64,000 bases of DNA, taken from Salinimicrobium sediminis. GTDB taxonomy: Bacteria; Bacteroidota; Bacteroidia; Flavobacteriales; Flavobacteriaceae. A model generated the notes under the pieces. That model saw nothing but the letters and a program-made list of their open reading frames with translations. It did no database searches and had not been told where the DNA came from. This document shows positions 1 to 64,000 of this stretch, piece by piece. The DNA lies in contig NZ_OCMF01000001.1 in NCBI RefSeq assembly GCF_900215295.1, forward strand, positions 372,001 to 436,000, given 5' to 3'. The position numbers and the translations under genes were made by a program. The first letter of the stretch is position 1, and every line of letters starts with the position of its first letter.

Positions 1-479
1 GCACGACTTTGCCTGAAGAAGAATATGAGCAGGGACCAATATTGGTTTCAGAAACTGCCAAACAACTTTCTGATGAAGGCGTAAAAGTGAATATGGGTGC
101 CCATGGACAAATTCAGGGGCTTGGAGCACACTGGGAGCTTTGGTTGATACAGATGGGCGGCATGAGCAACATGGAAGCCCTAAAGACTGCTACCATCAAC
201 TCTGCAGAATACATAGGACTGGGCAGCGAGATAGGTTCCCTTGAAGAAGGAAAACTGGCCGATCTTATTGTGATGGAAGAGAATCCGCTGGAGGATATTA
301 AGAATACCAATACCATCATTTATACCATGGTAAACGGAAGGCTCTATGACGCTGAAACCATGAACGAGATTGGAAACGAGCCAAAGGAAAGGTTACCATT
401 TTACTGGGAGAACAACCGCTACAATCCTTCTTTGGGATGGCATGAGGAGAGCACGGGGCATGGGTGTATGGCTCATTAA
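1..479 (+). CDS. Amidohydrolase family protein, C-terminal part (5' end outside window)
   Basis: Only the last roughly 159 codons are present; the frame is open to the left edge, so the gene starts upstream. The visible part contains the end of a metal-dependent amidohydrolase barrel (VNMGAHGQIQGLGAHWELW) and the typical closing segment in which the metabolite channel strand returns to the small beta domain (GSLEEGKLADLIVMEENP). The family hydrolyses C-N bonds using one or two metal ions. The tail after this segment is like that of the large TolB-propeller/amidohydrolase proteins of Bacteroidota, but the propeller part would lie outside the window, so substrate and full length cannot be judged. 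A strong terminator follows about 110 bp downstream. Confidence 0.85.
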   Translation, partial: TTLPEEEYEQGPILVSETAKQLSDEGVKVNMGAHGQIQGLGAHWELWLIQMGGMSNMEALKTATINSAEYIGLGSEIGSLEEGKLADLIVMEENPLEDIKNTNTIIYTMVNGRLYDAETMNEIGNEPKERLPFYWENNRYNPSLGWHEESTGHGCMAH

Positions 480-496
480 TGAGACCGCTGGCGCTG

Positions 497-580
497 TTGG
501 ATCTTAGATCGCTGCGCTGTGAGATGTGAGACTTACTCTAGCGCGGGAGGAGGCTAGAAACTAGAGTCTAGACTAGAGCA
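497..580. repeat. Degenerate 7-nt-period array
   Basis: Units such as TTGGATC TTAGATC, then TGTGAGA TGTGAGA, then CTAGAAA CTAGAGT follow each other in steps of seven. The array sits between the amidohydrolase stop and its terminator. It is one of at least ten such loci in this window. Confidence 0.6.
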
Positions 581-589
581 GATTTAAAA

Positions 590-626
590 AGCTGGAACCC
601 TTTGGGTTTCGGCTTTTTCTTTTTTT
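590..626 (+). terminator. Intrinsic terminator after the amidohydrolase
   Basis: An 11-bp stem (two G-U pairs) with a TTT loop is followed by a T-rich tract of about 14 bases. It is placed to end the transcript of the upstream amidohydrolase. Confidence 0.8.
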
Positions 627-720
627 CCGTTTTACCCCTGCCCTTAAGGGAGCCGGAAAAAGAGGTAAAATTTAAAAGCCCCGGAGGGGTGACCCATATT
701 TGAGGGAGGGATCTTTCCTT

Positions 721-873
721 GGGCTAAAGCCCGGGATTATCTTCATTATTGATCCCGCACCTGAAGGTGCGGGCAATTCATGACTGTTTAATAATTATTA
801 TGATAAATGAATTGCCTCCGGCTTTAGCCGGAGGATTAAAAATAGCAAGAACAAAAGGCTTTAGCCCAACCTA
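721..873. repeat. REP/BIME-like palindrome cluster
   Basis: Two strong hairpins, one with 8-bp arms CCCGCACC/GGTGCGGG (754-773) and one with arms CCTCCGGC/GCCGGAGG (815-834), are arranged head to head inside a 10-bp inverted repeat (772-781 with 807-816). Smaller related palindromes of the GGCTTTAGCC type flank them at 721-732 and 859-871. Such paired REP hairpins (BIMEs) are often mobilised by RAYT transposases. No RAYT gene is seen in the window, so this is a non-autonomous copy. Confidence 0.7.
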
Positions 874-879
874 TTCTAA

Positions 880-913
880 TTGCCGATCCTGCATAGAATA
901 AAATGTAACTTTG
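880..913 (+). promoter_or_regulatory. Bacteroidota-type promoter for the DUF6122 gene
   Basis: A TTG is followed 23 bases later by TAACTTTG, which matches the flavobacterial consensus TTG-N17-23-TAnnTTTG. Transcription would start near base 920, giving a leader of about 70 bases made largely of 7-nt-period repeats. Confidence 0.5.
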
Positions 914-920
914 CAGCCAA

Positions 921-988
921 TTCTGAATCCTGAATTTTGAATTTTGAATAGATCTGACCTTGAACTTTAGACATTAAACTTTGAACCA
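921..988. repeat. Degenerate 7-nt-period array in the 5' leader
   Basis: Nine or ten consecutive heptamers (for example TTCTGAA TCCTGAA, then two copies of TTTTGAA) run right up to the TTG start of the next gene. The array therefore makes up most of the predicted untranslated leader. Confidence 0.7.
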
Positions 989-1357
989 TTGTTGCAAACA
1001 ATTACACATTACTTCCTCCACTTCATCTTCATTGGTGCCATCGCTTACTGGTACGATAAAACCAACTGGAAGAAGTACTGGTTGATCCTGCTGGCTACTA
1101 TGCTGGTTGATCTGGACCATTTACTCGTGACACCTATCTTTTCTCCCGGCCGGTGCAGCATCCGATTCCATTACCTGCATTCAGAATATGCGATCCCATT
1201 CTATTTCCTGGGAGCGATGTTTATAAAGCACAAGATCATTCGGCTGGTGATGATCGGGCTGGCATTTCACATGATCACCGACTTCATCGATTGTGTGTGG
1301 ATGTATTCGAAATGTGAGGAATGTTCTGCAAAAGAGGCATTTGAAGGCTTATGGTAG
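989..1357 (+). CDS. DUF6122 family membrane protein
   Basis: A 122-residue hydrophobic protein with about four membrane segments. It has the conserved pattern MLVDLDHLL (residues about 37-45), the CSIRFHYLHS segment, and a second histidine/aspartate cluster FHMITDFIDC. These spaced His/Asp residues in and next to membrane helices resemble the metal-binding YdjM/DUF457 group of membrane hydrolases and are typical of DUF6122 in Flavobacteriia. The function is not established. The start is a TTG; a second in-frame TTG follows immediately, and no ATG is available. It stands alone between repeat-rich spacers. Confidence 0.75.
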   Translation: MLQTITHYFLHFIFIGAIAYWYDKTNWKKYWLILLATMLVDLDHLLVTPIFSPGRCSIRFHYLHSEYAIPFYFLGAMFIKHKIIRLVMIGLAFHMITDFIDCVWMYSKCEECSAKEAFEGLW

Positions 1358-1370
1358 AGTTTTAAAGGCC

Positions 1371-1527
1371 ATTTGCTTTTAGCCTTTAGCCATTAGTCAT
1401 TGCTCTTATGGTCTTCATATTAACAAAAACAGGTTCCGAGCTTTATCGCCTTTCCCCATTTAACCAATCTCCAATTAACCATTCCTAAATTAACCGTTTC
1501 CCAATCACTATTCCCTAATTTAACTTT
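1371..1527. repeat. 7-nt-period arrays downstream of DUF6122
   Basis: TTTAGCC TTTAGCC is followed by related heptamers at 1371-1412. A weaker A/T-rich array of similar period lies at 1456-1527. No gene is seen here; a 5-bp hairpin (CGGAG/CTCCG) lies just before the next gene. Confidence 0.5.
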
Positions 1528-1604
1528 TATTAAAAAATCAAAATCCATTATATTTACCAGCGGAGTTTTCACTGCTCCGTCACCAACAGCCAAAAATCTC
1601 TAAC

Positions 1605-2222
1605 ATGCACGTAGCCATTGCGGGAAACATAGGGGCGGGAAAAACGACCCTCACCAAATTACTAGCGAAACATTTTAACTGGGAAGCACAATACGAAGAT
1701 GTACTGGAAAATCCGTACCTCGAGGACTTCTACAATAAAATGGAACGTTGGTCCTTTAACCTGCAGATCTATTTTTTGAACAGTAGGTTCCGTCAGATCC
1801 TCGATATTCGCGAGAGCGGAAAAGCTATTATTCAGGATAGAACTATTTACGAGGATGCGCACATCTTTGCTCCCAACCTGCATGCAATGGGCCTTATGAC
1901 CAATCGGGATTATGAAAACTACAAATCCCTGTTTGACCTGATGGAAAGCGTAGTTAAAGGTCCCGATCTTTTGATCTACCTGCGCAGCAGCATTCCCAAT
2001 CTGGTTTCCCAGATCCACAAACGTGGCCGGGATTATGAGAATTCCATTTCCATCGATTACTTAAGCCGACTCAACGAACGTTATGAAGCCTGGGTGCATA
2101 ACTACAACAAAGGCAACCTGCTCATCATTGATGTGGATAACATCAACTTCGTGGACAATCCCGAAGATCTTGGAAATATCATTACAAGAGTGGATGGGGA
2201 ATTGCATGGGCTTTTTAAGTAG
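1605..2222 (+). CDS. Deoxynucleoside kinase (deoxyadenosine/deoxyguanosine kinase type)
   Basis: 205 residues, the usual size of the family. The P-loop GNIGAGKTT is at residues 7-15, the substrate-site E-N-P block is at about 36-40, and the DRTIYED motif containing the DRS-like arginine is near residue 78. The lid region RGRDYE (about 140-145) carries the phosphate-contacting arginines. The enzyme phosphorylates deoxynucleosides for salvage of dNTP precursors in the cytoplasm. A second kinase of this family occurs in the window fused to FolK, so this genome has at least two paralogues. A single-gene unit; the spacing before it holds no other frame. Confidence 0.92.
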   Translation: MHVAIAGNIGAGKTTLTKLLAKHFNWEAQYEDVLENPYLEDFYNKMERWSFNLQIYFLNSRFRQILDIRESGKAIIQDRTIYEDAHIFAPNLHAMGLMTNRDYENYKSLFDLMESVVKGPDLLIYLRSSIPNLVSQIHKRGRDYENSISIDYLSRLNERYEAWVHNYNKGNLLIIDVDNINFVDNPEDLGNIITRVDGELHGLFK

Positions 2223-2223
2223 G

Positions 2224-2288
2224 GAGTATTAAGTATTGAGTATTGAGTGTGAGTATTGAGTAGTGTGTATTGAGTATTGAGTATTGAG
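2224..2288. repeat. GAGTATT heptamer array
   Basis: About nine units of seven bases, five of them exact GAGTATT, one unit shortened to six. It begins directly after the kinase stop codon. The rest of the 318-bp spacer to the next gene holds another 7-nt-period array and no convincing gene. Confidence 0.8.
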
Positions 2289-2465
2289 GAATTAAATTTT
2301 CATCAGGCACCTCCGGAATCTCCGTATTACCAATTTCCCGGGTGGATAGTGGGCCGTGGATAAAAAATTATTCCCTGGTCTTTTCATTAAACAGTTGAAT
2401 CCGTCTAAACCATCAGGAGATTGCTTCGGTCGCCTGGCGGCTCCCTCGCAAAGACGATACACCAC

Positions 2466-2514
2466 TCATTGTTTGCTATTTATTGGTCATTGTAAATTGC
2501 TTATTGCATTGATT
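2466..2514. repeat. 7-nt-period array (TCATTGT type)
   Basis: Seven heptamers including two exact TCATTGT and two ending in ATTGC lie just upstream of the isoaspartyl methyltransferase start. Confidence 0.6.
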
Positions 2515-2540
2515 TTCATTATCTTAAACAGAAAATACTC

Positions 2541-3239
2541 ATGAAAGCCAGTATGTTTTTCTGGAGTTTTATTCTGCTCTTTTTTTGGTCCTCTTCCAGT
2601 CAGGATAGATTCCAGCAACAAAGGGAGAATCTTGTGAAAAATCAGTTGATTCCGAGAGGAATAAAGAATAAGGCGGTATTGGAAGCCATGCGAAGCGTGG
2701 AAAGGCATCTTATGGTCCCAAAGGACGTGCAGAAACATGCGTATGAAGACCGGCCCCTACCCATTGGCAGCGGACAAACCATTTCCCAACCCTTTATTGT
2801 TGCCTTTATGACCCAGGCCATTCAACCTGAACCCGGAATGAAGGTGCTGGAAATAGGAACCGGTTCCGGCTATCAGGCAGCCGTACTTGCAGAAATTGTT
2901 GATGAAGTGTACACTATTGAAACTGTTGAAGCACTCGGTAAAAAGGCTGAAAAAACCCTGACGGGAATGGGTTATAAGAATATTTTTTACAAGATTGGCG
3001 ACGGTTACCACGGCTGGGAGGAACATGCGCCTTTTGATGCAATAATTGTGACTGCAGCTCCTGAGGAGATTCCGCCAAGGCTCATAGAACAACTCAAAAC
3101 AGGAGGTAAAATGGTGATCCCCGTTGGCCCTTCTGCCAATCAACACCTTAAACTTATTGAAAAGAAAAAGAATGGAAAGATCACAAGCAAAGAGCTGCTG
3201 CCGGTAAGGTTTGTGCCGTTTACCAGGAGAGATAATTAG
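2541..3239 (+). CDS. pcm: Protein-L-isoaspartate O-methyltransferase, exported form
   Basis: 232 residues. After a hydrophobic N-terminus (residues about 4-18, ending SSSSQ) comes a complete PIMT domain: the RPLPIGSGQTISQPFIVA substrate loop (about 71-88), methyltransferase motif I VLEIGTGSGYQA (about 103-114), and the DAIIVTAAP segment. The enzyme transfers a methyl group from S-adenosylmethionine to L-isoaspartyl residues, starting their repair. The N-terminus looks like a signal peptide, which suggests a periplasmic site, where SAM supply would be unclear. An internal start without the signal cannot be excluded, but no good alternative ATG precedes the domain. The stop codon touches a 7-nt repeat array. 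Confidence 0.93.
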   Translation: MKASMFFWSFILLFFWSSSSQDRFQQQRENLVKNQLIPRGIKNKAVLEAMRSVERHLMVPKDVQKHAYEDRPLPIGSGQTISQPFIVAFMTQAIQPEPGMKVLEIGTGSGYQAAVLAEIVDEVYTIETVEALGKKAEKTLTGMGYKNIFYKIGDGYHGWEEHAPFDAIIVTAAPEEIPPRLIEQLKTGGKMVIPVGPSANQHLKLIEKKKNGKITSKELLPVRFVPFTRRDN

Positions 3240-3378
3240 TGATCAGTGATCAGAGTTCAGTAACGGTAAATTCCAAAGCGGGGTTAGAAAACCTGCAACT
3301 TGGAACCTAAAATAGGCAAATTGTAGCAGTGAACTTAAAAACCGCAACAGGGAACTCATCACTCTGAACTCATAACTC
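3238..3378. repeat. Two 7-nt-period arrays between pcm and the App1 phosphatase
   Basis: At 3238-3265 AGTGATC AGTGATC and two variants begin inside the pcm stop codon. At 3351-3378 four heptamers ending in ACTC run up to the end of the converging gene. No terminator or gene is evident between them. Confidence 0.65.
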
Positions 3379-4413
3379 CTAATTTATAAACCCAATTTCC
3401 CTCGCATGTTCTTCGGCTTGTTTAGAGGTTTCGACCATGATAACCGGAACGGTTTTAAAATTATCCACAATACTTCTTACCCGTCTCATTTGTCGTTTGT
3501 GTTTTACACTTCGCAGGTAAATGGCCAGGACACGGTCCGGGTATTGGGCAGCGATTTCTGTATAAATAGCGGGATCATGTTCGCCGCTGTCGCCAATGAG
3601 GATGAAATTAAGGTGCGGATAAGTCTTAAGGATGTTGATGATCTCCTTTTGCTTATGCTGCTTTTCGGGACGTAAGGTTTTATCAAACGGAGTCCTAAAA
3701 TCACGCAGCAAGATTGGCCCTTTAGGAAAGTCATTAACCTCCAGGAACAGCTTGAGGTATTCGTAAAGATTCCATGGACTATTACTCAGGTAGATGATGG
3801 GATTTTGTTCATGCCCCTTTTTCCCGTCGTGCAGATCACGATAGAATTTTGGTGCTCCTTCCAAAGAGATCCTTTTATAGGCGTGCTTAAAAAGCGAATT
3901 TTTGATCACTCTCCATTTTAAAAACGAAGTTACTCCGGTATGTAAAATGGTATCGTCAATGTCACTTATTACTCCGTAGCTGGCTTTAACCGGCGGAATT
4001 AGCAATTCGGCATCGAATTCATTGTCATTATTGATGATGCTGTTCGGCACCTCATTTACAAAGTGGGTTTTCAGCTTTACCCAGCCCTCATCATCTGCAA
4101 ATTCCTTCAGGTTGAGAGAGATCGTTTTATCAAAAAGGAAATAACCTTCAGCATTGGTTTTGGTAGTAAGCGTGACCTTATTTGGCAGCACAAGGGCGAT
4201 CTCTGTATCTGCGATCTCGTAGCTGTCAAATTGTTTGTACGTATTGGCAAGGGTCCTGAAGAAGGATTGATCCTCATGCATCTTCAGTTTATCATCATCA
4301 ATTGCACGCCCCAGCAGGTAAAGGTGACTGGCCGTACCATAACTGCGGTAGGTGGCCAGCTTGACCTCTGGTTTTGCGGTGAGATGGTTTTTTAGCCTGG
4401 AAAGGATACGCAT
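3379..4413 (-). CDS. App1-type phosphatase (DUF2183) family protein
   Basis: 344 residues. The catalytic HAD-like motif is SDIDDTILHTGV in the middle (about residues 150-161), followed by the second motif YLSNSPWNLYEYL and a late acidic motif LIGDSGEHDP. This set defines the App1 catalytic domain, whose yeast member is a phosphatidate phosphatase of actin patches. In bacteria the substrate is unknown. The N-terminal half resembles the beta-rich region commonly found before the domain. No signal peptide is seen, so it is probably cytosolic. It converges on pcm and is upstream of and convergent to nothing else; hppA lies behind it on the same strand, separated by a terminator. Confidence 0.85.
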   Translation of the reverse strand: MRILSRLKNHLTAKPEVKLATYRSYGTASHLYLLGRAIDDDKLKMHEDQSFFRTLANTYKQFDSYEIADTEIALVLPNKVTLTTKTNAEGYFLFDKTISLNLKEFADDEGWVKLKTHFVNEVPNSIINNDNEFDAELLIPPVKASYGVISDIDDTILHTGVTSFLKWRVIKNSLFKHAYKRISLEGAPKFYRDLHDGKKGHEQNPIIYLSNSPWNLYEYLKLFLEVNDFPKGPILLRDFRTPFDKTLRPEKQHKQKEIINILKTYPHLNFILIGDSGEHDPAIYTEIAAQYPDRVLAIYLRSVKHKRQMRRVRSIVDNFKTVPVIMVETSKQAEEHAREIGFIN

Positions 4414-4461
4414 GAAAAGGTCGTTAAAACGTCATTTTTTAAACTTGAGTGAAGTTACACT

Positions 4462-4497
4462 GAAAAACAAAAATCCCCTGCAAATACAGGGGATTTT
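4462..4497 (-). terminator. Intrinsic terminator of hppA
   Basis: Perfect 10-bp stem (AAATCCCCTG and its complement) with a 6-base loop. On the minus strand it is followed by a T-rich run. It lies 30 bp after the hppA stop. Confidence 0.85.
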
Positions 4498-4526
4498 AAA
4501 AATAATTTAGGAAATTTCTTTCAGGA

Positions 4527-6893
4527 TTACTCTTTTTGAGCTGCTAATTCAGCTGCCTGTTGTTCTTCTAAAGTCTCTAATTCTGAAACAGTCAAAGCTA
4601 TTTTTTCCGCAGTAGTTAAAACTTCAGACTTGTCTTCTGAAAACTGAGCAGAAGACTTCACCTCTGCCTCTTCCTGAATAATGGTCACCTCTTCAACCTC
4701 CGGAGTGGTGGCTACCGCCATATCCTGACCCAATATTGGAGCGATCACTAATCCAATCAAACAGGTTAGCTTGATAAGGATGTTCATAGACGGCCCGGAA
4801 GTATCTTTAAAAGGATCTCCTACGGTATCTCCGGTTACGGCAGCCTTGTGGGCTTCAGATCCTTTGTAGGTCATCTCGCCGTTAATCATTACTCCGGCTT
4901 CGAAAGATTTCTTTGCGTTATCCCATGCTCCACCGGCATTGTTCTGGAAAATTGCCCAAAGCACTCCACTCACGGTCACCCCGGCCATATAACCTCCAAG
5001 CATTTCTGCAATAAGACGGTTCTCATAACCAAGTCCCATTGGGACAAGTACAATGATGATGGGGAAGCCGATAGTAAGAAGCCCCGGCAGAAGCATTTCC
5101 CTTAAGGCAGCTTTTGTAGAGATCTCCACACATTTGTCATATTGAGGTTTTCCGGTTCCTTCCATAATTCCGGGAATCTCACGGAACTGGCGACGAACTT
5201 CATTTACCATATCCATCGCAGCTTTCCCTACAGATTGCATGGCAAGGGCAGAGAATACCACAGGGATCATACCTCCAATGAATAGCATTGCTAAAACAGG
5301 GGCTTTAAAGATGTTGATCCCATCGATCCCTGTAAATGTTACGTAAGCCGCAAAAAGTGCAAGGGAAGTAAGCGCTGCAGAAGCGATCGCAAAACCTTTC
5401 CCGGTCGCAGCCGTGGTGTTCCCTACAGAATCCAGAATATCTGTTCTTTCTCTAACTTCTGAAGGCAATTCGCTCATTTCGGCAATTCCTCCCGCGTTAT
5501 CGGCGATAGGTCCAAAGGCATCAATGGCCAGCTGCATTGCAGTGGTAGCCATCATGGCCGATGCTGCAAGTGCTACTCCGTAGAAACCTGCAAAGGCATA
5601 GGAAGCCCAGATAGCAAGTGCGAACAGAAGCACAGAATAAAAAGTAGAGATCATCCCGGTAGCAAGTCCGGCGATGATATTAGTTCCGGCACCGGTGCTT
5701 GAATTTTGTACGATAGAAAGTACCGGTTTCTTACCAAGTCCTGTATAATATTCGGTCACGGCAGAGATCACTCCTCCTACGACCAAACCAACTAAAGTGG
5801 CATAAAATACTCTCATCGAAGAGATCTGCTGCGGCCCTTCCCCGAAGAATTCCATTTGCATGGTTTCAGGCAACATCCAGGTCACCAGGAAGAAAGAAGA
5901 GATCGCCACAAGTACGATAGAGATCCAGTTACCACGGTTAAGTGCTGATTGTACTTCTGCTTCTTTAGCCGAATTACTGCTGATCTTTACCAGTAAAGTA
6001 CCAACTATAGAGAAGATAATTCCGAAACCGGCGATCGCCATTGGCAACAGGATTGGTCCAATTCCGCCAAAACCTTCAGAAATTATATCTCCGCCCATAT
6101 CCTTGATCACATAATTACCCAGAACCATGGCTGCAAGAACGGTAGCCACATAACTTCCGAAGAGGTCTGCTCCCATTCCCGCAACATCTCCCACGTTATC
6201 ACCTACGTTATCGGCAATAGTGGCAGGGTTACGTGGATCGTCTTCAGGAATACCGGCTTCCACCTTCCCAACAAGGTCGGCCCCTACATCGGCAGCTTTG
6301 GTATAGATACCCCCACCCACACGGGCGAAAAGTGCAATAGATTCAGCTCCAAGAGAGAAGCCTGCAAGAGTTTCAAGGACAATAGTCATCTGGTGAACAT
6401 CGGTCCACTCACCACCCATAAAAAAATGGAAAAAGATGATAAAGAAGGTGGTTAAACCAAGAACGGCAAGACCGGCAACTCCAAGACCCATTACGGTTCC
6501 TCCTCCAAATGACACTTTTAGTGCCTGTGGCAGACTGGTTCTCGCTGCCTGGGTGGTTCGAACGTTGGTTTGGGTTGCAATGCGCATTCCGATATTTCCG
6601 GCAAAAGCCGAAAAAATAGCCCCAAAAATAAAGGCTACAACAATTAAAATATGTGTGGTAGGAACTATGAAGGAGATCCCTGCCAGCAGGATACTGGCCA
6701 CAATAACGAAAATAGTAAGGATCTTGTATTCGGCATTAAGAAAAGCCAAAGCTCCTTCATAAATATGAGAGGAAATATCTTTCATTTTTCCATCTCCCGC
6801 ATCCTGTTTTAAAACCCAGGTGCGTTTTGCCCACATAAAAATGAGCCCAATGATCGCCAGAATAGCCGGCAACCAAATCATCAATGATTCCAT
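4527..6893 (-). CDS. hppA: Membrane-bound ion-pumping pyrophosphatase, K+-dependent type
   Basis: 788 residues with about 16 membrane segments. The pyrophosphate-binding loop with repeated acidic motifs ([11 protein letters not shown], then [17 protein letters not shown]) is present, as are the C-terminal acidic loops ([15 protein letters not shown]). The sequence [10 protein letters not shown] near residue 490 has alanine where K+-independent enzymes have lysine (TTKAV), so the enzyme should need K+. K+-dependent members pump Na+, H+ or both; the ion is not decided here. PPi hydrolysis from biosynthesis would drive ion export across the inner membrane. A charged Glu/Ala-rich tail of about 60 residues follows the last helix. 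The soluble pyrophosphatase gene is the next upstream gene, with its own terminator. Confidence 0.97.
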
Positions 6894-7057
6894 AATTTTT
6901 TGTTAAAATTAATTTGCGGTGCTAAAGTTAGCAAAAGAGGGGAAATTATGGCTCACTAAATATGACCTTTATCAAATAAGTGGTAAAAAGTAATAAAAGT
7001 CTCCTCCACAACGGTTTTTAGAGCATTCTCTCAATTTTCCTCCCGATGTTGAGTAGC

Positions 7058-7097
7058 TTAAAAAAGAAAAGGCAGCTATTCATGGAACAGCTGCCTT
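7058..7097 (-). terminator. Intrinsic terminator of ppa
   Basis: 9-bp stem AAGGCAGCT/AGCTGCCTT with an 11-base loop and, on the minus strand, a following T-run. It separates ppa from hppA transcription. Confidence 0.8.
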
Positions 7098-7118
7098 AAA
7101 AATTTGTTTTGAGGAAAA

Positions 7119-7634
7119 TTACTGGATCGAAAAATTACCTTTTTCGCCGTTACTGTCCTTATACCTCTGAATACAGTCGGCAATGATCTGGTCTGCTTCC
7201 TTTACATCTCCCCAACCTTCTACATCTACTTTCTTTTGTTCAAGATCCTTATAAACCTGGAAGAAGTGCTCGATCTCCTTAATTAGGTGACCATTCACAT
7301 CACTTAGATCGTTCAACCTGTTCCAGATAGGATCTGAAACGGGAACACAGATCACTTTCTCATCGGGCCCTTTTTCATCGGCCATATGGAAAACTCCGAT
7401 GGCTTTTACTTCCATTACACAACCGGGAAAGGTAGACTCTGTAACCAGGACAAGCACATCAAGAGGATCGCCATCCAGGGCAAGGGTTTCGGGAATAAAT
7501 CCGTAATCGGCAGGATACATCATGGAGGAGAAGATCATCCTGTCGTAACGCACCTTCTTCAGTTTAAAATCATACTCGTATTTGTTTCGGCTCCCTTTTG
7601 GGATCTCGATAAGAACGTCAAATGTTTTATTCAT
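7119..7634 (-). CDS. ppa: Inorganic pyrophosphatase, family I
   Basis: 171 residues, normal for a bacterial family I enzyme. It shows the substrate-site start EIPKGSRNKYE, the YPADYGFIPET segment and the metal-binding signature DGDPLDVLVL (about residues 53-62). It hydrolyses PPi to two phosphates in the cytoplasm and pulls biosynthetic reactions forward. Encoded next to the membrane pyrophosphatase, so this locus carries both the energy-wasting and the energy-conserving route for PPi removal. Its terminator and a 225-bp gap suggest the two are transcribed separately. Confidence 0.97.
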   Translation of the reverse strand: MNKTFDVLIEIPKGSRNKYEYDFKLKKVRYDRMIFSSMMYPADYGFIPETLALDGDPLDVLVLVTESTFPGCVMEVKAIGVFHMADEKGPDEKVICVPVSDPIWNRLNDLSDVNGHLIKEIEHFFQVYKDLEQKKVDVEGWGDVKEADQIIADCIQRYKDSNGEKGNFSIQ

Positions 7635-7767
7635 TATAATATGTTTATTCTATTTTCTCTTAGGGGCGGCAAATATACTACTTCCTTCGGTTTATCGAAG
7701 AAACATGTATTCAAGAAGTTGCTCCTGCCCAAAAGTTTATGGTTTTTTTCACAAAAGCCGGAGGCAA

Positions 7768-7853
7768 ATTCCAGATCCCAAAATCCAAAATCCAATGGAG
7801 AGGTTTGGTGCTTGGTGCTTGGTGCTTGGTGCTTGGTGCTTGATCCTTGATGC
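7768..7853. repeat. 7-nt-period arrays including five perfect TTGGTGC copies
   Basis: AATCCAA-type heptamers at 7768-7795 are followed by TTGGTGC five times in a row (7805-7839) and two variants. This is the cleanest heptamer array in the window. It fills most of the gap between ppa and pdhB; no gene is supported here. Confidence 0.85.
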
Positions 7854-7876
7854 TAGGCTTGGGCCTTAAGGCTTAA

Positions 7877-7912
7877 AAATAATAAAGCTTCCACGAAGGA
7901 AGCTTTATTATG
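7877..7912 (-). terminator. Intrinsic terminator of pdhB
   Basis: 12- to 13-bp perfect stem AATAAAGCTTCC/GGAAGCTTTATT with a 5-base loop, A-rich on the left, so it ends with U on the minus-strand transcript. Confidence 0.8.
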
Positions 7913-7929
7913 CTATTTCTAAAAAGGTC

Positions 7930-8910
7930 TTAGTCCTTATACATTACTTTCTTTACTGCTTTGATCACATCATTGTGATTTGGCAACCACTCTTCCAAAA
8001 GAACCGGAGAGTAAGGCGCCGGAGTATCGGCAGTGTTGATCTTCACGATAGGTGCATCAAGGTAATCGAATGCCTGAGACTGTACCTGATAGGTGATCTC
8101 GGTAGCCACGTTGCCAAATGGCCAGGCTTCTTCAAGAATTACCAACCTGTTCGTCTTTTTCACCGATTCCAGGATAGTTTCATGATCCATGGGGCGAATG
8201 GTGCGTAAGTCGATGATCTCACAGGAAATATCTTCTTTCTCCAATTCTTCAGCAGCCTTATAAGCCTGTTTGATGATCTTTCCGAAGGAAACAATTGTAA
8301 CATCTGTACCTTCTCTTTTAATATCTGCTTTTCCGATAGGCAATACGTATTCTTCTTCGGGCACTTCTCCCTTGTCACCGTACATTTGCTCAGACTCCAT
8401 AAAGATCACAGGATCGTCATCGCGAATAGCAGCCTTTAAAAGGCCTTTTGCATCATAAGGATTTGAAGGCACGATCACTTTTAGTCCCGGAGTATTAGCG
8501 TACCAGCTTTCAAAAGCCTGAGAGTGCGTTGCACCCAACTGACCAGCTGAAGCTGTAGGTCCGCGGAAAACTATAGGTATATTGAACTGCCCGCCGCTCA
8601 TTTGTCGCATTTTGGCAGCGTTATTTATGATCTGGTCAATTCCCACCAGGGAAAAGTTGAAGGTCATGAATTCAATAATAGGGCGGTTTCCATTCATGGC
8701 GCTACCTACACCAATCCCCGAAAAACCTAATTCTGAAATAGGAGTATCTATCACCCTGTCCGGGCCAAATTCGTCCAGCATTCCTTTTGAAGCTTTGTAA
8801 GCTCCATTATATTCAGCAACTTCTTCTCCCATAAGGTAGATGGTTTCATCCCTTCTCATCTCCTCGCTCATGGCCTCTGCAATTGCTTCCCTGAATTGGA
8901 TTGTCTTCAT
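7930..8910 (-). CDS. pdhB: Pyruvate dehydrogenase E1 component, beta subunit
   Basis: 326 residues from the start MKTIQFREAIAEAMSEEM; an upstream in-frame ATG would add 11 unconserved residues. The transketolase-like pyrimidine-binding domain (YLMGEEVAEYNGAYKAS, with the catalytic glutamate that activates thiamine diphosphate) is followed by the C-terminal domain (VSFGKIIKQAYKAAEELE). It joins with the E1 alpha subunit to decarboxylate pyruvate and pass the acetyl group to E2 lipoate. The alpha and E2 genes are not adjacent here, as is usual in flavobacteria where the subunits can be scattered. It could also serve a branched-chain 2-oxoacid complex, but the sequence pattern fits pyruvate better. 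Confidence 0.93.
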   Translation of the reverse strand: MKTIQFREAIAEAMSEEMRRDETIYLMGEEVAEYNGAYKASKGMLDEFGPDRVIDTPISELGFSGIGVGSAMNGNRPIIEFMTFNFSLVGIDQIINNAAKMRQMSGGQFNIPIVFRGPTASAGQLGATHSQAFESWYANTPGLKVIVPSNPYDAKGLLKAAIRDDDPVIFMESEQMYGDKGEVPEEEYVLPIGKADIKREGTDVTIVSFGKIIKQAYKAAEELEKEDISCEIIDLRTIRPMDHETILESVKKTNRLVILEEAWPFGNVATEITYQVQSQAFDYLDAPIVKINTADTPAPYSPVLLEEWLPNHNDVIKAVKKVMYKD

Positions 8911-9075
8911 TATGAATTTTTGATTAAAATTTTCGAACCACAAAAATAGTAATTCAAAAAAGGATTACCGACTACTTCAGGACAAAAATTTCTTATGCAT
9001 GCACAGTAATTTTCCTCATGTTTTTCATATCTTCGTAAACCATTTATAAACTTTATTTAAAAAATTCCGAGATAT

Positions 9076-9822
9076 ATGAAAATATTAGTGTGTATTAGTC
9101 ACGTACCTGATACTACCTCGAAGATCAATTTTTCTGAAGGAGATACCAAATTTGATACAGCAGGGGTTCAATTCGTGATCAATCCAAACGACGAATTTGG
9201 CCTTACCAGGGCCATGTGGTTCAAGGAAAAACAAGGCGCCAGCGTAGACGTGGTAAATGTTGGAGGTGCCGAAACAGAACCTACTTTAAGGAAAGCTCTG
9301 GCCATTGGTGCCGATAATGCAATAAGAGTGAATACTCCCGCTACAGATGGTATCTATGTTGCAAAACAACTTGCCAAGGTAGCCCGCGAGGGAGGTTATG
9401 ATCTTATAATCGCCGGTCGGGAATCTATAGATTATAATGGCGGAATGGTTCCCGGAATGCTTGCTGAACTTATAGGAGCTAATTTCGTGAATACCTGTAT
9501 AGGCCTGGAAGTAGAAGGAACTGAAGCTACAGTGGTGCGAGAGATCGATGGCGGTAAAGAAACTTTAAAGACCGGACTACCCCTGGTAGTAGGTGCTCAA
9601 AAAGGAATCGTACAGGAAAGCGATCTTCGTATTCCAAACATGCGCGGGATCATGCAGGCACGTAAAAAGCCGCTTAACGTGGTCGAAGCTGTAGAAGCAG
9701 GAACCCATTCTAAAGCAGTGAAATTCGAAAAACCACAGCCAAAAGGAGACATTAAGCTTATCGATCCCGATAATCTTGATGAGTTGGTGAATTTGCTTCA
9801 CAATGAGGCGAAGGTGATCTAA
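9076..9822 (+). CDS. etfB: Electron transfer flavoprotein, beta subunit
   Basis: 248 residues. It begins MKILVCISHVPDTT, as ETF beta subunits do, and contains the AMP-binding region around IAGRESIDYNGGMVPGMLAE and the ETF-beta signature near VREIDGGKETLKTGLP. Together with EtfA it forms the soluble FAD protein that takes electrons from acyl-CoA and other dehydrogenases to the respiratory chain. etfA follows in the same direction; the spacer between them is a 7-nt repeat array. A TATCTTCG element about 41 bp before the start resembles a -7 box. Confidence 0.96.
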   Translation: MKILVCISHVPDTTSKINFSEGDTKFDTAGVQFVINPNDEFGLTRAMWFKEKQGASVDVVNVGGAETEPTLRKALAIGADNAIRVNTPATDGIYVAKQLAKVAREGGYDLIIAGRESIDYNGGMVPGMLAELIGANFVNTCIGLEVEGTEATVVREIDGGKETLKTGLPLVVGAQKGIVQESDLRIPNMRGIMQARKKPLNVVEAVEAGTHSKAVKFEKPQPKGDIKLIDPDNLDELVNLLHNEAKVI

Positions 9823-9889
9823 GGTCTAAGGTTTTAAGATTAAGGTTTAAGGTTCCAGATTGGGATCTGGAATTTGATAATTGGAATTT
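9820..9889. repeat. Ten heptamers in the etfB-etfA spacer
   Basis: Starting within the etfB stop codon, TAAGGTC TAAGGTT-like and then GGAATTT-like units keep a strict 7-nt step for 70 bases. The array lies inside an apparent operon, leaving only about 12 bases before etfA. Confidence 0.8.
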
Positions 9890-9901
9890 AAAGAAAAAGA
9901 T

Positions 9902-10870
9902 ATGTCAGTTTTAGTATATACAGAATCAGAAGAAGGAAAATTTAAAAAGACCGCATTTGAGGTGGCTTCCTATGCTAAGGGAGTGGCCGATATGTTAGGG
10001 ACAGAGGTCACTGCCGTTTCCTTCGGCGCACAAAGTGCAGGTGACCTTGGAAATTACGGAGTGAGCAAATTGCTTAAGGTGAACGATGAGAAACTTCAGA
10101 AGTTCAACGCAAAAGCCTATGCCGATGCGCTCAAACAAGCTGCCGAAAAAGAAGGCGCAAAAGTAATTGTGCTTAGCCAGAGTGCTAATGCAAAATATTT
10201 GGCTCCCATCTTAGCAGTACAACTGGAAGCAGGATATGCTTCAAATGTGGTGGCGCTTCCGGAAGGAACAGAGCCGCTACAGGTGAAAAGAACCGCTTTT
10301 ACAAATAAAGCATTTAGCTTCACCACTATATCTACAGATGTTAAGATCATTGGTCTTTCAAAAAATGCTTTTGGCTTAAAGGAAAATCAGACACAAACTA
10401 CCGAAGAGGATTTCTCTCCTTCTTTAACAGAAGGTGATTTTGCTGTGAACGTAGTTTCTGTAGATAAAGCAGCAGACAAAGTAACCATTGCCGATGCCGA
10501 GATCGTTGTAAGTGGCGGAAGAGGAATGAAAGGTCCCGAGAATTGGGGAATGCTGGAAGAACTTGCTGAGACCCTTGGGGCCGCAACAGCCTGTTCAAAA
10601 CCTGTGAGTGATATGGGTTGGAGACCGCACAGTGAGCACGTAGGCCAAACAGGAAAACCGGTTGCGGCAAACCTTTATATAGCGGTAGGAATTTCTGGAG
10701 CAATTCAGCACCTGGCAGGGGTTAGTGCCTCCAAAACCAAGGTGGTGATCAATAACGATCCCGAAGCTCCTTTCTTTAAGGCAGCGGACTACGGAGTGGT
10801 TGGAGATGCCTTTGAGATCGTTCCAAAGCTCACCGAAAAATTAAAGGAATTTAAGGCGAATAACGCATAA
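9902..10870 (+). CDS. etfA: Electron transfer flavoprotein, alpha subunit
   Basis: 322 residues from MSVLVYTESEEGKFKK; the frame is open for seven more codons upstream, but that part lies at the repeat array. The C-terminal FAD-binding domain is clear: VSGGRGMKGPENW, RPHSEHVGQTGKPV (the arginine/serine pair near the flavin) and the ETF alpha signature LYIAVGISGAIQHLAG. It pairs with EtfB. An intrinsic terminator closes the unit. Confidence 0.96.
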   Translation: MSVLVYTESEEGKFKKTAFEVASYAKGVADMLGTEVTAVSFGAQSAGDLGNYGVSKLLKVNDEKLQKFNAKAYADALKQAAEKEGAKVIVLSQSANAKYLAPILAVQLEAGYASNVVALPEGTEPLQVKRTAFTNKAFSFTTISTDVKIIGLSKNAFGLKENQTQTTEEDFSPSLTEGDFAVNVVSVDKAADKVTIADAEIVVSGGRGMKGPENWGMLEELAETLGAATACSKPVSDMGWRPHSEHVGQTGKPVAANLYIAVGISGAIQHLAGVSASKTKVVINNDPEAPFFKAADYGVVGDAFEIVPKLTEKLKEFKANNA

Positions 10871-10894
10871 TTTTTATAAATTGCGTGCCGTTAA

Positions 10895-10943
10895 AAGGGC
10901 TGTCTAAAGTAGGTTTTTTGCCCGTTTAGACAGCTTTTTTTTG
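10895..10943 (+). terminator. Intrinsic terminator of etfBA
   Basis: 10-bp stem GCTGTCTAAA/TTTAGACAGC with a 16-base loop and a run of eight T. Confidence 0.85.
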
Positions 10944-10955
10944 TATTTTAGAAGT

Positions 10956-11579
10956 ATGAGTTTAGTGCGCCTTAACATCAAAGGAATTTCTTACAGCCAA
11001 ACCCAGAATGGGGCGTATGCCCTAATTCTCAGCGAGGTGGAAGGAGAACGCAAACTTCCTATTGTTATAGGAGCTTTTGAAGCACAATCTATTGCAATTG
11101 CTCTTGAAAAAGAGATCAAACCTCCCCGCCCCCTCACCCATGACCTATTTAAGAATTTCGCCGACAGGTTTGAAATCGTTGTAAAACAGGTGATCATCCA
11201 TAAATTGGTGGATGGGGTATTCTATTCCAGTCTTATATGTGAACGTGACAAGATCGAAGAGATCATTGATGCAAGGACCAGCGATGCCATTGCACTCGCC
11301 CTTAGGTTCCAGGCTCCCATTTTCACTTATAAGAACATTTTAGACAAGGCCGGGATCTATTTAAAGGGAGATGCAGGCAAAGAAGCAGAAGAAGAGCAGC
11401 AAAAGGAAAATATTATTGTAGACGAACTATTTTCCAACGAAGTAGAAATTAAGAGTGACAGACCGGATTATAAAAAATTATCTCTCAACGAACTCAATAA
11501 CATGTTAGATCAGGCCGTAAAGAGCGAAGATTACGAAAAAGCGGCCCGCATTCGAGATGAGATCTCCAAGCGAAAATAA
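10956..11579 (+). CDS. Bifunctional nuclease (DUF151) domain protein with UVR motif
   Basis: 207 residues from MSLVRLNIKGISYSQ; a further upstream frame would overlap the etfA terminator. The first 140 residues are the bifunctional nuclease domain (LPIVIGAFEAQSIAIALE, then DARTSDAIALALRF). The last 35 residues (LNELNNMLDQAVKSEDYEKAARIRDEI) form a UVR/UvrB-C-like helical hairpin. The plant and archaeal relatives degrade RNA and DNA in vitro, but the bacterial role is unsettled. It is 12 bp from the nucleoside transporter gene, so the pair may serve nucleic acid breakdown and nucleoside uptake. Confidence 0.88.
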   Translation: MSLVRLNIKGISYSQTQNGAYALILSEVEGERKLPIVIGAFEAQSIAIALEKEIKPPRPLTHDLFKNFADRFEIVVKQVIIHKLVDGVFYSSLICERDKIEEIIDARTSDAIALALRFQAPIFTYKNILDKAGIYLKGDAGKEAEEEQQKENIIVDELFSNEVEIKSDRPDYKKLSLNELNNMLDQAVKSEDYEKAARIRDEISKRK

Positions 11580-11591
11580 CTCCCCCCTTTT

Positions 11592-13304
11592 ATGAATAAA
11601 ATCTGGTACTGCCTGTTCCTGATCTTCTTCGGAATTTCCTTCTCTTTTGCCCAAACTATTTCTAAAACCTGGAACTTTGAAGCTGTTGAAGACAGTACCA
11701 AAAATGCCTTTTTTGAGGTCTCTCCCGGGAATGATTATCTAAAACTCGACAAAGGAAGTTTCCAACTGAAGCTTACCCAATCTGAAGCGCCTGCTGCCAC
11801 CGGGAATTACGTATTCCAAAATGAAGTTCTGGTTCTTTTTCATGACACTCCGCCGGACAGTATTCAGAATTTTAAAGTCACTACTCTTACAGATTCTACA
11901 CTTGTACTTTCTTCCCGTAATGCACAATACTCTTTAACAGAAGTTCCCCAAACCATTGAGGAAGTTCTTCCCGTGGAAACCGCAAAGCAAATGATCCCCA
12001 ATGCAGGCTTTACATTTGAAAGCTTTTGGAGAGGTGCCATTGGAATGATATCACTTATTTTGCTTGCATTCCTTTTCAGCAGCAACAAAAGAGCCATCAA
12101 CTGGAAAACAGTGCTGGTAGGTCTTGCAGCCCAGCTTTTACTCGCTATCGGAGTTCTCCAGGTAGAAGTTGTTCAGAATATATTTGAATTTGTAGGGGGA
12201 ATTTTTGTCCTGATCCTCGATTTTACCGCAGCAGGAAGTGAATTTCTTTTAGGCGGCTTAATGGATGTGAACAGCTATGGCTTTATTTTTCTTTTCCAGG
12301 TGTTGCCAACCATCATTTTCTTTTCTGCCCTAACCTCTGTACTATTTTACCTGGGAGTGATCCAGGTGGTGGTAAAAGGAATGGCATGGGTACTCACAAA
12401 ATTAATGGGCATTTCGGGTCCCGAAAGTTTAAGTGTGGCAGGAAATATCTTTTTAGGACAAACTGAAGCCCCACTTATGATCAAGGCTTACCTGGAGAGA
12501 ATGACGCGTTCAGAAATACTGCTTGTAATGGTAGGTGGAATGGCCACGGTAGCCGGGGGAGTGCTTGCTGCTTACATCGGCTTTTTAGGAGGGGATGACC
12601 CGCAGTTAAGATTGGAATTTGCGAAGCACCTGTTGGCAGCTTCAGTAATGGCAGCGCCCGGAGCTATCGTAGTTTCCAAGATCCTTTATCCGCAGCAACA
12701 GGAAATTGATTCCAACGTAGAGGTTTCTTCGGAAAAAATTGGTTCCAATATTCTTGATGCCATTGCAAACGGTACGACGGAAGGTCTAAAACTCGCAGCA
12801 AACGTGGCAGCGATGCTGTTGGTTTTTATAGCTTTTATTGCCCTTATCAATTACGTGCTGGGGTGGATTGGCGACTGGACCACCTTAAACGCATTAATGG
12901 CTGAAAATACTCCTTACGCCAAGTTATCGCTGGAATCTCTTTTAGGACTGGTCTTCGCACCACTTATGTGGTTGATTGGAGTCGCCACCGAAGATATGAT
13001 GCTCATGGGACAGCTCCTGGGTATCAAATTGGCAGCAAGTGAATTTGTAGGTTACATTCAGCTTGCAGAGCTAAAGAATCCGGTGAATGCCTTGAGCCTT
13101 ACCTATGAAAAATCCATCATTATGGCCACCTATATGCTGTGCGGATTTGCAAATTTCGCCTCTATAGGAATACAGATCAGGGGAATTGGCTCCCTGGCCC
13201 CCGGGCAGCGCAGGACCTTATCTGAATTCGGAATGAAAGCCCTTATTGGCGGTACCATTGCTTCCCTGCTTTCGGCAACTATTGCAGGAATGATCATTGG
13301 GTAA
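11592..13304 (+). CDS. Concentrative nucleoside transporter (NupC/CNT) with extra N-terminal domain
   Basis: 570 residues. The CNT core (from about residue 150) has the gate, nucleoside recognition and C-terminal parts: VGLAAQLLLAIGV, SVAGNIFLGQTEAPLMIK, ANGTTEGLKLAANVAAMLL and YMLCGFANFASIGIQ. CNT proteins import nucleosides with Na+ or H+. Before the core lies a signal-peptide-like segment (1-20) and a roughly 110-residue beta-rich domain with alternating strands (SKTWNFEAVEDSTK through SLTEVP), which would sit in the periplasm. It resembles the lipocalin-like domains of Bacteroidota, but I cannot name it firmly. Likely co-transcribed with the nuclease-like gene upstream. Confidence 0.93.
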   Translation: MNKIWYCLFLIFFGISFSFAQTISKTWNFEAVEDSTKNAFFEVSPGNDYLKLDKGSFQLKLTQSEAPAATGNYVFQNEVLVLFHDTPPDSIQNFKVTTLTDSTLVLSSRNAQYSLTEVPQTIEEVLPVETAKQMIPNAGFTFESFWRGAIGMISLILLAFLFSSNKRAINWKTVLVGLAAQLLLAIGVLQVEVVQNIFEFVGGIFVLILDFTAAGSEFLLGGLMDVNSYGFIFLFQVLPTIIFFSALTSVLFYLGVIQVVVKGMAWVLTKLMGISGPESLSVAGNIFLGQTEAPLMIKAYLERMTRSEILLVMVGGMATVAGGVLAAYIGFLGGDDPQLRLEFAKHLLAASVMAAPGAIVVSKILYPQQQEIDSNVEVSSEKIGSNILDAIANGTTEGLKLAANVAAMLLVFIAFIALINYVLGWIGDWTTLNALMAENTPYAKLSLESLLGLVFAPLMWLIGVATEDMMLMGQLLGIKLAASEFVGYIQLAELKNPVNALSLTYEKSIIMATYMLCGFANFASIGIQIRGIGSLAPGQRRTLSEFGMKALIGGTIASLLSATIAGMIIG

Positions 13305-13509
13305 TTTGCATTTGTAGCTCCTGAAGGATTCAGAAACCAAAAGCCAGGTGTCAGGATTTTTAGGAGTTGGACTCAATTCAAAAATCGGTATACTTTATTC
13401 TAAATGCGATAGTTAATAAGTCTGTAAAAACTCAATTTCCTAATTAACTTTTTTAATCGGACTAGTTTTCTATTTTAGCTGAAGATCAGTTGAAAAATCC
13501 TTTTTCGAC

Positions 13510-13534
13510 CTGCAAGGTTTCCAAAACCTTGCAG
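13510..13534. repeat. CTGCAAGGTT inverted repeat
   Basis: Perfect 10-bp stem, 5-base loop, 20 bp before thyA. It belongs to a set of palindromes with AGGTT/AACCT centres also seen at 18815, 22421 and 55576. Without a T-run it is not a terminator as it stands. Otherwise the 250-bp gap before thyA shows nothing I can name. Confidence 0.7.
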
Positions 13535-13554
13535 ATTAGCAAATAGTTAAAAAC

Positions 13555-14379
13555 ATGAAGCAGTACCACGACCTTATAAAGCATGTTCTGGAAAATGGAA
13601 ATGAAAAAGGGGACCGCACCGGCACCGGCACCAAAAGTGTGTTTGGATACCAGATGCGTTTTGACCTTAGCGAAGGTTTTCCCATGGTCACCACCAAAAA
13701 ACTCCACCTTAAATCGATCATATATGAATTGCTGTGGTTTCTTAACGGTGATACCAACATCAAATATTTACAGGAGAACGGGGTACGCATCTGGAATGAA
13801 TGGGCAGATGAAAAGGGAGACCTTGGCCCGGTTTACGGTCATCAATGGCGTAACTGGAACAGTGAAGACATCGACCAGATCAGGGAAATTGTAGAGACCC
13901 TTAAAAAGAATCCCAACAGTCGCCGAATGCTGGTTACTGCCTGGAATCCTTCAGTTTTACCCGACACTTCCAAAAGCTTTTCAGAAAATGTAGCAAACGG
14001 AAAAGCCGCCCTTCCCCCCTGTCATGCCTTCTTTCAGTTCTATGTGGCCGATGGAAAATTATCCTGTCAGCTTTACCAGCGTAGTGCAGACATCTTCCTT
14101 GGGGTGCCTTTCAATATTGCGTCCTATGCCCTCCTCACTATGATGATGGCCCAGGTTTGCGGCTATGAGCCCGGAGATTTTATCCATACCTTTGGAGATG
14201 CCCATATTTACAACAACCACCTGGAGCAGGTAAACCTGCAGTTATCGAGAGATTTCCGGCCTTTACCTACTATGAAACTCAACCCCGAGGTGAAGAATAT
14301 TTTTGATTTTAAGTTTGAAGATTTTATATTGGAAAATTATGATCCGCATCCTGCCATAAAAGGTCGGGTCGCAGTATAA
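13555..14379 (+). CDS. thyA: Thymidylate synthase
   Basis: 274 residues with the classic ThyA pattern: [12 protein letters not shown] near the N-terminus, [11 protein letters not shown], the nucleophile cysteine in [13 protein letters not shown] (about residue 159), [18 protein letters not shown] and [12 protein letters not shown]. It converts dUMP to dTMP using methylene-tetrahydrofolate, producing dihydrofolate. The matching dihydrofolate reductase gene lies about 6 kb downstream in another unit rather than next to it. Cytoplasmic. Confidence 0.98.
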
Positions 14380-14408
14380 TTTTTTTAATCTAAAATTTTT
14401 TAAACACT

Positions 14409-14783
14409 ATGAAGAAGTTCCTTGTTATCACATGTTTTTTATTCGGCGGTATCGCAGCAGCACAGGCACAGCAAACCTCACCCGTTTGGCCCGGATGCGA
14501 AGAAGTTGAAGATCAATCAAAATGTTTTAACGAAAAACTGGCAGAACACGTAAGGAACAACTACGAATTTCCCATGAAAGGCAATGAATACATTCGTGGA
14601 AAAGTGACGGTTTCCTTTGATGTCACGGAAAACGGAGAAGTAGTTGTAAAATCTGTAGAAGGTCCGAAGCCAGAAGTGAACGCCGCGGCAAGAAAAATGC
14701 TTGAAAAAATTCCCGACATGAAGCCGGGTACGCTAAACGGAGAACCCGATACGCGGAATTTCACAACCACCTATCAGTTCTAG
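14409..14783 (+). CDS. Periplasmic TonB C-terminal-like protein, copy 1
   Basis: 124 residues with a cleavable signal peptide (ends AQAQQ). The mature part starts with SPVWPGCEEVEDQSKCF, a Bacteroidota motif normally found just before the TonB C-terminal domain, and continues as that domain (RGKVTVSFDVTENGEVV, KIPDMKPGTLNGEP). TonB itself has a membrane anchor and a Pro-rich spacer; here both are missing, so the protein is a free periplasmic domain. The two cysteines, 9 residues apart, could form a disulfide. First of three tandem relatives. No partner is known. Confidence 0.8.
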   Translation: MKKFLVITCFLFGGIAAAQAQQTSPVWPGCEEVEDQSKCFNEKLAEHVRNNYEFPMKGNEYIRGKVTVSFDVTENGEVVVKSVEGPKPEVNAAARKMLEKIPDMKPGTLNGEPDTRNFTTTYQF

Positions 14784-14797
14784 GTGATAAAACCTAA

Positions 14798-15214
14798 ATG
14801 ATGAAAAAAATATTTTTAATACTGTTCCTTTTCACTGGTGCTGCTTCTTTTGCACAGGATGGTGTGAATTTCTCAAAGAATACCATGACCACCAAAGAAG
14901 TGCCACCGGTTTGGCCGGGCTGTGAAAATTCAAAAGCATCTTCTAAAGCCTGTTTTAAAGAAAAGCTTACCCAGCATCTAAAGGAGCATTACCGTTATGC
15001 ACGCGATGCAGAAGGGAATATCATCAGGGGGAAATCTGTGGTTTCCTTTGTGATCAATGAAGAAGGAAGACCCGTGATCACCAAAGTAGAAGGGCCGGAA
15101 AAAGCATTGAATGAAGAAGCAAAGAAGATCATTCTTGCCATTCCACAAATGAAGCCGGGAGAACTGGCAGGAAAGCCTACTGCCATCAAATATAAAGTTC
15201 CCTTCACCTTCTAA
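14798..15214 (+). CDS. Periplasmic TonB C-terminal-like protein, copy 2
   Basis: 138 residues with a signal peptide (ends ASFAQ). It repeats the layout of the preceding gene: PPVWPGCENSKASSKACF followed by the TonB-C-like fold (RGKSVVSFVINEEGRPV, AIPQMKPGELAGKP). It is clearly paralogous, with about a third to half of positions shared by eye. The gap to copy 1 is 14 bp, so they should be co-transcribed. Confidence 0.8.
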   Translation: MMKKIFLILFLFTGAASFAQDGVNFSKNTMTTKEVPPVWPGCENSKASSKACFKEKLTQHLKEHYRYARDAEGNIIRGKSVVSFVINEEGRPVITKVEGPEKALNEEAKKIILAIPQMKPGELAGKPTAIKYKVPFTF

Positions 15215-15224
15215 AATCAGGTCT

Positions 15225-16007
15225 TTGAAAAATATTTTTTTAGTCATTGCCTTACTCTTTTCTTCGGAAATATTTTCGCAGGAAAATGGAGCACAGGGAG
15301 GTTTTATTCATTTGTCTAAAGTGGAAAAACCTCCCTTGTCATCAGATTGTAAAGTAAGTACTGCTTTATGCACAGCAAATTTGATCGAAAGCTTTTTGGT
15401 CAGAAATATCACCTCGGCAGGTGCCCTTACCACAGGAACTTCAGGTAAAACTGAAATAACAACTAAGGTAATTATCGACACTCTGGGCCAGATAAGTTGG
15501 GCTTCCATTAAAGGTATTCCTTTAGAAACAGGAAAAAAACTTGCAGAACGATTGAAAGAAATGCCTGCCTTTGCTCCCGGCGAACATAATGGGCAAAAAA
15601 CAAATGTGATCGTTGATCTCATTACTCCATTTCACTTCTGGGAAAAAGAGAATTTTTCTTCAGAAGCTGTTCATTATTCAAACGCAGACTCAAAAGCCAT
15701 GTGGCATCGCTGTCGGAAAAAAGAAGACGAAAATTGCACTCCTCTGGAGATTCATGATTGGATGAGCAAAAGGATCAATTTGGATAAGGTGACAGAGCCG
15801 GGGTTCTATGCGTTCACCACGAGTTTGGTATTAAACGAGACAGGGAATGTGAGCAGAATAGCATTTCATGGAGGGACAGACAATCTGGCCAGTGAAATTA
15901 TAGATAAATTGCAGAAACTGCCTCAATTTGAACCTGCTAAAAATGAAGATAAGGCAATATCAACCTATTTTATTATTCCAATGACATTGCAAAAAAGTGC
16001 TCAATAG
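15225..16007 (+). CDS. Periplasmic TonB C-terminal-like protein with two degenerate domains, copy 3
   Basis: 260 residues from a TTG start (MKNIFLVIALLF), 10 bp behind copy 2. After the signal peptide come two successive divergent copies of the same unit. The first has LSSDCKVSTALCTANLIESF, then EMPAFAPGEHNGQK; the second has MWHRCRKKEDENCTPLEIHDW, then KLPQFEPAKNEDK. The cysteine pair and the final proline-containing strand are kept in both, while the WPG signature has decayed. This suggests duplication inside the cluster. Function unknown. Confidence 0.7.
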   Translation: MKNIFLVIALLFSSEIFSQENGAQGGFIHLSKVEKPPLSSDCKVSTALCTANLIESFLVRNITSAGALTTGTSGKTEITTKVIIDTLGQISWASIKGIPLETGKKLAERLKEMPAFAPGEHNGQKTNVIVDLITPFHFWEKENFSSEAVHYSNADSKAMWHRCRKKEDENCTPLEIHDWMSKRINLDKVTEPGFYAFTTSLVLNETGNVSRIAFHGGTDNLASEIIDKLQKLPQFEPAKNEDKAISTYFIIPMTLQKSAQ

Positions 16008-16057
16008 CGGGCGTTCTATGTTAGTATTCCTTTAACTAAAAGGGAATTATAATATTT

Positions 16058-16065
16058 TATATTTG
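16058..16065 (+). promoter_or_regulatory. -7 promoter element before egtD
   Basis: TATATTTG matches TAnnTTTG. No clear TTTG lies at -33. It directly abuts the hairpin that ends the upstream cluster, so the egtD transcript would start within that hairpin. Confidence 0.4.
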
Positions 16066-16098
16066 AAGGAAGCCACCCGGCTTCCTTCTTTGGTTTTA
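16065..16098 (+). terminator. Terminator of the TonB-C-like cluster
   Basis: 10-bp stem GAAGGAAGCC/GGCTTCCTTC, 4-base loop, followed by a T-rich stretch. Confidence 0.65.
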
Positions 16099-16123
16099 AC
16101 CAGAGCGCGCAAAACATTTCTAT

Positions 16124-17098
16124 ATGAACCAAACCAAACCTCCGGAATTCAAAACGCCTTTTGCCGAAGATGTTTTTAAAGGCCTCACCTCCTATCCAAA
16201 AAAGATAAGTTCAAAGTTCCTTTATGATGAGAAAGGAGATGAACTCTTTCAAAAGATCATGGACCTTCCGGAATATTACCTTACAGGAAAGGAATACCAG
16301 ATCCTTATGCGCAACCGGGAAGAAATAGGAAACGAATTTGCCTCTTTTGAAGGTTTTGATCTTATAGAACTTGGGGCAGGAGATGGGAAAAAGACCAAGG
16401 TGCTGCTAAGGCATTTTGAGGAAAAGAATTATGATTATAAATACCTTCCGGTAGATATAAGCAGAAATGTACTGGACCAGTTAAGCGAAAGCCTAGAACA
16501 GGAAATTCCCGGAGTGGAGGTCTCCCCGCAACAGGGTACCTATGCTATGGTTCTAAACCGCCTGGCAGATTACCGGGAACGCAAAAAGGTCATTTTATTC
16601 CTGGGTTCCAATATTGGAAATCTCACTCCCGAAGAAGCAGTAGCTTTCCTTAAGAAGATTGCTTCTGCCATGAATCCTGGAGACATGTTCTTTATGGGCG
16701 TGGATCAAAAGAAGGATCCGCAGGTGATCCTCGATGCGTATAATGACAAAGCCGGCGTGACCGAAGCTTTCAACAAGAACCTTCTGGTGAGGATGAACCG
16801 GGAACTGGAAGCAGATTTTGATCTTGATGCCTTCGTTCACTGGCCGCTGTACAACCCCGAGACCGGGGCGGCAAAAAGTTACCTGGTGAGTACCAAAGAA
16901 CATACGGTACAGATAAATGCTCTCAATCTGGAAGTTCATTTTCAGAAATGGGAAACCATTCATACCGAAGTCTCTCAAAAATATGATGACACCTCCATAG
17001 CCTGGCTGGCGGAAGAAGCAGGTCTTAAGCTCAGTCGCAGCTGGGCCGATAAAGAAAATACCTTTAAAAATTACCTTTTTCAAATCTCCCGAACATGA
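16124..17098 (+). CDS. egtD: L-histidine N-alpha-methyltransferase (EgtD-like)
   Basis: 324 residues, the full length of the EgtD family. It has YPKKISSKFLYDEKGDELF and the LPEYYLT segment at the N-terminus, the SAM-site IELGAGDGKKTKVLL (about 82-96), FLGSNIGNLTPEEA (site of the histidine-binding asparagine region) and the late TEVSQKY motif, matching the Glu-x-Ser pair that binds the amino group in the mycobacterial enzyme. It would trimethylate histidine to hercynine, the first step to ergothioneine. EgtB, the usual partner, is not adjacent. The next gene overlaps by four bases (ATGA). Confidence 0.9.
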   Translation: MNQTKPPEFKTPFAEDVFKGLTSYPKKISSKFLYDEKGDELFQKIMDLPEYYLTGKEYQILMRNREEIGNEFASFEGFDLIELGAGDGKKTKVLLRHFEEKNYDYKYLPVDISRNVLDQLSESLEQEIPGVEVSPQQGTYAMVLNRLADYRERKKVILFLGSNIGNLTPEEAVAFLKKIASAMNPGDMFFMGVDQKKDPQVILDAYNDKAGVTEAFNKNLLVRMNRELEADFDLDAFVHWPLYNPETGAAKSYLVSTKEHTVQINALNLEVHFQKWETIHTEVSQKYDDTSIAWLAEEAGLKLSRSWADKENTFKNYLFQISRT

Positions 17099-17376
17099 AA
17101 GCTATCTGGAATAATACCGTAATTGCCGAAAGCAACAACACCATAGAAGTAGAAGGAAATCAATATTTCCCTCCTGAAGCCATTAATTCAGAATTCTTTC
17201 AGTTAAGCGATAAACATACAGTCTGTAGCTGGAAAGGCAGAGCTTCCTATTTTCACTTGCAGGTGGGAGAAGAGAAAAATGGCGATGCCGCTTGGTTTTA
17301 CCCGCATCCAAAGGCTGAAGCTGAAAAAATTAAAAATTATGTAGCCTTCTGGAATGGTGTGGAAGTGAAAGAATAA
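17095..17376 (+). CDS. DUF427 family protein
   Basis: 93 residues, the typical single-domain size. The start overlaps the egtD stop as ATGA, so translation is likely coupled. Seen are the DUF427 features VIAESNNTIEVEGNQYFPPEAI and CSWKGRASYFHLQVG, then the AWFYPHPKAEAEKIKNYVAF end. The fold is a small beta barrel with unknown biochemical role. The overlap with egtD hints at a link to hercynine or ergothioneine metabolism, which is inference. Confidence 0.88.
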   Translation: MKAIWNNTVIAESNNTIEVEGNQYFPPEAINSEFFQLSDKHTVCSWKGRASYFHLQVGEEKNGDAAWFYPHPKAEAEKIKNYVAFWNGVEVKE

Positions 17377-17429
17377 TTTTGTAAATCGAAAAAAAGAACT
17401 AAGTTTACAATTCACAAAAGCAAGAACAA

Positions 17430-17507
17430 GTGATCTTCAATATCAACAATAATAATTTCAATAACAATCTGAATCGACTCAGGTTGCGGAAAGCTATTAT
17501 TGTATAA
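17430..17507 (+). CDS. asnA leader peptide 1 (asparagine-rich)
   Basis: A 25-residue frame from a GTG start, ending TAA: M-I-F-N-I, then four Asn, Phe, three Asn, Leu, Asn, then a basic stretch RLRLRK and AIIV. Nine of 25 residues are Asn. A stop codon ten codons before the GTG bounds the frame. It lies upstream of asparagine synthetase and is directly followed by an intrinsic terminator, the layout of an attenuation leader peptide. Its stop codon lies 24 bases before the terminator stem, so a ribosome finishing there would cover the end of the antiterminator strand. No functional peptide is expected; what matters is the rate of translation. Confidence 0.75.
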   Translation: MIFNINNNNFNNNLNRLRLRKAIIV

Positions 17508-17563
17508 CAAGATCCCTTAAACAATATTCAAAGCCTTTCCCACACCAGGAAAGGCTTTTTTTT
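17446..17563 (+). promoter_or_regulatory. Attenuator 1 of asnA (pause hairpin, antiterminator, terminator)
   Basis: Three pairings can be read directly. Pause hairpin: 17446-17454 (inside the Asn codons) with 17495-17503, 9 bp perfect. Antiterminator: GGAAAGCT at 17488-17495 with AGCCTTTCC at 17532-17540, 8 bp with one bulged C. Terminator: AAGCCTTTCC (17531-17540) with GGAAAGGCTT (17548-17557), 10 bp perfect, 7-base loop, eight T to 17563. The antiterminator uses the same strand as the terminator, so they exclude each other. A ribosome stalled at Asn codons would block the pause hairpin and favour the antiterminator. Confidence 0.75.
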
Positions 17564-17571
17564 ACACGCAT

Positions 17572-17688
17572 ATGAAACGACTGCAAAATAATAACATCAA
17601 TAATAATGGTCCGCCACCCGGGGGAAAGGAACTCTGTGCTTATAAGCCTGTTTCTTCCCGGAAGCAGGCTTTTTTATTTTTTTTTTAA
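17572..17688 (+). CDS. asnA leader peptide 2 (asparagine-rich, running through its terminator)
   Basis: Starts ATG nine bases after the T-run of attenuator 1. It reads M-K-R-L-Q, three Asn, Ile, three Asn, then G-P-P-P-G-G-K-E-L and on to a TAA inside the second T-run: 38 residues, six Asn. In contrast to leader 1 there is no stop before the terminator. The three prolines directly after the Asn block are a known kind of slow, EF-P-dependent sequence. A ribosome paused there would cover the antiterminator strand, which might replace the missing stop codon; this is inference. The effective coding part may be just the first 20 codons. Confidence 0.65.
   Translation: MKRLQNNNINNNGPPPGGKELCAYKPVSSRKQAFLFFF
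17622..17686 (+). promoter_or_regulatory. Attenuator 2 of asnA (antiterminator and terminator)
   Basis: Terminator: AAGCCTG (17644-17650) pairs with CAGGCTT (17665-17671), with an inner CTTC/GAAG stem beyond a TTT bulge, followed by a T-rich run of 17 bases to 17686. Alternative: 17622-17632 (GGGA, bulged A, AGGAAC) pairs with 17650-17659 (GTTTCTTCCC), 10 bp including one G-U. The two structures cannot form together. The 5' antiterminator strand lies 15 to 25 bases after the last Asn codon, so a ribosome stalled on Asn would leave it free. asnA starts 24 bases after the T-run. Confidence 0.65.
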
Positions 17689-17709
17689 ACAACATCTAAA
17701 ACTTAAAAC

Positions 17710-18732
17710 ATGAAAACAATTGCTCAACCCTTATCACAAAGATTAGCCGCAGAAGAAGCTGTGGATTTTTTAAAATCAACCTTTGAAAAACATCTTAAAT
17801 CAAAGCTTTCCCTTAGCAAAGTGGCCGCTCCCACTGTAGTGCTCCATGGCACCGGAATTAATGATGACCTTAACGGAATTGAACGCCCCGTAGGATTTCC
17901 CATTAAAGAGATGCAGGAACAACGCGCCGAGGTGGTGCAATCTCTTGCTAAATGGAAAAGGTTACGGCTAAGGGAATATGAATTGGAACCCGGCTCCGGA
18001 ATTGTGACGGATATGAAGGCGCTGCGCCCCGATGATGAGCTGGGGCCAATGCACTCTATTTCGGTAGACCAGTGGGACTGGGAAAAAGTGATGGCTCCTG
18101 AAGAAAGACATCTGGATTTCCTGAAACAACAGGTAAGCAGTATCTATGAAGCCATACTTACTACCGAAGCTGCCCTGGCTGCTCAATATCCTCTTATCTC
18201 TCCCATTCTTCCTTCGGAAATCACCTTTTTGCATACAGAAGAACTTCAACAAAAATATCCCCATCTTACGCCGAAACAAAGAGAAGACATGGCTGCCAGG
18301 GAATTTGGGGCTGTTTTTCTAATTGGGATAGGAGGGGAACTTGAAGGCGGAGAACCACACGACGGCCGGGCTCCCGACTATGATGACTGGAGCTCCCCAA
18401 CCTCTGCTACCACAAAAGGTCTCAACGGAGATATCCTGGTGTGGAACCCCGTGCTGGAAAAGGCTTTTGAACTCTCCTCCATGGGTATTCGCGTTGATGC
18501 TCCTGTTCTGGAAAAACAATTAAAAATCAGAAAAGCAGAAACAAGAAACGCACTTTTTTACCACAGCCAACTGCTGACAGGGAAACTTCCGCAAACCATT
18601 GGGGGCGGTATTGGACAGTCGCGGTTGAGCATGTTCCTGCTCAGGAAAAGACATATTGGAGAAGTACAGGTAAGCATCTGGCCGGAAGTGATGAGGCAGG
18701 AAATGCATTCTGAAGGAATATTTTTGTTGTAA
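17710..18732 (+). CDS. asnA: Aspartate-ammonia ligase (asparagine synthetase A)
   Basis: 340 residues, close to the 330 of E. coli AsnA. It is a class II aminoacyl-tRNA-synthetase-like fold: KVAAPTVVLHGTGINDDLNGIERPV, then IVTDMKALRPDDELGPMHSISVDQWDWEK, REFGAVFLIGIGGEL and the motif-3-like GGGIGQSRLSMFLLRKRHIGEVQ. It makes asparagine from aspartate, ammonia and ATP (to AMP and PPi). The 333-bp leader with two Asn-rich peptides and two terminators strongly suggests repression when charged tRNA-Asn is plentiful. It stands alone; a palindrome and a converging gene follow. Confidence 0.97.
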   Translation: MKTIAQPLSQRLAAEEAVDFLKSTFEKHLKSKLSLSKVAAPTVVLHGTGINDDLNGIERPVGFPIKEMQEQRAEVVQSLAKWKRLRLREYELEPGSGIVTDMKALRPDDELGPMHSISVDQWDWEKVMAPEERHLDFLKQQVSSIYEAILTTEAALAAQYPLISPILPSEITFLHTEELQQKYPHLTPKQREDMAAREFGAVFLIGIGGELEGGEPHDGRAPDYDDWSSPTSATTKGLNGDILVWNPVLEKAFELSSMGIRVDAPVLEKQLKIRKAETRNALFYHSQLLTGKLPQTIGGGIGQSRLSMFLLRKRHIGEVQVSIWPEVMRQEMHSEGIFLL

Positions 18733-18814
18733 TAGTTAAGAAAAAGAGGTTTCAACATTTCGTATCCACCTTACAGCCTGATGATGATCCAGGCCCGATT
18801 AGATCTGCTGCAAA

Positions 18815-18847
18815 AGACCTCCCAGGTTTTGGAAACCTGGGAGGTCT
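18815..18847. repeat. 15-bp perfect palindrome, probable two-way terminator
   Basis: AGACCTCCCAGGTTT and its exact complement with a 3-base loop, between two converging genes. It is A-rich on the left, so it may work as a terminator for the minus-strand gene. It shares the CCAGGTTT/AAACCTGG type of core with other palindromes of the window. Confidence 0.75.
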
Positions 18848-18883
18848 GCTTATTCGGGTTTATCCTGAAGGACCAAAATTGAA

Positions 18884-19963
18884 CTAGTTTATGTTTTTGA
18901 GCAACTTTTCAAGATCGGCTACAGAATTGAAATAGTTAAAACTAACCCTGATTCCATCTCCCCTCATGGAACAAAGGATCTTATTGCTCCGCAGCTTTTG
19001 AAAAAGCTTTTCATCACCTTTGATATTAAAGATGGAAGAATGCAATTTCCGGTTCACTACGGCAGGCTCCAAAAGGTTAAGTTCAGAAAGTTCTTTTTTA
19101 GCAACTGCCGCCAGGTCTTTGATCCTGAGCTCTATTTCATCCATTCCTGTGTTGTTAATCAAATCAATAGCGGTTTTTAAACTTCCGAAGTTGAGCGTGT
19201 CCAGGTGACCGGGCTCAAACTTACCGATAAAACTGCCCTTATGCGGCTTGTTCTTACCCTGAAGATCTTTTAGCTCCAGCCCTTTTGGAGCAATTTTCTC
19301 CTGCATATGTTCTTTAAAGAGAAAGAAAGCATTTCCATAGCCGGCATTGAGCCACTTATATGCACTGGCCCCAAGTACATCCAAAGCTGAAGCTTCAAAA
19401 TTAAATTTTTCGGTTCCGCAATACTGGGTACCATCAGCAAAAAGCAGCAGTTCCGGGTATTGTTCCTTCAGCTTCAGAAGGAAATCGGGATCTATTTTTA
19501 TTCCGTTGATGTACTGTACCAGGCTAAAAGCGAAAATATCTGGTTTGTGCTTTTCTACTGCTTCAGCAATATTTTCTTCCAGGTTTCCATCGATTTCTGC
19601 ATAGCAGATTTTAAATCCGCGGGATTCCACTGCCCAGTTTACCGAAGGATAATCATTCCGCAGCAAAAGCACCTTTTTAGAAGCCTCCATGCCTTCCATG
19701 AGCAGGTTAAAACCATAGGAAAAATTAGGAGTGAGCGCGACCCTGTTGGCGGCACAGCCAAAAAGAGCACCAACAGCTTTCCGCGTCTTCAGGAAAAGCT
19801 CATCCCGTTTCTCCCTAAACAAACTGCCCCCTACCAGGAAATCGAGATCATGATCCTGCCGGAATTCCAAAACATCATCAGACAAAAGTCCGGAAGCAGC
19901 TGTATTGAGATAGGTATATTGTTCCAGGAGTGGGAACTGTTTCTTAAAATTCTTCATGTTCAT
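18884..19963 (-). CDS. Aminotransferase class V / cysteine desulfurase-like PLP enzyme
   Basis: 359 residues. PLP-fold features: YTYLNTAASGLLSDDVLEF near the N-terminus, ALTPNFSYGFNLLMEG (phosphate cup), FADGTQYCGT (aspartate contacting the pyridine nitrogen), and the Schiff-base lysine in LGASAYKWLNAGYGNAFF (about residue 204). The closest groups are isopenicillin-N-epimerase-like and NifS-like proteins; the catalytic cysteine loop of true cysteine desulfurases is not obvious, so the substrate is open. The start may be either of the first two methionines (residue 1 or 3). Divergent from the 2TM-folA unit. Confidence 0.85.
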   Translation of the reverse strand: MNMKNFKKQFPLLEQYTYLNTAASGLLSDDVLEFRQDHDLDFLVGGSLFREKRDELFLKTRKAVGALFGCAANRVALTPNFSYGFNLLMEGMEASKKVLLLRNDYPSVNWAVESRGFKICYAEIDGNLEENIAEAVEKHKPDIFAFSLVQYINGIKIDPDFLLKLKEQYPELLLFADGTQYCGTEKFNFEASALDVLGASAYKWLNAGYGNAFFLFKEHMQEKIAPKGLELKDLQGKNKPHKGSFIGKFEPGHLDTLNFGSLKTAIDLINNTGMDEIELRIKDLAAVAKKELSELNLLEPAVVNRKLHSSIFNIKGDEKLFQKLRSNKILCSMRGDGIRVSFNYFNSVADLEKLLKNIN

Positions 19964-19986
19964 GAAATATTCCGACGGAAAATCGA

Positions 19987-19994
19987 TAAATTTG
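19987..19994 (+). promoter_or_regulatory. -7 element of the 2TM-folA operon
   Basis: TAAATTTG matches the consensus exactly, 26 bases before the start codon. No good -33 element is seen. Confidence 0.45.
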
Positions 19995-20020
19995 AGATGT
20001 ATCTCTAAAATACAGTAAAA

Positions 20021-20470
20021 ATGGCCTCAAAAAGCAATACTTCGTCAAAAATTGATCACGAACAGCGCAGGTTAATCGAACGCGCCCAGGCCAGGGCGAG
20101 GCAAAAAAAGAGGCTTTATCAGCATTTTATCGTGTTCCTGCTGGGTTCTGTGGTGTTAATTCTACTTAATGTCATTTTTGAAATTGGAAGAGACATCAAT
20201 CCTTTTGGAATTGACTGGTTCGTATGGGCGATCATTTTCTGGGCGGCCATACTTTTGATCCATGTCTTCAATGTGTTTATCACTAATAAATTCTTTGGAA
20301 AAGACTGGGAAAATGAGCAGGTAGAACGCCTGGTTGCAAAGCAGGAACACAAGATCGCAGAGCTTCAAAAGCAGGTAGAAAGAGAGCACCCACTCCCAAA
20401 AAAGAATGAACCTTACATTCCGCCAACCACTCCCCGACCTATTGACCCTGACAGACCGATAAACTCCTAG
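20021..20470 (+). CDS. 2TM domain-containing membrane protein
   Basis: 149 residues. A charged N-terminus (RRLIERAQARARQKKRLYQH) leads into two membrane helices (about residues 37-55 and 65-87) separated by a short loop with GIDWF. Then come a basic, partly coiled region and a proline-rich tail (PPTTPRPIDPDRP). This is the Bacteroidota 2TM domain, sometimes fused to LytTR-type or histidine kinase domains; alone, its role is unknown. folA starts three bases after its stop, so it is the first gene of an operon. Confidence 0.88.
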   Translation: MASKSNTSSKIDHEQRRLIERAQARARQKKRLYQHFIVFLLGSVVLILLNVIFEIGRDINPFGIDWFVWAIIFWAAILLIHVFNVFITNKFFGKDWENEQVERLVAKQEHKIAELQKQVEREHPLPKKNEPYIPPTTPRPIDPDRPINS

Positions 20471-20473
20471 AAA

Positions 20474-20968
20474 ATGGGAAAAGTAACTCTTATTGCCGCC
20501 GCAGGCGAGAACAATGAACTGGGAAAGGACAAGGACCTCGTTTGGCACTTGCCCGATGATTTTAAAAGGTTTAAAAGTCTCACTACAGGACATGCTATAA
20601 TTATGGGCCGCAAAACTTTTGAAACCTTTCCCAATTTGCTGCCTAACCGAAAACATATCATCATCACCCGAAAAGAGGATTATACTCCTCAGGGTGCCGT
20701 TGTAGTGCATTCGCTTGAAGATGCGCTTAAAGTGGCTAAAGATGATCCACAGCCTTTCGTGATTGGCGGCGGGGAGATCTACAAACTTTCCATGGAAAAG
20801 GCAGACGCTATAGAGCTTACCCGCGTTCATGGCAGCTTTGATGCAGATACTTTTTTTCCTGAAATTGATGAAAAGGAATGGGAGTTGGTTTCCCAGGAAG
20901 AACATCCTGCAGACGAGCGCCATAAATATGCCTTTACTTACCTAACCTATGAGCGTGCAAAGAGATGA
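20474..20968 (+). CDS. folA: Dihydrofolate reductase
   Basis: 164 residues, standard chromosomal size. Features: IAAAGENNELGKDKDLVWHLPDD with the WHLPDDFKRFK active-site stretch (acidic residue at about 29), HAIIMGRKTFETFP for NADPH binding, and FVIGGGEIYKL. It reduces dihydrofolate to tetrahydrofolate, needed after the ThyA reaction encoded 6 kb upstream. The next gene begins 20 bases before its stop, so translation is probably coupled. Confidence 0.97.
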   Translation: MGKVTLIAAAGENNELGKDKDLVWHLPDDFKRFKSLTTGHAIIMGRKTFETFPNLLPNRKHIIITRKEDYTPQGAVVVHSLEDALKVAKDDPQPFVIGGGEIYKLSMEKADAIELTRVHGSFDADTFFPEIDEKEWELVSQEEHPADERHKYAFTYLTYERAKR

Positions 20969-21809
20969 GCAGCTTATATATGATCTCGAAAATTCCCTTG
21001 GTTTCAAGGTAAAATCTTTCAGCTCTCTCGCCGGCGGCAGCATCAACAGGGTTTATTTACTGAATACTTCGGAAGGAAAAAGAGTGATCAAGATCAATGC
21101 TGCAGAAAAATTTCCCGGCATGTTCGCAGCGGAAAAAGCAGGTCTCGAAACTCTTAAAAATGCTGAAGCCTTTGACATTCCTGAAACCTATAGTAGTGCT
21201 GAAGCGAATGGACTATCCTTCCTGTTGCTGGAATACAAAAAAGAAGGGGCTCAAAAACCTGATTTTTGGAAGGTATTCGGGAAACAGCTGGCAAATTTAC
21301 ACAGGAACACTTCTGAAGCCTTCGGATTTTCATCCAACAATTATATCGGCAGCCTGCCACAGTACAATGACCATAGGGAAACCGCTGCCGATTTTTATAT
21401 TAGTCAGAGGTTAGAACCACAGGTGAAAATGACTTCCAAAAATGGTTTTTCATTAGGGAACCTTTCAGGCTTTTACAGGAATGTTTTAAAAGCAATTCCG
21501 CAGGAACCTCCGGCCTTGTTACATGGGGATCTGTGGAGCGGCAATTATCTAATCAATATAGACGGATTGCCATGCCTGATCGATCCTGCAGTATGTTATG
21601 GACCACGGGAGATGGATTTGGCGATGATGAAGCTGTTTGGAGGATTTCCGGGAGAGGTTTTCGAGGAGTATGAGGCGAACTTTCCGTTGCAGCCGGAATG
21701 GCAGGAAAGGATTGGCCTCTGGCAACTTTATTACCTCCTGGTCCACCTCAACATTTTTGGCCGCAGCTATTTTCCGCAGGTAAAGGAAATAATTCTGCGC
21801 TTTTCATAA
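20949..21809 (+). CDS. Fructosamine kinase family protein
   Basis: 286 residues. It has an aminoglycoside-phosphotransferase-like fold: GGSINRVYLL (P-loop-like), a kinase lysine in RVIKINAAEKFPGMFAAE, the FGFSSNNYIGSLPQ block typical of fructosamine-3-kinases, the catalytic LLHGDLWSGNYL loop and LIDPAVCYGPREMDLAM (Mg-binding aspartate). Members phosphorylate ketosamines on glycated proteins or free amines and so start deglycation. The start overlaps folA in another frame; the upstream frame contains no other start. Substrate is inferred from family only. Confidence 0.92.
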   Translation: MSVQRDEQLIYDLENSLGFKVKSFSSLAGGSINRVYLLNTSEGKRVIKINAAEKFPGMFAAEKAGLETLKNAEAFDIPETYSSAEANGLSFLLLEYKKEGAQKPDFWKVFGKQLANLHRNTSEAFGFSSNNYIGSLPQYNDHRETAADFYISQRLEPQVKMTSKNGFSLGNLSGFYRNVLKAIPQEPPALLHGDLWSGNYLINIDGLPCLIDPAVCYGPREMDLAMMKLFGGFPGEVFEEYEANFPLQPEWQERIGLWQLYYLLVHLNIFGRSYFPQVKEIILRFS

Positions 21810-21901
21810 TCTTAACAGGCTTTCCCGTTGTTTTAGGAGTTCTTTAGTGGAAGAGCATGCTCAATTAATTTATATTTAAGTAGTTAAATAAAAAAACAGC
21901 T

Positions 21902-22402
21902 ATGAGCACAGAAAATTTGAATAAAGAAGAATCCTGGGACAGACTAAGAGATATGGTTGATGACATTAAGGTTGCCATGATGGTAACCGGTCTTGAGAAA
22001 AGACCTATCAATGCCGTTCCCATGAGGACTAAAAAAGTTGACGATAAAGGAAATATTTGGTTCGTAAGTATGGCCCATAGTGACCATAACAAGGACCTGC
22101 AAATCAATGGAGACATACATTTATTATACAGTGCTCCAGATGACAACGAATTTCTCACTGTTTATGGCCAGGCAGAGATCACCAAAGACAAGTCTGTTCT
22201 TAAAGATCTCTACAGCGCCACTTCAGATAACTGGTTTGACGGTGTAGATGACCCAAATCTTACCGCTATAAAAGTAAAACCGGCAGAGGCTTACTATTGG
22301 GATTCCAAGACTAACAAATATGTCACTTTACTAAAGATGGGGATAGGAGCCCTCACAGGCGAAAACCAGGATGTTGGTGAAAAAGGAAAATTAAATTTAT
22401 AA
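21902..22402 (+). CDS. Pyridoxamine 5'-phosphate oxidase-fold general stress protein
   Basis: 166 residues. A split beta-barrel of the general stress protein 26 type, with ESWDRLRDMVDDIKVAMMVT at the start, the middle GNIWFVSMAHSDHNKDLQ and the VYGQAEITKDKS block, then WFDGVDDPNLTAIKVKP. These proteins bind FMN or related cofactors, and many have no known substrate. A terminator follows, so it is a single-gene unit. Confidence 0.88.
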   Translation: MSTENLNKEESWDRLRDMVDDIKVAMMVTGLEKRPINAVPMRTKKVDDKGNIWFVSMAHSDHNKDLQINGDIHLLYSAPDDNEFLTVYGQAEITKDKSVLKDLYSATSDNWFDGVDDPNLTAIKVKPAEAYYWDSKTNKYVTLLKMGIGALTGENQDVGEKGKLNL

Positions 22403-22420
22403 GCGTTTTACCCGCCCCGG

Positions 22421-22454
22421 AAACCTTACAGCACAAACCTGTAAGGTTTTTTTA
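22421..22454 (+). terminator. Intrinsic terminator after the stress protein gene
   Basis: 11-bp perfect stem AAACCTTACAG/CTGTAAGGTTT, 7-base loop, seven T. It also belongs to the AACCT/AGGTT palindrome family. Confidence 0.85.
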
Positions 22455-22460
22455 TTTTCT

Positions 22461-22468
22461 TAATTTTG
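22461..22468 (+). promoter_or_regulatory. -7 element of fabD
   Basis: TAATTTTG fits TAnnTTTG, 18 bases before the ATG. It begins only seven bases after the preceding terminator's T-run. Confidence 0.45.
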
Positions 22469-22486
22469 CAATTCTAAACCAAACAT

Positions 22487-23368
22487 ATGAAAGCATATAT
22501 TTTTCCCGGACAAGGCGCTCAATTTGTAGGCATGGGTAAAGATCTTTACGACAGCTCTCCCCTTGCTAAAGAATTATTTGAACGAGCAAACGAGATTCTC
22601 GGATTTTCCATAACCACGGTGATGTTTGAAGGAACAGATGAAGACCTTAAACGTACCAAAGTGACGCAGCCGGCGATTTTTCTACATTCGGTGATCCTTT
22701 CGAAAGTTTTAGGAGATTCATTTAAACCTGATATGGTAGCCGGGCATTCCCTTGGGGAAATATCGGCACTGGTAGCAAATGGTGTTTTAGAATTTGAAGA
22801 TGCTTTAAAACTGGTTTCCAAAAGAGCCCTGGCAATGCAAAAAGCCTGTGAGCTGGAAGAATCAACGATGGCTGCCGTGTTAGGACTGGAAGATGAAATG
22901 GTAGAAGCAGTTTGCGCCGACATAAAAGGAACTGTGGTAGCTGCAAATTATAATTGCCCGGGACAACTGGTCATTTCAGGAGATGTTTTAGCGGTGGAAA
23001 AAGCCTGTGAAGAGCTAAAAGAAAGAGGAGCCCGCAGGGCGATGGTTCTTCCTGTAGGTGGCGCTTTCCATTCCCCCCTTATGGAGCCGGCAAGGGAAGA
23101 ACTTGCAGCAGCAATTAAGGAAACAGAATTCCGTACACCCCTTTGCCCCATTTATCAAAATGTCTCCACCTTCGCGGTTACAGACCCTGCTGAAATAAAG
23201 AAAAACCTCATCTTCCAATTGACCGCACCTGTAAAATGGACACAGAGCGTACAGAACATGATCAAAGACGGTGCTACAGAGTTTATTGAAGTTGGCCCAG
23301 GAAAGGTTTTACAAGGTTTGGTAAAGAAGATCGACAGAAATGCGCAGGTAAGTTCTGCTGAATTTTAG
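22487..23368 (+). CDS. fabD: [Acyl-carrier-protein] S-malonyltransferase
   Basis: 293 residues. FPGQGAQFVGMG at the N-terminus, the nucleophile serine in VAGHSLGEISALV (about residue 89), the arginine contacting malonate in SKRALAMQKAC, and the histidine of GGAFHSPLM are all in place. It moves malonyl from CoA to ACP for fatty acid synthesis. The other fab genes are not nearby. Cytoplasmic. Confidence 0.97.
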   Translation: MKAYIFPGQGAQFVGMGKDLYDSSPLAKELFERANEILGFSITTVMFEGTDEDLKRTKVTQPAIFLHSVILSKVLGDSFKPDMVAGHSLGEISALVANGVLEFEDALKLVSKRALAMQKACELEESTMAAVLGLEDEMVEAVCADIKGTVVAANYNCPGQLVISGDVLAVEKACEELKERGARRAMVLPVGGAFHSPLMEPAREELAAAIKETEFRTPLCPIYQNVSTFAVTDPAEIKKNLIFQLTAPVKWTQSVQNMIKDGATEFIEVGPGKVLQGLVKKIDRNAQVSSAEF

Positions 23369-23481
23369 AATTTATAAACTACAGTATTATAGGACAACAA
23401 AGATTTTTTTTGAGAATCAGGTAAAAATCTGCAGATTCGGTATAAGGTTTAAACGTTTTCAAATAGGAAAAGGTTTTTTCC

Positions 23482-23489
23482 TATATTTG
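23482..23489 (+). promoter_or_regulatory. -7 element of the MG2/plug-domain gene
   Basis: TATATTTG matches the consensus, about 98 bases before the start. The leader contains a small ACCGG/CCGGT hairpin and a six-codon frame without clear meaning. Confidence 0.4.
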
Positions 23490-23587
23490 GAACAACTATG
23501 AAGTACCGGTTAGAATAACTCCGGTCTTCAAGATTAATCTCTCGTCTATTTCGGCCTCCCTACTTTCCGGAATATTAACTTTACTGC

Positions 23588-25963
23588 ATGAAAAACTTTT
23601 ACAGTTTATTCGTGGTGGTGGCGTTGCTTTCCGGCATCTCCGTTTTTGCCCAACTTCCACCCCGAATTGCAGAACTTCAAAAAAAGTATGAATCATATTT
23701 TGATTTAAACAGGGAAACAATTTTTCTCCACCTTAATAAAACTGCCGTTGTTCCCAACGAGGATCTCTGGCTTTCTGCCTATGTCTACAATAACAAACTG
23801 GACCTTCCAAACCGGCAAACGGTCAATCTTAATGTGCAGGTGTATGACGAGAATGGTGAGTATATAGACTCCCATATCGTTTTTATATCGGAAGGAAAGG
23901 GATCGGTTTTTCTGGATCTTGATCCTGAAAAATATAAACCCGGACACTATTTTTTAAAGGCTTCTACGGCTTATATGCAAAACTTCGAGGAAGACCAGTC
24001 TTACATACAAGGCTTCACCGTAATTGGACAGGATGAGGAACCTCCTTTAGTTACAAAAGAGCGTGATTTACAGTTATTACCCGAAGGGGGAGTTCTTTTA
24101 ACAGGAGCTATTAATTCTGTTGGTGTAAAACTTATAAATGAAAAAGGGGAAGGGGCCAGATTTCAAAACGCTGTACTGTTAGATTCAGGACAAAATGAGA
24201 TCACCAGGTTTGATTCCAATAAATTCGGAATGGCAAGATTCTTTTTTACTCCTGAAAAGGAAAAAAATTATAGGGTTGTTTTAAAGACCGAAACGGGAGA
24301 AGAAATTTCGAAAGAAATAGCAGAGCCGGAAAAACAAGGTTTTTCACTCGTCAGCATTGATAGAGGTGATCATTTCCTGTTCACCATAAGAACTAATAAG
24401 GCTACTCAAAATTCAATTAAAGACAAAGATTTTCTTATTGCCTTACATAAAGATGGAAACCTGAAGACCTTGAATTTCAGTTTTACAGAAAGCAACCTGG
24501 AAGCTAATATAATTGTTAGCAAAGATCACTCTTTTGGAGGCGTAAATACGGTTACAGTTTTCGACCCACAATTGCAACCGGTATTGGAGCGTAAGATCTT
24601 TAACTCCAATAAAATTAAGAGAGGCAGGATTGTTTCCGAAAGAAGAGCCTTGCAAATGGACTCGCTTTTTATTGAACTTTCTTCATCTACCCCTTTACTC
24701 AGTGAGGCTTCTTTAAGTATTTCCGTTCTTCCCTCTGAAACTAAGGCATATCATCCCAAACATAATATTCTTTCAGCTTTTTTATTGAAACCCTATGTAA
24801 AAGGACATATTGAAGAAGCTTCTTATTACTTCTCTGATGGCAATAAAAACCGAAAGGCTTATGACCTGGATTTACTTTTACTCACCCAGGGGTGGAGTAA
24901 ATTTGACTGGAGTGAGGACAAATCCGGTATACCCGGGGAAAGGTTCGGGCCGGAAATAGGATTCACCATTGAAGGCAGCGTGATTGGCAGGAGGAAGAAA
25001 GAAAATGACCTTTTTATAAGATCTGAAAACACAGGATATTTTGAAATGGTGGAGCTCCAGAACAATGACAGGTTCTCTGTTAAAAATGCTTTCATTATTG
25101 ATAGCACCTTATTATCTTTTGGCGTATTGAATACCAGGAACGATAAAGTTTCGAAACCATCATTAACAGCAAAGATCCTCCCTATAAAAGACACTTCAAA
25201 TCATCCTACTGCTTTCAAGTCTTCGGAAAAATATTTTATCCCGGAGAAAAAAATTACGATCCCCGAAAATTTCCTTGGTGGCTCTATTGCCCTCGATACT
25301 GTTATGATCAAATCAGAAAAACAGGAAAAAGAAAAAGATCGCTATGAGTCTCAGGGGTTTGGTGAAGAAATTGAAATTACTGAAGCAGTGGCAAACAGAT
25401 TTCAGTTTATTACAGACTATCTTTCTACCAAAGGATTTGAAGTAACTCATGGCCATGGCACAGTTCAGGTGAAAAACCGGATGAGCTCTACCCTTAGCAG
25501 CAGTAACCGGAATGTATACCTCTACTGGAACGGTGCACCGATAGGTACCGACCATAGCATCCTTTACGGTTTACATTCCAGTGAAGTTGAATCGATTGTT
25601 ATTAATAAAATGGGATACGGAATGGGAGGTAATGGCTTTAATGGAGCGATTAGGATCACCACCAGAAAAGGTGGCCTAAGGCGTGATAGAACAGAAACTG
25701 TAAAAACCCTTATCGCAGGGAACGGATTTAGCACTAACAAAGAATTTTATTCTCCTAAATATAATTCTTACTCCAATAAGAATTTTCGCGACTATGGAGT
25801 CATTCATTGGGATTCTGATTTTATTATTGAACCAAATGGCCATAATATTCTCAAAATATTCAACGTATTACAGCCCAATGTAAACTTATACATTGAGGGA
25901 ATGAATGCGGATGGTATGTTATTTTCGGAGGTATTGACTGTACCCCTTACAAGTAATAAATAG
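23588..25963 (+). CDS. Surface/periplasmic protein with MG2-like N-terminus and TonB-plug-like C-terminal domain
   Basis: 791 residues with a signal peptide (ends SVFAQ). The first third has macroglobulin MG2-like features (ETIFLHLNKTAVVPNEDLWL, then KPGHYFLKASTAYM). A middle beta-rich part follows. Near residues 610-700 comes a plug-like domain (VYLYWNGAPIG, LHSSEVESIVINKMGYGMGG, GAIRITTRKGG), as in TonB-dependent receptors. There is no room for a 22-strand barrel after it, so it is not a full receptor. Families with this layout occur next to or instead of receptors in Bacteroidota; the role is unknown. Probably anchored at or exported to the outer membrane. Confidence 0.75.
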   Translation: MKNFYSLFVVVALLSGISVFAQLPPRIAELQKKYESYFDLNRETIFLHLNKTAVVPNEDLWLSAYVYNNKLDLPNRQTVNLNVQVYDENGEYIDSHIVFISEGKGSVFLDLDPEKYKPGHYFLKASTAYMQNFEEDQSYIQGFTVIGQDEEPPLVTKERDLQLLPEGGVLLTGAINSVGVKLINEKGEGARFQNAVLLDSGQNEITRFDSNKFGMARFFFTPEKEKNYRVVLKTETGEEISKEIAEPEKQGFSLVSIDRGDHFLFTIRTNKATQNSIKDKDFLIALHKDGNLKTLNFSFTESNLEANIIVSKDHSFGGVNTVTVFDPQLQPVLERKIFNSNKIKRGRIVSERRALQMDSLFIELSSSTPLLSEASLSISVLPSETKAYHPKHNILSAFLLKPYVKGHIEEASYYFSDGNKNRKAYDLDLLLLTQGWSKFDWSEDKSGIPGERFGPEIGFTIEGSVIGRRKKENDLFIRSENTGYFEMVELQNNDRFSVKNAFIIDSTLLSFGVLNTRNDKVSKPSLTAKILPIKDTSNHPTAFKSSEKYFIPEKKITIPENFLGGSIALDTVMIKSEKQEKEKDRYESQGFGEEIEITEAVANRFQFITDYLSTKGFEVTHGHGTVQVKNRMSSTLSSSNRNVYLYWNGAPIGTDHSILYGLHSSEVESIVINKMGYGMGGNGFNGAIRITTRKGGLRRDRTETVKTLIAGNGFSTNKEFYSPKYNSYSNKNFRDYGVIHWDSDFIIEPNGHNILKIFNVLQPNVNLYIEGMNADGMLFSEVLTVPLTSNK

Positions 25964-26002
25964 TAAAGCTGAAAACGGTGGGTTAGATTAGAGGAGTAGG
26001 TT

Positions 26003-27280
26003 TCATTTCTTATAAACCTTCCCCTCCTTCATTACAAATTCTACTTCCTCAAGAGTTTTTATGTTCCTGGAAGGATCTTCTTTAACGGCTATAATATCTG
26101 CAAAAAACCCGGGAGCGATCTGTCCCAGTTCGTTTTCCATCTTCAGGATCTGTGCAGGAACAAGAGTTGCGGACTGGATAGCTTCCATTGCCGGCATTCC
26201 TGCCTCTACCATATAACCAAATTCTTTGGCATTTTTCCCATGTTCAAAAACTCCGGCATCTGTACCAAAAGCTATTTTTACTCCTCTTTTATAAGCTTTT
26301 CCAAAGGTATTCTGGATCTTGGGACCTATTTCCCGGGCCTTAGGCACTACGAGTTCGGGATAATAGTTTTTTATTTCAGATTTTTCGGTCACTTCTTTCC
26401 CGGCGGTAATAGTAGGAACAAGATAGGTACCGTGCTGTTTCATAAGATCCATGGTAGCTTCGCTCATAAGGGTCCCGTGTTCAATTGTAGTCACACCTCC
26501 CTTTATTGCACGCTGCATGCCTTCATCTCCATGGGCATGGGCAGCAACATGAAAATCATAATCTTTAGCCATATCTACAATAGCTTTAATCTCTTCAAGA
26601 GTAAACTGCGGATTGGAACTACTTTTCGCCACACTTAACACGCCGCCGGTAGCGGTGATCTTGATAAGATCTGCACCATTTTTATAGCGCTGGCGAACTG
26701 CTTTTTTGGCATCTTCCACACTGTTCACTACTCCTTCTTTAGGACCCGGATCTCCGGCTAATTCCCGGTTCATTCCGTTGGAAGGATCGGCGTGACCACC
26801 TGTGGTCGCCAGTGATTTTCCGGAAGTAAAGATACGGGGGCCCTTCACTTTACCTTTGTTGATGGCATTACGCAAAGCTATATTCACACCGGAACCACCC
26901 AGATCTCTAACCGTGGTGAATCCTGCCAATAAGGTAGTTTCAGCAAAACCTACTGAATTAAAAGCATCATCGGCTTCATTGTTGGTGAAACGCTCAAGGT
27001 ATTTGGAAGGATTGGTCTCACTTTCCAGATGCACATGCATATCTGTTAAACCCGGAAGCACATACATATCCCGCAAGTCAATGAGACTGTCTGAAGTCTT
27101 TGCCGGCTGTACAAATCCTTTCTCCACACTTTTGATCTTATTGCCTGAAACAATGATGGTATGGTTACCAAGCACCTTCCCTGATTTGGTGTCAATCAAA
27201 TTTCCGCTTTGAATATAGATATCCTGTGCAGCAGCAGTAAATGTGAAGATTAGGCAAATTGCCGTCAAAAGTACTTTCAT
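26003..27280 (-). CDS. Secreted imidazolonepropionase-like amidohydrolase
   Basis: 425 residues with a signal peptide (ends FTAAAQ). Metal-site motifs in order: GLTDMHVHLE (about 74-83), a lysine in GADLIKITATGG (likely carboxylated bridge), AAHAHGDEGMQRA, TTIEHGTL and the catalytic aspartate in KIAFGTDAGVFEHG. This pattern matches the Xaa-Pro dipeptidase or prolidase-like amidohydrolases of Bacteroidota. It would hydrolyse a peptide or amide bond in the periplasm; the exact substrate is unknown. It converges on the surface protein gene and lies seven bases downstream of the DegT aminotransferase, so it is in one unit with it. Confidence 0.9.
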   Translation of the reverse strand: MKVLLTAICLIFTFTAAAQDIYIQSGNLIDTKSGKVLGNHTIIVSGNKIKSVEKGFVQPAKTSDSLIDLRDMYVLPGLTDMHVHLESETNPSKYLERFTNNEADDAFNSVGFAETTLLAGFTTVRDLGGSGVNIALRNAINKGKVKGPRIFTSGKSLATTGGHADPSNGMNRELAGDPGPKEGVVNSVEDAKKAVRQRYKNGADLIKITATGGVLSVAKSSSNPQFTLEEIKAIVDMAKDYDFHVAAHAHGDEGMQRAIKGGVTTIEHGTLMSEATMDLMKQHGTYLVPTITAGKEVTEKSEIKNYYPELVVPKAREIGPKIQNTFGKAYKRGVKIAFGTDAGVFEHGKNAKEFGYMVEAGMPAMEAIQSATLVPAQILKMENELGQIAPGFFADIIAVKEDPSRNIKTLEEVEFVMKEGKVYKK

Positions 27281-27287
27281 GTGAGAA

Positions 27288-28421
27288 TTATTGGTTAAGA
27301 AAATCTTTTATTGTCTTGGTAATATAGTCAATTTGTTCCTCATCCAGTTCTGTATGCATAGGCAGGGAGATCACTTCCTGTACCAATTGATTGGTCACCG
27401 GGAAATCGGCCTCATTGTAGCGTTCGTCCTTATAGGCTTTTTGGCTGTGAAGTGGAATTGGATAATAGACCCCGAAAGGAATTCCCTTTTCTAAAAGATG
27501 TTTTGCCAGGGCATCTCTTTTTCCATTAGCAATTTTGAGGGTGTATTGGTGATAGACATGAGTATCTGCTTCGCCTTCAGTAAATGGCACTATTACTCCC
27601 TCCACATCTTTAAAAGCTTCAGAATATTTGCGGGCAGCTTCCTGCCTCGCTTTATTGTATTCGTTTAGATTTGGAAGCTTAGCACGCAGCACCGCAGCCT
27701 GTATACTGTCCAACCTTGAATTCACTCCCACCACATCATGGTGATATCGCTCATACATCCCATGGTTTACAATTCCGCGGATGGTATGTGCCAATTCATC
27801 ATCATTGGTGAAGATCGCTCCCCCATCACCGTAACATCCAAGGTTTTTAGAAGGAAAAAAGGATGTGGAAGCCACATGACCTATGGCACCTGCCTTTTTG
27901 GTGTTACCATTTTTGAAATGATAATTGGCACCTATAGCCTGGGCGTTATCTTCAATTACATATAAACCATGCTCTTCCGCAATTTCCATGATGGCATCCA
28001 TATTGGCCGATTGTCCAAAAAGATGTACGGGAACTATAGCTTTGGTTTTTGGAGTGATCGCTTTCCTGATAGCTTCCGGATCGATGTTGAAGGTATCGGG
28101 CTCCACATCTACCAGGACCGGAGTCAACTGAAGCAGTGCAATGACTTCCACAGTTGCCGCAAAGGTAAAGTCGGCTGTGATCACTTCATCTCCGGGTTTC
28201 AATCCCAGACCCATCATTGCGATTTGCAGGGCGTCTGTTCCGTTGGCGCAGGGGATGACATGTTTTACATCCAGGTACTCTTCCAGTTCTTTTTGGAAAG
28301 ATTGTACCTCGGGCCCGTTAATAAAGGCGGTGGTATCTAAAACCTCTAAAATTGAATAATTTACAGTATCTTTTATCTTCTCATATTGACCTTTAAGATC
28401 AACCATTTGTATTTTTTTCAT
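27288..28421 (-). CDS. DegT/DnrJ/EryC1/StrS aminotransferase
   Basis: 377 residues from MKKIQMVDLKGQYEKIKD; an earlier in-frame ATG would add 16 residues not typical of the family. Features: IPCANGTDALQIAMMGLGLKPGD, DVEPDTFNIDPEAI, VIEDNAQAIGA and the Schiff-base lysine in SFFPSKNLGCYGDGGAIFTND. Such PLP enzymes transfer an amino group to a keto sugar bound to a nucleotide, for surface polysaccharide. The KDO transferase gene is divergent and 84 bp away, which fits an envelope glycan context. Confidence 0.92.
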   Translation of the reverse strand: MKKIQMVDLKGQYEKIKDTVNYSILEVLDTTAFINGPEVQSFQKELEEYLDVKHVIPCANGTDALQIAMMGLGLKPGDEVITADFTFAATVEVIALLQLTPVLVDVEPDTFNIDPEAIRKAITPKTKAIVPVHLFGQSANMDAIMEIAEEHGLYVIEDNAQAIGANYHFKNGNTKKAGAIGHVASTSFFPSKNLGCYGDGGAIFTNDDELAHTIRGIVNHGMYERYHHDVVGVNSRLDSIQAAVLRAKLPNLNEYNKARQEAARKYSEAFKDVEGVIVPFTEGEADTHVYHQYTLKIANGKRDALAKHLLEKGIPFGVYYPIPLHSQKAYKDERYNEADFPVTNQLVQEVISLPMHTELDEEQIDYITKTIKDFLNQ

Positions 28422-28505
28422 CTCGTAAAGTTGTAAGCACGAAAATACAAAGAATGCCACCTTTCTCAATGGGTTTTTCTTAATTTAGCACTCAAATCAC
28501 CGGCT

Positions 28506-29744
28506 TTGCATTTCCTTTATAATTTCCTTGTTAATACTACCGAAAAGCTATTACCTCTGTCGGGCAGGTTCAATGAGAAACTGAAGCTTTTTACTGAAGG
28601 CAGAAGGGGGCTTTTTGAAAAACTTGCTTCGGAAATTTCCCCACAGGACAAGACCATTTTAATACATGCAGCTTCTTTGGGGGAATATGAACAGGCTGTT
28701 CCCGTGATCTTAAAGCTGAAAGAGATCTTTCCGAAACATAAGATCGTATTGAGTTTTTTCTCCCCTTCGGGCTATGAAGTAAAAAAAGATAGATCTCTGG
28801 CAGATGTAGTGACTTATCTCCCTTTGGATACCCAAAAAAATGCCGAAGGATTTCTTGACCTGGTGCACCCCGATTGGGTGCTGTTCGTAAAATATGAATT
28901 CTGGCCTAATTTATTGAGAACGCTCCAAAAAAGGAATATCAGAAGTCTTTTAATTTCCGGAGCATTTAGGGAAGATCAGCTGTTTTTTAAGCCCTACGGA
29001 AGATGGATGCAGAAATACCTGGAGGCTCTTGAGTTTTTCTTTCTGCAGAATAAAAGCTCCCTTGAATTGCTTCAGGGTATAGGATTTGAAAATGCAAGAG
29101 TAAGTGGAGATACCCGCTATGATCGCGTCTCGGCACAACTGGAACAAGACAACCGGCTCATTTTTATTGAAGAATTCCTGCAGGATAAGCTCTGTTTGGT
29201 TGCCGGCAGCACCTGGCCCGAAGATGAAGAACTGCTGGTAGATTACCTTAATGCAGCAGGAGACGAAGTGAAATTTATCATTGCACCACATACTTTAAAA
29301 AAGGAAAAGATCAGGGACCTGCAGGAGAAAGTAAAGGTACCCACAGTCCTTTATTCAGATAAAGCAGATAAAAAATTAGAAGATTACAAGGTGTTTGTCA
29401 TAGATACCATTGGATTGCTCACCCGCATCTACAGCTATGCAGATATAGCTTATGTAGGAGGCGCAGCGGGAGACACAGGTCTTCATAATGTGCTGGAGCC
29501 TGCTGCCTTTGGGATTCCTGTGATCATTGGAAAAAACTATTCCAAATTTCCGGAAGCCTCAGCTTTAAAAGAGGCCGGAGCATTGTTTTCAGTAAAAAGC
29601 AAGGAGGAGGCCGCCGAAGTTTTAAACAGGCTGTTGCAGAATGAAGATTTCAGAAGAAGAAAGGGAAAGGCAGCGGCAGATCTTATTGAAGAACAGCGTG
29701 GGGCAACACTAATGATTTCAGACTATCTCCTAAAAAACAAATAA
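28506..29744 (+). CDS. kdtA: 3-deoxy-D-manno-octulosonic acid (KDO) transferase
   Basis: 412 residues from a TTG start (MHFLYNFLVN). The Glycos_transf_N pattern is clear: IHAASLGEYEQAVPVI with the catalytic glutamate, LSFFSPSGYEV, LVHPDWVLFVKYEFWPNLL, then the GT-B donor domain with GSTWPEDEELL, YVGGAAGDTGLHNVLEPAAFGIPVIIG. It adds KDO from CMP-KDO to the lipid A precursor at the inner membrane. In flavobacteria a single KDO (often phosphorylated) is common. An N-terminal hydrophobic stretch could serve as membrane contact. Confidence 0.95.
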   Translation: MHFLYNFLVNTTEKLLPLSGRFNEKLKLFTEGRRGLFEKLASEISPQDKTILIHAASLGEYEQAVPVILKLKEIFPKHKIVLSFFSPSGYEVKKDRSLADVVTYLPLDTQKNAEGFLDLVHPDWVLFVKYEFWPNLLRTLQKRNIRSLLISGAFREDQLFFKPYGRWMQKYLEALEFFFLQNKSSLELLQGIGFENARVSGDTRYDRVSAQLEQDNRLIFIEEFLQDKLCLVAGSTWPEDEELLVDYLNAAGDEVKFIIAPHTLKKEKIRDLQEKVKVPTVLYSDKADKKLEDYKVFVIDTIGLLTRIYSYADIAYVGGAAGDTGLHNVLEPAAFGIPVIIGKNYSKFPEASALKEAGALFSVKSKEEAAEVLNRLLQNEDFRRRKGKAAADLIEEQRGATLMISDYLLKNK

Positions 29745-29792
29745 AAAAGAGGCTTTCTTCATGGCTGCCTCAGCACTTTCTTCAAAGACTTC

Positions 29793-29822
29793 TTTGGATA
29801 TATAAAAAATAGTTTAAATTTG
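29793..29822 (+). promoter_or_regulatory. Promoter of the twin acidic lipoproteins
   Basis: TTTG and TAAATTTG are separated by 18 bases, the best complete match to the flavobacterial consensus in the window. The start codon follows 24 bases later. Confidence 0.65.
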
Positions 29823-29846
29823 TTTTAACTAATTAAACATACTAAC

Positions 29847-30086
29847 ATGAAAAAATTATTTTTAGGATTACTTGTAGCTGCATTTACTCTTTCTATCTAC
29901 TCTTGTAGAGAAACAACTGAGGAAAATGTAGAAACTGACATTGAAGAAGTAGAAACTGATCTTGAAGAGGCAGGAGACGACATCGAAGAAGGTCTTGAAG
30001 AGACAGGAGACGAGATAGAGCAAGCTGGTGAAGAAGCCGGTCAGGAGATCGATGAAGAAATTCACGAAACTGACGATATGCAGTAG
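29847..30086 (+). CDS. Small acidic lipoprotein, twin 1
   Basis: 79 residues. A lipoprotein signal (hydrophobic core then SIYSCRETT, cysteine about residue 20) is followed by an almost purely acidic, helical-looking region built from repeats such as VETDIEE, VETDLEE and AGDDIEE with a seven-residue step. No Lys or aromatic residue lies in the repeat. It looks like a long amphipathic helix on the membrane surface. Function unknown. It has its own promoter and terminator, and a paralogue follows. Confidence 0.75.
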   Translation: MKKLFLGLLVAAFTLSIYSCRETTEENVETDIEEVETDLEEAGDDIEEGLEETGDEIEQAGEEAGQEIDEEIHETDDMQ

Positions 30087-30108
30087 GCATTTTTCTTCAA
30101 AAAATTTC

Positions 30109-30136
30109 AAGCCATAAGTTCTCTTATGGCTTTTTT
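30109..30136 (+). terminator. Terminator between the twin lipoproteins
   Basis: 10-bp stem AAGCCATAAG/CTTATGGCTT, 4-base loop, six T. Confidence 0.85.
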
Positions 30137-30154
30137 AGATTAAAAGAAAAAGAT

Positions 30155-30379
30155 ATGAAAAAGCTGTTTTTAAGTTTTGTGGTCGCAGTATTTACTTTAA
30201 CTGCTTATTCCTGCAGGGAAACCACTCAGGAAAAGACCGAAGATGCTCTTGAAGCAATTGGCGAGGACGTGGAAGACGGAACCCGTCGTGCCGCTGAAGA
30301 GATCGAAGAAGGAGCTGAGAAAGTCGAACAGGAGATCGATGAAGAAATTCACGAGACCGACGACCAGGTTCAACAGTAA
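30155..30379 (+). CDS. Small acidic lipoprotein, twin 2
   Basis: 74 residues. It shares with twin 1 the start MKKLFL, the lipobox YSCRETT and the end QEIDEEIHETDDQ; a stretch of about 26 bases in the last part is identical between the two genes, which points to a recent duplication or gene conversion. The middle is less acidic, with GTRRAAEEIEEGAEKVEQ. Its own terminator follows. Confidence 0.75.
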   Translation: MKKLFLSFVVAVFTLTAYSCRETTQEKTEDALEAIGEDVEDGTRRAAEEIEEGAEKVEQEIDEEIHETDDQVQQ

Positions 30380-30402
30380 AATCTGATTTGAAAATCATTT
30401 AT

Positions 30403-30432
30403 AAGCCGCTCCTGTTGAGCGGCTTTTATTTT
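30403..30432 (+). terminator. Terminator after twin 2
   Basis: 8-bp GC-rich stem AAGCCGCT/AGCGGCTT, 7-base loop, T-rich tail. Confidence 0.8.
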
Positions 30433-30466
30433 AATAATTCCTTACCTTAAGGAGAGAAAGTAAACG

Positions 30467-31384
30467 ATGAAAATAGCTGCTTTTTTCCTTTTACTACCAC
30501 TGTTCTTAACTACTGCCTGTATGAGATCCATCACAGAACTGTCCAACCCCAACGTTCAGGTTATCGGACACAGGGGCCATGTCTCAGCCTATCCCGAAAA
30601 TAGCATCGAAGGATTTATTAGCGCTGTTGCCCTGGGAGCCGATGCTTTGGAGATGGATCTGGTTATTTCTAAAGATCATCAGGTAGTTGTCTCTCACGAA
30701 CCATATATGAAAGCGTCTTATATGATCTCTCCTGAAGGTAAAAGGATCAATAAGAATGGAGAAAGAGATTATAATCTATACGAAATGCCTTATGACAGTA
30801 TTCAACAATATATTCTCGGAATGTTGCCCAATGCTAAATTCCGCAAGCAGAGGCAAATTAACACTCATAAACCATTATTGACCTCGGTTTTAGATACTGT
30901 GCAAGCATTTATAAAGCATCAGAATCTGGAACCTGTAAAATATTATCTGGAAATAAAATCAGATCCCGGGGAATATAACATTTTTCAGCCACAACCGGAG
31001 GAGTTTGCAGCTGTGGTCATGGAGATAGTAAAGGAAAAAAATCTTGAGGACCAGGTCGTCCTGATGTCCTTTGACAGTAACATTATCAATACCATCCAAA
31101 ACAAGTATCCCCATATTAAAGTTTCCTACCTGCTGTACAGGAAAGGTATAGAAAAAGGCCTCAGGGAATTAACTATACAACCCGAATATATAAGCCCATA
31201 TTATAAGCAGTTAAAAAATGCACAAACAGTAACCTCTTTACAAAACCGGGGATTAAAAGTAGTTCCCTGGACTGTAAACAGGAAAAATGATATTTTAAAT
31301 ATGTTAAACTATGGGGTAGACGGGATCATAACCGACTATCCCGAACCTGTGCTCAAAGAGAAGAATAAACTCAGCCCGAAATAA
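30467..31384 (+). CDS. Glycerophosphodiester phosphodiesterase, lipoprotein form
   Basis: 305 residues. Lipoprotein signal ending TTACMRS. The GDPD catalytic pattern is VIGHRGHVSAYPENSIEGF (first His and Arg, later Glu of the metal site), LGADALEMDLVISKDHQVVVSHEPYM (metal ligands and second His), and late KVVPWTVNRKNDI, GVDGIITDYPEP. It cleaves glycerophosphodiesters to glycerol-3-phosphate and an alcohol, here likely in the periplasm or on the membrane surface. Its stop codon directly abuts the stop of the converging response regulator gene. Confidence 0.93.
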   Translation: MKIAAFFLLLPLFLTTACMRSITELSNPNVQVIGHRGHVSAYPENSIEGFISAVALGADALEMDLVISKDHQVVVSHEPYMKASYMISPEGKRINKNGERDYNLYEMPYDSIQQYILGMLPNAKFRKQRQINTHKPLLTSVLDTVQAFIKHQNLEPVKYYLEIKSDPGEYNIFQPQPEEFAAVVMEIVKEKNLEDQVVLMSFDSNIINTIQNKYPHIKVSYLLYRKGIEKGLRELTIQPEYISPYYKQLKNAQTVTSLQNRGLKVVPWTVNRKNDILNMLNYGVDGIITDYPEPVLKEKNKLSPK

Positions 31385-31753
31385 CTATTTATTAGCCATT
31401 ACTTCATTGATCTTGGCGATCAAATCTTCCATTTCAAATGGTTTGGCTATAAAATCATTTGCACCCGCTTCCCGGCATTTCTTTCCCGCGTCATGTAGTG
31501 CAGACATCATAAGCACGGGTGTATCTTTTGTCTCCTCGTTGTTGCGCAATCTTGCACACACATCTGTTCCATTGACGCCTGAGATGAGCATGTCCAAAAG
31601 AACAAGATCAATATCGTTTTCTACAATTAGCCTTTCCGTTTCTTCCGGCTTCGGGGTAACTGTAACTGTATACTTATAATATTCCAGCAGGGTTTTCAGC
31701 ATTTCGCCAATTCCGGAATCATCGTCAACAACAAGAATTTTATTATTTTCCAT
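31385..31753 (-). CDS. Single-domain response regulator
   Basis: 122 residues, a receiver domain alone. KILVVDDDSGIGEML holds the acidic pocket, DIDLVLLDMLI the phosphorylated aspartate (about residue 54), VLMMSALHD the Ser/Thr switch and FIAKPFEMEDL the conserved lysine. No DNA-binding output is present, so it signals through proteins. It lies three bases behind the multi-PAS histidine kinase, whose transmitter is the natural phosphate donor. Confidence 0.93.
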   Translation of the reverse strand: MENNKILVVDDDSGIGEMLKTLLEYYKYTVTVTPKPEETERLIVENDIDLVLLDMLISGVNGTDVCARLRNNEETKDTPVLMMSALHDAGKKCREAGANDFIAKPFEMEDLIAKINEVMANK

Positions 31754-31756
31754 AAC

Positions 31757-34393
31757 TTAATTTTCTATTGATATTGCAGAAAGTTTAAAACAAAAATCAG
31801 ATCCTATTCCTTTCCGGCTTTTGATTTCTATGCTGCCCTTGTGCCGCTCTATAATTTCATTAGCCAGATATAAACCAATTCCAAAACCTGAATAGGTTTC
31901 CTCATTGACCCCTCCTATTCTATAGAATCTTTTAAATATTTTTCGGTGATATTCTTCATCAATGCCTATACCTTTATCCCTAACACTTACTCCCACCTTT
32001 TTTGTCCCTGCCGCTACGATATGTATTTCTATATCCCGGTTTTCGGGAGAATACTTGATAGCATTGGTTATAAAATTGATTAAAACCTGCCCTATTCTAT
32101 CCCTGTCGGCATTTACCTCTGCACGACACTCATGAAAAATTCTTATTTGATGCTGGGTATTGGTAAGTTGAATATCCTGTACAGTTTGTTCTACCAGTTC
32201 ATTGATACCGAATACACTTGTCCTTAATTCCAGTTTATTCTCTTCAAGTCTGGAAAGATCTAACATTTCAGAAATGAGCCTGGTCAATCTTACCACCTGA
32301 TTATCTATTCGCTCCAGGGAAGGCTTGAGAGGAATACCTGCGGGAATTTTATCCTCCACCATCTTTAACATACTTAAGAGTAGCTGTACATAACCTTTAA
32401 TGGAAGTTACTGGGGTCTTTAGTTCATGACTTACCATTTTTAGGAAATCTCCTTTTCTTTTTTCTTCTTCCTTAAGGCGCTGGATTTCGGTATTGGTACT
32501 AATCCACATTTTGATCTCCCCCTGTTCATCCTTCACTGCTTCGGCCCGGTTTAAGTGCCACAGATATTTTCCGGTTTTATTTTTTATTCTTACTTCTGTT
32601 TCAAATCCTGCTCCTATTTCTAAAGATTCCTGCCAGTGTGTCTGAATCTGGTTTCGGTCTTCAGGATGGAGCAACTCTTTCCAGCCGGAATATTTTAATT
32701 GTTCTCTTGAGAGCCCCGTGTAATCCAGCCAATTTTTATTAAAGTAGATCGCCTCCCCCTTTGCGTTGGTGTTCATTACTTTTTCGGGCATAAGATTGGC
32801 AAGTAATCTAAAATGCTCCTCCCTTTCCTTTAATAAATTACGGGATTTGACCATGTCCGAAACATCTACGGCCATATTAAGGATACCATAGATATTACCC
32901 TGCCCGTCACGCAGGGGCTTATAGGTGAAATTAAAAAAGCCGGTCTCCATTTTGCCATTTCGCATGAGATCTACCCGATCTTCTTCTCCCCAATAGGTTT
33001 CCCCGGTGTCGAATACATTCTCCAACAATTCATGGAAAGGTTGTCCTTCCAATTCCGGCAGAGCTTCCCTAAGGGTAGTTCCCACTACAGAACGATCTTT
33101 TCCCCATACTTCAATCATTGCATCATTGGCAAACTCAATTTTCATTTCCTTGCCATAATAAATTGCTGTGGCGACAGTGGCCTCTTCGACAATAGAACGG
33201 GTACGATGTTCTTTTTCAATGATCACCTGTTCCTTTATCTTGTCCTCATGCACATCGATGACACTTCCAATAAGACCCTGAAATTCCCCATTTGATCCGT
33301 ATTTTGGTCTTCCTCTATCAATGACCCACCGGTATTCCCCCTCTTTGGTCTTAAGGCGGTAAGAAACATTGAATTCTTTTTGTTCCCGGTGCGCTTTTTC
33401 AAATTCCTCCAGAGTTTTATGATAATCCTCGGCATGTACCGCCCTCAACCATCCTGCTCCTAAAGATTCATCCAGCTCCTGCCCGGTATAATTATACCAG
33501 TTTTTATTAAGATAAAATCCCTCTCCATTTTGATTTGTAATCCAGATAATCACCGGCACAGTATCTATCCAATTGCGAAGCTCCTTCTCACTTTCCTCAA
33601 TTTTTTTACGATTGAGGACTTTTTCGGTTACATCTACTGCATGAACAAAAATCCCGTTAACCTTTCCGGATGAATCATGCATAGGCTGATAGACAAAATC
33701 CAGATAGATTTTTTGATCGGACGAGTTACTTCCTTCGAGTTTTAAAGAAATCTCTTCTCCAACAAAGGGTTTGCCCGATTGATAGACATTATCTAACATG
33801 GTGATAAACCCCTGGTTTTCCACTTCAGGCAGGGCATCTTGCACTTTTTTTCCAATAATGTCCCTGTAGCTCAGCAACTGCAGATACTTTTCATTGGCAA
33901 TTTCAAAAATATGTTCGGGACCTTTTAAAATACAAATGAATGCAGGGGCTTCGGAAAGAATTTCGTTGAGAAGTTTTCTATAGGTGATCTCACTACCCGT
34001 TTCTTTGGCAGTAGAGAAAGAAAGCAGAAAAAGGTCATCTCCTCCTACCGGAATATCAATTTTTTTCCCACTAATGCTAATCGGTATCTGTTCCTTAAGT
34101 GCAGAGGGCAGCAGTAGATAAAATTGCGGCATCGCCTCTGGTGAGCTCTTTAGGCGGGATATAAATTCCCTTAGTTGCGGACTATCCCAAAGCTTATCCT
34201 CAAAAAAAAGAAGATTTTCCCCTAAAACCATTTTTCTTTTGAACCCAAACCGGGAGTAGAATTCCTGATTTGCTGCTTTAACAGTTCCTTCCGGGTCTAT
34301 CACGAGGACTGGGTGCGGAAGAGCATCTATTATAGAAGAGGCAAACTTTATATTATCAGGATTTTCCGTGTGCGGCACCTGGGAGTGATTCAT
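31757..34393 (-). CDS. Multi-PAS sensor histidine kinase
   Basis: 878 residues with no clear membrane helix, so probably cytosolic. About five PAS units are visible: one near 20-130, then units with FICILKGPEHIFEIANEKYL, VIIWITNQNGEGFYLNKNWY, TAIYYGKEMKIEFANDAMIE and LMPEKVMNTNAKGEAIYFNKNW. PAC-like ends (GKVNGIFVHAVDVTE, GLIGSVIDVHEDK) separate them. The HisKA site is FLKMVSHELKTPVTS (His near 656). The ATPase domain has VLINFITNAIKYSP, VRDKGIGIDEEYHRKIF and GFGIGLYLANEI. It should phosphorylate the adjacent receiver; the signal is unknown. Confidence 0.95.
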   Translation of the reverse strand: MNHSQVPHTENPDNIKFASSIIDALPHPVLVIDPEGTVKAANQEFYSRFGFKRKMVLGENLLFFEDKLWDSPQLREFISRLKSSPEAMPQFYLLLPSALKEQIPISISGKKIDIPVGGDDLFLLSFSTAKETGSEITYRKLLNEILSEAPAFICILKGPEHIFEIANEKYLQLLSYRDIIGKKVQDALPEVENQGFITMLDNVYQSGKPFVGEEISLKLEGSNSSDQKIYLDFVYQPMHDSSGKVNGIFVHAVDVTEKVLNRKKIEESEKELRNWIDTVPVIIWITNQNGEGFYLNKNWYNYTGQELDESLGAGWLRAVHAEDYHKTLEEFEKAHREQKEFNVSYRLKTKEGEYRWVIDRGRPKYGSNGEFQGLIGSVIDVHEDKIKEQVIIEKEHRTRSIVEEATVATAIYYGKEMKIEFANDAMIEVWGKDRSVVGTTLREALPELEGQPFHELLENVFDTGETYWGEEDRVDLMRNGKMETGFFNFTYKPLRDGQGNIYGILNMAVDVSDMVKSRNLLKEREEHFRLLANLMPEKVMNTNAKGEAIYFNKNWLDYTGLSREQLKYSGWKELLHPEDRNQIQTHWQESLEIGAGFETEVRIKNKTGKYLWHLNRAEAVKDEQGEIKMWISTNTEIQRLKEEEKRKGDFLKMVSHELKTPVTSIKGYVQLLLSMLKMVEDKIPAGIPLKPSLERIDNQVVRLTRLISEMLDLSRLEENKLELRTSVFGINELVEQTVQDIQLTNTQHQIRIFHECRAEVNADRDRIGQVLINFITNAIKYSPENRDIEIHIVAAGTKKVGVSVRDKGIGIDEEYHRKIFKRFYRIGGVNEETYSGFGIGLYLANEIIERHKGSIEIKSRKGIGSDFCFKLSAISIEN

Positions 34394-34508
34394 TAATTGG
34401 AATTAGTAAGGGAAAAAGCTAAAATACTTTTTTATAAATCCCTTTTTCTAAAAGAAATCAAAAAATTACTCCCTTTTTCCCTTTGGTAAATAAGTTACTT
34501 TAAATCAT

Positions 34509-34601
34509 TCAGGCCGTGTAGCGCAGGACGATATATACAGCAAGGACCACGCTTAGGATGAGCACTAAAGTTCGCCAGTATTTATAAGATTGGTCGAGCA
34601 T
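34509..34601 (-). CDS. Possible 30-residue single-helix membrane protein
   Basis: An ATG frame of 30 codons encoding M-L-D-Q-S-Y-K-Y-W-R-T, then a hydrophobic helix LVLILSVVLAVYIVL and RYTA. The polar start, single helix of about 15-18 residues and basic end are typical of very small inner-membrane proteins. It lies in a 550-bp gap between the kinase gene and the mobile element boundary. The rest of this gap is A/T-rich and holds a terminator and the left att site. Evidence is composition only. Confidence 0.4.
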   Translation of the reverse strand: MLDQSYKYWRTLVLILSVVLAVYIVLRYTA

Positions 34602-34681
34602 ATCAGAATTTTAAACAGAGTAAATTAGCAGATGAAAACGGGAATAGCTATGGGGGAAAACCCGTAATTTTTCAGAACAAA

Positions 34682-34714
34682 AAACCCTCTAAATCAATAA
34701 GATAAAGAGGGTTT
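34682..34714 (-). terminator. Original tRNA-Leu terminator, now cut off by the element
   Basis: 9-bp stem AAACCCTCT/AGAGGGTTT directly outside the left att copy, with an A-rich left side. Read on the minus strand it would lie just after the tRNA-Leu 3' end before the element inserted. Confidence 0.6.
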
Positions 34715-34716
34715 CT

Positions 34717-34731
34717 GTACTCGGAGCGGGA
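34717..34731. repeat. attL, 15-bp copy of the tRNA-Leu 3' end
   Basis: GTACTCGGAGCGGGA is identical to the right copy within tRNA-Leu. The following bases diverge at once. Confidence 0.8.
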
Positions 34732-34860
34732 GCGGAAACCATCATTTTTAACTATTTTATCAACCCCTATAAAACCTACATAAACCTGCAGTTTTATTAA
34801 ACACCTCAACAATATCAATAGGTTACAAAGATATTAATAGAATAGAATAAAATAGAATAG

Positions 34861-34893
34861 TGTTCAGAAGATGTTCGGAAGATGTTCGGAAGA
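34861..34893. repeat. Three tandem 11-mers, candidate integrase arm sites (left)
   Basis: TGTTCAGAAGA followed by two exact TGTTCGGAAGA. The same 11-mer occurs twice near the right end of the element. Their place beside the integrase gene, and between att core and int, suggests arm-type binding sites or an integrase operator. Confidence 0.6.
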
Positions 34894-34911
34894 TCAAAAA
34901 AAGTTGTAATT

Positions 34912-34919
34912 TAGTTTTG
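34912..34919 (+). promoter_or_regulatory. -7 element of the integrase gene
   Basis: TAGTTTTG, 25 bases before the ATG and 18 bases after the 11-mer repeats, so proteins bound there could block transcription. Confidence 0.45.
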
Positions 34920-34944
34920 TTCAAATGTTCAAATACTTCTAATT

Positions 34945-36246
34945 ATGGCAACAGTTATTTACAGAATACGCGGAAAATCTTCTATTTATATTTCCTTAAC
35001 CATGGGCAGGGGCATTAAATTAGAAACTAATACAGGTTTTAATGTAAACCCCAGAGACTGGAGCAAGATTACCAGTAAACCAAAACAAAATTCTGAAACC
35101 AATAAAAAAACCTTTGCAGCCTTATCAAAATTAGAAACCTTTATATATGATGAGGTTAACAACGCACAGGGGCAAGGGCAGTTAATAGACTTATTTTGGT
35201 TAAAGGATAACATAAATAAATGTTTTAACCGGGTTAAGAAAACCGACCAAAATTTAATGGTTAATCATATTCAGTACATTATTGACAATGCCAATACAAA
35301 GAAAATTAAAGGCAGTAATAAAGTCGGACTATCCCAAAACCGGGTTACAGGTTATAAGACCTTTAAAAAGGTTGTTGAGGAATATCAAAAGGAATTAAAA
35401 AAGAAGATCCATTTCCATGATATTAATAAACCCTTTGTTGACCGTTTTACAAATTGGTTAATGAAGAAAAAGAACTATTCTACAAATTACGCGGGCAAGA
35501 TTTTAGACAACCTTAAAACCGTTTGTTTAGATGCCGAAAAACTGGAAATAAAAGTTAACCCTTATGCAAAGCAAATAACAGGGTTTAAAGAGCAAAACAG
35601 CGAAAGATTAATAGTTACCTTATCTTTTGAAGAATTGGAGCAAATACGAACCGCAAATCTAGAAACCGAAGCACAGGAAAACGCGCGCAAATGGTTGTTA
35701 TTAGGTTGTGAAATAGGACAAAGAGCAGGCGACTTGTTGAGGTTAACCCCGGACAATTTACGATACAAAGGAAACCGCATTTATATTGATATTGAACAAC
35801 AGAAAACAGGTAAAGCCGTAACAGTCGGAATTATTGGACCGCACGTTATTGAAATTGTAGAAAATAACTTTCCGTACCCGATCTCACAACAGAAGTTAAA
35901 CAAACATATAAAACAGGTATGTAAACTTGCCAAATTAGAGGAAAAAATAGAGGGCAAGAAGTTTGACAAAAAGACCGGGCGCAAAAAAACAGATACTTAT
36001 TTCAAATGGCAATTAATAACCTCTCACACCTTTAGAAGATCATTTGCAACCAATTATTACAAGAAGATACCAACAGCCGTTTTAATTGGTATTACGGGGC
36101 ACTCTAAAGAAAGTATGTTTTTAGAATATATCAACAGGCGCGAAGATAAAGACTTAAATGCCGATCTCTTTATGCAGTTTTATGAAACCATACACCAAGA
36201 CAAAGAACCGCAGTTAAAAGTTATTAAAAACGCGTCAAACCAATAA
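34945..36246 (+). CDS. Tyrosine recombinase / integrase of the mobile element
   Basis: 433 residues in the usual three parts. An N-terminal arm-binding domain (YRIRGKSSIYISLTMGRGIK) is followed by the SAM-like core-binding domain (HDINKPFVDRFTNWLMKKK). The catalytic domain has the first arginine in GCEIGQRAGDLLRL (about 262), lysine in IEQQKTGK, the HxxR box SHTFRRSFAT (about 358-367), the second histidine in GITGHSKES and the tyrosine in MFLEYINR (about 395). All catalytic residues are present, so it should be active. It acts on the att core in tRNA-Leu; arm-type repeats precede it and a terminator follows. Confidence 0.95.
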   Translation: MATVIYRIRGKSSIYISLTMGRGIKLETNTGFNVNPRDWSKITSKPKQNSETNKKTFAALSKLETFIYDEVNNAQGQGQLIDLFWLKDNINKCFNRVKKTDQNLMVNHIQYIIDNANTKKIKGSNKVGLSQNRVTGYKTFKKVVEEYQKELKKKIHFHDINKPFVDRFTNWLMKKKNYSTNYAGKILDNLKTVCLDAEKLEIKVNPYAKQITGFKEQNSERLIVTLSFEELEQIRTANLETEAQENARKWLLLGCEIGQRAGDLLRLTPDNLRYKGNRIYIDIEQQKTGKAVTVGIIGPHVIEIVENNFPYPISQQKLNKHIKQVCKLAKLEEKIEGKKFDKKTGRKKTDTYFKWQLITSHTFRRSFATNYYKKIPTAVLIGITGHSKESMFLEYINRREDKDLNADLFMQFYETIHQDKEPQLKVIKNASNQ

Positions 36247-36260
36247 ATAAACACCTCAAC

Positions 36261-36296
36261 ACCCATTGCACCTGGCAAGGGGGTTTTTTATTTTAT
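36261..36296 (+). terminator. Terminator of the integrase gene
   Basis: Stem of CCC and TTGC paired with GCAA and GGG around one mismatch, followed by a T-rich run. Confidence 0.65.
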
Positions 36297-36328
36297 ATTA
36301 GCAATGGCAACGTATAAAAATTGTTTAA

Positions 36329-37108
36329 ATGGTATATAGACCACCCCACATTGTTTTCGACAGGTTACATATCATGGCCCAAATAATAGCAAGTGAAATT
36401 GAGATTAAAATCAGCAGTAAAGCGGATAATCTACGCCTTAATTATGCTTTGCGAAAAAAGGAGCAAGACAAAGATCAGTTTACTTCAGAGAAATTAAAAA
36501 AGGTAAGAAAACAACTGGGAAAATATGAAGGCGATATTGCATTGTACTTGCGGGAAATGGTAATAGACAAAAACAATTCTTTAGATGATATTGAAGAAGA
36601 TGAAAGAATAGAAAGGCTTTGCTATAATTTTTTAGACTCACTTTTTTGGCCAGAAGATTTAATTAAGTTAGACCCTAAACTGCTGGAGAATGAGGACTAC
36701 ACATGGGATTCCAGAATAGAAGGAAATCAAGATAAAATCAATAAAATTGAAGTCTTTATAGAAGCGATGGCACTTGCAGGTCTCTATGTTGATCTTCAAT
36801 CATTAGAAGGAGTTGGAGTCCATGAAGAAGATAAAAGGATAGATTTCAAACCATTGCCTTCAAACCAAAGCCTTCTCTTCAATGGCAAAAAACTCAACCT
36901 GACAGAACGGATTTTAATTGCAAATAAAGTCTTAGATTTTGAAACCAAAATAAGAACGTTGAACATTTCTGATACTGAAAAATATCAGTTAATGTCCTAC
37001 GTACTAGGAAATGATGTTAGTAACGTGCGCAATGTAATTAATGGCACGCGACCTAACAAGGTTAGAGAAAACGAAATAAATTCTTACCTAAAAGATTTAA
37101 TGAAATAA
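36329..37108 (+). CDS. Hypothetical element protein, 259 residues
   Basis: No family recognised. Mostly helical and charged. The C-terminal third (LTERILIANKVLDFETKI, YQLMSYVLGNDVSNVRNVINGT) is reminiscent of small regulatory proteins found beside integrases of Bacteroidota elements, but this is a loose impression. A second methionine at residue 16 (MAQIIASEIEIKIS) is an equally good start. It lies between integrase and the HTH gene, where regulators commonly occur. A hairpin with GTGCAAA/TTTGCAC arms follows the stop. Confidence 0.55.
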   Translation: MVYRPPHIVFDRLHIMAQIIASEIEIKISSKADNLRLNYALRKKEQDKDQFTSEKLKKVRKQLGKYEGDIALYLREMVIDKNNSLDDIEEDERIERLCYNFLDSLFWPEDLIKLDPKLLENEDYTWDSRIEGNQDKINKIEVFIEAMALAGLYVDLQSLEGVGVHEEDKRIDFKPLPSNQSLLFNGKKLNLTERILIANKVLDFETKIRTLNISDTEKYQLMSYVLGNDVSNVRNVINGTRPNKVRENEINSYLKDLMK

Positions 37109-37198
37109 AGTTTGTGCAAAGTTGGTTTTGCACATCTTTTACACACTCCTCTTTCTGACGATATCATTGCACTGTATTAATCTATAAAACAGTTTGCA

Positions 37199-37474
37199 AT
37201 GAGCAACGTAACACAACTTCACAACGCAACCCCAGAGCAATTAACAGATGCAATTCTTCAAGGGGTAAAACAGCAATTAGAAGAATTAAAAAAGCAATAT
37301 AAACCTAAAGAGCCGGAAGAGTATCTAAGCCGTTCAGAGGTTGCAAAATTGCTTAAAGTTGACATTTCCACGATTCACAACTGGGGTAAAGCCGGAAAAC
37401 TCAAAAGGCACGGTTTAGGAAACCGCATATACTACAAACGTTCGGAAGTAGAACAGGCAATCCAAGAACTCTAA
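37199..37474 (+). CDS. MerR-like helix-turn-helix protein (excisionase family)
   Basis: 91 residues. The C-terminal half is a clear HTH_17 domain: YLSRSEVAKLLKVDISTIHNW, the wing GKAGKLKRHGLGNRIYYKRSEVEQAI. The N-terminal half is a short helical region. Such proteins serve as excisionases or as switches for replication genes in Bacteroidota elements. The next gene starts 11 bases later, so they form one unit. Confidence 0.85.
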   Translation: MSNVTQLHNATPEQLTDAILQGVKQQLEELKKQYKPKEPEEYLSRSEVAKLLKVDISTIHNWGKAGKLKRHGLGNRIYYKRSEVEQAIQEL

Positions 37475-37485
37475 ACTCCGGACAA

Positions 37486-37878
37486 ATGACAGTAGCACCC
37501 CCAACAGTATATAAATACAAGGAAATTAACGTGGGTAAATATGCCACCGTTAAACATTACGAACTTCAGGAGGTTTTAAATGGAAGTAATCTACTTTCCA
37601 ACAAGATCAATATAAGTAAAAGCCGAGATTTTGCGAGAAGCAGACCCGATTACTGGTTATATCTGAGAGAAGACAACAAGTGGAAGAAACCGGCAGTTAC
37701 GGGACTGTTCAAAACCTCTAAACCACTCGTATACAAAGGCGACCAGCATGATAAAAAGAACTTAATGTTATTTTCGTTCTCGAAAAATGCAGAAGAGGTT
37801 ATCATTCATTACTTCCCAGATTTCTTTACTGCCGATTTAACACACGTTCTACCACTCATAGTACAAGATTCTAAATAA
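37486..37878 (+). CDS. Hypothetical element protein, 130 residues
   Basis: No family recognised. A soluble, basic protein (SRDFARSRPDYWLYLREDNKWKK segment rich in Arg and aromatic residues). Co-directional with the HTH gene and closed by a hairpin; the replication initiator gene follows. Could be an accessory replication or single-strand-binding-like factor, as small genes next to RstA-type initiators often are, but nothing in the sequence proves it. Confidence 0.55.
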   Translation: MTVAPPTVYKYKEINVGKYATVKHYELQEVLNGSNLLSNKINISKSRDFARSRPDYWLYLREDNKWKKPAVTGLFKTSKPLVYKGDQHDKKNLMLFSFSKNAEEVIIHYFPDFFTADLTHVLPLIVQDSK

Positions 37879-37882
37879 CCAA

Positions 37883-37907
37883 AAAGAGGGGCGCATAGCC
37901 CCTCTTT
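37883..37907 (+). terminator. Terminator-like hairpin before the replication gene
   Basis: 10-bp stem AAAGAGGGGC/GCCCCTCTTT, 5-base loop. Only three T remain after pairing, so its strength is uncertain. Confidence 0.6.
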
Positions 37908-37970
37908 AAGTGTTCAAATGTTGCGATAATACGGCAACGCATACCTCAACACCCAAATATAAATAATAAA

Positions 37971-39209
37971 TTGATTGATTTTATAAAATATGATCTTTTA
38001 GGAATTGCACCCGATCACCTGGAGCAAAACATTCTATTAGATTTTCATTATAAAGTTAACAGCAAAACAGGGGAATTAGGGAAGTATAAAAATGCATACT
38101 TCAGAGGTTTAGAATTTAAAATATTTGAAGCAACAACCGCACACCCGGAGCAAAGAATAACAGTTGAAGGAAGTTTCCATAAATACTGGAATAAAGGCGC
38201 GCACAATTTTAATGACTTTGGAATAGTCGAGGTTAAACAAGTCTTAGCCGATCTTCAGAAGAAATTTAATATTAAACCTGAAAATTGCATTTTAAGACAG
38301 TTAGAAATCGGGGTTAATATAAAACCACCTGGAAAGACAAAAAGCATATTAAAACAATGCCTATTACACAAAACTGACCGTCTAAAATGGATCTTCACCA
38401 AAGATGAGGGTAATTATATTCAAGCAAGACACCAAAGACATATTTTAAAAATCTACGACAAGAAAACTCACTACATCAAAAAAGGTTTTAAAATAGAAGA
38501 TGAGGTTATGAGAGTCGAAATAAAATATTTGAAGATGCACGATTTGAACAAGAAAGGCATTAGGACTCTTGCCGATCTTCTTAAATACGGTTTAGAAAAT
38601 TTCACTCCAGAACTTTTAAAGCAATGGCAGAACGTTATATTTTATGATTTTAAAGCCTTACAGGGCACTAAATATGAAAACCTATATAGCAATCCAAATT
38701 ACTGGGAAAACTTGCCGTACGAAAGCCTAAAATATCACAGGGCAAATCTCAACAGATTAACCCAATCACACCCGGATAACTATAAATGCAGAATAGCAGA
38801 ATTAATAAAAACAAAAGCCGATTTATTAAATAAAGAAACTACCGAAATTAACCCTTTACATATAGAGTTAGAATCGGTAGTTAGCACCTCTCAAGAAATC
38901 AACCTCAATAGGAAAGTTTGTAAAGTCACAGGGTTGAACATTTCCATGCAAAAAGAGGAAAGTATTTTGCTCTCACACACAGGTTTGAGATACTATTTCA
39001 AAACCGATCGTAAAGTATATGAACAGGTAAAAAGAAAATATCTCTCAAGACAATGGAGTAAAGAAAACCATGACATCCAAATAAAAGAAATAGCACATAA
39101 TATTAGAAACAGATATAACACTCAAAAGATAAAACGTGAGAAACTTTATATGCCAGGACAACCATTGTTGTTTGATCTTAACACTCTTACCCCCACCTCC
39201 CCAATCTGA
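37971..39209 (+). CDS. Putative replication initiator (phage gpII/X, CTX RstA-like)
   Basis: 412 residues from a TTG start (MIDFIKYDLLGIAPDHLEQN). The pattern matches the filamentous phage/plasmid initiator family in order: an early beta region, VEGSFHKYWNKGAHNFNDF, the fingerprint NCILRQLEIGVNI, then HILKIYDKKTHY and VMRVEIKYLKMHDL, then a leucine-rich helical region with GIRTLADLLKYG. These proteins nick the double-strand origin and start rolling-circle replication. I base this on remembered motif order and could not align it, so the catalytic tyrosine is not assigned. The iteron-like repeats lie 2 kb downstream. Confidence 0.6.
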   Translation: MIDFIKYDLLGIAPDHLEQNILLDFHYKVNSKTGELGKYKNAYFRGLEFKIFEATTAHPEQRITVEGSFHKYWNKGAHNFNDFGIVEVKQVLADLQKKFNIKPENCILRQLEIGVNIKPPGKTKSILKQCLLHKTDRLKWIFTKDEGNYIQARHQRHILKIYDKKTHYIKKGFKIEDEVMRVEIKYLKMHDLNKKGIRTLADLLKYGLENFTPELLKQWQNVIFYDFKALQGTKYENLYSNPNYWENLPYESLKYHRANLNRLTQSHPDNYKCRIAELIKTKADLLNKETTEINPLHIELESVVSTSQEINLNRKVCKVTGLNISMQKEESILLSHTGLRYYFKTDRKVYEQVKRKYLSRQWSKENHDIQIKEIAHNIRNRYNTQKIKREKLYMPGQPLLFDLNTLTPTSPI

Positions 39210-39387
39210 GGGAAATGAAAAAGACATACTACCAGGCACACAAAATTTTCTGAATTTTTAAAACCTTATTTGACCTTTTAAATGTTTATAATGTTTCGAT
39301 TTGACATCTATATATACACAATCCCCTTTGCACACACACTTGTGAGCATTTGTGAAACTAAAAATGACATTAAGAAACATTAAGTTC

Positions 39388-39858
39388 CTACCATTCAGTA
39401 CTTTCTTTTTTCTGTATTTCTTCTTCAAAAGAGGCAATCAAAGCCTCTATTTGTGCTTGGGCCTTTTCTTCATTGTAAAGAGTATACATATTCCCTTTCA
39501 TATACTGGAAAGACTCAGGCGTGACAGTTATTTTACTTGCATTGTCCTTAACTTGAATATTAATAAGAGCATAAGCATCACTCCCCGGACCATACTGGCT
39601 GGGTGCTGTTACAGGACTTAAATAATATTTGCCTGTTATTGTACCTGATTCTTTATCGGTAAATTGAACAACGGATTTCGCATTATTAAATGCCCCTACC
39701 ATCCAATTATTTGCGCGTACGTAGAGATCATCTTTTGAAGCATTCTCTACTGGCACCACCTTTACAATTGGTTCTGAATTAGAGGTTGCAAGTGATCCGC
39801 AACTTTGCAGAATAATTAATACAAAACATAATGGAATAAAAAGTAAAACTCTTTTCAT
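39388..39858 (-). CDS. DUF4468 (TBP-like) lipoprotein
   Basis: 156 residues from MKRVLLFIPLCFVLIILQSCGS; the frame is open upstream, but that part lacks a signal and is not protein-like. A lipobox LQSC is followed by the DUF4468 domain: NASKDDLYVRANNWMVGAF, then SVVQFTDKESGTITGKYYL and ALINIQVKDNASKITVTPESFQY. The fold is TATA-binding-protein-like, and the function is unknown. This is the one clearly opposite-strand gene of the element and may be cargo with its own promoter. Confidence 0.8.
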   Translation of the reverse strand: MKRVLLFIPLCFVLIILQSCGSLATSNSEPIVKVVPVENASKDDLYVRANNWMVGAFNNAKSVVQFTDKESGTITGKYYLSPVTAPSQYGPGSDAYALINIQVKDNASKITVTPESFQYMKGNMYTLYNEEKAQAQIEALIASFEEEIQKKESTEW

Positions 39859-40044
39859 TTTAAATAAAATTAAGTTAGATAATTGTTTAGTGTGAGGAAT
39901 TCTGAGGTAGGGATTTGAATTCCTTTTGAATAAATGTAAGAAATTAAAAGAATAGTAAAAGTAAAGGCAAAAAAAATTATTTAGGTATTTTACTGAATTG
40001 CACCGACATACTGTCATTATCTGGTTTATTATTATCTTCAATAA

Positions 40045-40428
40045 GTGAAAACCTTTTTTTTTATATTATTCTTTGCACCCTATTACCTTTTAGGGCAAGA
40101 GGTATTTTACTCTCCCTTTACACAAACATTTCCTTCGATCTTTAAAAGTGAAATTGAAGATATAAACCGAAAGATTTATTTCGAACCAAATACCATTACC
40201 ATTGCCACAGATACAAAGGAGGGCAAGGAAATTGAAGTTTTAGTTATTCAGTCCACAAACATTATAAATGGCAACCTTGTTTTTTTATGCCAAAACAAGA
40301 GTAATAAAAAGGTTACAATTGCAATACCTGAAGAACAAAAGCAAGTTGAGGTTATAGATTACTATTACCGATCTTCAAAGACAGATGAAGAAATACAGTT
40401 GAGATTTCACGTGGAGCAACTGAAGTAG
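40045..40428 (+). CDS. Secreted hypothetical protein, 127 residues
   Basis: GTG start, signal peptide (MKTFFFILFFAPYYLLGQ), then a beta-rich mature part (EPNTITIATDTKEGKEIEVLV, KKVTIAIPEEQKQVEVIDYY). No family recognised. Six bases separate it from the next gene. It diverges from the DUF4468 lipoprotein; both are envelope proteins. Confidence 0.6.
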   Translation: MKTFFFILFFAPYYLLGQEVFYSPFTQTFPSIFKSEIEDINRKIYFEPNTITIATDTKEGKEIEVLVIQSTNIINGNLVFLCQNKSNKKVTIAIPEEQKQVEVIDYYYRSSKTDEEIQLRFHVEQLK

Positions 40429-40434
40429 ATTTAA

Positions 40435-40848
40435 ATGGATTTATATAATACCCCTTTACTGGAAAAAACCAGAGAAGATAAACAAACAGCACCGACCATT
40501 AAAGAAGCAATTAAAGGAGTTAAATTAGAATTTTATTACACTGGCAAAAGATTTAATAAATATCTAATTGAATTAAACGTATGCTCTTTAATAGAAGATC
40601 ACACAGAAAATTTATTTCTAAGGCATTGCACCTACAGAGGATCTCCGGAGCAATGGAAAGGGGTAATAATTAACCAAGTTAAAAAGCAGTTGCAGGATTT
40701 AGAAGTAGAAGAAGGATTTATAAAAAGTGAAACCCGGTATTTAGAAGTAACTCCAGAGCAGCACCTCGAAAAAGAAAGTTTTGAAAACCTATATAGAATT
40801 CTAATGGTAAAAGTGAATAAGAAAAAAGATGAAAATAACTCTTTATGA
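40435..40848 (+). CDS. Hypothetical element protein, 137 residues
   Basis: No family recognised. Soluble, Lys/Glu-rich, with IKGVKLEFYYTGKRFNKYLI and a C-terminal half that is mostly helical. It lies between two other small genes in one direction; its 3' end overlaps the next start by 20 bases, suggesting translational coupling. Confidence 0.55.
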   Translation: MDLYNTPLLEKTREDKQTAPTIKEAIKGVKLEFYYTGKRFNKYLIELNVCSLIEDHTENLFLRHCTYRGSPEQWKGVIINQVKKQLQDLEVEEGFIKSETRYLEVTPEQHLEKESFENLYRILMVKVNKKKDENNSL

Positions 40849-41074
40849 ATTCAAAGGGTTACCGGAGCAAGAGCAATATAATATTACCTTCAATTACGGC
40901 ACTTTTATAGATTACCTGGAGCAGAAAAACAAGAAGTTAGTATTGTATGCCGTTGATCTCTTTTTTGTTCAAGTAGTTTATAACACTACTACTAATAAAA
41001 TTATAAATATTACCTCTTTTAAGACTGGCAAAAGATTATTTAAGTACTCCAACTTCAAAGGCAAAACCCTTTAA
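40829..41074 (+). CDS. Hypothetical element protein, 81 residues
   Basis: No family recognised. Short alpha/beta protein (EFKGLPEQEQYNITFNYGTF, LYAVDLFFVQVVYN). The FNYGTFID-like segment resembles small proteins of unknown role common on Bacteroidota plasmids and elements. Last forward gene before the long noncoding part. Confidence 0.5.
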   Translation: MKITLYEFKGLPEQEQYNITFNYGTFIDYLEQKNKKLVLYAVDLFFVQVVYNTTTNKIINITSFKTGKRLFKYSNFKGKTL

Positions 41075-41789
41075 AAAAATCCAATTATAACCGATAATTA
41101 CGGCAATTTAGCGTTAGATCAACACCCGGTTATACTTCAAATCCTTTAAAGCCGAAAACACCAATCAACCGCAATAATAACGGCAACTTCAGCACTTTTA
41201 CTAAACTTCAATTTAGTGCAGGCTTTTTAATATCTCCCTATCTGTTCGCGCGTATTATACAACCTGTTAAATATGGGTATCTGTTCGCATGTAAGAACCT
41301 GACAAAACCTGACATTTAAAATACTTCATTGGTATCTGTTCGTGCATTAAAACAACGAGGTAACAACGTTGAATTAGTACAAGTTTACTGCAAGGTTAAT
41401 TGTTTCTCGAACGCATAAAAAGAGAATATCTCGCTATCTGTTCGCGCGTATAGATTAGAGCAAAAATAACCTTATTCTAAAATCCGAACAGTACGCGCAC
41501 GCGCGCGAGGAATTGCACCCGGTTAAACTCTATTAAAGCAAACAAAGGTTTTATTACAGTCATAACGCACGCGCGAAAAATCATTAATGATCTTTTTTAA
41601 TTATTCTTTTGATTAATCAAACGTTTTTCAAAAGGTTGTTTTTGACCTGTACACGCAAAGCAGGAATTTAACGAATTGAACGACCTAAAAGAGAATTAAA
41701 CAAATTAGACAGCCTTAAAAAAAAATTACCCTAAGATTACCCTATGTTTTCGGGAACTACGCGCGTGAAGAATTAATTCACTATAAAAT
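41075..41789. other. Noncoding A/T-rich region of the element, candidate replication origin
   Basis: About 700 bases without a supported gene. It contains the iteron-like 17-mers, runs of alternating CG (ACGCGCGCG type) in an otherwise A/T-rich context, and small palindromes such as ATCATTAATGAT and TGATTAATCA. Such features are usual for origins and protein-binding regions. Confidence 0.5.
41239..41451. repeat. Four iteron-like 17-mers (TATCTGTTCGCGCGTAT)
   Basis: Copies at 41239-41255, 41278-41294, 41333-41349 and 41435-41451. The first and last are identical; the middle two keep TATCTGTTCG and vary in the CG tract. All have the same orientation. Confidence 0.75.
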
Positions 41790-42278
41790 TTAAAAAGGCC
41801 AGAAGAAGTACAGGAAGGCAACAATAATACCTAAGGAAACAAGAACAATAAAGCACTTGTTAGAGTTCTTAAAAAGAAAAGAGAAATTTACTTTCATAAT
41901 TGGATATATTTTTTCCGCAGACAAACAGATAGGAGGGGTATCCAATTGAAAGAGATGGTTATTCTGACATAAGTCGAACAAGTAGAATAAACTTACAATT
42001 TATTTTAAGATTTAATTAAGAAATTAAACAATTAATCTTCAGTTGTTTTTTCATTAGGGCAATAGGGGTTAAAACACCTGGAGCAATTAAATAACTACTT
42101 CGCCACCTAATAAATATTTTACTCCAAAAGAAAATTTGAGGGGGGGGTTACCTATTTTCGGGAACCGTAAAAGGGAATTTTCGGAAACCGTAAAAAAGGC
42201 AACAAAGAGTTTTCTTACCCGATAAAAAGAGCAAAGGAGTAAACCGGGTTTAATTGATACTCGAACGCATAAAAAGAG
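41406..42278. repeat. Widely spaced 19-bp direct repeat in the element
   Basis: CTCGAACGCATAAAAAGAG occurs exactly at 41406-41424 and 42260-42278, each preceded by TTAATTG-like bases. Confidence 0.75.
41790..41897 (-). CDS. Possible 35-residue single-helix membrane protein
   Basis: An ATG frame encodes MKVNFSFLFKNSNK followed by one hydrophobic helix (CFIVLVSLGIIVAFLYFFW). It is basic in front and ends directly after the helix. Similar tiny membrane proteins are common on mobile elements, but only composition supports it. The frame is open further upstream without a better start. The remaining bases to the tRNA show direct repeats and no gene. Confidence 0.35.
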   Translation of the reverse strand: MKVNFSFLFKNSNKCFIVLVSLGIIVAFLYFFWPF

Positions 42279-42291
42279 GTAAATAATGATT

Positions 42292-42313
42292 TGTTCGGAA
42301 TATGTTCGGAAGA
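42292..42313. repeat. Two tandem 11-mers, candidate integrase arm sites (right)
   Basis: TGTTCGGAATA and TGTTCGGAAGA, the latter identical to the copies beside the integrase gene. They lie about 55-75 bases inside attR. Confidence 0.6.
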
Positions 42314-42316
42314 TTA

Positions 42317-42364
42317 AATAAAAAAAACCCGCAAAGCCTTGGGGGAAAGGACTATGCAGGTTTT
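42317..42364 (-). terminator. Element-borne terminator for tRNA-Leu
   Basis: Outer arms AAAACCCGCA and TGCAGGTTTT pair with one mismatch, and an inner CCTT/AAGG stem closes the loop. The A-rich left side gives a U-run on the minus-strand transcript. It replaces the terminator displaced to the far end of the element. Confidence 0.6.
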
Positions 42365-42368
42365 CTAA

Positions 42369-42383
42369 GTACTCGGAGCGGGA
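42369..42383. repeat. attR, overlapping the tRNA-Leu 3' end
   Basis: The second GTACTCGGAGCGGGA copy. It covers the acceptor 3' strand and part of the T arm, so the tRNA stays intact after integration. Confidence 0.8.
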
Positions 42384-42455
42384 CTTGAACCCGCACGAAC
42401 ATTGCTGTTCATTGGATTTTAAGTCCAACGTGTCTACCAATTCCACCATCCGAGC
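42370..42455 (-). tRNA. tRNA-Leu (anticodon UAA)
   Basis: 86 bases plus unencoded CCA. GCTCGGA pairs with TCCGAGT (one G-U at the end), the anticodon stem TTGGA/TCCAA encloses CTTAAAA with TAA at its centre, a long variable arm is present, and the T arm GCGGGTTCAAGTCCCGC is regular. The 3' end serves as the att site of the element. Confidence 0.95.
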
Positions 42456-42471
42456 GTGGATTGTAAAATAA

Positions 42472-42491
42472 AAACCCCGGGACCGGGGTTT
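42472..42491 (-). terminator. Terminator between tRNA-Gly and tRNA-Leu
   Basis: 8-bp stem AAACCCCG/CGGGGTTT with a GGAC loop; T/A-rich on both sides, so it may act in both directions. Confidence 0.65.
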
Positions 42492-42501
42492 ATTTCTGGC
42501 C

Positions 42502-42543
42502 GAGCGAAAAACGGCCCCGAAGCCTCGGGGAACCCGCGACCTC
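42502..42543 (-). pseudogene. Remnant of a tRNA-Gly 3' end
   Basis: GAGCGAAAAACGG and AACCCGCGACCTC, both exact pieces of the 3' half of the neighbouring tRNA-Gly, occur here in the same order. The T-loop bases between them are replaced by a 16-base palindrome. It cannot fold as a tRNA. Confidence 0.6.
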
Positions 42544-42567
42544 AAAGAAAGTTTTTCTCGCTTTCAG

Positions 42568-42640
42568 AGCGAAAAACGGGATTCGAACCCGCGACCTCCA
42601 CCTTGGCAAGGTGGCGCTCTACCAACTGAGCTATTTTCGC
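42568..42640 (-). tRNA. tRNA-Gly (anticodon GCC)
   Basis: 73 bases. GCGAAAA pairs with TTTTCGC, the D arm is AGCTCAGTTGGTAGAGC, the anticodon loop reads TTGCCAA between CCACC and GGTGG, and the T arm is CGGGTTCGAATCCCG. No CCA is encoded. Confidence 0.96.
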
Positions 42641-42777
42641 ATTTCTAAAGAACGTCCCACCATTGGTGAGTATTGCGGTGCAAATTTAATATATTTCTGA
42701 AACTGGCAAAGATTTTTTTAGCAAAAATAAACAGTAAAAAAAGACCTCTGAAAGCCTGGTGCCTTTTAAACCTTTAG

Positions 42778-45402
42778 CTATGCGATTCCGGCATTTTGCC
42801 TGCTGGTAAGCATTCGCTTGATCTCATTTAATTTCATAAGGGCTTCTACAGGGGTAAGCGTGTCAATATCTGTATGAAGGATCTCCTCCTTTAGCTCCTC
42901 CAGAATTGGATCATCCAGATTAAAGAAACTCAGTTGCATATCTTCCTCCAGCGATTTTTTTAATTTTTTGCTGTTATCCTGCATGCCATGTGAGGCTTCA
43001 AGTTTTTCTAAAATTTTGTTTGCCCGTCTTATTACCTGCTGCGGCATACCCGCCATTCTTGCCACATGTATTCCAAAACTGTGTTCACTCCCTCCAGGCA
43101 CCAGTTTTCGTAAAAACAGAACGTTGTCTTGCAACTCCTTTACGGAGACATTAAAGTTCTTAATACGTTTAAAAGTTTCACTCATATCATTAAGCTCATG
43201 ATAATGAGTAGCAAAAAGGGTCTTAGCCCTTGCCGGGTGCTCATGCAGATATTCGGTAATAGCCCAGGCAATAGAGATCCCGTCATAGGTACTTGTACCT
43301 CGACCAATTTCGTCGAGGAGCACAAGGCTTCTTTGAGAGAGGTTATTTAAAATACTCGCAGTCTCATTCATTTCTACCATAAAAGTAGATTCTCCCATAG
43401 AGATATTATCACTGGCCCCGACCCTGGTAAAGATCTTATCAACCAGGCCGATTTTCACGGCATCGGCAGGTACAAAACTTCCCATTTGAGCTAAGAGGAC
43501 AATGAGGGCAGTTTGACGTAGAATAGCAGACTTACCACTCATATTAGGACCTGTGATCATAATGATTTGCTGGCTTTCTCTATCAAGGAATATGTCATTA
43601 GCTACATAAGATTCAGAAATTGGAAGTTGTTTCTCAATGACAGGATGCCTGCCATTGTTTATTTCCAATTCATAGGAATCATCTATTTCGGGTTTACAGT
43701 AATTATTAGAAACAGCCTGATGGGCAAAAGAGCACAGGCAATCGATTTGCCCTATTAGAACAGCATTTTGCTGTACCGGCTGAATGTAGTCTCCAATCCA
43801 CACTACAAGACTATTAAAGATCTCCTGTTCCAGCTGCAGGATTTTCTCTTCGGCCCCCAATATCTTCGCTTCATACTCCTTTAGCTCCTGGGTGATATAG
43901 CGTTCGGCATTTACCAGGGTTTGTTTTCGGGTCCAATCCTGGGGCACTTTATCCTTATGGGAATTCCTGACTTCAATATAGTAACCAAAAACATTATTGC
44001 TGCCGATCTTCAAAGAGCCTATTCCGGTTGCGGCACTTTCCCTTTCTATGATTTTATCGAGATAATCCTTCCCTGAAAATGCTATTTTTCGCAGCTCATC
44101 GAGTTCGGCAGAAAAGCCCGGGGCAATCGTATTTCCTTTGGCAATATTTACCGGCGCCTCTTCAAACAAGGTTTCTTTTATCTTGCTTCTTAAAAGATCA
44201 CAGCCCTGCAGAGTATCTCCCAACACCTGCAGCGCTTCATCCTTTGAAGCCGAAGCTAAGGTTTTAACGGGAATTACTGCTTCCAGGGAGTTTTTAAGTT
44301 GTACTACTTCCCGCGGACAGACCTTTCCTGTTGCCACTTTTGAAATTAGCCTCTCCAGATCGCTTATTTTTTTTATGTGATTCCTCATCTCCCGAAGCAA
44401 TTCGGGATCTTTTGAAAAATATTCCACCACCTGATGCCGTTTTCTGATTTTATCGGCATTTTTAAGAGGCAGAGCCAGCCATCGCTTGAGCATTCTCCCA
44501 CCCATAGGAGAAATAGTGTGATCTATGACATCAAGTAAGGTGACTGCATTTTGAGCATGTGAGTTATAGAGTTCGAGGTTACGTATGGTAAATCTATCCA
44601 TCCAAACATACTCCTCTTCGGCAATGCGGGAAATAGTGGTGATATGCTGTAGCCGGTGATGTTGAGTTTCCCCAAGATAATAAAGCACCGCTCCCGCTGC
44701 GACCACTCCATCTTCAAGATGCTCCACTCCAAATCCTTTAAGGGATTTCGTCCCGAAATGGGAATTTAAGGTTTCATAGGCATAGTCTTTTTTATAGACC
44801 CAGTCTTCCAGGAAAAAAACATGTTGCTCTTCCCCAAAAATTTTAAAAAATTCCTTCTTCCGCTGCTTAGGCACTAAAACTTCACTCGGCCTGAAATTTT
44901 GAAGCAGCTTGTCTATATATTCTTCGGAACCCTCGGCAGTAAGAAATTCTCCTGTAGAAACATCTAAAAAGGAAATTCCAAGAGCCTTTTTTCCGAAGTG
45001 CACTGCACAAAGAAAATTGTTGCTTTTGCTTTGCAGCACTTCATCATTCATGGATACTCCCGGCGTCACCAACTCGGTCACCCCCCGCTTCACTATTTTT
45101 TTGGTAAGTTTTGGATCCTCAAGTTGATCACAAATTGCCACCCGTTCTCCTGCCTTTACTAGTTTTGGCAGGTACGTATTCAGTGAGTGATGTGGAAATC
45201 CAGCCAATTCACTGCGTTCACTTCCATTATTGCGATTGGTAAGCACAATGTTAAGTATACGTGCAGCCCTAACTGCATCTTCTCCAAAAGTCTCATAGAA
45301 ATCCCCAACACGAAACAACAACATGGCATCGGGATATTTCCTCTTGATCCTGTTGTATTGCTGCATTAATGGGGTTTCCTTCTTTTCGGCTTTATTTGAC
45401 AC
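42778..45402 (-). CDS. mutS: DNA mismatch repair protein MutS
   Basis: 874 residues, full MutS1 length. The mismatch-reading motif is in [16 protein letters not shown] (Phe-x-Glu, about residues 34-36). The lever and clamp regions follow, then the ATPase with Walker [10 protein letters not shown] (about 620), [26 protein letters not shown] and ATHYHEL. The C-terminal helices end in a beta-clamp-like region. It recognises base mismatches and small loops and recruits MutL. Single gene upstream of the tRNA pair; the 276-bp gap before it is A/T-rich. Confidence 0.98.
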
Positions 45403-45480
45403 GCTGTAATTTTTAGTGAAGGTAAAAATATAACATCTCCTTCTTTAAAGATAATCTTCCCTTTCTTGATTTTCAAACTT

Positions 45481-45501
45481 TTATCCACAGCCTGTGGAGA
45501 A
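45481..45501. promoter_or_regulatory. Inverted pair of DnaA-box-like 9-mers
   Basis: TTATCCACA, the perfect DnaA box, is followed after three bases by the complement of TTCTCCACA. Both lie in the A/T-rich gap between divergent mutS and the beta-helix gene. The pair also forms a small hairpin. Only two boxes are seen, too few to call an origin. Confidence 0.35.
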
Positions 45502-45678
45502 TTTTTTCTTAGAAAGCTAAAATTTTTAAATCCAGCTCCTACAAAGGTTAAGAAGATTTTGATAAGAATATTCCTACCTAACTTACTGCCATTCAAAAAC
45601 ATAAATTGTGCATTTCATCGAATTTTTTTGCAGTTTGACTGATTTAGTTCTTTATTTGCTTTGTGAAATGAATGAACT

Positions 45679-48171
45679 ATGAAGAAAAATTTTACTCCTG
45701 GAAATTCTGTATCTCAAAACCTTAAGTTTTTCTTAACCTTTTTTGAAGGAAGAATTTTGGTTTTCTTTATGTCTTCAATCTTATTGCTTTCCTGCACAAA
45801 AGATGAAATTGAAGATCTTAATCTCGAAACCACCCCCCCTGTTGAAGCTAATAAAGAAACCCACCTCTATAAAGGTGTTTTTGCCAGTCAGCATTCCGGT
45901 AACAGGGGAACAATTGAAATTCACCTTACACGGGATGAAAAGAATTCCGAAGAGATCCTGGAAGGCAATGCCCTCTTAACACTTCACACCGGAGAGACCT
46001 ATAAAGCTAACCTCACTTCGAACAAATCTACCAACAAGATGGCCGAAGACTTTAAGGTCTTCTTTTATTCCCAGGATATGGAATTCAGCTTTTATCTTGA
46101 TGAAAATGATGTTCCCATTGTTGCAGACGTGGTGATCAATGATCAATCGGGATCGGTTGTTGTTGCAGAACATACTGCCGACTCTCCAGTTACTCCTGTA
46201 ACCGGCGTTTACAGATGTACCAACTGCGAAAATCAAACCTCAACTTTAGACGGCATTCCATTAAATAATAATGACCGCGTATTCAATATGTTGTTGACCA
46301 CTAAAGACGGACAAACAGGATTAACGATTCAGGCAGTGCTCGGTTCCCTTATCAATGCTCAATTGGTGGTGGAAGAAGCCTGTACCACAGATGGCCGTTA
46401 CACCTTTTGCACCCTTAAAGGAGGCGCTAATGCCACCACAGAACCGGTTCAATGGTCCGGGATCCACCGGTATACTACAGACGCTACTGAGGCCGATGCC
46501 TGCTCAACCCTCTGGGGAAATCTTACCTTTAACTCCCCAAATAACGGAGTTATTGAAGCTGAATTTATAAGTGATAACACCTGTTCTAACAACACCTACT
46601 ATGTAAGTGCTGCAGGAGATGATAATAATTCCGGATTAACTCCAAATGATGCCTGGAAAACTATTCAAAAAGTAAACAGCATTACCGTGAAACCCGGGGA
46701 TGCAGTGCTTTTTGAAGGAGGAAAGACTTTTAACGGAAGCCTTAAATTCGACAGCAACGATGCTAACGGAGGTTCAAATGCTGTTACCGTTTCATCTTAC
46801 GGAACCGGAAGAGCTACTATTTCTTCTGGAACTGCTCATGGAATAGATATATACAACACCGCCGGATTCAAGATCAACAACCTTATTGTTTCAGGTACTC
46901 CTGGTGAAAAAAACTCAGGAATACAGTTTTACACCGATCTGGATGGAGATGTGAAATTTGATTTCGCCGAAGTGAAAAATGTTGAGGTTCATGGCTTCAG
47001 CGATTTCGGAATTGTCTTTGGCTCATGGAAATATCAATCTGTAAATAATTCGGGATTCAAAAATGTGGTGGTCGAAAATGCCAGGGTCTATGACATCATG
47101 AATGTTGGAATAGGTTCCTACGGAAATTTTTCCGCCTCTAAGACCGGATATGCACATTCAAACATAGTGGTTCGCAAGTGTGAAGTATTCAACATTACCG
47201 GAAATCCGGCGATAACAGAAAAACACACCGGCAATGGGATCATGTTGTCAGACGTTCAGAATTCAGTGATAGAATATTCCACAGCCTATAATTCCGGTCA
47301 ATTAAATGCCAATTCCAATGGAGGCCCGGTAGGGATCTGGTATTGGGATGCAGACAATGTAACTATTCAATATAATGAAGTTTACGGAATGAAATCGGGC
47401 ACCAAAAAAGATGGTGGCGGCTTTGATCTGGATGGTGGGGTAACCAATGGTACTATGCAGTATAACTATTCTCATAACAATTATGGAGCGGGTTATCTTA
47501 TAGGCCAGTTTGGAGGAGCACGACCAATGCGCAATATTAAAGTAAGATATAACGTGAGTGAAAATGATGCAGCTACCAATGGAGGAAGCATCTATCTCTT
47601 CAACGGAGCATCACCTGCTTCTATGAAAGACATCTTTGTCTATAACAACACGCTTTATATCGAAGAAAAAGCTTCGAACACTGCTACCGCTGCAATAAAA
47701 CTCCTGAAATGGCAAACGATGAGCGAAAACATCAATTTCCATAACAACATTCTGGTAGCCGAAAACGGCGCCGATTTGGTACAGGTTCCTTCAGGGTACC
47801 ATGCCAATTTCTTCGGAAATCTCTATCATACTTCCGGCACCTTCAACATCAGCTATAAAGGAATTTCTTATGGATCCCTGGCTTCCTTCCGCACTACACA
47901 AAATGAGATTTATAACGGAAACGAAGCAGGAATTGAGGCAGACCCTCTGCTACAGGCTCCCGGAGAAGGCGGAACGATAGGTTTTGGCAACTCACTTACA
48001 AACCTTTCAGCTTATAAATTACAAACCAATTCCCCTGCCATCGATGCCGGAATCTCATTCTCAGAGGAGTCAGTTGAAAATGACTTTTACGGAAACAATT
48101 TATCCACTAATTCCATTCCAGAAGTGGGAGCCCATGGAAATTTAAGCACTGGAGCAGTAGCTTCTAATTAA
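45679..48171 (+). CDS. Right-handed parallel beta-helix lipoprotein
   Basis: 830 residues. A long hydrophobic N-terminus ends in the lipobox LLLSCTKDE (cysteine about residue 39). Residues 50-300 form two beta-rich parts with cysteine pairs (GVYRCTNCENQ, VVEEACTTDGRYTFC). From YYVSAAGDDNNSGLTPNDAW (about 312) a DUF1565-like beta-helix begins with repeated turns (NIVVRKCEVFNI, NSVIEYSTAYNSG, NVTIQYNEVYGM). The end has SPAIDAG and GNNLS-NSIPEVGAHG, as in polysaccharide-lyase-like surface proteins. It may bind or cleave a polysaccharide, but no catalytic residues can be assigned. Start chosen as the first ATG giving a signal; Met31 is too close to the lipobox. Confidence 0.85.
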   Translation: MKKNFTPGNSVSQNLKFFLTFFEGRILVFFMSSILLLSCTKDEIEDLNLETTPPVEANKETHLYKGVFASQHSGNRGTIEIHLTRDEKNSEEILEGNALLTLHTGETYKANLTSNKSTNKMAEDFKVFFYSQDMEFSFYLDENDVPIVADVVINDQSGSVVVAEHTADSPVTPVTGVYRCTNCENQTSTLDGIPLNNNDRVFNMLLTTKDGQTGLTIQAVLGSLINAQLVVEEACTTDGRYTFCTLKGGANATTEPVQWSGIHRYTTDATEADACSTLWGNLTFNSPNNGVIEAEFISDNTCSNNTYYVSAAGDDNNSGLTPNDAWKTIQKVNSITVKPGDAVLFEGGKTFNGSLKFDSNDANGGSNAVTVSSYGTGRATISSGTAHGIDIYNTAGFKINNLIVSGTPGEKNSGIQFYTDLDGDVKFDFAEVKNVEVHGFSDFGIVFGSWKYQSVNNSGFKNVVVENARVYDIMNVGIGSYGNFSASKTGYAHSNIVVRKCEVFNITGNPAITEKHTGNGIMLSDVQNSVIEYSTAYNSGQLNANSNGGPVGIWYWDADNVTIQYNEVYGMKSGTKKDGGGFDLDGGVTNGTMQYNYSHNNYGAGYLIGQFGGARPMRNIKVRYNVSENDAATNGGSIYLFNGASPASMKDIFVYNNTLYIEEKASNTATAAIKLLKWQTMSENINFHNNILVAENGADLVQVPSGYHANFFGNLYHTSGTFNISYKGISYGSLASFRTTQNEIYNGNEAGIEADPLLQAPGEGGTIGFGNSLTNLSAYKLQTNSPAIDAGISFSEESVENDFYGNNLSTNSIPEVGAHGNLSTGAVASN

Positions 48172-48198
48172 TTCCCCCATTATTAGATTTGCTGCTTA

Positions 48199-48229
48199 AA
48201 AGCCACTCCTCCCCAAGAGTGGCTTTTTA
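48199..48229 (+). terminator. Terminator of the beta-helix gene
   Basis: 10-bp stem AAAGCCACTC/GAGTGGCTTT, 8-base loop, five T. Confidence 0.85.
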
Positions 48230-48235
48230 ATTTTC

Positions 48236-48243
48236 TATTTTTG
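48236..48243 (+). promoter_or_regulatory. -7 element giving a predicted leaderless mRNA
   Basis: TATTTTTG with exactly four bases to the ATG. With the usual 4-6 base distance to the start site, transcription would begin at or next to the start codon. Confidence 0.5.
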
Positions 48244-48247
48244 CCAA

Positions 48248-48787
48248 ATGGAAAAACGTAAGCTTAAGAACAGCGAACTTGACAGAAAATCTACCGAAGA
48301 ATTTAAGTCGGCAGAAAAGACTCCTGTAATTATCATTTTAGATAACATAAGAAGCCTCAACAATATAGGCTCCGTCTTTAGAACAGCAGACGCTTTCTTA
48401 ATTGAGAAGATCTGGCTTTGTGGTATTACTGCCACACCTCCCCATAAGGACATTCACAAAACCGCTTTGGGAGCTACAGATACTGTAGATTGGGAGTATA
48501 CTGAAGATGCCCTGGAACTGGTAAAGCGGTTACAGCAGGAGAAAACAAAGGTTTATTCTGTAGAACAGGCCGAAAATGCGATTTTCCTATATGATTTTAG
48601 CCCCAAAAAAGATGAGAAATATGCCCTGGTCTTTGGGAATGAAGTCAAAGGCGTGCAGCAAGAGATAGTTTCCGCAAGCGACGGCGTGATTGAGATCCCC
48701 CAACTTGGCAGCAAACATTCCCTGAATATTGCCGTAAGCGCTGGAGTAGTGCTGTGGGATGTATTTTCGAAGATAAATTCATTATAA
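48248..48787 (+). CDS. SpoU/TrmH family RNA 2'-O-methyltransferase
   Basis: 179 residues, a knotted SPOUT methyltransferase without extra RNA-binding domain. Motif 1 is LDNIRSLNNIGSVFRTADAF with the catalytic arginine, motif 2 is ALVFGNEVKGV (about 129-139) and motif 3 is IEIPQLGSKHSLNIAVSAGVVLW, which closes the SAM-binding knot. It methylates a ribose 2'-OH in tRNA or rRNA; the target position cannot be told. The promoter element sits four bases before the ATG. It converges on the FolK-kinase gene across a repeat array. Confidence 0.93.
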   Translation: MEKRKLKNSELDRKSTEEFKSAEKTPVIIILDNIRSLNNIGSVFRTADAFLIEKIWLCGITATPPHKDIHKTALGATDTVDWEYTEDALELVKRLQQEKTKVYSVEQAENAIFLYDFSPKKDEKYALVFGNEVKGVQQEIVSASDGVIEIPQLGSKHSLNIAVSAGVVLWDVFSKINSL

Positions 48788-48793
48788 TAGAGG

Positions 48794-48868
48794 TTGGTCG
48801 ATAGTCGGGGCCTTTGCGCCGCCTGCGGGTGTCTGCGCAAAACTCGCAACTGGCAACTCGCAACTTTT
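48794..48868. repeat. 7-nt-period arrays between converging genes
   Basis: TTGGTCG ATAGTCG at the start, and AACTCGC AACTGGC-type units at 48841-48868, with a GC-rich palindrome-like stretch between. Confidence 0.65.
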
Positions 48869-48872
48869 TCAA

Positions 48873-49994
48873 CTATCCTATGATCTCTCCCAGCAGCTGT
48901 AAATAATCTTTCCTGTTATTTACGAAATCCAATTCAGAAATATCGATGATCTTAACGTTCAGCCCCGGTTGCGACTTAATAAAGGACAAATAGCTGCGGT
49001 TGATGTTCGCCAGGTAATCGGCTTCAATATTCTGTTCATAGTCTCTGCCTCTTTTTTTAATGTTTTCAAGCAAACGATCGGTGTTCTGGTAGAGATAAAC
49101 GTAAAGATCGGGCTTTACCAGCTCTTTATACATAAGATGAAAGAGCTTTTGATATAACGAATATTCGTCATCATGCAGCGTAATCTTTGCAAAGATCAGT
49201 GACTTAAAAACGTCATAATCTGAGATCACAAACTCGGTAAAAAGGTCGTATTGGGCCAGATCATCAGAAAGCTGCTGATAACGATCGGCCAAAAATGACA
49301 TTTCCAAAGGGAAAGCGTAACGCTGCCCGTCTTCGTAGAATTTAGGGAGGAAGGGATTGTCTTTAAACCTTTCCAGAATGAGTCGGGCGTTAAAATCCTG
49401 TGAGACCATAGTAGAGAAACTGGTCTTTCCCGCACCAATATTACCTTCTACAGCTATATAATTGTGACCTGAAAAGGAAAATTTCTTCGGAAGCTGTATT
49501 TTTTCCGGAAGAAGTCGAATTCCTTCTTTTTCTGAAGCTTCAAAAAGCTCCTTTATTTTTACCTTTTTAAGTGGGTGCTTTATTTCCGAAGCAATATCGG
49601 CAAGCGGCGCCAATACAAAATTTCGGTTTTGAAGTTCGGGATGAGGGATAATAAGATCCGGGGTTTGGATCACTTCATCTTCTATAAGTAGAATATCAAG
49701 ATCAAGTGGCCTGTCGCTATAGCCTTTGGCTGCACCTCTTTCCCTTCCAAAATCGAGCTCGATATTAAGCAGCTGCTTCAGGATTAGCTCCGGTGCAAAC
49801 CTGCTTTTTACTGCGACACAGGCATTTAAAAAAGCATTACCTTTAAAACCCCAGGCAGGAGTTTCATAAACTCCCGAAATGGCAATTACATCACCTGTTA
49901 TTTGCTGAATTTTCTCAACAGCTTCCTGTAAAAAATCAAATCTGGCACCCTCATTGCTTCCAAGGGCTATATAAACTGTTTTTAAAGGGTTCAA
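48873..49994 (-). CDS. FolK-deoxynucleoside kinase fusion protein
   Basis: 373 residues. Residues 1-165 are 6-hydroxymethyl-7,8-dihydropterin pyrophosphokinase: VYIALGSNEGARFDFLQ, GVYETPAWGFKGNAFLNAC, DRPLDLDILL and IPHPELQNRNFVLAPL. After a 15-residue linker, residues 175-373 are a deoxynucleoside kinase: IAVEGNIGAGKTSFS, ERFKDNPFLP, the SDYDVFKSLIFAK region and RGRDYEQNI. FolK makes a folate precursor; the kinase salvages deoxynucleosides. Joined, they couple two supplies for dTMP and DNA synthesis. The fusion is, to my knowledge, widespread in Flavobacteriia. Confidence 0.95.
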   Translation of the reverse strand: MNPLKTVYIALGSNEGARFDFLQEAVEKIQQITGDVIAISGVYETPAWGFKGNAFLNACVAVKSRFAPELILKQLLNIELDFGRERGAAKGYSDRPLDLDILLIEDEVIQTPDLIIPHPELQNRNFVLAPLADIASEIKHPLKKVKIKELFEASEKEGIRLLPEKIQLPKKFSFSGHNYIAVEGNIGAGKTSFSTMVSQDFNARLILERFKDNPFLPKFYEDGQRYAFPLEMSFLADRYQQLSDDLAQYDLFTEFVISDYDVFKSLIFAKITLHDDEYSLYQKLFHLMYKELVKPDLYVYLYQNTDRLLENIKKRGRDYEQNIEADYLANINRSYLSFIKSQPGLNVKIIDISELDFVNNRKDYLQLLGEIIG

Positions 49995-50168
49995 GAGTCG
50001 TTAAGAAAAATTTAGTAAGACAGCAATAAGTAATTTCACAGCAAATTAAACAAAACAAAATAACATACTCTTAACTTTGAGGTAAAGAGTTTCAACAATG
50101 TAAACCTCCCCAAAAACCAGGGATAAAACCTTAATTTTAAAATGGATGGAACTTAAAATATATCTGTA

Positions 50169-52814
50169 ATGAAAAAGTTTTTAAAAATATTTGGAATTAT
50201 ATTAGGAGTGATCCTCCTGTTGCTATTCCTGGCTCCTTTTCTTTTTGAAAAGCAGCTTAAGGATCTGGTGCAGGACACTATCAATAAAAATGTGAATGCG
50301 CAGGTGGCCTTTGCAGATATTGATCTGAGTATCTTCAGGAATTTCCCCGATGCCACCCTGGGGATAGAAAATATAAGCGTCATCAATAACGCCCCTTTTG
50401 AGGGAGATACTTTGGCAATAAGCGACGAGGTAATCCTGCAAATGTCAATTAAAGAACTCTTTAAAGGTGGCGATGAACCCAAGAAGATCGACGTACTAAA
50501 GATAAGGAACACGCTGCTTAACATCAAAGTGGATTCCCTGGGCAACAACAACTACGATATTGCCATTGAAGATACACTCTCTACCACTACTTCTTCCGGC
50601 GGCGGCTTCAGTTTTGACGTGGAGCATTACGAGATCACTAATTCCAGAGTAAATTATGATGACAGAGCTGCGAACATGCGACTCGTCGTAGAGGATCTCA
50701 ATCATGAAGGTACCGGAGATTTTTCCGCTAAAACTTCGACTTTAAGCACCTACTCCACTGCTCTTGTTAGTTTTGAGATGGACAGCATCAATTATCTTAA
50801 CCGCAACAAGCTGCAGCTGGACGCCGATTTTGAAATGGACCTGGAAAGGATGCGCTACACCTTCCTGGAGAATGAAGCCTTGATAAATCAACTGCCGCTT
50901 ACTTTTGACGGTTACGTGCAGGTGAATGAGGATAATAATGAGATGGACCTGCAATTCAAAACCCCCACCTCTTCCTTTAAAAATTTCTTGGCGGTAATTC
51001 CGGAAGAATATTCTAAAAACATTGAAAATGTAAAGACCAGCGGAGATTTCGTGGTAGATGGCTTTATCCGCGGAATTGTGGATGAAACTTATATTCCAAA
51101 AATGCAGATTAATATTGCTTCCAATAATGCTTCTTTTAAATATCCCGACCTGCCAAAAGCAGTAGAAGATATCACCATTGCTGCCGTGGTCATGAATGAG
51201 ACCGGCATTGCTGAAGATACATACGTCAATATTGACAAACTCAATTTCAGGATCGATCGGGATGCTTTTAGAGCAAACGGAAGCATCAGGAACCTAACTG
51301 AAAATATGCTGGTCAATATGGCACTTCAAGGCACTATAAATCTGGCAAATATCACCCAGGCCTATCCCTTGGAACTGGAACAGGATCTTAACGGAATTGT
51401 TACCGCAGATGTCACTACCAGCTTTGACATGAATTCGGTAGAAAATGAGCAGTATCAAAATGTGAAGAGCAGCGGTACCGCTATCATCAGGGATTTTAAG
51501 TATAGTTCTCCTGAAATTCCCAACGAAATCAAAGTGGCCACTGCACAAATGAAATTTAATCCTGCCACTGTAACTCTGGAGGATTTTGTTGCTACCACAG
51601 GGCAAACTGATTTGGCGGTGAATGGTACCATCCAGAATTTAATGGGTTACTTGTTTACAGACCAAAAGCTCAAAGGAAACTTCAATGTGAGATCCAACAC
51701 CTTTTCTGTAAACGATTTTATGGTTAAGGAAGCAGAAACAACTGCCGAAGATGGAAAGGCCGAAACCACTACTGTGGCAGCTTCGGAAAAAGAGGCGATC
51801 AAGATCCCGTCTTTTCTTGATGCTAACCTGGATTTCGTGGCTAATAGGGTGTTATACGATAATCTTGTTCTTGAAAATACTACCGGAAACCTGCGCATTG
51901 TGGATGAAACCGCCACCCTTAGCAACGTCTCCTCGAATATTTTCGGCGGAAATATCCTCCTTAACGGTACTGTTTCTACAAAACAAACGGTACCTAATTT
52001 TACTATGCAGCTTAATCTAAAGTCCATTGACATCGCTAAATCTTTCAATGATATGGAACTGCTAAGGAATCTTGCACCTATAGCCCAGGCACTTCAGGGG
52101 CAATTGACCACAGATATTGACCTGCGCGGAAATTTAAATGATGATCTCACACCTCAATTGCAAACCCTTGCAGGAAATGCTTTAGCCGAGATCCTTGGCG
52201 CCCGTGTTAATCCGGGACAAACACCTTTACTGGCAAAACTAAATGAAAGCCTCAATTTTATAGACCTGAATGATCTAAACCTGAAGGACCTAAAGACCAA
52301 ACTCACCTTTAACAATGGGCAGGTAGAGGTACAGCCTTTTGATTTCAATATAAAAGGCATAAAAGGAAAAGCTTCAGGATCTCATGGGTTCGATATGAAT
52401 ATGAACTACCAGGTGGCCCTGGATATTCCGGCTAAGTACCTGGGTAGTCAGATAGGAACTACCCTTGCCCGGCTTAGTGCACAGGAGCAGGGAAATATGA
52501 CCGTAGCCTTACCTGTAAGTATTTCAGGAAGCTTCAGCAATCCTAATGTGAATCTCAATGTACAGCAGGCGGTAAATAATCTTACCCAGAGCATTATTGA
52601 CACTCAAAAAGACCAGTTGAAAGAAAAAGGAAGGGATGTGCTTAGCGATATAATTTCAGGAAGGCAGCAAAAAAAGGATACTACTGCGACCACTCCCGGG
52701 GATTCGACTGCTACCAAACCAAAACCTAATGATGCCGTAAAAGAAACTGCAAGGGATATCCTCGGCGGAATCCTGGGATCGAAAAAGAAAAAGGATACAA
52801 CAAATCAGCAGTAG
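50169..52814 (+). CDS. AsmA-like envelope protein
   Basis: 881 residues. One N-terminal membrane helix (LKIFGIILGVILLLLFLAPF) is followed by a long periplasmic part rich in repeating beta-strands, with the AsmA starting pattern (VQDTINKNVNAQVAFADIDLS, FRNFPDATLGIENISVIN) and the AsmA-type C-terminal part (FNNGQVEVQPFDFNIKGIKG, then SGSFSNPNVNLN). The tail is Lys/Thr/Pro-rich and low in complexity. Members of the AsmA/TamB group are thought to form a lipid-carrying groove between the two membranes. Single gene. Confidence 0.9.
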   Translation: MKKFLKIFGIILGVILLLLFLAPFLFEKQLKDLVQDTINKNVNAQVAFADIDLSIFRNFPDATLGIENISVINNAPFEGDTLAISDEVILQMSIKELFKGGDEPKKIDVLKIRNTLLNIKVDSLGNNNYDIAIEDTLSTTTSSGGGFSFDVEHYEITNSRVNYDDRAANMRLVVEDLNHEGTGDFSAKTSTLSTYSTALVSFEMDSINYLNRNKLQLDADFEMDLERMRYTFLENEALINQLPLTFDGYVQVNEDNNEMDLQFKTPTSSFKNFLAVIPEEYSKNIENVKTSGDFVVDGFIRGIVDETYIPKMQINIASNNASFKYPDLPKAVEDITIAAVVMNETGIAEDTYVNIDKLNFRIDRDAFRANGSIRNLTENMLVNMALQGTINLANITQAYPLELEQDLNGIVTADVTTSFDMNSVENEQYQNVKSSGTAIIRDFKYSSPEIPNEIKVATAQMKFNPATVTLEDFVATTGQTDLAVNGTIQNLMGYLFTDQKLKGNFNVRSNTFSVNDFMVKEAETTAEDGKAETTTVAASEKEAIKIPSFLDANLDFVANRVLYDNLVLENTTGNLRIVDETATLSNVSSNIFGGNILLNGTVSTKQTVPNFTMQLNLKSIDIAKSFNDMELLRNLAPIAQALQGQLTTDIDLRGNLNDDLTPQLQTLAGNALAEILGARVNPGQTPLLAKLNESLNFIDLNDLNLKDLKTKLTFNNGQVEVQPFDFNIKGIKGKASGSHGFDMNMNYQVALDIPAKYLGSQIGTTLARLSAQEQGNMTVALPVSISGSFSNPNVNLNVQQAVNNLTQSIIDTQKDQLKEKGRDVLSDIISGRQQKKDTTATTPGDSTATKPKPNDAVKETARDILGGILGSKKKKDTTNQQ

Positions 52815-52859
52815 AAGGGGTAAAATTGTTTTAAGCTTTTTGCACCCGGCTACACCTTG

Positions 52860-53654
52860 TTAAATCACAGAAAGATTAACATTGAAGCCCTCGTGTTTCC
52901 GCACGTTGAAAACCATTCCGTCTTCAAAGATGAGATATTGACCTTTGATACCTTTTAAAACTCCCTCATAAAAAGGCATTTTTGCAAGGTTTAGAGTTTT
53001 GCACTTGTGGGGATAAGTAATTACGGGAAATTTCAGCTCAAGCTCCTTCGAATTTGCCAGGTAATAATCTTTTACTTCTTGGGGCAGGTACTGCCTCATA
53101 TCTTCGCGGATGGCCGCCAGATCCAGGTCCTTTAGGTCATTAGTGAGCATACTGCGCCAGTTGGTCTTGTCGGGCAAATGTTCTTTTAAAGCAACTTCTG
53201 TAATTCCTGCGAGATACCGGTTTGGCACCTCGACGATCTCAATAGCTTCATGAGCCCCCTGGTCGATCCACCGCGTGGGAATTTCCGATTTCCTGGTCAC
53301 CCCTACCTTAACATTGCTACTGTTTGCCAGGTATACAACGTGAGGTTGTAGCTGGGCTCTCTTTTCAAATTCCAGGTCCCGGTCTTCCTGATCCAGGTGA
53401 GCCTTGCTCAATTCCGGCCGAATCACCCACTCACCATTTTCGGGACGCTCCATAAAGCAGTTGTAGCAAACTCCGTTCGCAAAGATCTTCTTCCTTTTTT
53501 GACAGGTCGTACATTGATAGTTGAGAAAATTGATACTCAGTTTCTTATCCAGCACCTGATTCATATTGATAAAATCCTGCTCAAAAATGAGATAATACTG
53601 CACCTTTTCGGCAAGCTCTGTTTTCATTTTGGTCAGGACGCCCTCGTAAGTCAT
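52860..53654 (-). CDS. DUF2797 family protein
   Basis: 264 residues. A zinc-ribbon-like pair (CTTCQKRKKIFANGVCYNC, about residues 49-67) lies in the first third, followed by HVVYLANSSNVKVGVTRKSE, which resembles a GIY-YIG-like nuclease core, and ITEVALKEHLPDKTNWRSML. The family has no assigned function. The signature and length are typical. It converges on asmA. Confidence 0.88.
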   Translation of the reverse strand: MTYEGVLTKMKTELAEKVQYYLIFEQDFINMNQVLDKKLSINFLNYQCTTCQKRKKIFANGVCYNCFMERPENGEWVIRPELSKAHLDQEDRDLEFEKRAQLQPHVVYLANSSNVKVGVTRKSEIPTRWIDQGAHEAIEIVEVPNRYLAGITEVALKEHLPDKTNWRSMLTNDLKDLDLAAIREDMRQYLPQEVKDYYLANSKELELKFPVITYPHKCKTLNLAKMPFYEGVLKGIKGQYLIFEDGMVFNVRKHEGFNVNLSVI

Positions 53655-53762
53655 AAAAGAAGATATTTTTTAAGGCCTGAGTTTATTTTGCAGGCTTTGA
53701 GAATAGTTTTAATTTTAACCGGTTTCACGGCTTTTTGAAAGGCCTAAAGATAAAAATAAAAA

Positions 53763-55292
53763 ATGCCAATTCCGTTAGTTCATTCCGTTGCTTCCTGGTT
53801 CCTCAAGAAGCGCATCCATCAAATGGAATTGTTCATTAAATATCCGCACGAGGTCCAGTATGAGCTACTTAAAAAGCTTATTTCCAAAGCTCAAAATACA
53901 GAAATAGGCCGAAAATATAACTTTGCCTCGATCAACACCTATGAAGATTTTGCATCCCGGGTACCTTTACAGCAGTACGAGGATTTTGAACCGCAAATTG
54001 AACGAAGCCGCCGCGGAGAGACCAACATTTTTTGGCCTACCCCCATCAAGTGGTTTGCTAAATCCAGTGGCACTACCAATGCGAAAAGTAAATTCATCCC
54101 TGTAAGTGACGATTCTCTGGAAAAATGTCATTACGCCGCAGGAAAGGACATGCTGTGTATGTACCTTAACAACAATCCCGAATCCAAACTTTTTAACGGA
54201 AAAAGTCTGAGGCTTGGCGGCAGCAAAGAATTATACAGCCGTAACGGAACCCAATTTGGAGATCTTTCAGCAATACTAATCGATAATATGCCTTTTTGGG
54301 CGGAATATAGCAGCACTCCCAGTAATGAGGTATCTCTAATGAGCAACTGGGAAGTGAAGATGCCTGCCATTGTCAACGAAACCATCAAGGAAAATGTGAC
54401 CAGCCTTGCCGGAGTACCTTCATGGATGCTGGTACTGCTCAACAATGCCTTGGAAGCCTCCGGAAGAGAAAACCTGTTCGAGATATGGCCAAACCTGGAG
54501 GTCTACTTTCACGGCGGAGTGAACTTTGCGCCCTATGCAGATCAATACCAAAAGATCCTGCCATCGAGCAGTTTCAGGTATTACGAGATCTATAATGCTT
54601 CGGAAGGATTTTTTGCTATTCAGGATTCCAACGATTCCAAAGAGTTATTGTTGATGCTGGACTATGGTGTGTTCTATGAATTTATACCCATGGATACTTT
54701 TGGGACTTCAGAAGAAAAGGTGATTCCTCTCTCTGAAGTTGAAAAGGGAAAAAATTACGCCGTCCTCATTACCACAAATGCAGGGCTATGGCGTTACAAG
54801 ATCGGCGACACCGTGCGTTTCACCTCTTTAGATCCATACCGCATCAAGATAACCGGAAGAACCAAACATTTCATCAATGTTTTTGGGGAGGAATTGATCA
54901 TCGAAAATGCAGACGAAGCCTTAAAAAAAGCTGCGCAGCAAACAGATTGCGAGATTGTGGATTATACCGTCGCTCCCGTTTTTATGAAAGAAAAGGAAAA
55001 AGGAGCGCATGAGTGGATCATCGAATTCAAGATCCCGCCGCAGGATCATGAATTCTTCACATCCTGTTTAGACACTCATCTTAAGAGCATCAACAGCGAT
55101 TATGAAGCCAAGCGTTTCAATAATATGACCCTTAACCCTCCTAAGGTACACCAGGCAAGGGAAAAGCTGTTCTATGACTGGTTAAAAAAACATGACAAAT
55201 TAGGAGGACAGCACAAGATCCCGAGATTATCCAACCAGCGGACCTATGTAGAGGAGTTGCTGGAGATGAATGATGTTAGATTTGAGATCTGA
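53763..55292 (+). CDS. GH3 auxin-responsive promoter family protein
   Basis: 509 residues. ANL-type adenylating fold: FAKSSGTTNAKSKFIPVS (ATP-binding loop), FHGGVNFAPYADQY, YEIYNASEGFFAIQD, and the late GRTKHFINVFGEELIIENADEALKK hinge. Plant GH3 proteins join amino acids to acyl acids such as auxin and jasmonate via an acyl-AMP. The bacterial substrates are unknown, and nothing in the neighbourhood points to one. The final codons are made of 7-nt repeat units that run past the stop. Confidence 0.93.
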   Translation: MPIPLVHSVASWFLKKRIHQMELFIKYPHEVQYELLKKLISKAQNTEIGRKYNFASINTYEDFASRVPLQQYEDFEPQIERSRRGETNIFWPTPIKWFAKSSGTTNAKSKFIPVSDDSLEKCHYAAGKDMLCMYLNNNPESKLFNGKSLRLGGSKELYSRNGTQFGDLSAILIDNMPFWAEYSSTPSNEVSLMSNWEVKMPAIVNETIKENVTSLAGVPSWMLVLLNNALEASGRENLFEIWPNLEVYFHGGVNFAPYADQYQKILPSSSFRYYEIYNASEGFFAIQDSNDSKELLLMLDYGVFYEFIPMDTFGTSEEKVIPLSEVEKGKNYAVLITTNAGLWRYKIGDTVRFTSLDPYRIKITGRTKHFINVFGEELIIENADEALKKAAQQTDCEIVDYTVAPVFMKEKEKGAHEWIIEFKIPPQDHEFFTSCLDTHLKSINSDYEAKRFNNMTLNPPKVHQAREKLFYDWLKKHDKLGGQHKIPRLSNQRTYVEELLEMNDVRFEI

Positions 55293-55314
55293 GATCTGAG
55301 ATTTGAGACATGAA
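55273..55314. repeat. ATCTGAG heptamer array crossing the GH3 stop codon
   Basis: Six heptamers, two exact ATCTGAG and two exact ATTTGAG, begin within the last coding bases of GH3 and continue 22 bases beyond the stop. Expansion here would change the C-terminus. Confidence 0.8.
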
Positions 55315-55417
55315 ATTTTACTACAGGACCCTTTTCCGGGTGAAAAACTCTATTAACTTCTCAAAGTCCTATGCCGCTCCTCCGGAGCTAATAGTCCTGA
55401 ATTCAAAGGCAATTTTG

Positions 55418-55506
55418 GGAGCCTGTAAGGCTCCTATAACAAAAGTCCGGGGAAACGCCCCGGGTTTAATTTGTACTACCCCTCATAATCCAGCCTTTAA
55501 GGCTGG
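55418..55506. repeat. REP-like palindrome cluster
   Basis: Three short strong hairpins in 90 bases: GGAGCCT/AGGCTCC (55418-55434), CCGGGG/CCCCGG (55447-55463) and CCAGCCT/AGGCTGG (55490-55506). Apart from these and the terminator below, the 359-bp gap shows no gene. Confidence 0.65.
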
Positions 55507-55569
55507 GACAAAATTCCGGTACGTGTAAAAACCTTTTATTCCTCTCTGAATTTATAATGAGATTACCTC

Positions 55570-55617
55570 AAAAAAAAACCTAACAGGTTTTGAGTACCTG
55601 TTAGGTTTCTATTTTTA
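55570..55617. terminator. Two-way terminator between GH3 and hemL
   Basis: 13-bp stem AAACCTAACAGGT/ACCTGTTAGGTTT, 7-base loop, A-run on the left and T-rich on the right, so it can serve both converging transcripts. Confidence 0.8.
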
Positions 55618-55651
55618 ACTCCCTGTAATTGGACAGGAGCGGAAGTGAAAA

Positions 55652-56941
55652 TTACAACTCCTTCGAAACCTGATGAACAGCTTCTATGGTAGCATCAAGA
55701 TCTTTATAAGAAAGTGCATCGGTGATGAACCAGGTTTCAAATGCGCTGGGCGCAATATAGATCCCGTGATCCAGTAAACCGTGGAAGAATTTATTAAATT
55801 TCCCGTTACCTGCAGATCGTGCGGCAGATTCAAAATCTGTCACCGGCTCTTCTCCGAAATGGACTGAAATCATTGAACCCTGCCGGTTAATTGTAAAGGC
55901 CACCTCATTTCTGTTAAGAACATTATTGATCCCTTTATGAAGGTAAGCCGTTTTCTCCTCCAGCCTCTTATAAATTTCTGAATCTCCATTAAGTTCCTGT
56001 AGCATTGCAAGTCCGGCGGCCATGGCCAGCGGATTTCCACTAAGAGTTCCGGCCTGATAAACAGGTCCTGTTGGAGCAAGGTAATCCATGATCTCATTGC
56101 GAGAGGCGAAGGCTCCTACCGGCAAACCTCCACCAATCACTTTTCCGAAGCAAACGATGTCGGCATTTACACCATAAATCTCCTGTGCCCCTCCTTTGGC
56201 CAGCCTGAAGCCGGTCATTACCTCATCAAAGATCAACAGTACATCATGCTCATCACACAAATTTCTAAGACCTTCCAAAAAACCCTTTTTTGGAGGTATA
56301 CATCCCATGTTCCCTGCCACAGGTTCAAGGATGATACAGGCAACCTCTCCCTTATTTGCATTGAGCAAATCCTGAACATTCTCAAGATCATTGTAAGTGG
56401 CAAGTAAAGTATCTTTTGCAGTTCCTTTCGTCACCCCAGGACTATTAGGAGTTCCAAAGGTCACTGCTCCGCTGCCCGCCTGGATCAAAAATGAATCACT
56501 GTGTCCATGATAGCAGCCTGCGAACTTGATGATCTTGTCCCGATTCTTAAAGCCGCGGGCAAGACGTACCGCACTCATGGTTGCCTCGGTGCCCGAATTC
56601 ACCATGCGAATTTTGTCAATATTAGGCACCATGGAAACAGCAAGTTCAGCTATAGTGGTCTCCAGCTGAGTAGGCGTTCCAAAAGAAGTTCCTTTCCTAG
56701 CCCTCTCCACCACCGCATTCACCACTGGATCAAAAGCATGACCCAAAATTAGCGGCCCCCAGGAATTGATGTAATCAATGTATTTATTTCCATCTTCATC
56801 AAACAGATAGGCCCCTTTAGCTTCTTTGATGAAAATTGGTTCTCCCCCCACGGCGCTAAACGCTCTCACAGGAGAATTCACCCCGCCGGGAATTACTTTT
56901 TTAGCTGCAGTGAATAATTCGCTGCTTCTTTTATAGATCAT
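55652..56941 (-). CDS. hemL: Glutamate-1-semialdehyde 2,1-aminomutase
   Basis: 429 residues. [13 protein letters not shown] at the N-terminus, [47 protein letters not shown] (aspartate to the PLP ring) and the lysine in [15 protein letters not shown] (about residue 267) are all present. It turns glutamate-1-semialdehyde into 5-aminolevulinate for haem synthesis in the C5 pathway. Other hem genes are not adjacent. The LysM glucosaminidase gene follows upstream in the same direction with a 9-bp gap. Confidence 0.98.
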
Positions 56942-56950
56942 AATAATGTT

Positions 56951-57766
56951 TTATTGAGACACATAAAGAGTTTGTCCAATGCCAATATTAGTGTCCCTGA
57001 GATTGTTCATTTTTTGCAGTTGTTCTACCGATAGGTTATGCCTTTTGGCAATGGAATACAAAGTATCCCCCTGCTTTACGGTATAAGCCCTGGCTGCTGA
57101 AATTCGTTCCCGCTCCGGCTCAGAGTAAGCTATGACATCTCTAACTGGCGAATCCCCGTCATAACGGTAGAGTTGATATCTCTCAATTAAACTTATAAGC
57201 TTATCGGGATATTTCCTGTCCGTAGCATAACCTGCGGCTCTCAGGCCACGTGCCCAACCTTTATAATCGGTAATATCCAGGTCAAAAAGAGCTGCATAAC
57301 GTTTTCTTTCGGTGAGAAAGAGCGAATGATCGCGATAGGAATATTTCGGATCCTTATATTTTCGGAAACATTCCTGTGAGCGGTCATCGTCGTGATACAC
57401 ACTGCCGCCGTTCCAGCCATGGCATTTGATCCCAAAATGGTTATTTGCCTTACGGGTAAGTTCCCCTTCTCCTGCCCCACTTTCCAGAATTCCTTGGGCA
57501 AGCGTAATACTGGCAGGGATCTTATAAAGTTCCATCTCTTCCCGGGCTATAGGTGCAAATTCATGGATATATGCTTCGATTTTGTCACTGTAGGTCCTCG
57601 GAGTGGACGGCACCTGTGTCTTTTCTTTTACAGGAGCATTTTTATCAACCACTGCAGGAATATCCCTCTCCTTGTTGGTGGTTTGTTGCCGCGCCTTTTT
57701 ACCTGTACCACAGGCGACGCTGAACATTAACATTAAAAGTGCAAAAAGTTTAAAAACAGCTCTCAT
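56951..57766 (-). CDS. Glucosaminidase (LYZ2-like) lipoprotein with LysM domain
   Basis: 271 residues. Lipoprotein signal (VACGTGKK, cysteine about residue 20), a Thr/Pro/Lys-rich linker, then the N-acetylglucosaminidase domain (ITLAQGILESGAGEGELTRK with the catalytic glutamate, NNHFGIKCHGWNGGSVYH, YKGWARGLRAAGYATD). One C-terminal LysM domain (AYTVKQGDTLYSIAKRHNLS, ending IGIGQTLYVSQ) follows. It should cut the glycan strand of peptidoglycan in the periplasm. The next upstream gene ends one base before its start. Confidence 0.95.
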   Translation of the reverse strand: MRAVFKLFALLMLMFSVACGTGKKARQQTTNKERDIPAVVDKNAPVKEKTQVPSTPRTYSDKIEAYIHEFAPIAREEMELYKIPASITLAQGILESGAGEGELTRKANNHFGIKCHGWNGGSVYHDDDRSQECFRKYKDPKYSYRDHSLFLTERKRYAALFDLDITDYKGWARGLRAAGYATDRKYPDKLISLIERYQLYRYDGDSPVRDVIAYSEPERERISAARAYTVKQGDTLYSIAKRHNLSVEQLQKMNNLRDTNIGIGQTLYVSQ

Positions 57767-57767
57767 C

Positions 57768-58706
57768 TTACGTCAAAATTGGGGGTAAATTCTTCATTTT
57801 AAGCACCTCATTCATACCCGAAATCCCCTGCAGGCCTCCCGTATGAATGGCTAAAATACGAGTATTTTTCAAAAAATATCCTTTCCTGGCCAGGTGAAAA
57901 ATCCCGTACATCATCTTCCCTGTATAAACAGGATCCAGCAACACCCCATAATTGCTTCGGAAGTCATTCATGAATTCAATTAGCTCCCTGTCCACCTTAG
58001 CATAACCTCCAAAATGGTAATTTGGTATAAGTTCCCAATTACTTTTTTTGCTGAAGCGTTCAATTTCAGACTTTAGAAAATCTCCTTTCAGCGCCGGAAA
58101 ACCCAATATTTGCTGATGTTCCGCAGAAGAATTTATAATTCCGCTGATGGTTCCTCCCGTTCCCACTGCACAGGAGATCACATCGAATTCCGCATCCCCC
58201 TGAAGCAGGATCTCCTCACAACCTTTTATCGCCAGCTCATTGGTCCCCCCTTCGGGCACCAGATAAAAATTTCCGAATTTCTCATGCAGCTCTTCAATGA
58301 ATGCTTCGGAAGTCTTTTGCCGGTAATCGCTTCGACTTATAAAATGAAACCGCATACCGCAGACATGAGCGAATCTCAAGGTAGGATTCTCCTGAAGCGT
58401 CTTCTCGAGATCTTTTCCCAGCTCCTCTCCTCTTATAACGCCAATTGTCTTTAATCCTGAAATTTTTCCGGCAGCGGCTGTGGCAGCAATATGATTGGAA
58501 TAGGCCCCGCCGAAAGTGAGCAGGATTTCCCTTTTTTGGGAGATAGCTTCAGCAATGTTGTACTTGAGCTTCCGGAATTTATTTCCTGAAACTTCAGGAT
58601 GCAGCAGGTCTTCCCGCTTAAGGTGAATGGAGATTCCATTTACTTCAGCAATAAACCGGTTGGGAACTATTGGAGCATGGGTAAAAAGATTTACCGACTG
58701 AGACAT
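57768..58706 (-). CDS. 1-aminocyclopropane-1-carboxylate deaminase / D-cysteine desulfhydrase-like
   Basis: 312 residues of fold-type II PLP enzyme. The Schiff-base lysine is in HPEVSGNKFRKLKYNI (about residue 43), the FGGAYSNHIAATAAAGK helix and the phosphate loop CAVGTGGTISGI (about 181-192) are clear, and LAIHTGGLQGISGMNE lies near the end. It removes ammonia or sulfide from a small amino acid; D-cysteine is more likely than ACC outside plant-associated bacteria, which is inference. Probably co-transcribed with the LysM protein and hemL. Confidence 0.92.
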   Translation of the reverse strand: MSQSVNLFTHAPIVPNRFIAEVNGISIHLKREDLLHPEVSGNKFRKLKYNIAEAISQKREILLTFGGAYSNHIAATAAAGKISGLKTIGVIRGEELGKDLEKTLQENPTLRFAHVCGMRFHFISRSDYRQKTSEAFIEELHEKFGNFYLVPEGGTNELAIKGCEEILLQGDAEFDVISCAVGTGGTISGIINSSAEHQQILGFPALKGDFLKSEIERFSKKSNWELIPNYHFGGYAKVDRELIEFMNDFRSNYGVLLDPVYTGKMMYGIFHLARKGYFLKNTRILAIHTGGLQGISGMNEVLKMKNLPPILT

Positions 58707-58827
58707 TTTTTTCGGAAGCTAAACTGTTGAAACCTGAGATTCACCTTGCAAAGATTGGGAACTAATTATAAGAAACAAGTACCGTTTGTCAAAAAGTATT
58801 TTTAATTTCTGAAATTAATTAGAACAC

Positions 58828-60210
58828 ATGAGAAAATTTGATGCCATCATTATAGGAACAGGCCAGGCAGGCCCTCCTCTTGCCACAAGCCTTGCGGGAA
58901 AAGGACAAAAAGTTGCCATCATTGAAAAAAGTGATCTGGGCGGCACCTGCGTTAATACCGGCTGCACGCCGACAAAAGCGTACGTGGCTTCGGCCAGAAG
59001 GGCTTTTGTGGCAAGGAACAGCGAAGAGCATGGCATTTATATTGAAGGAGATGTTCAGATAGACCTGAAAAAGATCAAAGCCAGGAAGGATAAATTGGTT
59101 TCTGAATCTCATCAAGGTCTTGAAAAAATGCTTCAGGGAGAGAAAAACATCAGCCTAATCCGTGGCAAAGCAACTTTTCTTGATGATCACAGCATAGAAG
59201 TCAATGGAGAAAATTTTTTCGCAGAAAAGATCTTTATCAATGTTGGTGGGAGGCCCAGAGTTCCGGAAGAATTTAAAACAGTGGATTATCTCACCAACCG
59301 TACAATGCTTGAATTGGAAGAAATTCCGGAAGAGCTGGTGATTGTGGGCGGAGGCTATGTGAGCCTGGAATTTGCGCAGATGTTTAGCCGCTTTGGAAGT
59401 AAAGTCACGATCCTGGAACGGGGCGATCAATTAATGAAAAAAGAGGACGATGACATTGCGGAAGCCGTTACAGAGATCATTAAGAACAGTGGAATTAAGG
59501 TATTGCTTAATTCCAATTGCATCAAGGCTGAGAAAGAGAGCGGAAGGATTGCGGTGATTTATAATTGTGAAGAAGGTTCGAAAAAGATAATGACTTCGCA
59601 TCTTCTCCTGGCAGTGGGACGCGTGCCGAATACAGATGACCTGGGCCTCGAAAAAACTGGAGTGGAATTGGATGAAAGCGGATTCATTAAAGTAAACGAC
59701 GGGCTCCAAACTTCGGTTTCACATATTTGGGCGCTGGGAGATTGCAATAGAGAGGGAGCTTTTACGCACACGGCTTATAATGATTTTCAAATTGTAAATT
59801 CCCAGCTTTTTGAAGAAAGGAAAAGGAAACTTTCTGACCGACACCTTTGCTATGCAGCTTATATTGATCCGCCCCTGGCCCGCGTGGGTCTGAACGAAAA
59901 ACAGATCAGGAAAAAAGGTATTAAAGCAAAAGTTGCAGAGATGCCTATGAGCCAAATAGCAAGGGCAAAGGAAAAGGGAGAAACTTTTGGCAAGCTAAAA
60001 ATCTTCATAGATGCTGAAACAGATAAAATTCTCGGGGCGACCTTCCTGGGCACGGGAGCAGACGAATTTATCCATACGGTTCTCGATCAGTTGTACGCCG
60101 GAGCGTCATATCAGGTGATTCGGGATGCCGTTCATATACATCCTACGGTAAGTGAATTAATTCCCACCATGCTGGAAAATCTGAAAGATCCTGTAGAAAA
60201 CCGGACTTAG
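58828..60210 (+). CDS. FAD-containing NAD(P)-disulfide oxidoreductase (mercuric-reductase-like)
   Basis: 460 residues. FAD site IIIGTGQAGPPLATSLAGKG, redox-active pair in GGTCVNTGCTPTKAYV (cysteines about 43 and 48), NAD(P) site VIVGGGYVSLEFAQMF, the second FAD motif HIWALGDCNREGAFTHT, and the dimer domain histidine in VHIHPTVSELIP. The group is close to mercuric reductase and dihydrolipoamide dehydrogenase, but there is no N-terminal metal-binding domain, and the C-terminal cysteine pair of MerA is missing. The substrate is therefore unclear; a thiol or quinone reductase role is possible. The last codons overlap the convergent gene. Confidence 0.9.
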   Translation: MRKFDAIIIGTGQAGPPLATSLAGKGQKVAIIEKSDLGGTCVNTGCTPTKAYVASARRAFVARNSEEHGIYIEGDVQIDLKKIKARKDKLVSESHQGLEKMLQGEKNISLIRGKATFLDDHSIEVNGENFFAEKIFINVGGRPRVPEEFKTVDYLTNRTMLELEEIPEELVIVGGGYVSLEFAQMFSRFGSKVTILERGDQLMKKEDDDIAEAVTEIIKNSGIKVLLNSNCIKAEKESGRIAVIYNCEEGSKKIMTSHLLLAVGRVPNTDDLGLEKTGVELDESGFIKVNDGLQTSVSHIWALGDCNREGAFTHTAYNDFQIVNSQLFEERKRKLSDRHLCYAAYIDPPLARVGLNEKQIRKKGIKAKVAEMPMSQIARAKEKGETFGKLKIFIDAETDKILGATFLGTGADEFIHTVLDQLYAGASYQVIRDAVHIHPTVSELIPTMLENLKDPVENRT

Positions 60211-60533
60211 AGATAATTACGGAAATTCCATAGAGGTCTTTTCCTTAGATAAATCAGATCCCTTTCCCTTGCGTATGCCTCCCGCTCAAAACAAATACGG
60301 CTATAGGCTTTATAAGAATCCCGGTACTTAATAAGCCTGATGAAATATTCGAAAAAATACCAGATAAAGAAGAAGATGATAAGCAGCTCCAGCTGTTGCC
60401 TAAGGTGAATGCGTTCGTGATTCATAAAAACGGGATTTCGCTTTAACTCCTTTCGCTTCACTACAATGAATGGCCACAGGACCACGCCGTCAAAGTGTTT
60501 GGCAAGAATAAATTTATTTACCACCACAAACAT
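60207..60533 (-). CDS. M56/BlaR1-like small membrane protein
   Basis: 108 residues from MFVVVNKFILAKHFDG. The frame extends further upstream but there overlaps the divergent DUF5522 gene and loses protein character. It has the zinc-peptidase-like motif NHERIHLRQQLELL followed by one membrane helix (FFFIWYFFEYFIRLI) and the late FEREAYARERDL, whose glutamate could complete a metal site. It resembles the short family common in flavobacteria; whether it cleaves peptides is unknown. Its end overlaps the oxidoreductase gene by four bases. Confidence 0.75.
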   Translation of the reverse strand: MFVVVNKFILAKHFDGVVLWPFIVVKRKELKRNPVFMNHERIHLRQQLELLIIFFFIWYFFEYFIRLIKYRDSYKAYSRICFEREAYARERDLIYLRKRPLWNFRNYL

Positions 60534-60554
60534 GAGGGCAAGATAAGAAAATGC

Positions 60555-60562
60555 TATTTTTG
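60555..60562 (+). promoter_or_regulatory. -7 element giving a predicted leaderless mRNA (DUF5522)
   Basis: TATTTTTG, then exactly four bases, then ATG, the same layout as before the SpoU methyltransferase gene. Confidence 0.5.
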
Positions 60563-60566
60563 TGAT

Positions 60567-60740
60567 ATGAGTTTTTTCAAGAAAAAAATCCCGCTCGAAG
60601 AAGGAGACTTTTATATAACTCCCGAAGGTTACCGCTGCTTTACCGAACAATACCACCTCAAAAGGGGTTACTGCTGTGAAAGCGGCTGCCGCCACTGTCC
60701 TTACGGCTTCAACAAAAAAACCAACCAACAGAAAAAATAA
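60567..60740 (+). CDS. DUF5522 family small cysteine-rich protein
   Basis: 57 residues from MSFFKKKIPLEEGDFYITPE. The signature HLKRGYCCESGCRHCPYGF with four cysteines (two adjacent, then C-x3-C-x2-C) is a likely metal-binding knot. Basic C-terminus (NKKTNQQKK). Function unknown. It starts 33 bp from the divergent M56-like gene and ends six bases before hutU, so it probably shares the hutU transcript. Confidence 0.85.
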   Translation: MSFFKKKIPLEEGDFYITPEGYRCFTEQYHLKRGYCCESGCRHCPYGFNKKTNQQKK

Positions 60741-60746
60741 TTCTAT

Positions 60747-62813
60747 ATGGACTTCAAAAATGCCATTTTAGAAGGCATTCCCGCCACTCTGCCTCCTGTC
60801 AAAGAATATGACCCTGCAGTGAATCACGCTCCAAAACGCAAAGACATACTTTCTTCTGAAGAAAAGCAGCTGGCCCTGCGAAATGCGCTGAGGTATTTTG
60901 ATAAAAGTCAACACGAGGAGCTCCTTCCTGAATTTCATAAGGAACTGGAAACCTACGGCAGGATCTATATGTACCGCCTTCGGCCCGATTATGAGATGTA
61001 CGCCCGGCCAATTTCTGAATATCCGGGAAAATGTGAACAGGCAAAAGGCATAATGCTCATGATCCAGAACAACCTGGATCCAAAGGTGGCACAGCATCCG
61101 CACGAATTGATCACCTACGGCGGCAATGGAGCTGTATTTCAGAATTGGGCACAATACCGCCTGGTGATGAAATATCTGGCCGAAATGACCGAAGAACAAA
61201 CCCTGGTGATGAACTCCGGACATCCTCTTGGTCTTTTCCCTTCCCATAAAGATGCTCCCCGCGTGGTGGTTACCAACGGCATGATGATCCCCAACTATTC
61301 CAAACAGGATGACTGGGAAAAATTTAATGCGCTGGGCGTTACGCAGTACGGGCAAATGACTGCGGGAAGCTATATGTATATTGGTCCGCAGGGAATCGTT
61401 CACGGTACCACGATCACAGTTTTGAATGCATTGCGGAAAATTGCTCAAAAGTCTACTTCTCCAAAGGGTACGGGTGTCAAAAACGGGGATTTAGGAGCGG
61501 GCTCCCTCTTCGTGACATCGGGGCTTGGGGGGATGAGCGGCGCACAACCCAAGGCCGGAAATATTGCCGGCTGCATCACTGTTTGCGCTGAAGTGAATCC
61601 AAAAGCAGTGGAAACCCGTCACTCCCAGGGATGGGTGGATGTTGTGGTTGAAGACCTGGATGAACTGGTACAAAAAGTGACAGAAGCCAAAGCAGCTACA
61701 AAAACTATTTCTTTCGCCTATTTAGGAAATGTGGTGGATGTGTGGGAGAAATTTGATGAAGAAAATATTCACATCGACCTGGGCAGTGATCAAACTTCCC
61801 TGCATAACCCATGGGCAGGAGGATATTACCCGGCAGGTTTAGGGTTTGAAGAGTCAAATGAAATGATGAGTTCCAATCCGGAGAAATTTAAAGAAAAGGT
61901 CAGGGAAAGTTTGCGCAGGCAAACCGAAGCCATTAACCGCCACACCAAAAAAGGCACCTACTTCTTTGATTACGGCAATGCTTTTTTACTGGAAGCTTCC
62001 CGTGCCGGGGCAAAGATCTATAAAGATGAAGAAGGTAATTTTGTAAGCGGGGCTACAGCAGGAGAGGATAAGGATTTTGCCTACCCCAGTTACGTACAGG
62101 ATATCATGGGACCTATGTGCTTTGATTATGGCTTTGGACCTTTCCGCTGGGTATGTGCTTCAGGAAAAGAAGAGGACCTGGAGAAGACCGACTCTTTTGC
62201 GCGGGATGTTCTTAAGAAGTTGAAAGAACAGGCCCCGGAGGAAGTTCAGCAGCAAATGCAGGATAATATCAAATGGATAGAAGGGGCAAGAGCTAATAAA
62301 CTGGTAGTTGGTTCCCAGGCGCGGATACTTTATGCCGATGCCGAAGGACGAATAGAAATTGCAAGAGCATTTAATAAAGCTATTGAAAAAGGGGAAATTG
62401 GAACAGTAATTTTAGGCAGGGATCATCATGATGTTTCGGGTACCGATTCTCCTTACCGGGAGACCTCCAATATCTACGACGGTTCCCGCTATACCGCCGA
62501 TATGGCCATTCAGAATGTAATTGGAGACAGCTTTAGAGGAGCCACCTGGGTGAGCATCCATAATGGCGGCGGAGTTGGTTGGGGAGAGGTCATTAACGGA
62601 GGGTTCGGTATGGTTCTTGAGGGTAATAGAGAGTCAGAAAGACGACTCAACGCCATGTTGTTCTGGGATGTGAATAACGGTATCGCAAGAAGGTCCTGGG
62701 GCCGTAATCCGGGTGCCCTTTTTGCCATTAAACGTGCAATGGAAAAAGAACCCCGTTTAAAAGTTACCATTCCGAACATAGTCGATGACAGTCTGCTGGA
62801 CAATTTAACCTAA
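60747..62813 (+). CDS. hutU: Urocanate hydratase
   Basis: 688 residues, longer than the roughly 550 of proteobacterial HutU, as is usual in Bacteroidota. NAD+-binding and active-site parts are visible: LITYGGNGAVFQNWAQYRL, VMNSGHPLGLFPSH, TAGSYMYIGPQGIVHGTT, VTSGLGGMSGAQPKA and RGATWVSIHNGGGVGWGE; the cysteine in IMGPMCFDYGFGPFRW lies where the catalytic cysteine is expected. It adds water to urocanate to make imidazolone propionate in histidine breakdown. hutH, hutI and hutG are not in the window. It may be co-transcribed with the DUF5522 gene in front and DUF4136 behind. Confidence 0.97.
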   Translation: MDFKNAILEGIPATLPPVKEYDPAVNHAPKRKDILSSEEKQLALRNALRYFDKSQHEELLPEFHKELETYGRIYMYRLRPDYEMYARPISEYPGKCEQAKGIMLMIQNNLDPKVAQHPHELITYGGNGAVFQNWAQYRLVMKYLAEMTEEQTLVMNSGHPLGLFPSHKDAPRVVVTNGMMIPNYSKQDDWEKFNALGVTQYGQMTAGSYMYIGPQGIVHGTTITVLNALRKIAQKSTSPKGTGVKNGDLGAGSLFVTSGLGGMSGAQPKAGNIAGCITVCAEVNPKAVETRHSQGWVDVVVEDLDELVQKVTEAKAATKTISFAYLGNVVDVWEKFDEENIHIDLGSDQTSLHNPWAGGYYPAGLGFEESNEMMSSNPEKFKEKVRESLRRQTEAINRHTKKGTYFFDYGNAFLLEASRAGAKIYKDEEGNFVSGATAGEDKDFAYPSYVQDIMGPMCFDYGFGPFRWVCASGKEEDLEKTDSFARDVLKKLKEQAPEEVQQQMQDNIKWIEGARANKLVVGSQARILYADAEGRIEIARAFNKAIEKGEIGTVILGRDHHDVSGTDSPYRETSNIYDGSRYTADMAIQNVIGDSFRGATWVSIHNGGGVGWGEVINGGFGMVLEGNRESERRLNAMLFWDVNNGIARRSWGRNPGALFAIKRAMEKEPRLKVTIPNIVDDSLLDNLT

Positions 62814-62826
62814 AAACCTATTTAGT

Positions 62827-63363
62827 ATGAAATCACTAAAACTCACCTCGGTTTTGATCCTGCTGGTATTGGTCATGACCTCCTGTAGCTCGGTTAAAGT
62901 CGCAACTGATTATGACAGGGAAGCTAACTTTAATCAATACCAGACTTATGCTTTTTTCAAACCCGGAATTGATAAAGCTGAAATATCCGATCTTGATAAA
63001 AAGAGGATCCTACGCGCAATAGATATGGAAATGCAACAAAAAGGCCTTACCAAATCTGAAAATCCGGACATCCTGGTGAGTATTTTCACTAAGACAAAGG
63101 AAAACGTGAATATCTACAATAATCCTTACGGCTACGGTTACGGTTGGGGATGGCATCCCTGGTATTGGGGTGCTGGCGCTAACACCATCAATCGCACTAC
63201 CGAAGGGACTCTCTATATTGATCTTGTAGATGCCGATAGAAAAGAACTGGTTTGGCAGGGAATGGGTACTGCCGCTCTCGCCAGCAAAGTAGACAAGAAA
63301 CAGGAAAGGATCAACGAGATCGTTGAAGAGATACTGGAAAAATATCCCCCTTCTTTAAATTAA
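62827..63363 (+). CDS. DUF4136 lipoprotein
   Basis: 178 residues. Lipobox MTSCSSVKV (cysteine about residue 20), then the DUF4136 pattern: TDYDREANFNQYQTYAFFKP, MEMQQKGLTKSENPDILVSI, a Gly/Tyr/Trp-rich insert (YGYGYGWGWHPWYWG) and GTLYIDLVDADRKELVWQG. Outer-membrane lipoprotein of unknown function, common in Bacteroidota. 13 bp behind hutU; a terminator closes the unit. Confidence 0.9.
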   Translation: MKSLKLTSVLILLVLVMTSCSSVKVATDYDREANFNQYQTYAFFKPGIDKAEISDLDKKRILRAIDMEMQQKGLTKSENPDILVSIFTKTKENVNIYNNPYGYGYGWGWHPWYWGAGANTINRTTEGTLYIDLVDADRKELVWQGMGTAALASKVDKKQERINEIVEEILEKYPPSLN

Positions 63364-63382
63364 GTTTTTAGCCCCCCATGAA

Positions 63383-63421
63383 AAGCCGCTGAAGTCTCAA
63401 TTTCAGCGGCTTCTTATATTT
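63383..63421 (+). terminator. Terminator after the DUF4136 gene
   Basis: 11-bp stem AAGCCGCTGAA/TTCAGCGGCTT, 8-base loop, T-rich tail. Confidence 0.8.
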
Positions 63422-63464
63422 TACAGAAGCTAACCATAAGGGAGTCAAAAGATTAGGATGACGA

Positions 63465-63472
63465 TATTTTTG
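63465..63472 (+). promoter_or_regulatory. -7 element of the aromatic amino acid hydroxylase gene
   Basis: TATTTTTG, 33 bases before the ATG; TATCTTTA directly after it is a second, weaker candidate. Confidence 0.4.
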
Positions 63473-63505
63473 TATCTTTAAAAGCTGTTCAATATTGCAT
63501 GAGTT

Positions 63506-64000
63506 ATGGAACAAGAATTTGAATCAAACGAAATTATAGACAGGCTTCCGGCCCACCTGAAGCAATTTATAAAACCCCAGAATTACGCAGATTATACGCC
63601 TATAAATCAGGCCGTGTGGAGATATGTGATGCGCAAGAATGTGGACTACCTTAGCAAAGTAGCGCATTCCTCGTACCTGGATGGATTAAAGCAAACCGGA
63701 ATTTCCATAGATCACATTCCCAACATGTACGGGATGAACAGGATCCTTAAGGAAATTGGCTGGGCTGCGGTAGCGGTGGATGGCTTTATTCCCCCCGCAG
63801 CCTTTATGGAGTTCCAGGCATATAATGTGCTGGTGATCGCCAGTGACATCAGACAAATTGAACATATCGAATATACTCCCGCGCCCGATATTATCCATGA
63901 AGGCGCAGGCCACGCACCCATTATTGCTAACCCTGAATATGCCGAATACCTCCGACGCTTCGGGGAAATAGGTTGTAAAGCCATTTCCAGTGCCAAAGAT
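63506..64000 (+). CDS. Aromatic amino acid hydroxylase (phenylalanine 4-monooxygenase type), 5' part
   Basis: The first 165 codons; the gene runs off the right edge. It starts MEQEFESNEIIDRLPAHLKQF; an earlier ATG seven bases upstream is in another frame. The pattern INQAVWRYVMRKNVDYL and HIPNMYGMNRILKEIGW is typical, and the iron ligands of the non-haem centre are in DIIHEGAGHAP (histidines 131 and 136). The enzyme uses O2 and a pterin to hydroxylate phenylalanine to tyrosine. The long flavobacterial variant normally reaches nearly 590 residues, so most of it lies outside. Confidence 0.92.
   Translation, partial: MEQEFESNEIIDRLPAHLKQFIKPQNYADYTPINQAVWRYVMRKNVDYLSKVAHSSYLDGLKQTGISIDHIPNMYGMNRILKEIGWAAVAVDGFIPPAAFMEFQAYNVLVIASDIRQIEHIEYTPAPDIIHEGAGHAPIIANPEYAEYLRRFGEIGCKAISSAKD

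Follow-up and report, generated by a model that had tools for sequence, protein, structure and literature searches.

Tandem asparagine-codon leader units ahead of asnA in Salinimicrobium sediminis: a probable ribosome-mediated attenuator with relatives ahead of other Bacteroidota amino-acid genes

The closest described counterparts of the leader analysed here are the thr, leu and trp leaders of Escherichia coli, which resemble it in their frame of product codons, in their alternative antiterminator and terminator structures, in the placement of region 2 just past the stalled ribosome and in their folding values, which are similar. Polyproline-sensitive leaders also exist, such as mgtL, and the name of another RNA, the Bacteroid-trp motif, suggests trp genes. 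PMC2864571 counts this motif (Rfam RF01692) among the probable cis-regulatory RNAs of Bacteroidetes. Leader-peptide attenuation itself has been suggested within the phylum, both in the accessible text of PMC7366714 and in that of PMC9723704, where it is proposed for amino-acid biosynthesis operons with structured 5' regions in Flavobacterium psychrophilum. A first, sequence-only reading of the present locus had described such attenuation as little described in Bacteroidota, a statement that the Flavobacterium proposal qualifies.

The locus was studied within a window of 64,000 nucleotides, that is, the whole stretch of S. sediminis DNA that was analysed. Both leader frames, both terminators and both antiterminators are packed into positions 17430-17687, ahead of asnA, and the features are as follows.

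17378-17407, forward strand: putative promoter, consisting of TTTG (17378-17381) and TAAGTTTA (17400-17407), a tentative assignment by motif
17430-17507, forward strand: leader frame 1, GTG start, 25 amino acids, 9 Asn codons, stop codon at 17505-17507
17482-17546, forward strand: antiterminator 1, predicted pairing between regions 2 and 3, core strand CGGAAAGC at 17487-17494
17530-17563, forward strand: intrinsic terminator 1, stem 17530-17558, T-run 17556-17563
17572-17688, forward strand: leader frame 2, ATG start, 6 Asn codons within 17587-17607, stop codon at 17686-17688
17611-17619, forward strand: Pro-Pro-Pro of frame 2 (CCG CCA CCC), proposed ribosome pause
17618-17661, forward strand: antiterminator 2, predicted pairing, statistically weak
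17644-17686, forward strand: intrinsic terminator 2, stem 17644-17671, T-run 17670-17686 with one interrupting A
17710-18732, forward strand: asnA, aspartate--ammonia ligase (asparagine synthetase A), TIGR00669 match of 401.5 bits against a cut-off of 292.8

Frame 1 encodes MIFNINNNNFNNNLNRLRLRKAIIV and its stop codon lies 22 nt from terminator 1, while the product of frame 2 is MKRLQNNNINNNGPPPGGKELCAYKPVSSRKQAFLFFF, in which the Asn codons are followed by Gly-Pro-Pro-Pro-Gly-Gly and the frame then stays open across terminator 2. The stems of terminators 1 and 2 fold with -14.7 and -16.4 kcal/mol (z -5.3 and -5.7), and 0/200 shuffles were as good in either case. Antiterminator 1, at -14.0 kcal/mol, stands moderately above its shuffles (z -2.8, 1/200 as good), and antiterminator 2, at -15.2 kcal/mol, is weak when taken alone (z -1.2, 28/200 as good). 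The sequence-only reading had placed two frames with 9 and 6 Asn codons ahead of asnA, each followed by an intrinsic terminator with a competing antiterminator. The frames, their codons and the TIGR00669 match bear this out, as do both terminators, and both competing pairings exist, but only the first of them rises above shuffled sequence; likewise, the order of frame and then terminator holds for unit 1 but not for unit 2, in which the frame runs through the terminator with no stop codon before it.

The association of Asn codons with terminators is rare in the window. Among 50 terminator-like sites on its two strands, only two are preceded by an Asn-rich frame (5 or more Asn among 10 codons), and both are the asnA leader units; for the other 19 amino acids, the same search yielded no site with 17 of them and three sites in total with Phe and Leu. 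Phe/Leu runs near positions 587, 718 and 48315 were considered as leaders and dismissed after their sequence had been read. The putative promoter element TAAGTTTA resembles TAnnTTTG, given as the Bacteroidota -7 consensus in the accessible text of PMC9723704, and TAnnTTT[GA] lies no more than 75 nt upstream of the first leader start at 15/37 asnA loci and 16/19 of the gat loci described below, compared with 33/408 control windows. Because an asnB-type gene over its cut-off is also present in the S. sediminis genome, asnA is not its sole candidate asparagine route. As for the surroundings, a gene for an EgtD-like L-histidine N-alpha-methyltransferase (16124-17098; 313.8 bits, cut-off 290.9) stands two genes upstream of asnA, and a PLP enzyme related to cysteine desulfurases is encoded past asnA on the opposite strand (18884-19963), every NCBIfam match of which, including EgtE, falls far below its cut-off. 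Between asnA and this convergent gene there is a 31-base palindrome at 18816-18846, composed of GACCTCCCAGGTTT, TGG and AAACCTGGGAGGTC.

On the strength of the sequence and its comparison with other genomes, we regard it as very probable that asnA is controlled by ribosome-mediated transcription attenuation at Asn codons, in two serial units. The translation of the frames, the stalling, the direction and size of the response and the roles of Pro-Pro-Pro and of the tandem arrangement are as we infer them. With ample Asn-tRNA, the ribosome would pass the Asn codons and come to rest over region 2, at the stop codon in unit 1 and probably through slowing at Pro-Pro-Pro in unit 2; with region 2 covered, region 3 would pair with region 4 and RNA polymerase would terminate. 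With scarce Asn-tRNA, the ribosome would stall at the Asn codons, region 2 would begin just past its front edge, and this free region 2 would pair with region 3 before region 4 exists, so that the polymerase would read on. Transcription of asnA would require read-through of both units.

The leader is conserved within the genus. Counting the genome of the window, asnA is present in 10 of the 12 genomes of the genus that were searched, and both Asn frames, both terminators and Pro-Pro-Pro occur in all 10 of these, with AAT and AAC exchanged for each other within the Asn runs. In the genus g212, which belongs to another family of the same class, asnA is found in 20/61 genomes and a single Asn unit, commonly MRHFRNNLQNNNSNNN...WKAI, at 20/20 asnA loci; G366 (L101), also of g212, carries an Asn unit as well. 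The sequence-only reading had itself named orthologous asnA genes lacking Asn runs or stems as evidence that would speak against it, and at 10/10 loci of the genus and 20/20 of g212 an Asn frame and a terminator are in place. Elsewhere, tandem units occur at L011, L024 and L040 and weakly at L087. A Mesonia (L012/L098) has one unit only, and a weak one and a unit-like one are present at L022 and L115, respectively. In the family sample the leader stands at 4/11 asnA genomes, and among the 80 asnA loci listed it was recovered in 4 by script, together with 2 weaker cases by eye. The distribution across asnA loci is therefore patchy, most other loci having been read without finding a leader. The full set comprises 37 loci and 51 units across Bacteroidota, from which the duplicates L020 (equal to L008), L098 (equal to L012) and L126 (equal to L100) had been removed before counting. 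A separate feature was noticed at L120-L139 (g212), where the region approximately 70 to 40 nt upstream of asnA, between the terminator and the gene, contains a conserved A-run, a hairpin of the CTCCC..GGGAG type and, mostly, GTGTGCC; no terminator follows this hairpin, and the region somewhat resembles the stretch after Pro-Pro-Pro in Salinimicrobium unit 2.

Of the 725 codons that the 51 units contain up to the last Asn codon, 366 are Asn and 14 are Lys (all AAA), counts in which the start of L006 unit 2 was set too far upstream, making its last Asn codon wrong, and in L139 the last Asn codon was placed too far downstream, as also holds for the shuffle and ribosome-position counts below. Of the remaining two frames of these units, one has 11 Asn codons and 51 stops and the other has 9 Asn codons and 192 stops. 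The selection of the 51 units by their Asn count biases these totals, and a fair comparison comes from the genus and from g212, for which all asnA loci were taken: 150 Asn versus 9 Lys codons in the genus (20 units) and 161 versus 1 in g212 (21 units, with the duplicate dropped). Runs of AAT and AAC are weakly structured and the neighbouring DNA is often A/T-rich, and one might accordingly regard the codon runs as enhancers of translation or as spacers without structure, with terminators that only limit read-through from upstream. However, AAA is equal to AAT in A/T and yet Lys is far outnumbered in both genera, and Ile/Val codons occupy the equivalent place ahead of ilv genes; we give this explanation hardly any credence, and less than any other considered here.

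The co-variation of the antiterminator core also argues for attenuation. In an alignment of 27 sequences (A1), which was built without structure, all 162 cells of the 6-pair core helix of the antiterminator are paired, a percentage biased in favour because the helix was itself chosen by RNAalifold on that alignment. Four of its six pairs are changed on both sides, as are 13 cells, and four of five measures were not equalled in any of 500 shuffles (18/500 for the fifth), although related sequences may exceed such covariation shuffles even without structure. The covariation that the sequence-only reading had named as a check is thus present in the antiterminator core. Among 18 hand-picked representatives, matched region 2 and region 3 gave a mean energy of -13.5, versus -10.9 when mismatched (0/10000 permutations), the own partner ranking first in 4/18 and being weaker than the average foreign partner in 5/18. 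Region 2 surpassed dinucleotide shuffles, with p up to 0.05, in 38/51 units; the 13 exceptions comprise nine second units from the genus, L022, the second unit of L040 and both units of L087. At least 6 nt of the terminator 5' arm are paired upstream in 48 of 50 asnA units (L087 unit 2 lies outside the length limits) and in 19/19 gat units, versus 14 to 22 among 48 other window terminators. Unit 1 combines a frame of pathway codons and a terminator before the gene with an exclusive, co-varying antiterminator.

With its A site on a given codon, a ribosome reaches forward to about +12. When the RNA was folded from the last Asn codon with no further constraint, pairing with the terminator arm began at a median of +14 relative to that codon in the 47 of 51 units that have a value, at +12 or beyond in 34 of the 47 and at +7 to +11 in the others; in the four units without a value (L121, L123, L134 and L137), the last Asn codon had been wrongly assigned, next to the stop codon. 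The regulatory codons are so placed that a ribosome stalled on them would leave region 2 free. With a ribosome placed on the last Asn codon, the transcribed part of the leader folds with -9.6 to -24.9 kcal/mol, and with a ribosome placed on the stop codon or on Pro-Pro-Pro the fold drops to between 0 and -4.6 kcal/mol and the antiterminator is lost; the identical calculation for thrL, trpL and leuL of E. coli gave -8.9 to -19.9 in the stalled state versus 0 to -4.4. Equilibrium folding of the whole leader at three ribosome positions favours the terminator nearly everywhere, including the stalled state, in which the probability of the terminator falls below 0.5 in 2/49 asnA and 0/19 gat units. 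When no ribosome is placed, the second units of L005, L006 and L008 fold otherwise in this calculation and their terminator is disfavoured. The stalled thr, trp and leu leaders of E. coli likewise keep the terminator at equilibrium. This type of folding is uninformative for both sets, and we relied on the folding of the RNA made before region 4.

T-boxes ahead of asnA occur in Firmicutes, and alternative structures ahead of a biosynthetic gene are typical of T-boxes and riboswitches as well. Thus, a sensor of tRNA or asparagine made of RNA only (a T-box, a riboswitch or a protein-binding leader), with incidental short frames, must also be weighed. Among the leaders scanned (the window and 14 loci), no Rfam family reached its gathering score: the Asn leaders have no covariance-model match to a T-box and none to the described riboswitch classes, a TPP match in L120 lying elsewhere in that locus. 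A scan at relaxed threshold likewise placed no family at the leaders, and below threshold the lowest E-value for unit 1 belongs to Thr_leader (27.4 bits against 55, E 0.003). Since the conservation is specific to the frame and to the amino acid, a sensor of RNA only is disfavoured, and we consider it very improbable.

The second unit raises a different question, as the stop codon on which a ribosome could park in unit 1 is absent from unit 2 in the 10 genus genomes and in L024 and L040. Exactly these 12 units carry Pro-Pro-Pro, starting one or two codons past the last Asn codon, and a stop codon before the terminator is found in 0/12 units with Pro-Pro-Pro versus 37/39 without it; in L005 the stop codon overlaps the first bases of the terminator. 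From the last Asn codon to the third Pro codon the distance is 9 to 12 nt, and hence a ribosome held on the latter would mask the antiterminator strand. Polyproline is known to slow E. coli ribosomes, upon which intrinsic terminators form behind the polymerase (accessible text of PMC5021804). We tentatively propose that in unit 2 Pro-Pro-Pro replaces the stop codon as the ribosome parking place over the antiterminator strand, while holding this to be somewhat more doubtful than probable. If it is true, Asn-tRNA would set the response of such a unit, EF-P activity would fine-tune it, and the effects of the two serial units would multiply; a missing stop codon with Pro-Pro-Pro in its stead is a testable new idea on ribosome parking in attenuators. 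The Pro codons are identical across the genus and differ between lineages at only two third positions, and their near invariance means that the Pro-Pro-Pro stretch may have a role at the RNA level. The three lineages with Pro-Pro-Pro may share one ancestral cassette. L011 unit 2 reads Pro-Pro-Gly, with a stop codon immediately after it. Two further ideas on frame 2 were dropped: frameshifting, as inspection by eye showed no conserved position for the stops of the alternative frames, and translational coupling to asnA, as the end of the frame varies among species.

Alternatively, unit 1 might work alone as the attenuator and unit 2 might be a relic or an extra plain terminator, its frame and Pro-Pro-Pro being meaningless. 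The absent stop codon ahead of terminator 2 would fit such a role, as would the single unit of the g212 leaders and the finding that, in 9/10 genus genomes, shuffling the GC-rich region 2 of antiterminator 2 yields pairings that are just as good; however, the Asn run, Pro-Pro-Pro and terminator of unit 2 have been kept in 10/10 genus genomes and in L024 and L040, and two second units elsewhere have antiterminators that surpass shuffles, with 13 pairs in L024 (0/200 shuffles as good) and p 0.015 in L011. We consider a meaningless second unit unlikely, and attenuation by two serial units is the reading retained here.

The same type of leader was found ahead of a second target. When 299 genomes of the family were searched with a covariance model built from asnA leaders only (R1; E up to 0.01), 72 of them gave a match, and the best 30 matches consist of 6 asnA leaders and 24 leaders of gatC-gatA operons in other Flavobacteriaceae. 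In the latter, MRNNNNNNNFNNPNF and its stop codon are followed by a terminator, a gatC-like gene and then gatA, which was seen in 23 of the 24 loci, the remaining one reaching the end of its contig. The gatC-like gene encodes 88 to 89 amino acids in most cases, and its product is graded only as GatC-like because that of L144 scores 24.1 bits against a cut-off of 47.1. The three gatA genes tested against their family scored 375 and 393 bits (truncated frames) and 432 bits (whole), all below the cut-off of 481. In L190, the next gene encodes 1112 amino acids, and a family search assigned GatB domains to the first half of the product and an entire aspartate--tRNA ligase to the second. This GatB::AspRS fusion (L190:2596-5934, downstream of gatC-gatA) resembles a single-chain component of an Asn transamidosome, its domain content having been checked in L190 alone, and by its predicted products gatC-gatA-gatB::aspS is the set needed for making Asn-tRNA(Asn) from Asp-tRNA(Asn). 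In 13 further genomes an open frame near gatA, 1115 to 1122 amino acids long, contains a synthetase match. These frames of fusion length belong to G054, G708, G081, G172, G165, G173, G046, G169, G185, G183, G696, G029 and G017, and the same genomes have a further synthetase match, in a frame of approximately 585 to 620 amino acids, that was taken as a putative ordinary AspRS.

The upstream regions of 30 of 31 gatC-gatA operons were read (in G180 the contig begins at gatA), and 19 of them have an Asn leader and 11, L210 and L224 included, have none. Among the 24 genomes with a gat leader, asnA is absent from all 18 searched. The gene asnS is present in 20/20 genomes tested, and asnB over its cut-off is absent from 9 of 13 gat-leader genomes tested. 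Seven of these nine were also searched for asnA and have neither gene, so that the gat operon may be the only asparagine route there. Across 199 genomes, asnA occurs in 11 and gatA in 31, and no genome has both, an exclusion that is only suggestive because chance alone predicts approximately 1.7 shared genomes. A tRNA-dependent asparagine route alongside AsnRS is known elsewhere (accessible part of PMC4206432), and in the literature searched no gat route under the control of an Asn leader was found. The Asn leader fits the gat operon neatly, since this route makes the Asn-tRNA(Asn) that the leader would read. One sensor type thus appears ahead of two unrelated asparagine routes, a synthetase of the free amino acid (asnA) and the tRNA-dependent gatC-gatA with the gatB::aspS fusion. 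As a side observation, the GatC-like proteins (L144:1652-1918, L195-L224) mostly contain an Asn-rich stretch in mid-protein, such as NANTTNNNAFNNHNN, and this stretch also occurs in operons without a leader.

Leaders of this layout with other codons were recovered too. Examination by eye of 20 weaker R1 matches gave 16 leaders rich in Ile/Val and 4 ordinary terminators. For 15 of the 16, ilvD and/or ilvE are in view (verified by family search in one example each), and the other one is at a contig end. In a wider sample of the phylum (390 genomes, E up to 1e-4), three matches fell outside the known groups: a Thr leader ahead of a ThrA-like aspartate kinase (L254), an Ile/Val leader ahead of an ilvD-like gene by eye (L255) and a leader, possibly an attenuator, ahead of asd (L256). 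The Ile/Val and Thr leaders that were found with the asnA-leader model include L229, L230, L235, L240, L254 and L255. With Ile/Val codons ahead of ilv genes and Thr codons ahead of a ThrA-like kinase, the codon of the leader tracks the pathway. Frames, codons, alternative pairings, conservation, co-variation of the unit 1 type and this match of codon and pathway are features of the loci themselves, and the attenuation by Asn put forward in the sequence-only reading gains its support from the conservation of the leader, the covariation and the agreement of codon and pathway in the gatC-gatA, Ile/Val and Thr leaders.

Taken as a whole, our analyses provide strong comparative support for leader-peptide attenuation in Bacteroidota and would add asparagine to the amino acids sensed in this manner. 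The sequence-only reading had known of no described Asn attenuator; our search for asparagine or asnA together with leader-peptide attenuation, which covered a literature with most subscription journals outside it, likewise returned nothing relevant. Given the earlier suggestions in the phylum and no Asn precedent, the mechanism is a known one, and the Asn case, the tandem form and the Pro-Pro-Pro unit are new as far as searched. The F. psychrophilum case comes from the same bacterial family, and PMC9723704, as far as accessible, names no asparagine case and its main text does not contain 'asparagin'. The Bacteroid-trp family (RF01692) has no Rfam match at the Asn leaders scanned. In the EF-P coupling of polyproline leaders, as the accessible text of PMC5021804 presents it, the loss of EF-P is the trigger, whereas in asnA unit 2 Pro-Pro-Pro is proposed to be a fixed parking place. 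The Ile/Val and Thr leaders of Bacteroidota (L229, L240, L254 and L255) are like the asnA leaders in the layout of region 2 and terminator (by eye) and in their place directly ahead of the gene, but differ in codons and pathways, and no second unit was noticed in those read. Finally, unlike the thr, leu and trp leaders of E. coli, the asnA leader reads asparagine, has two complete serial units and, in its second unit, has no stop codon before the terminator.
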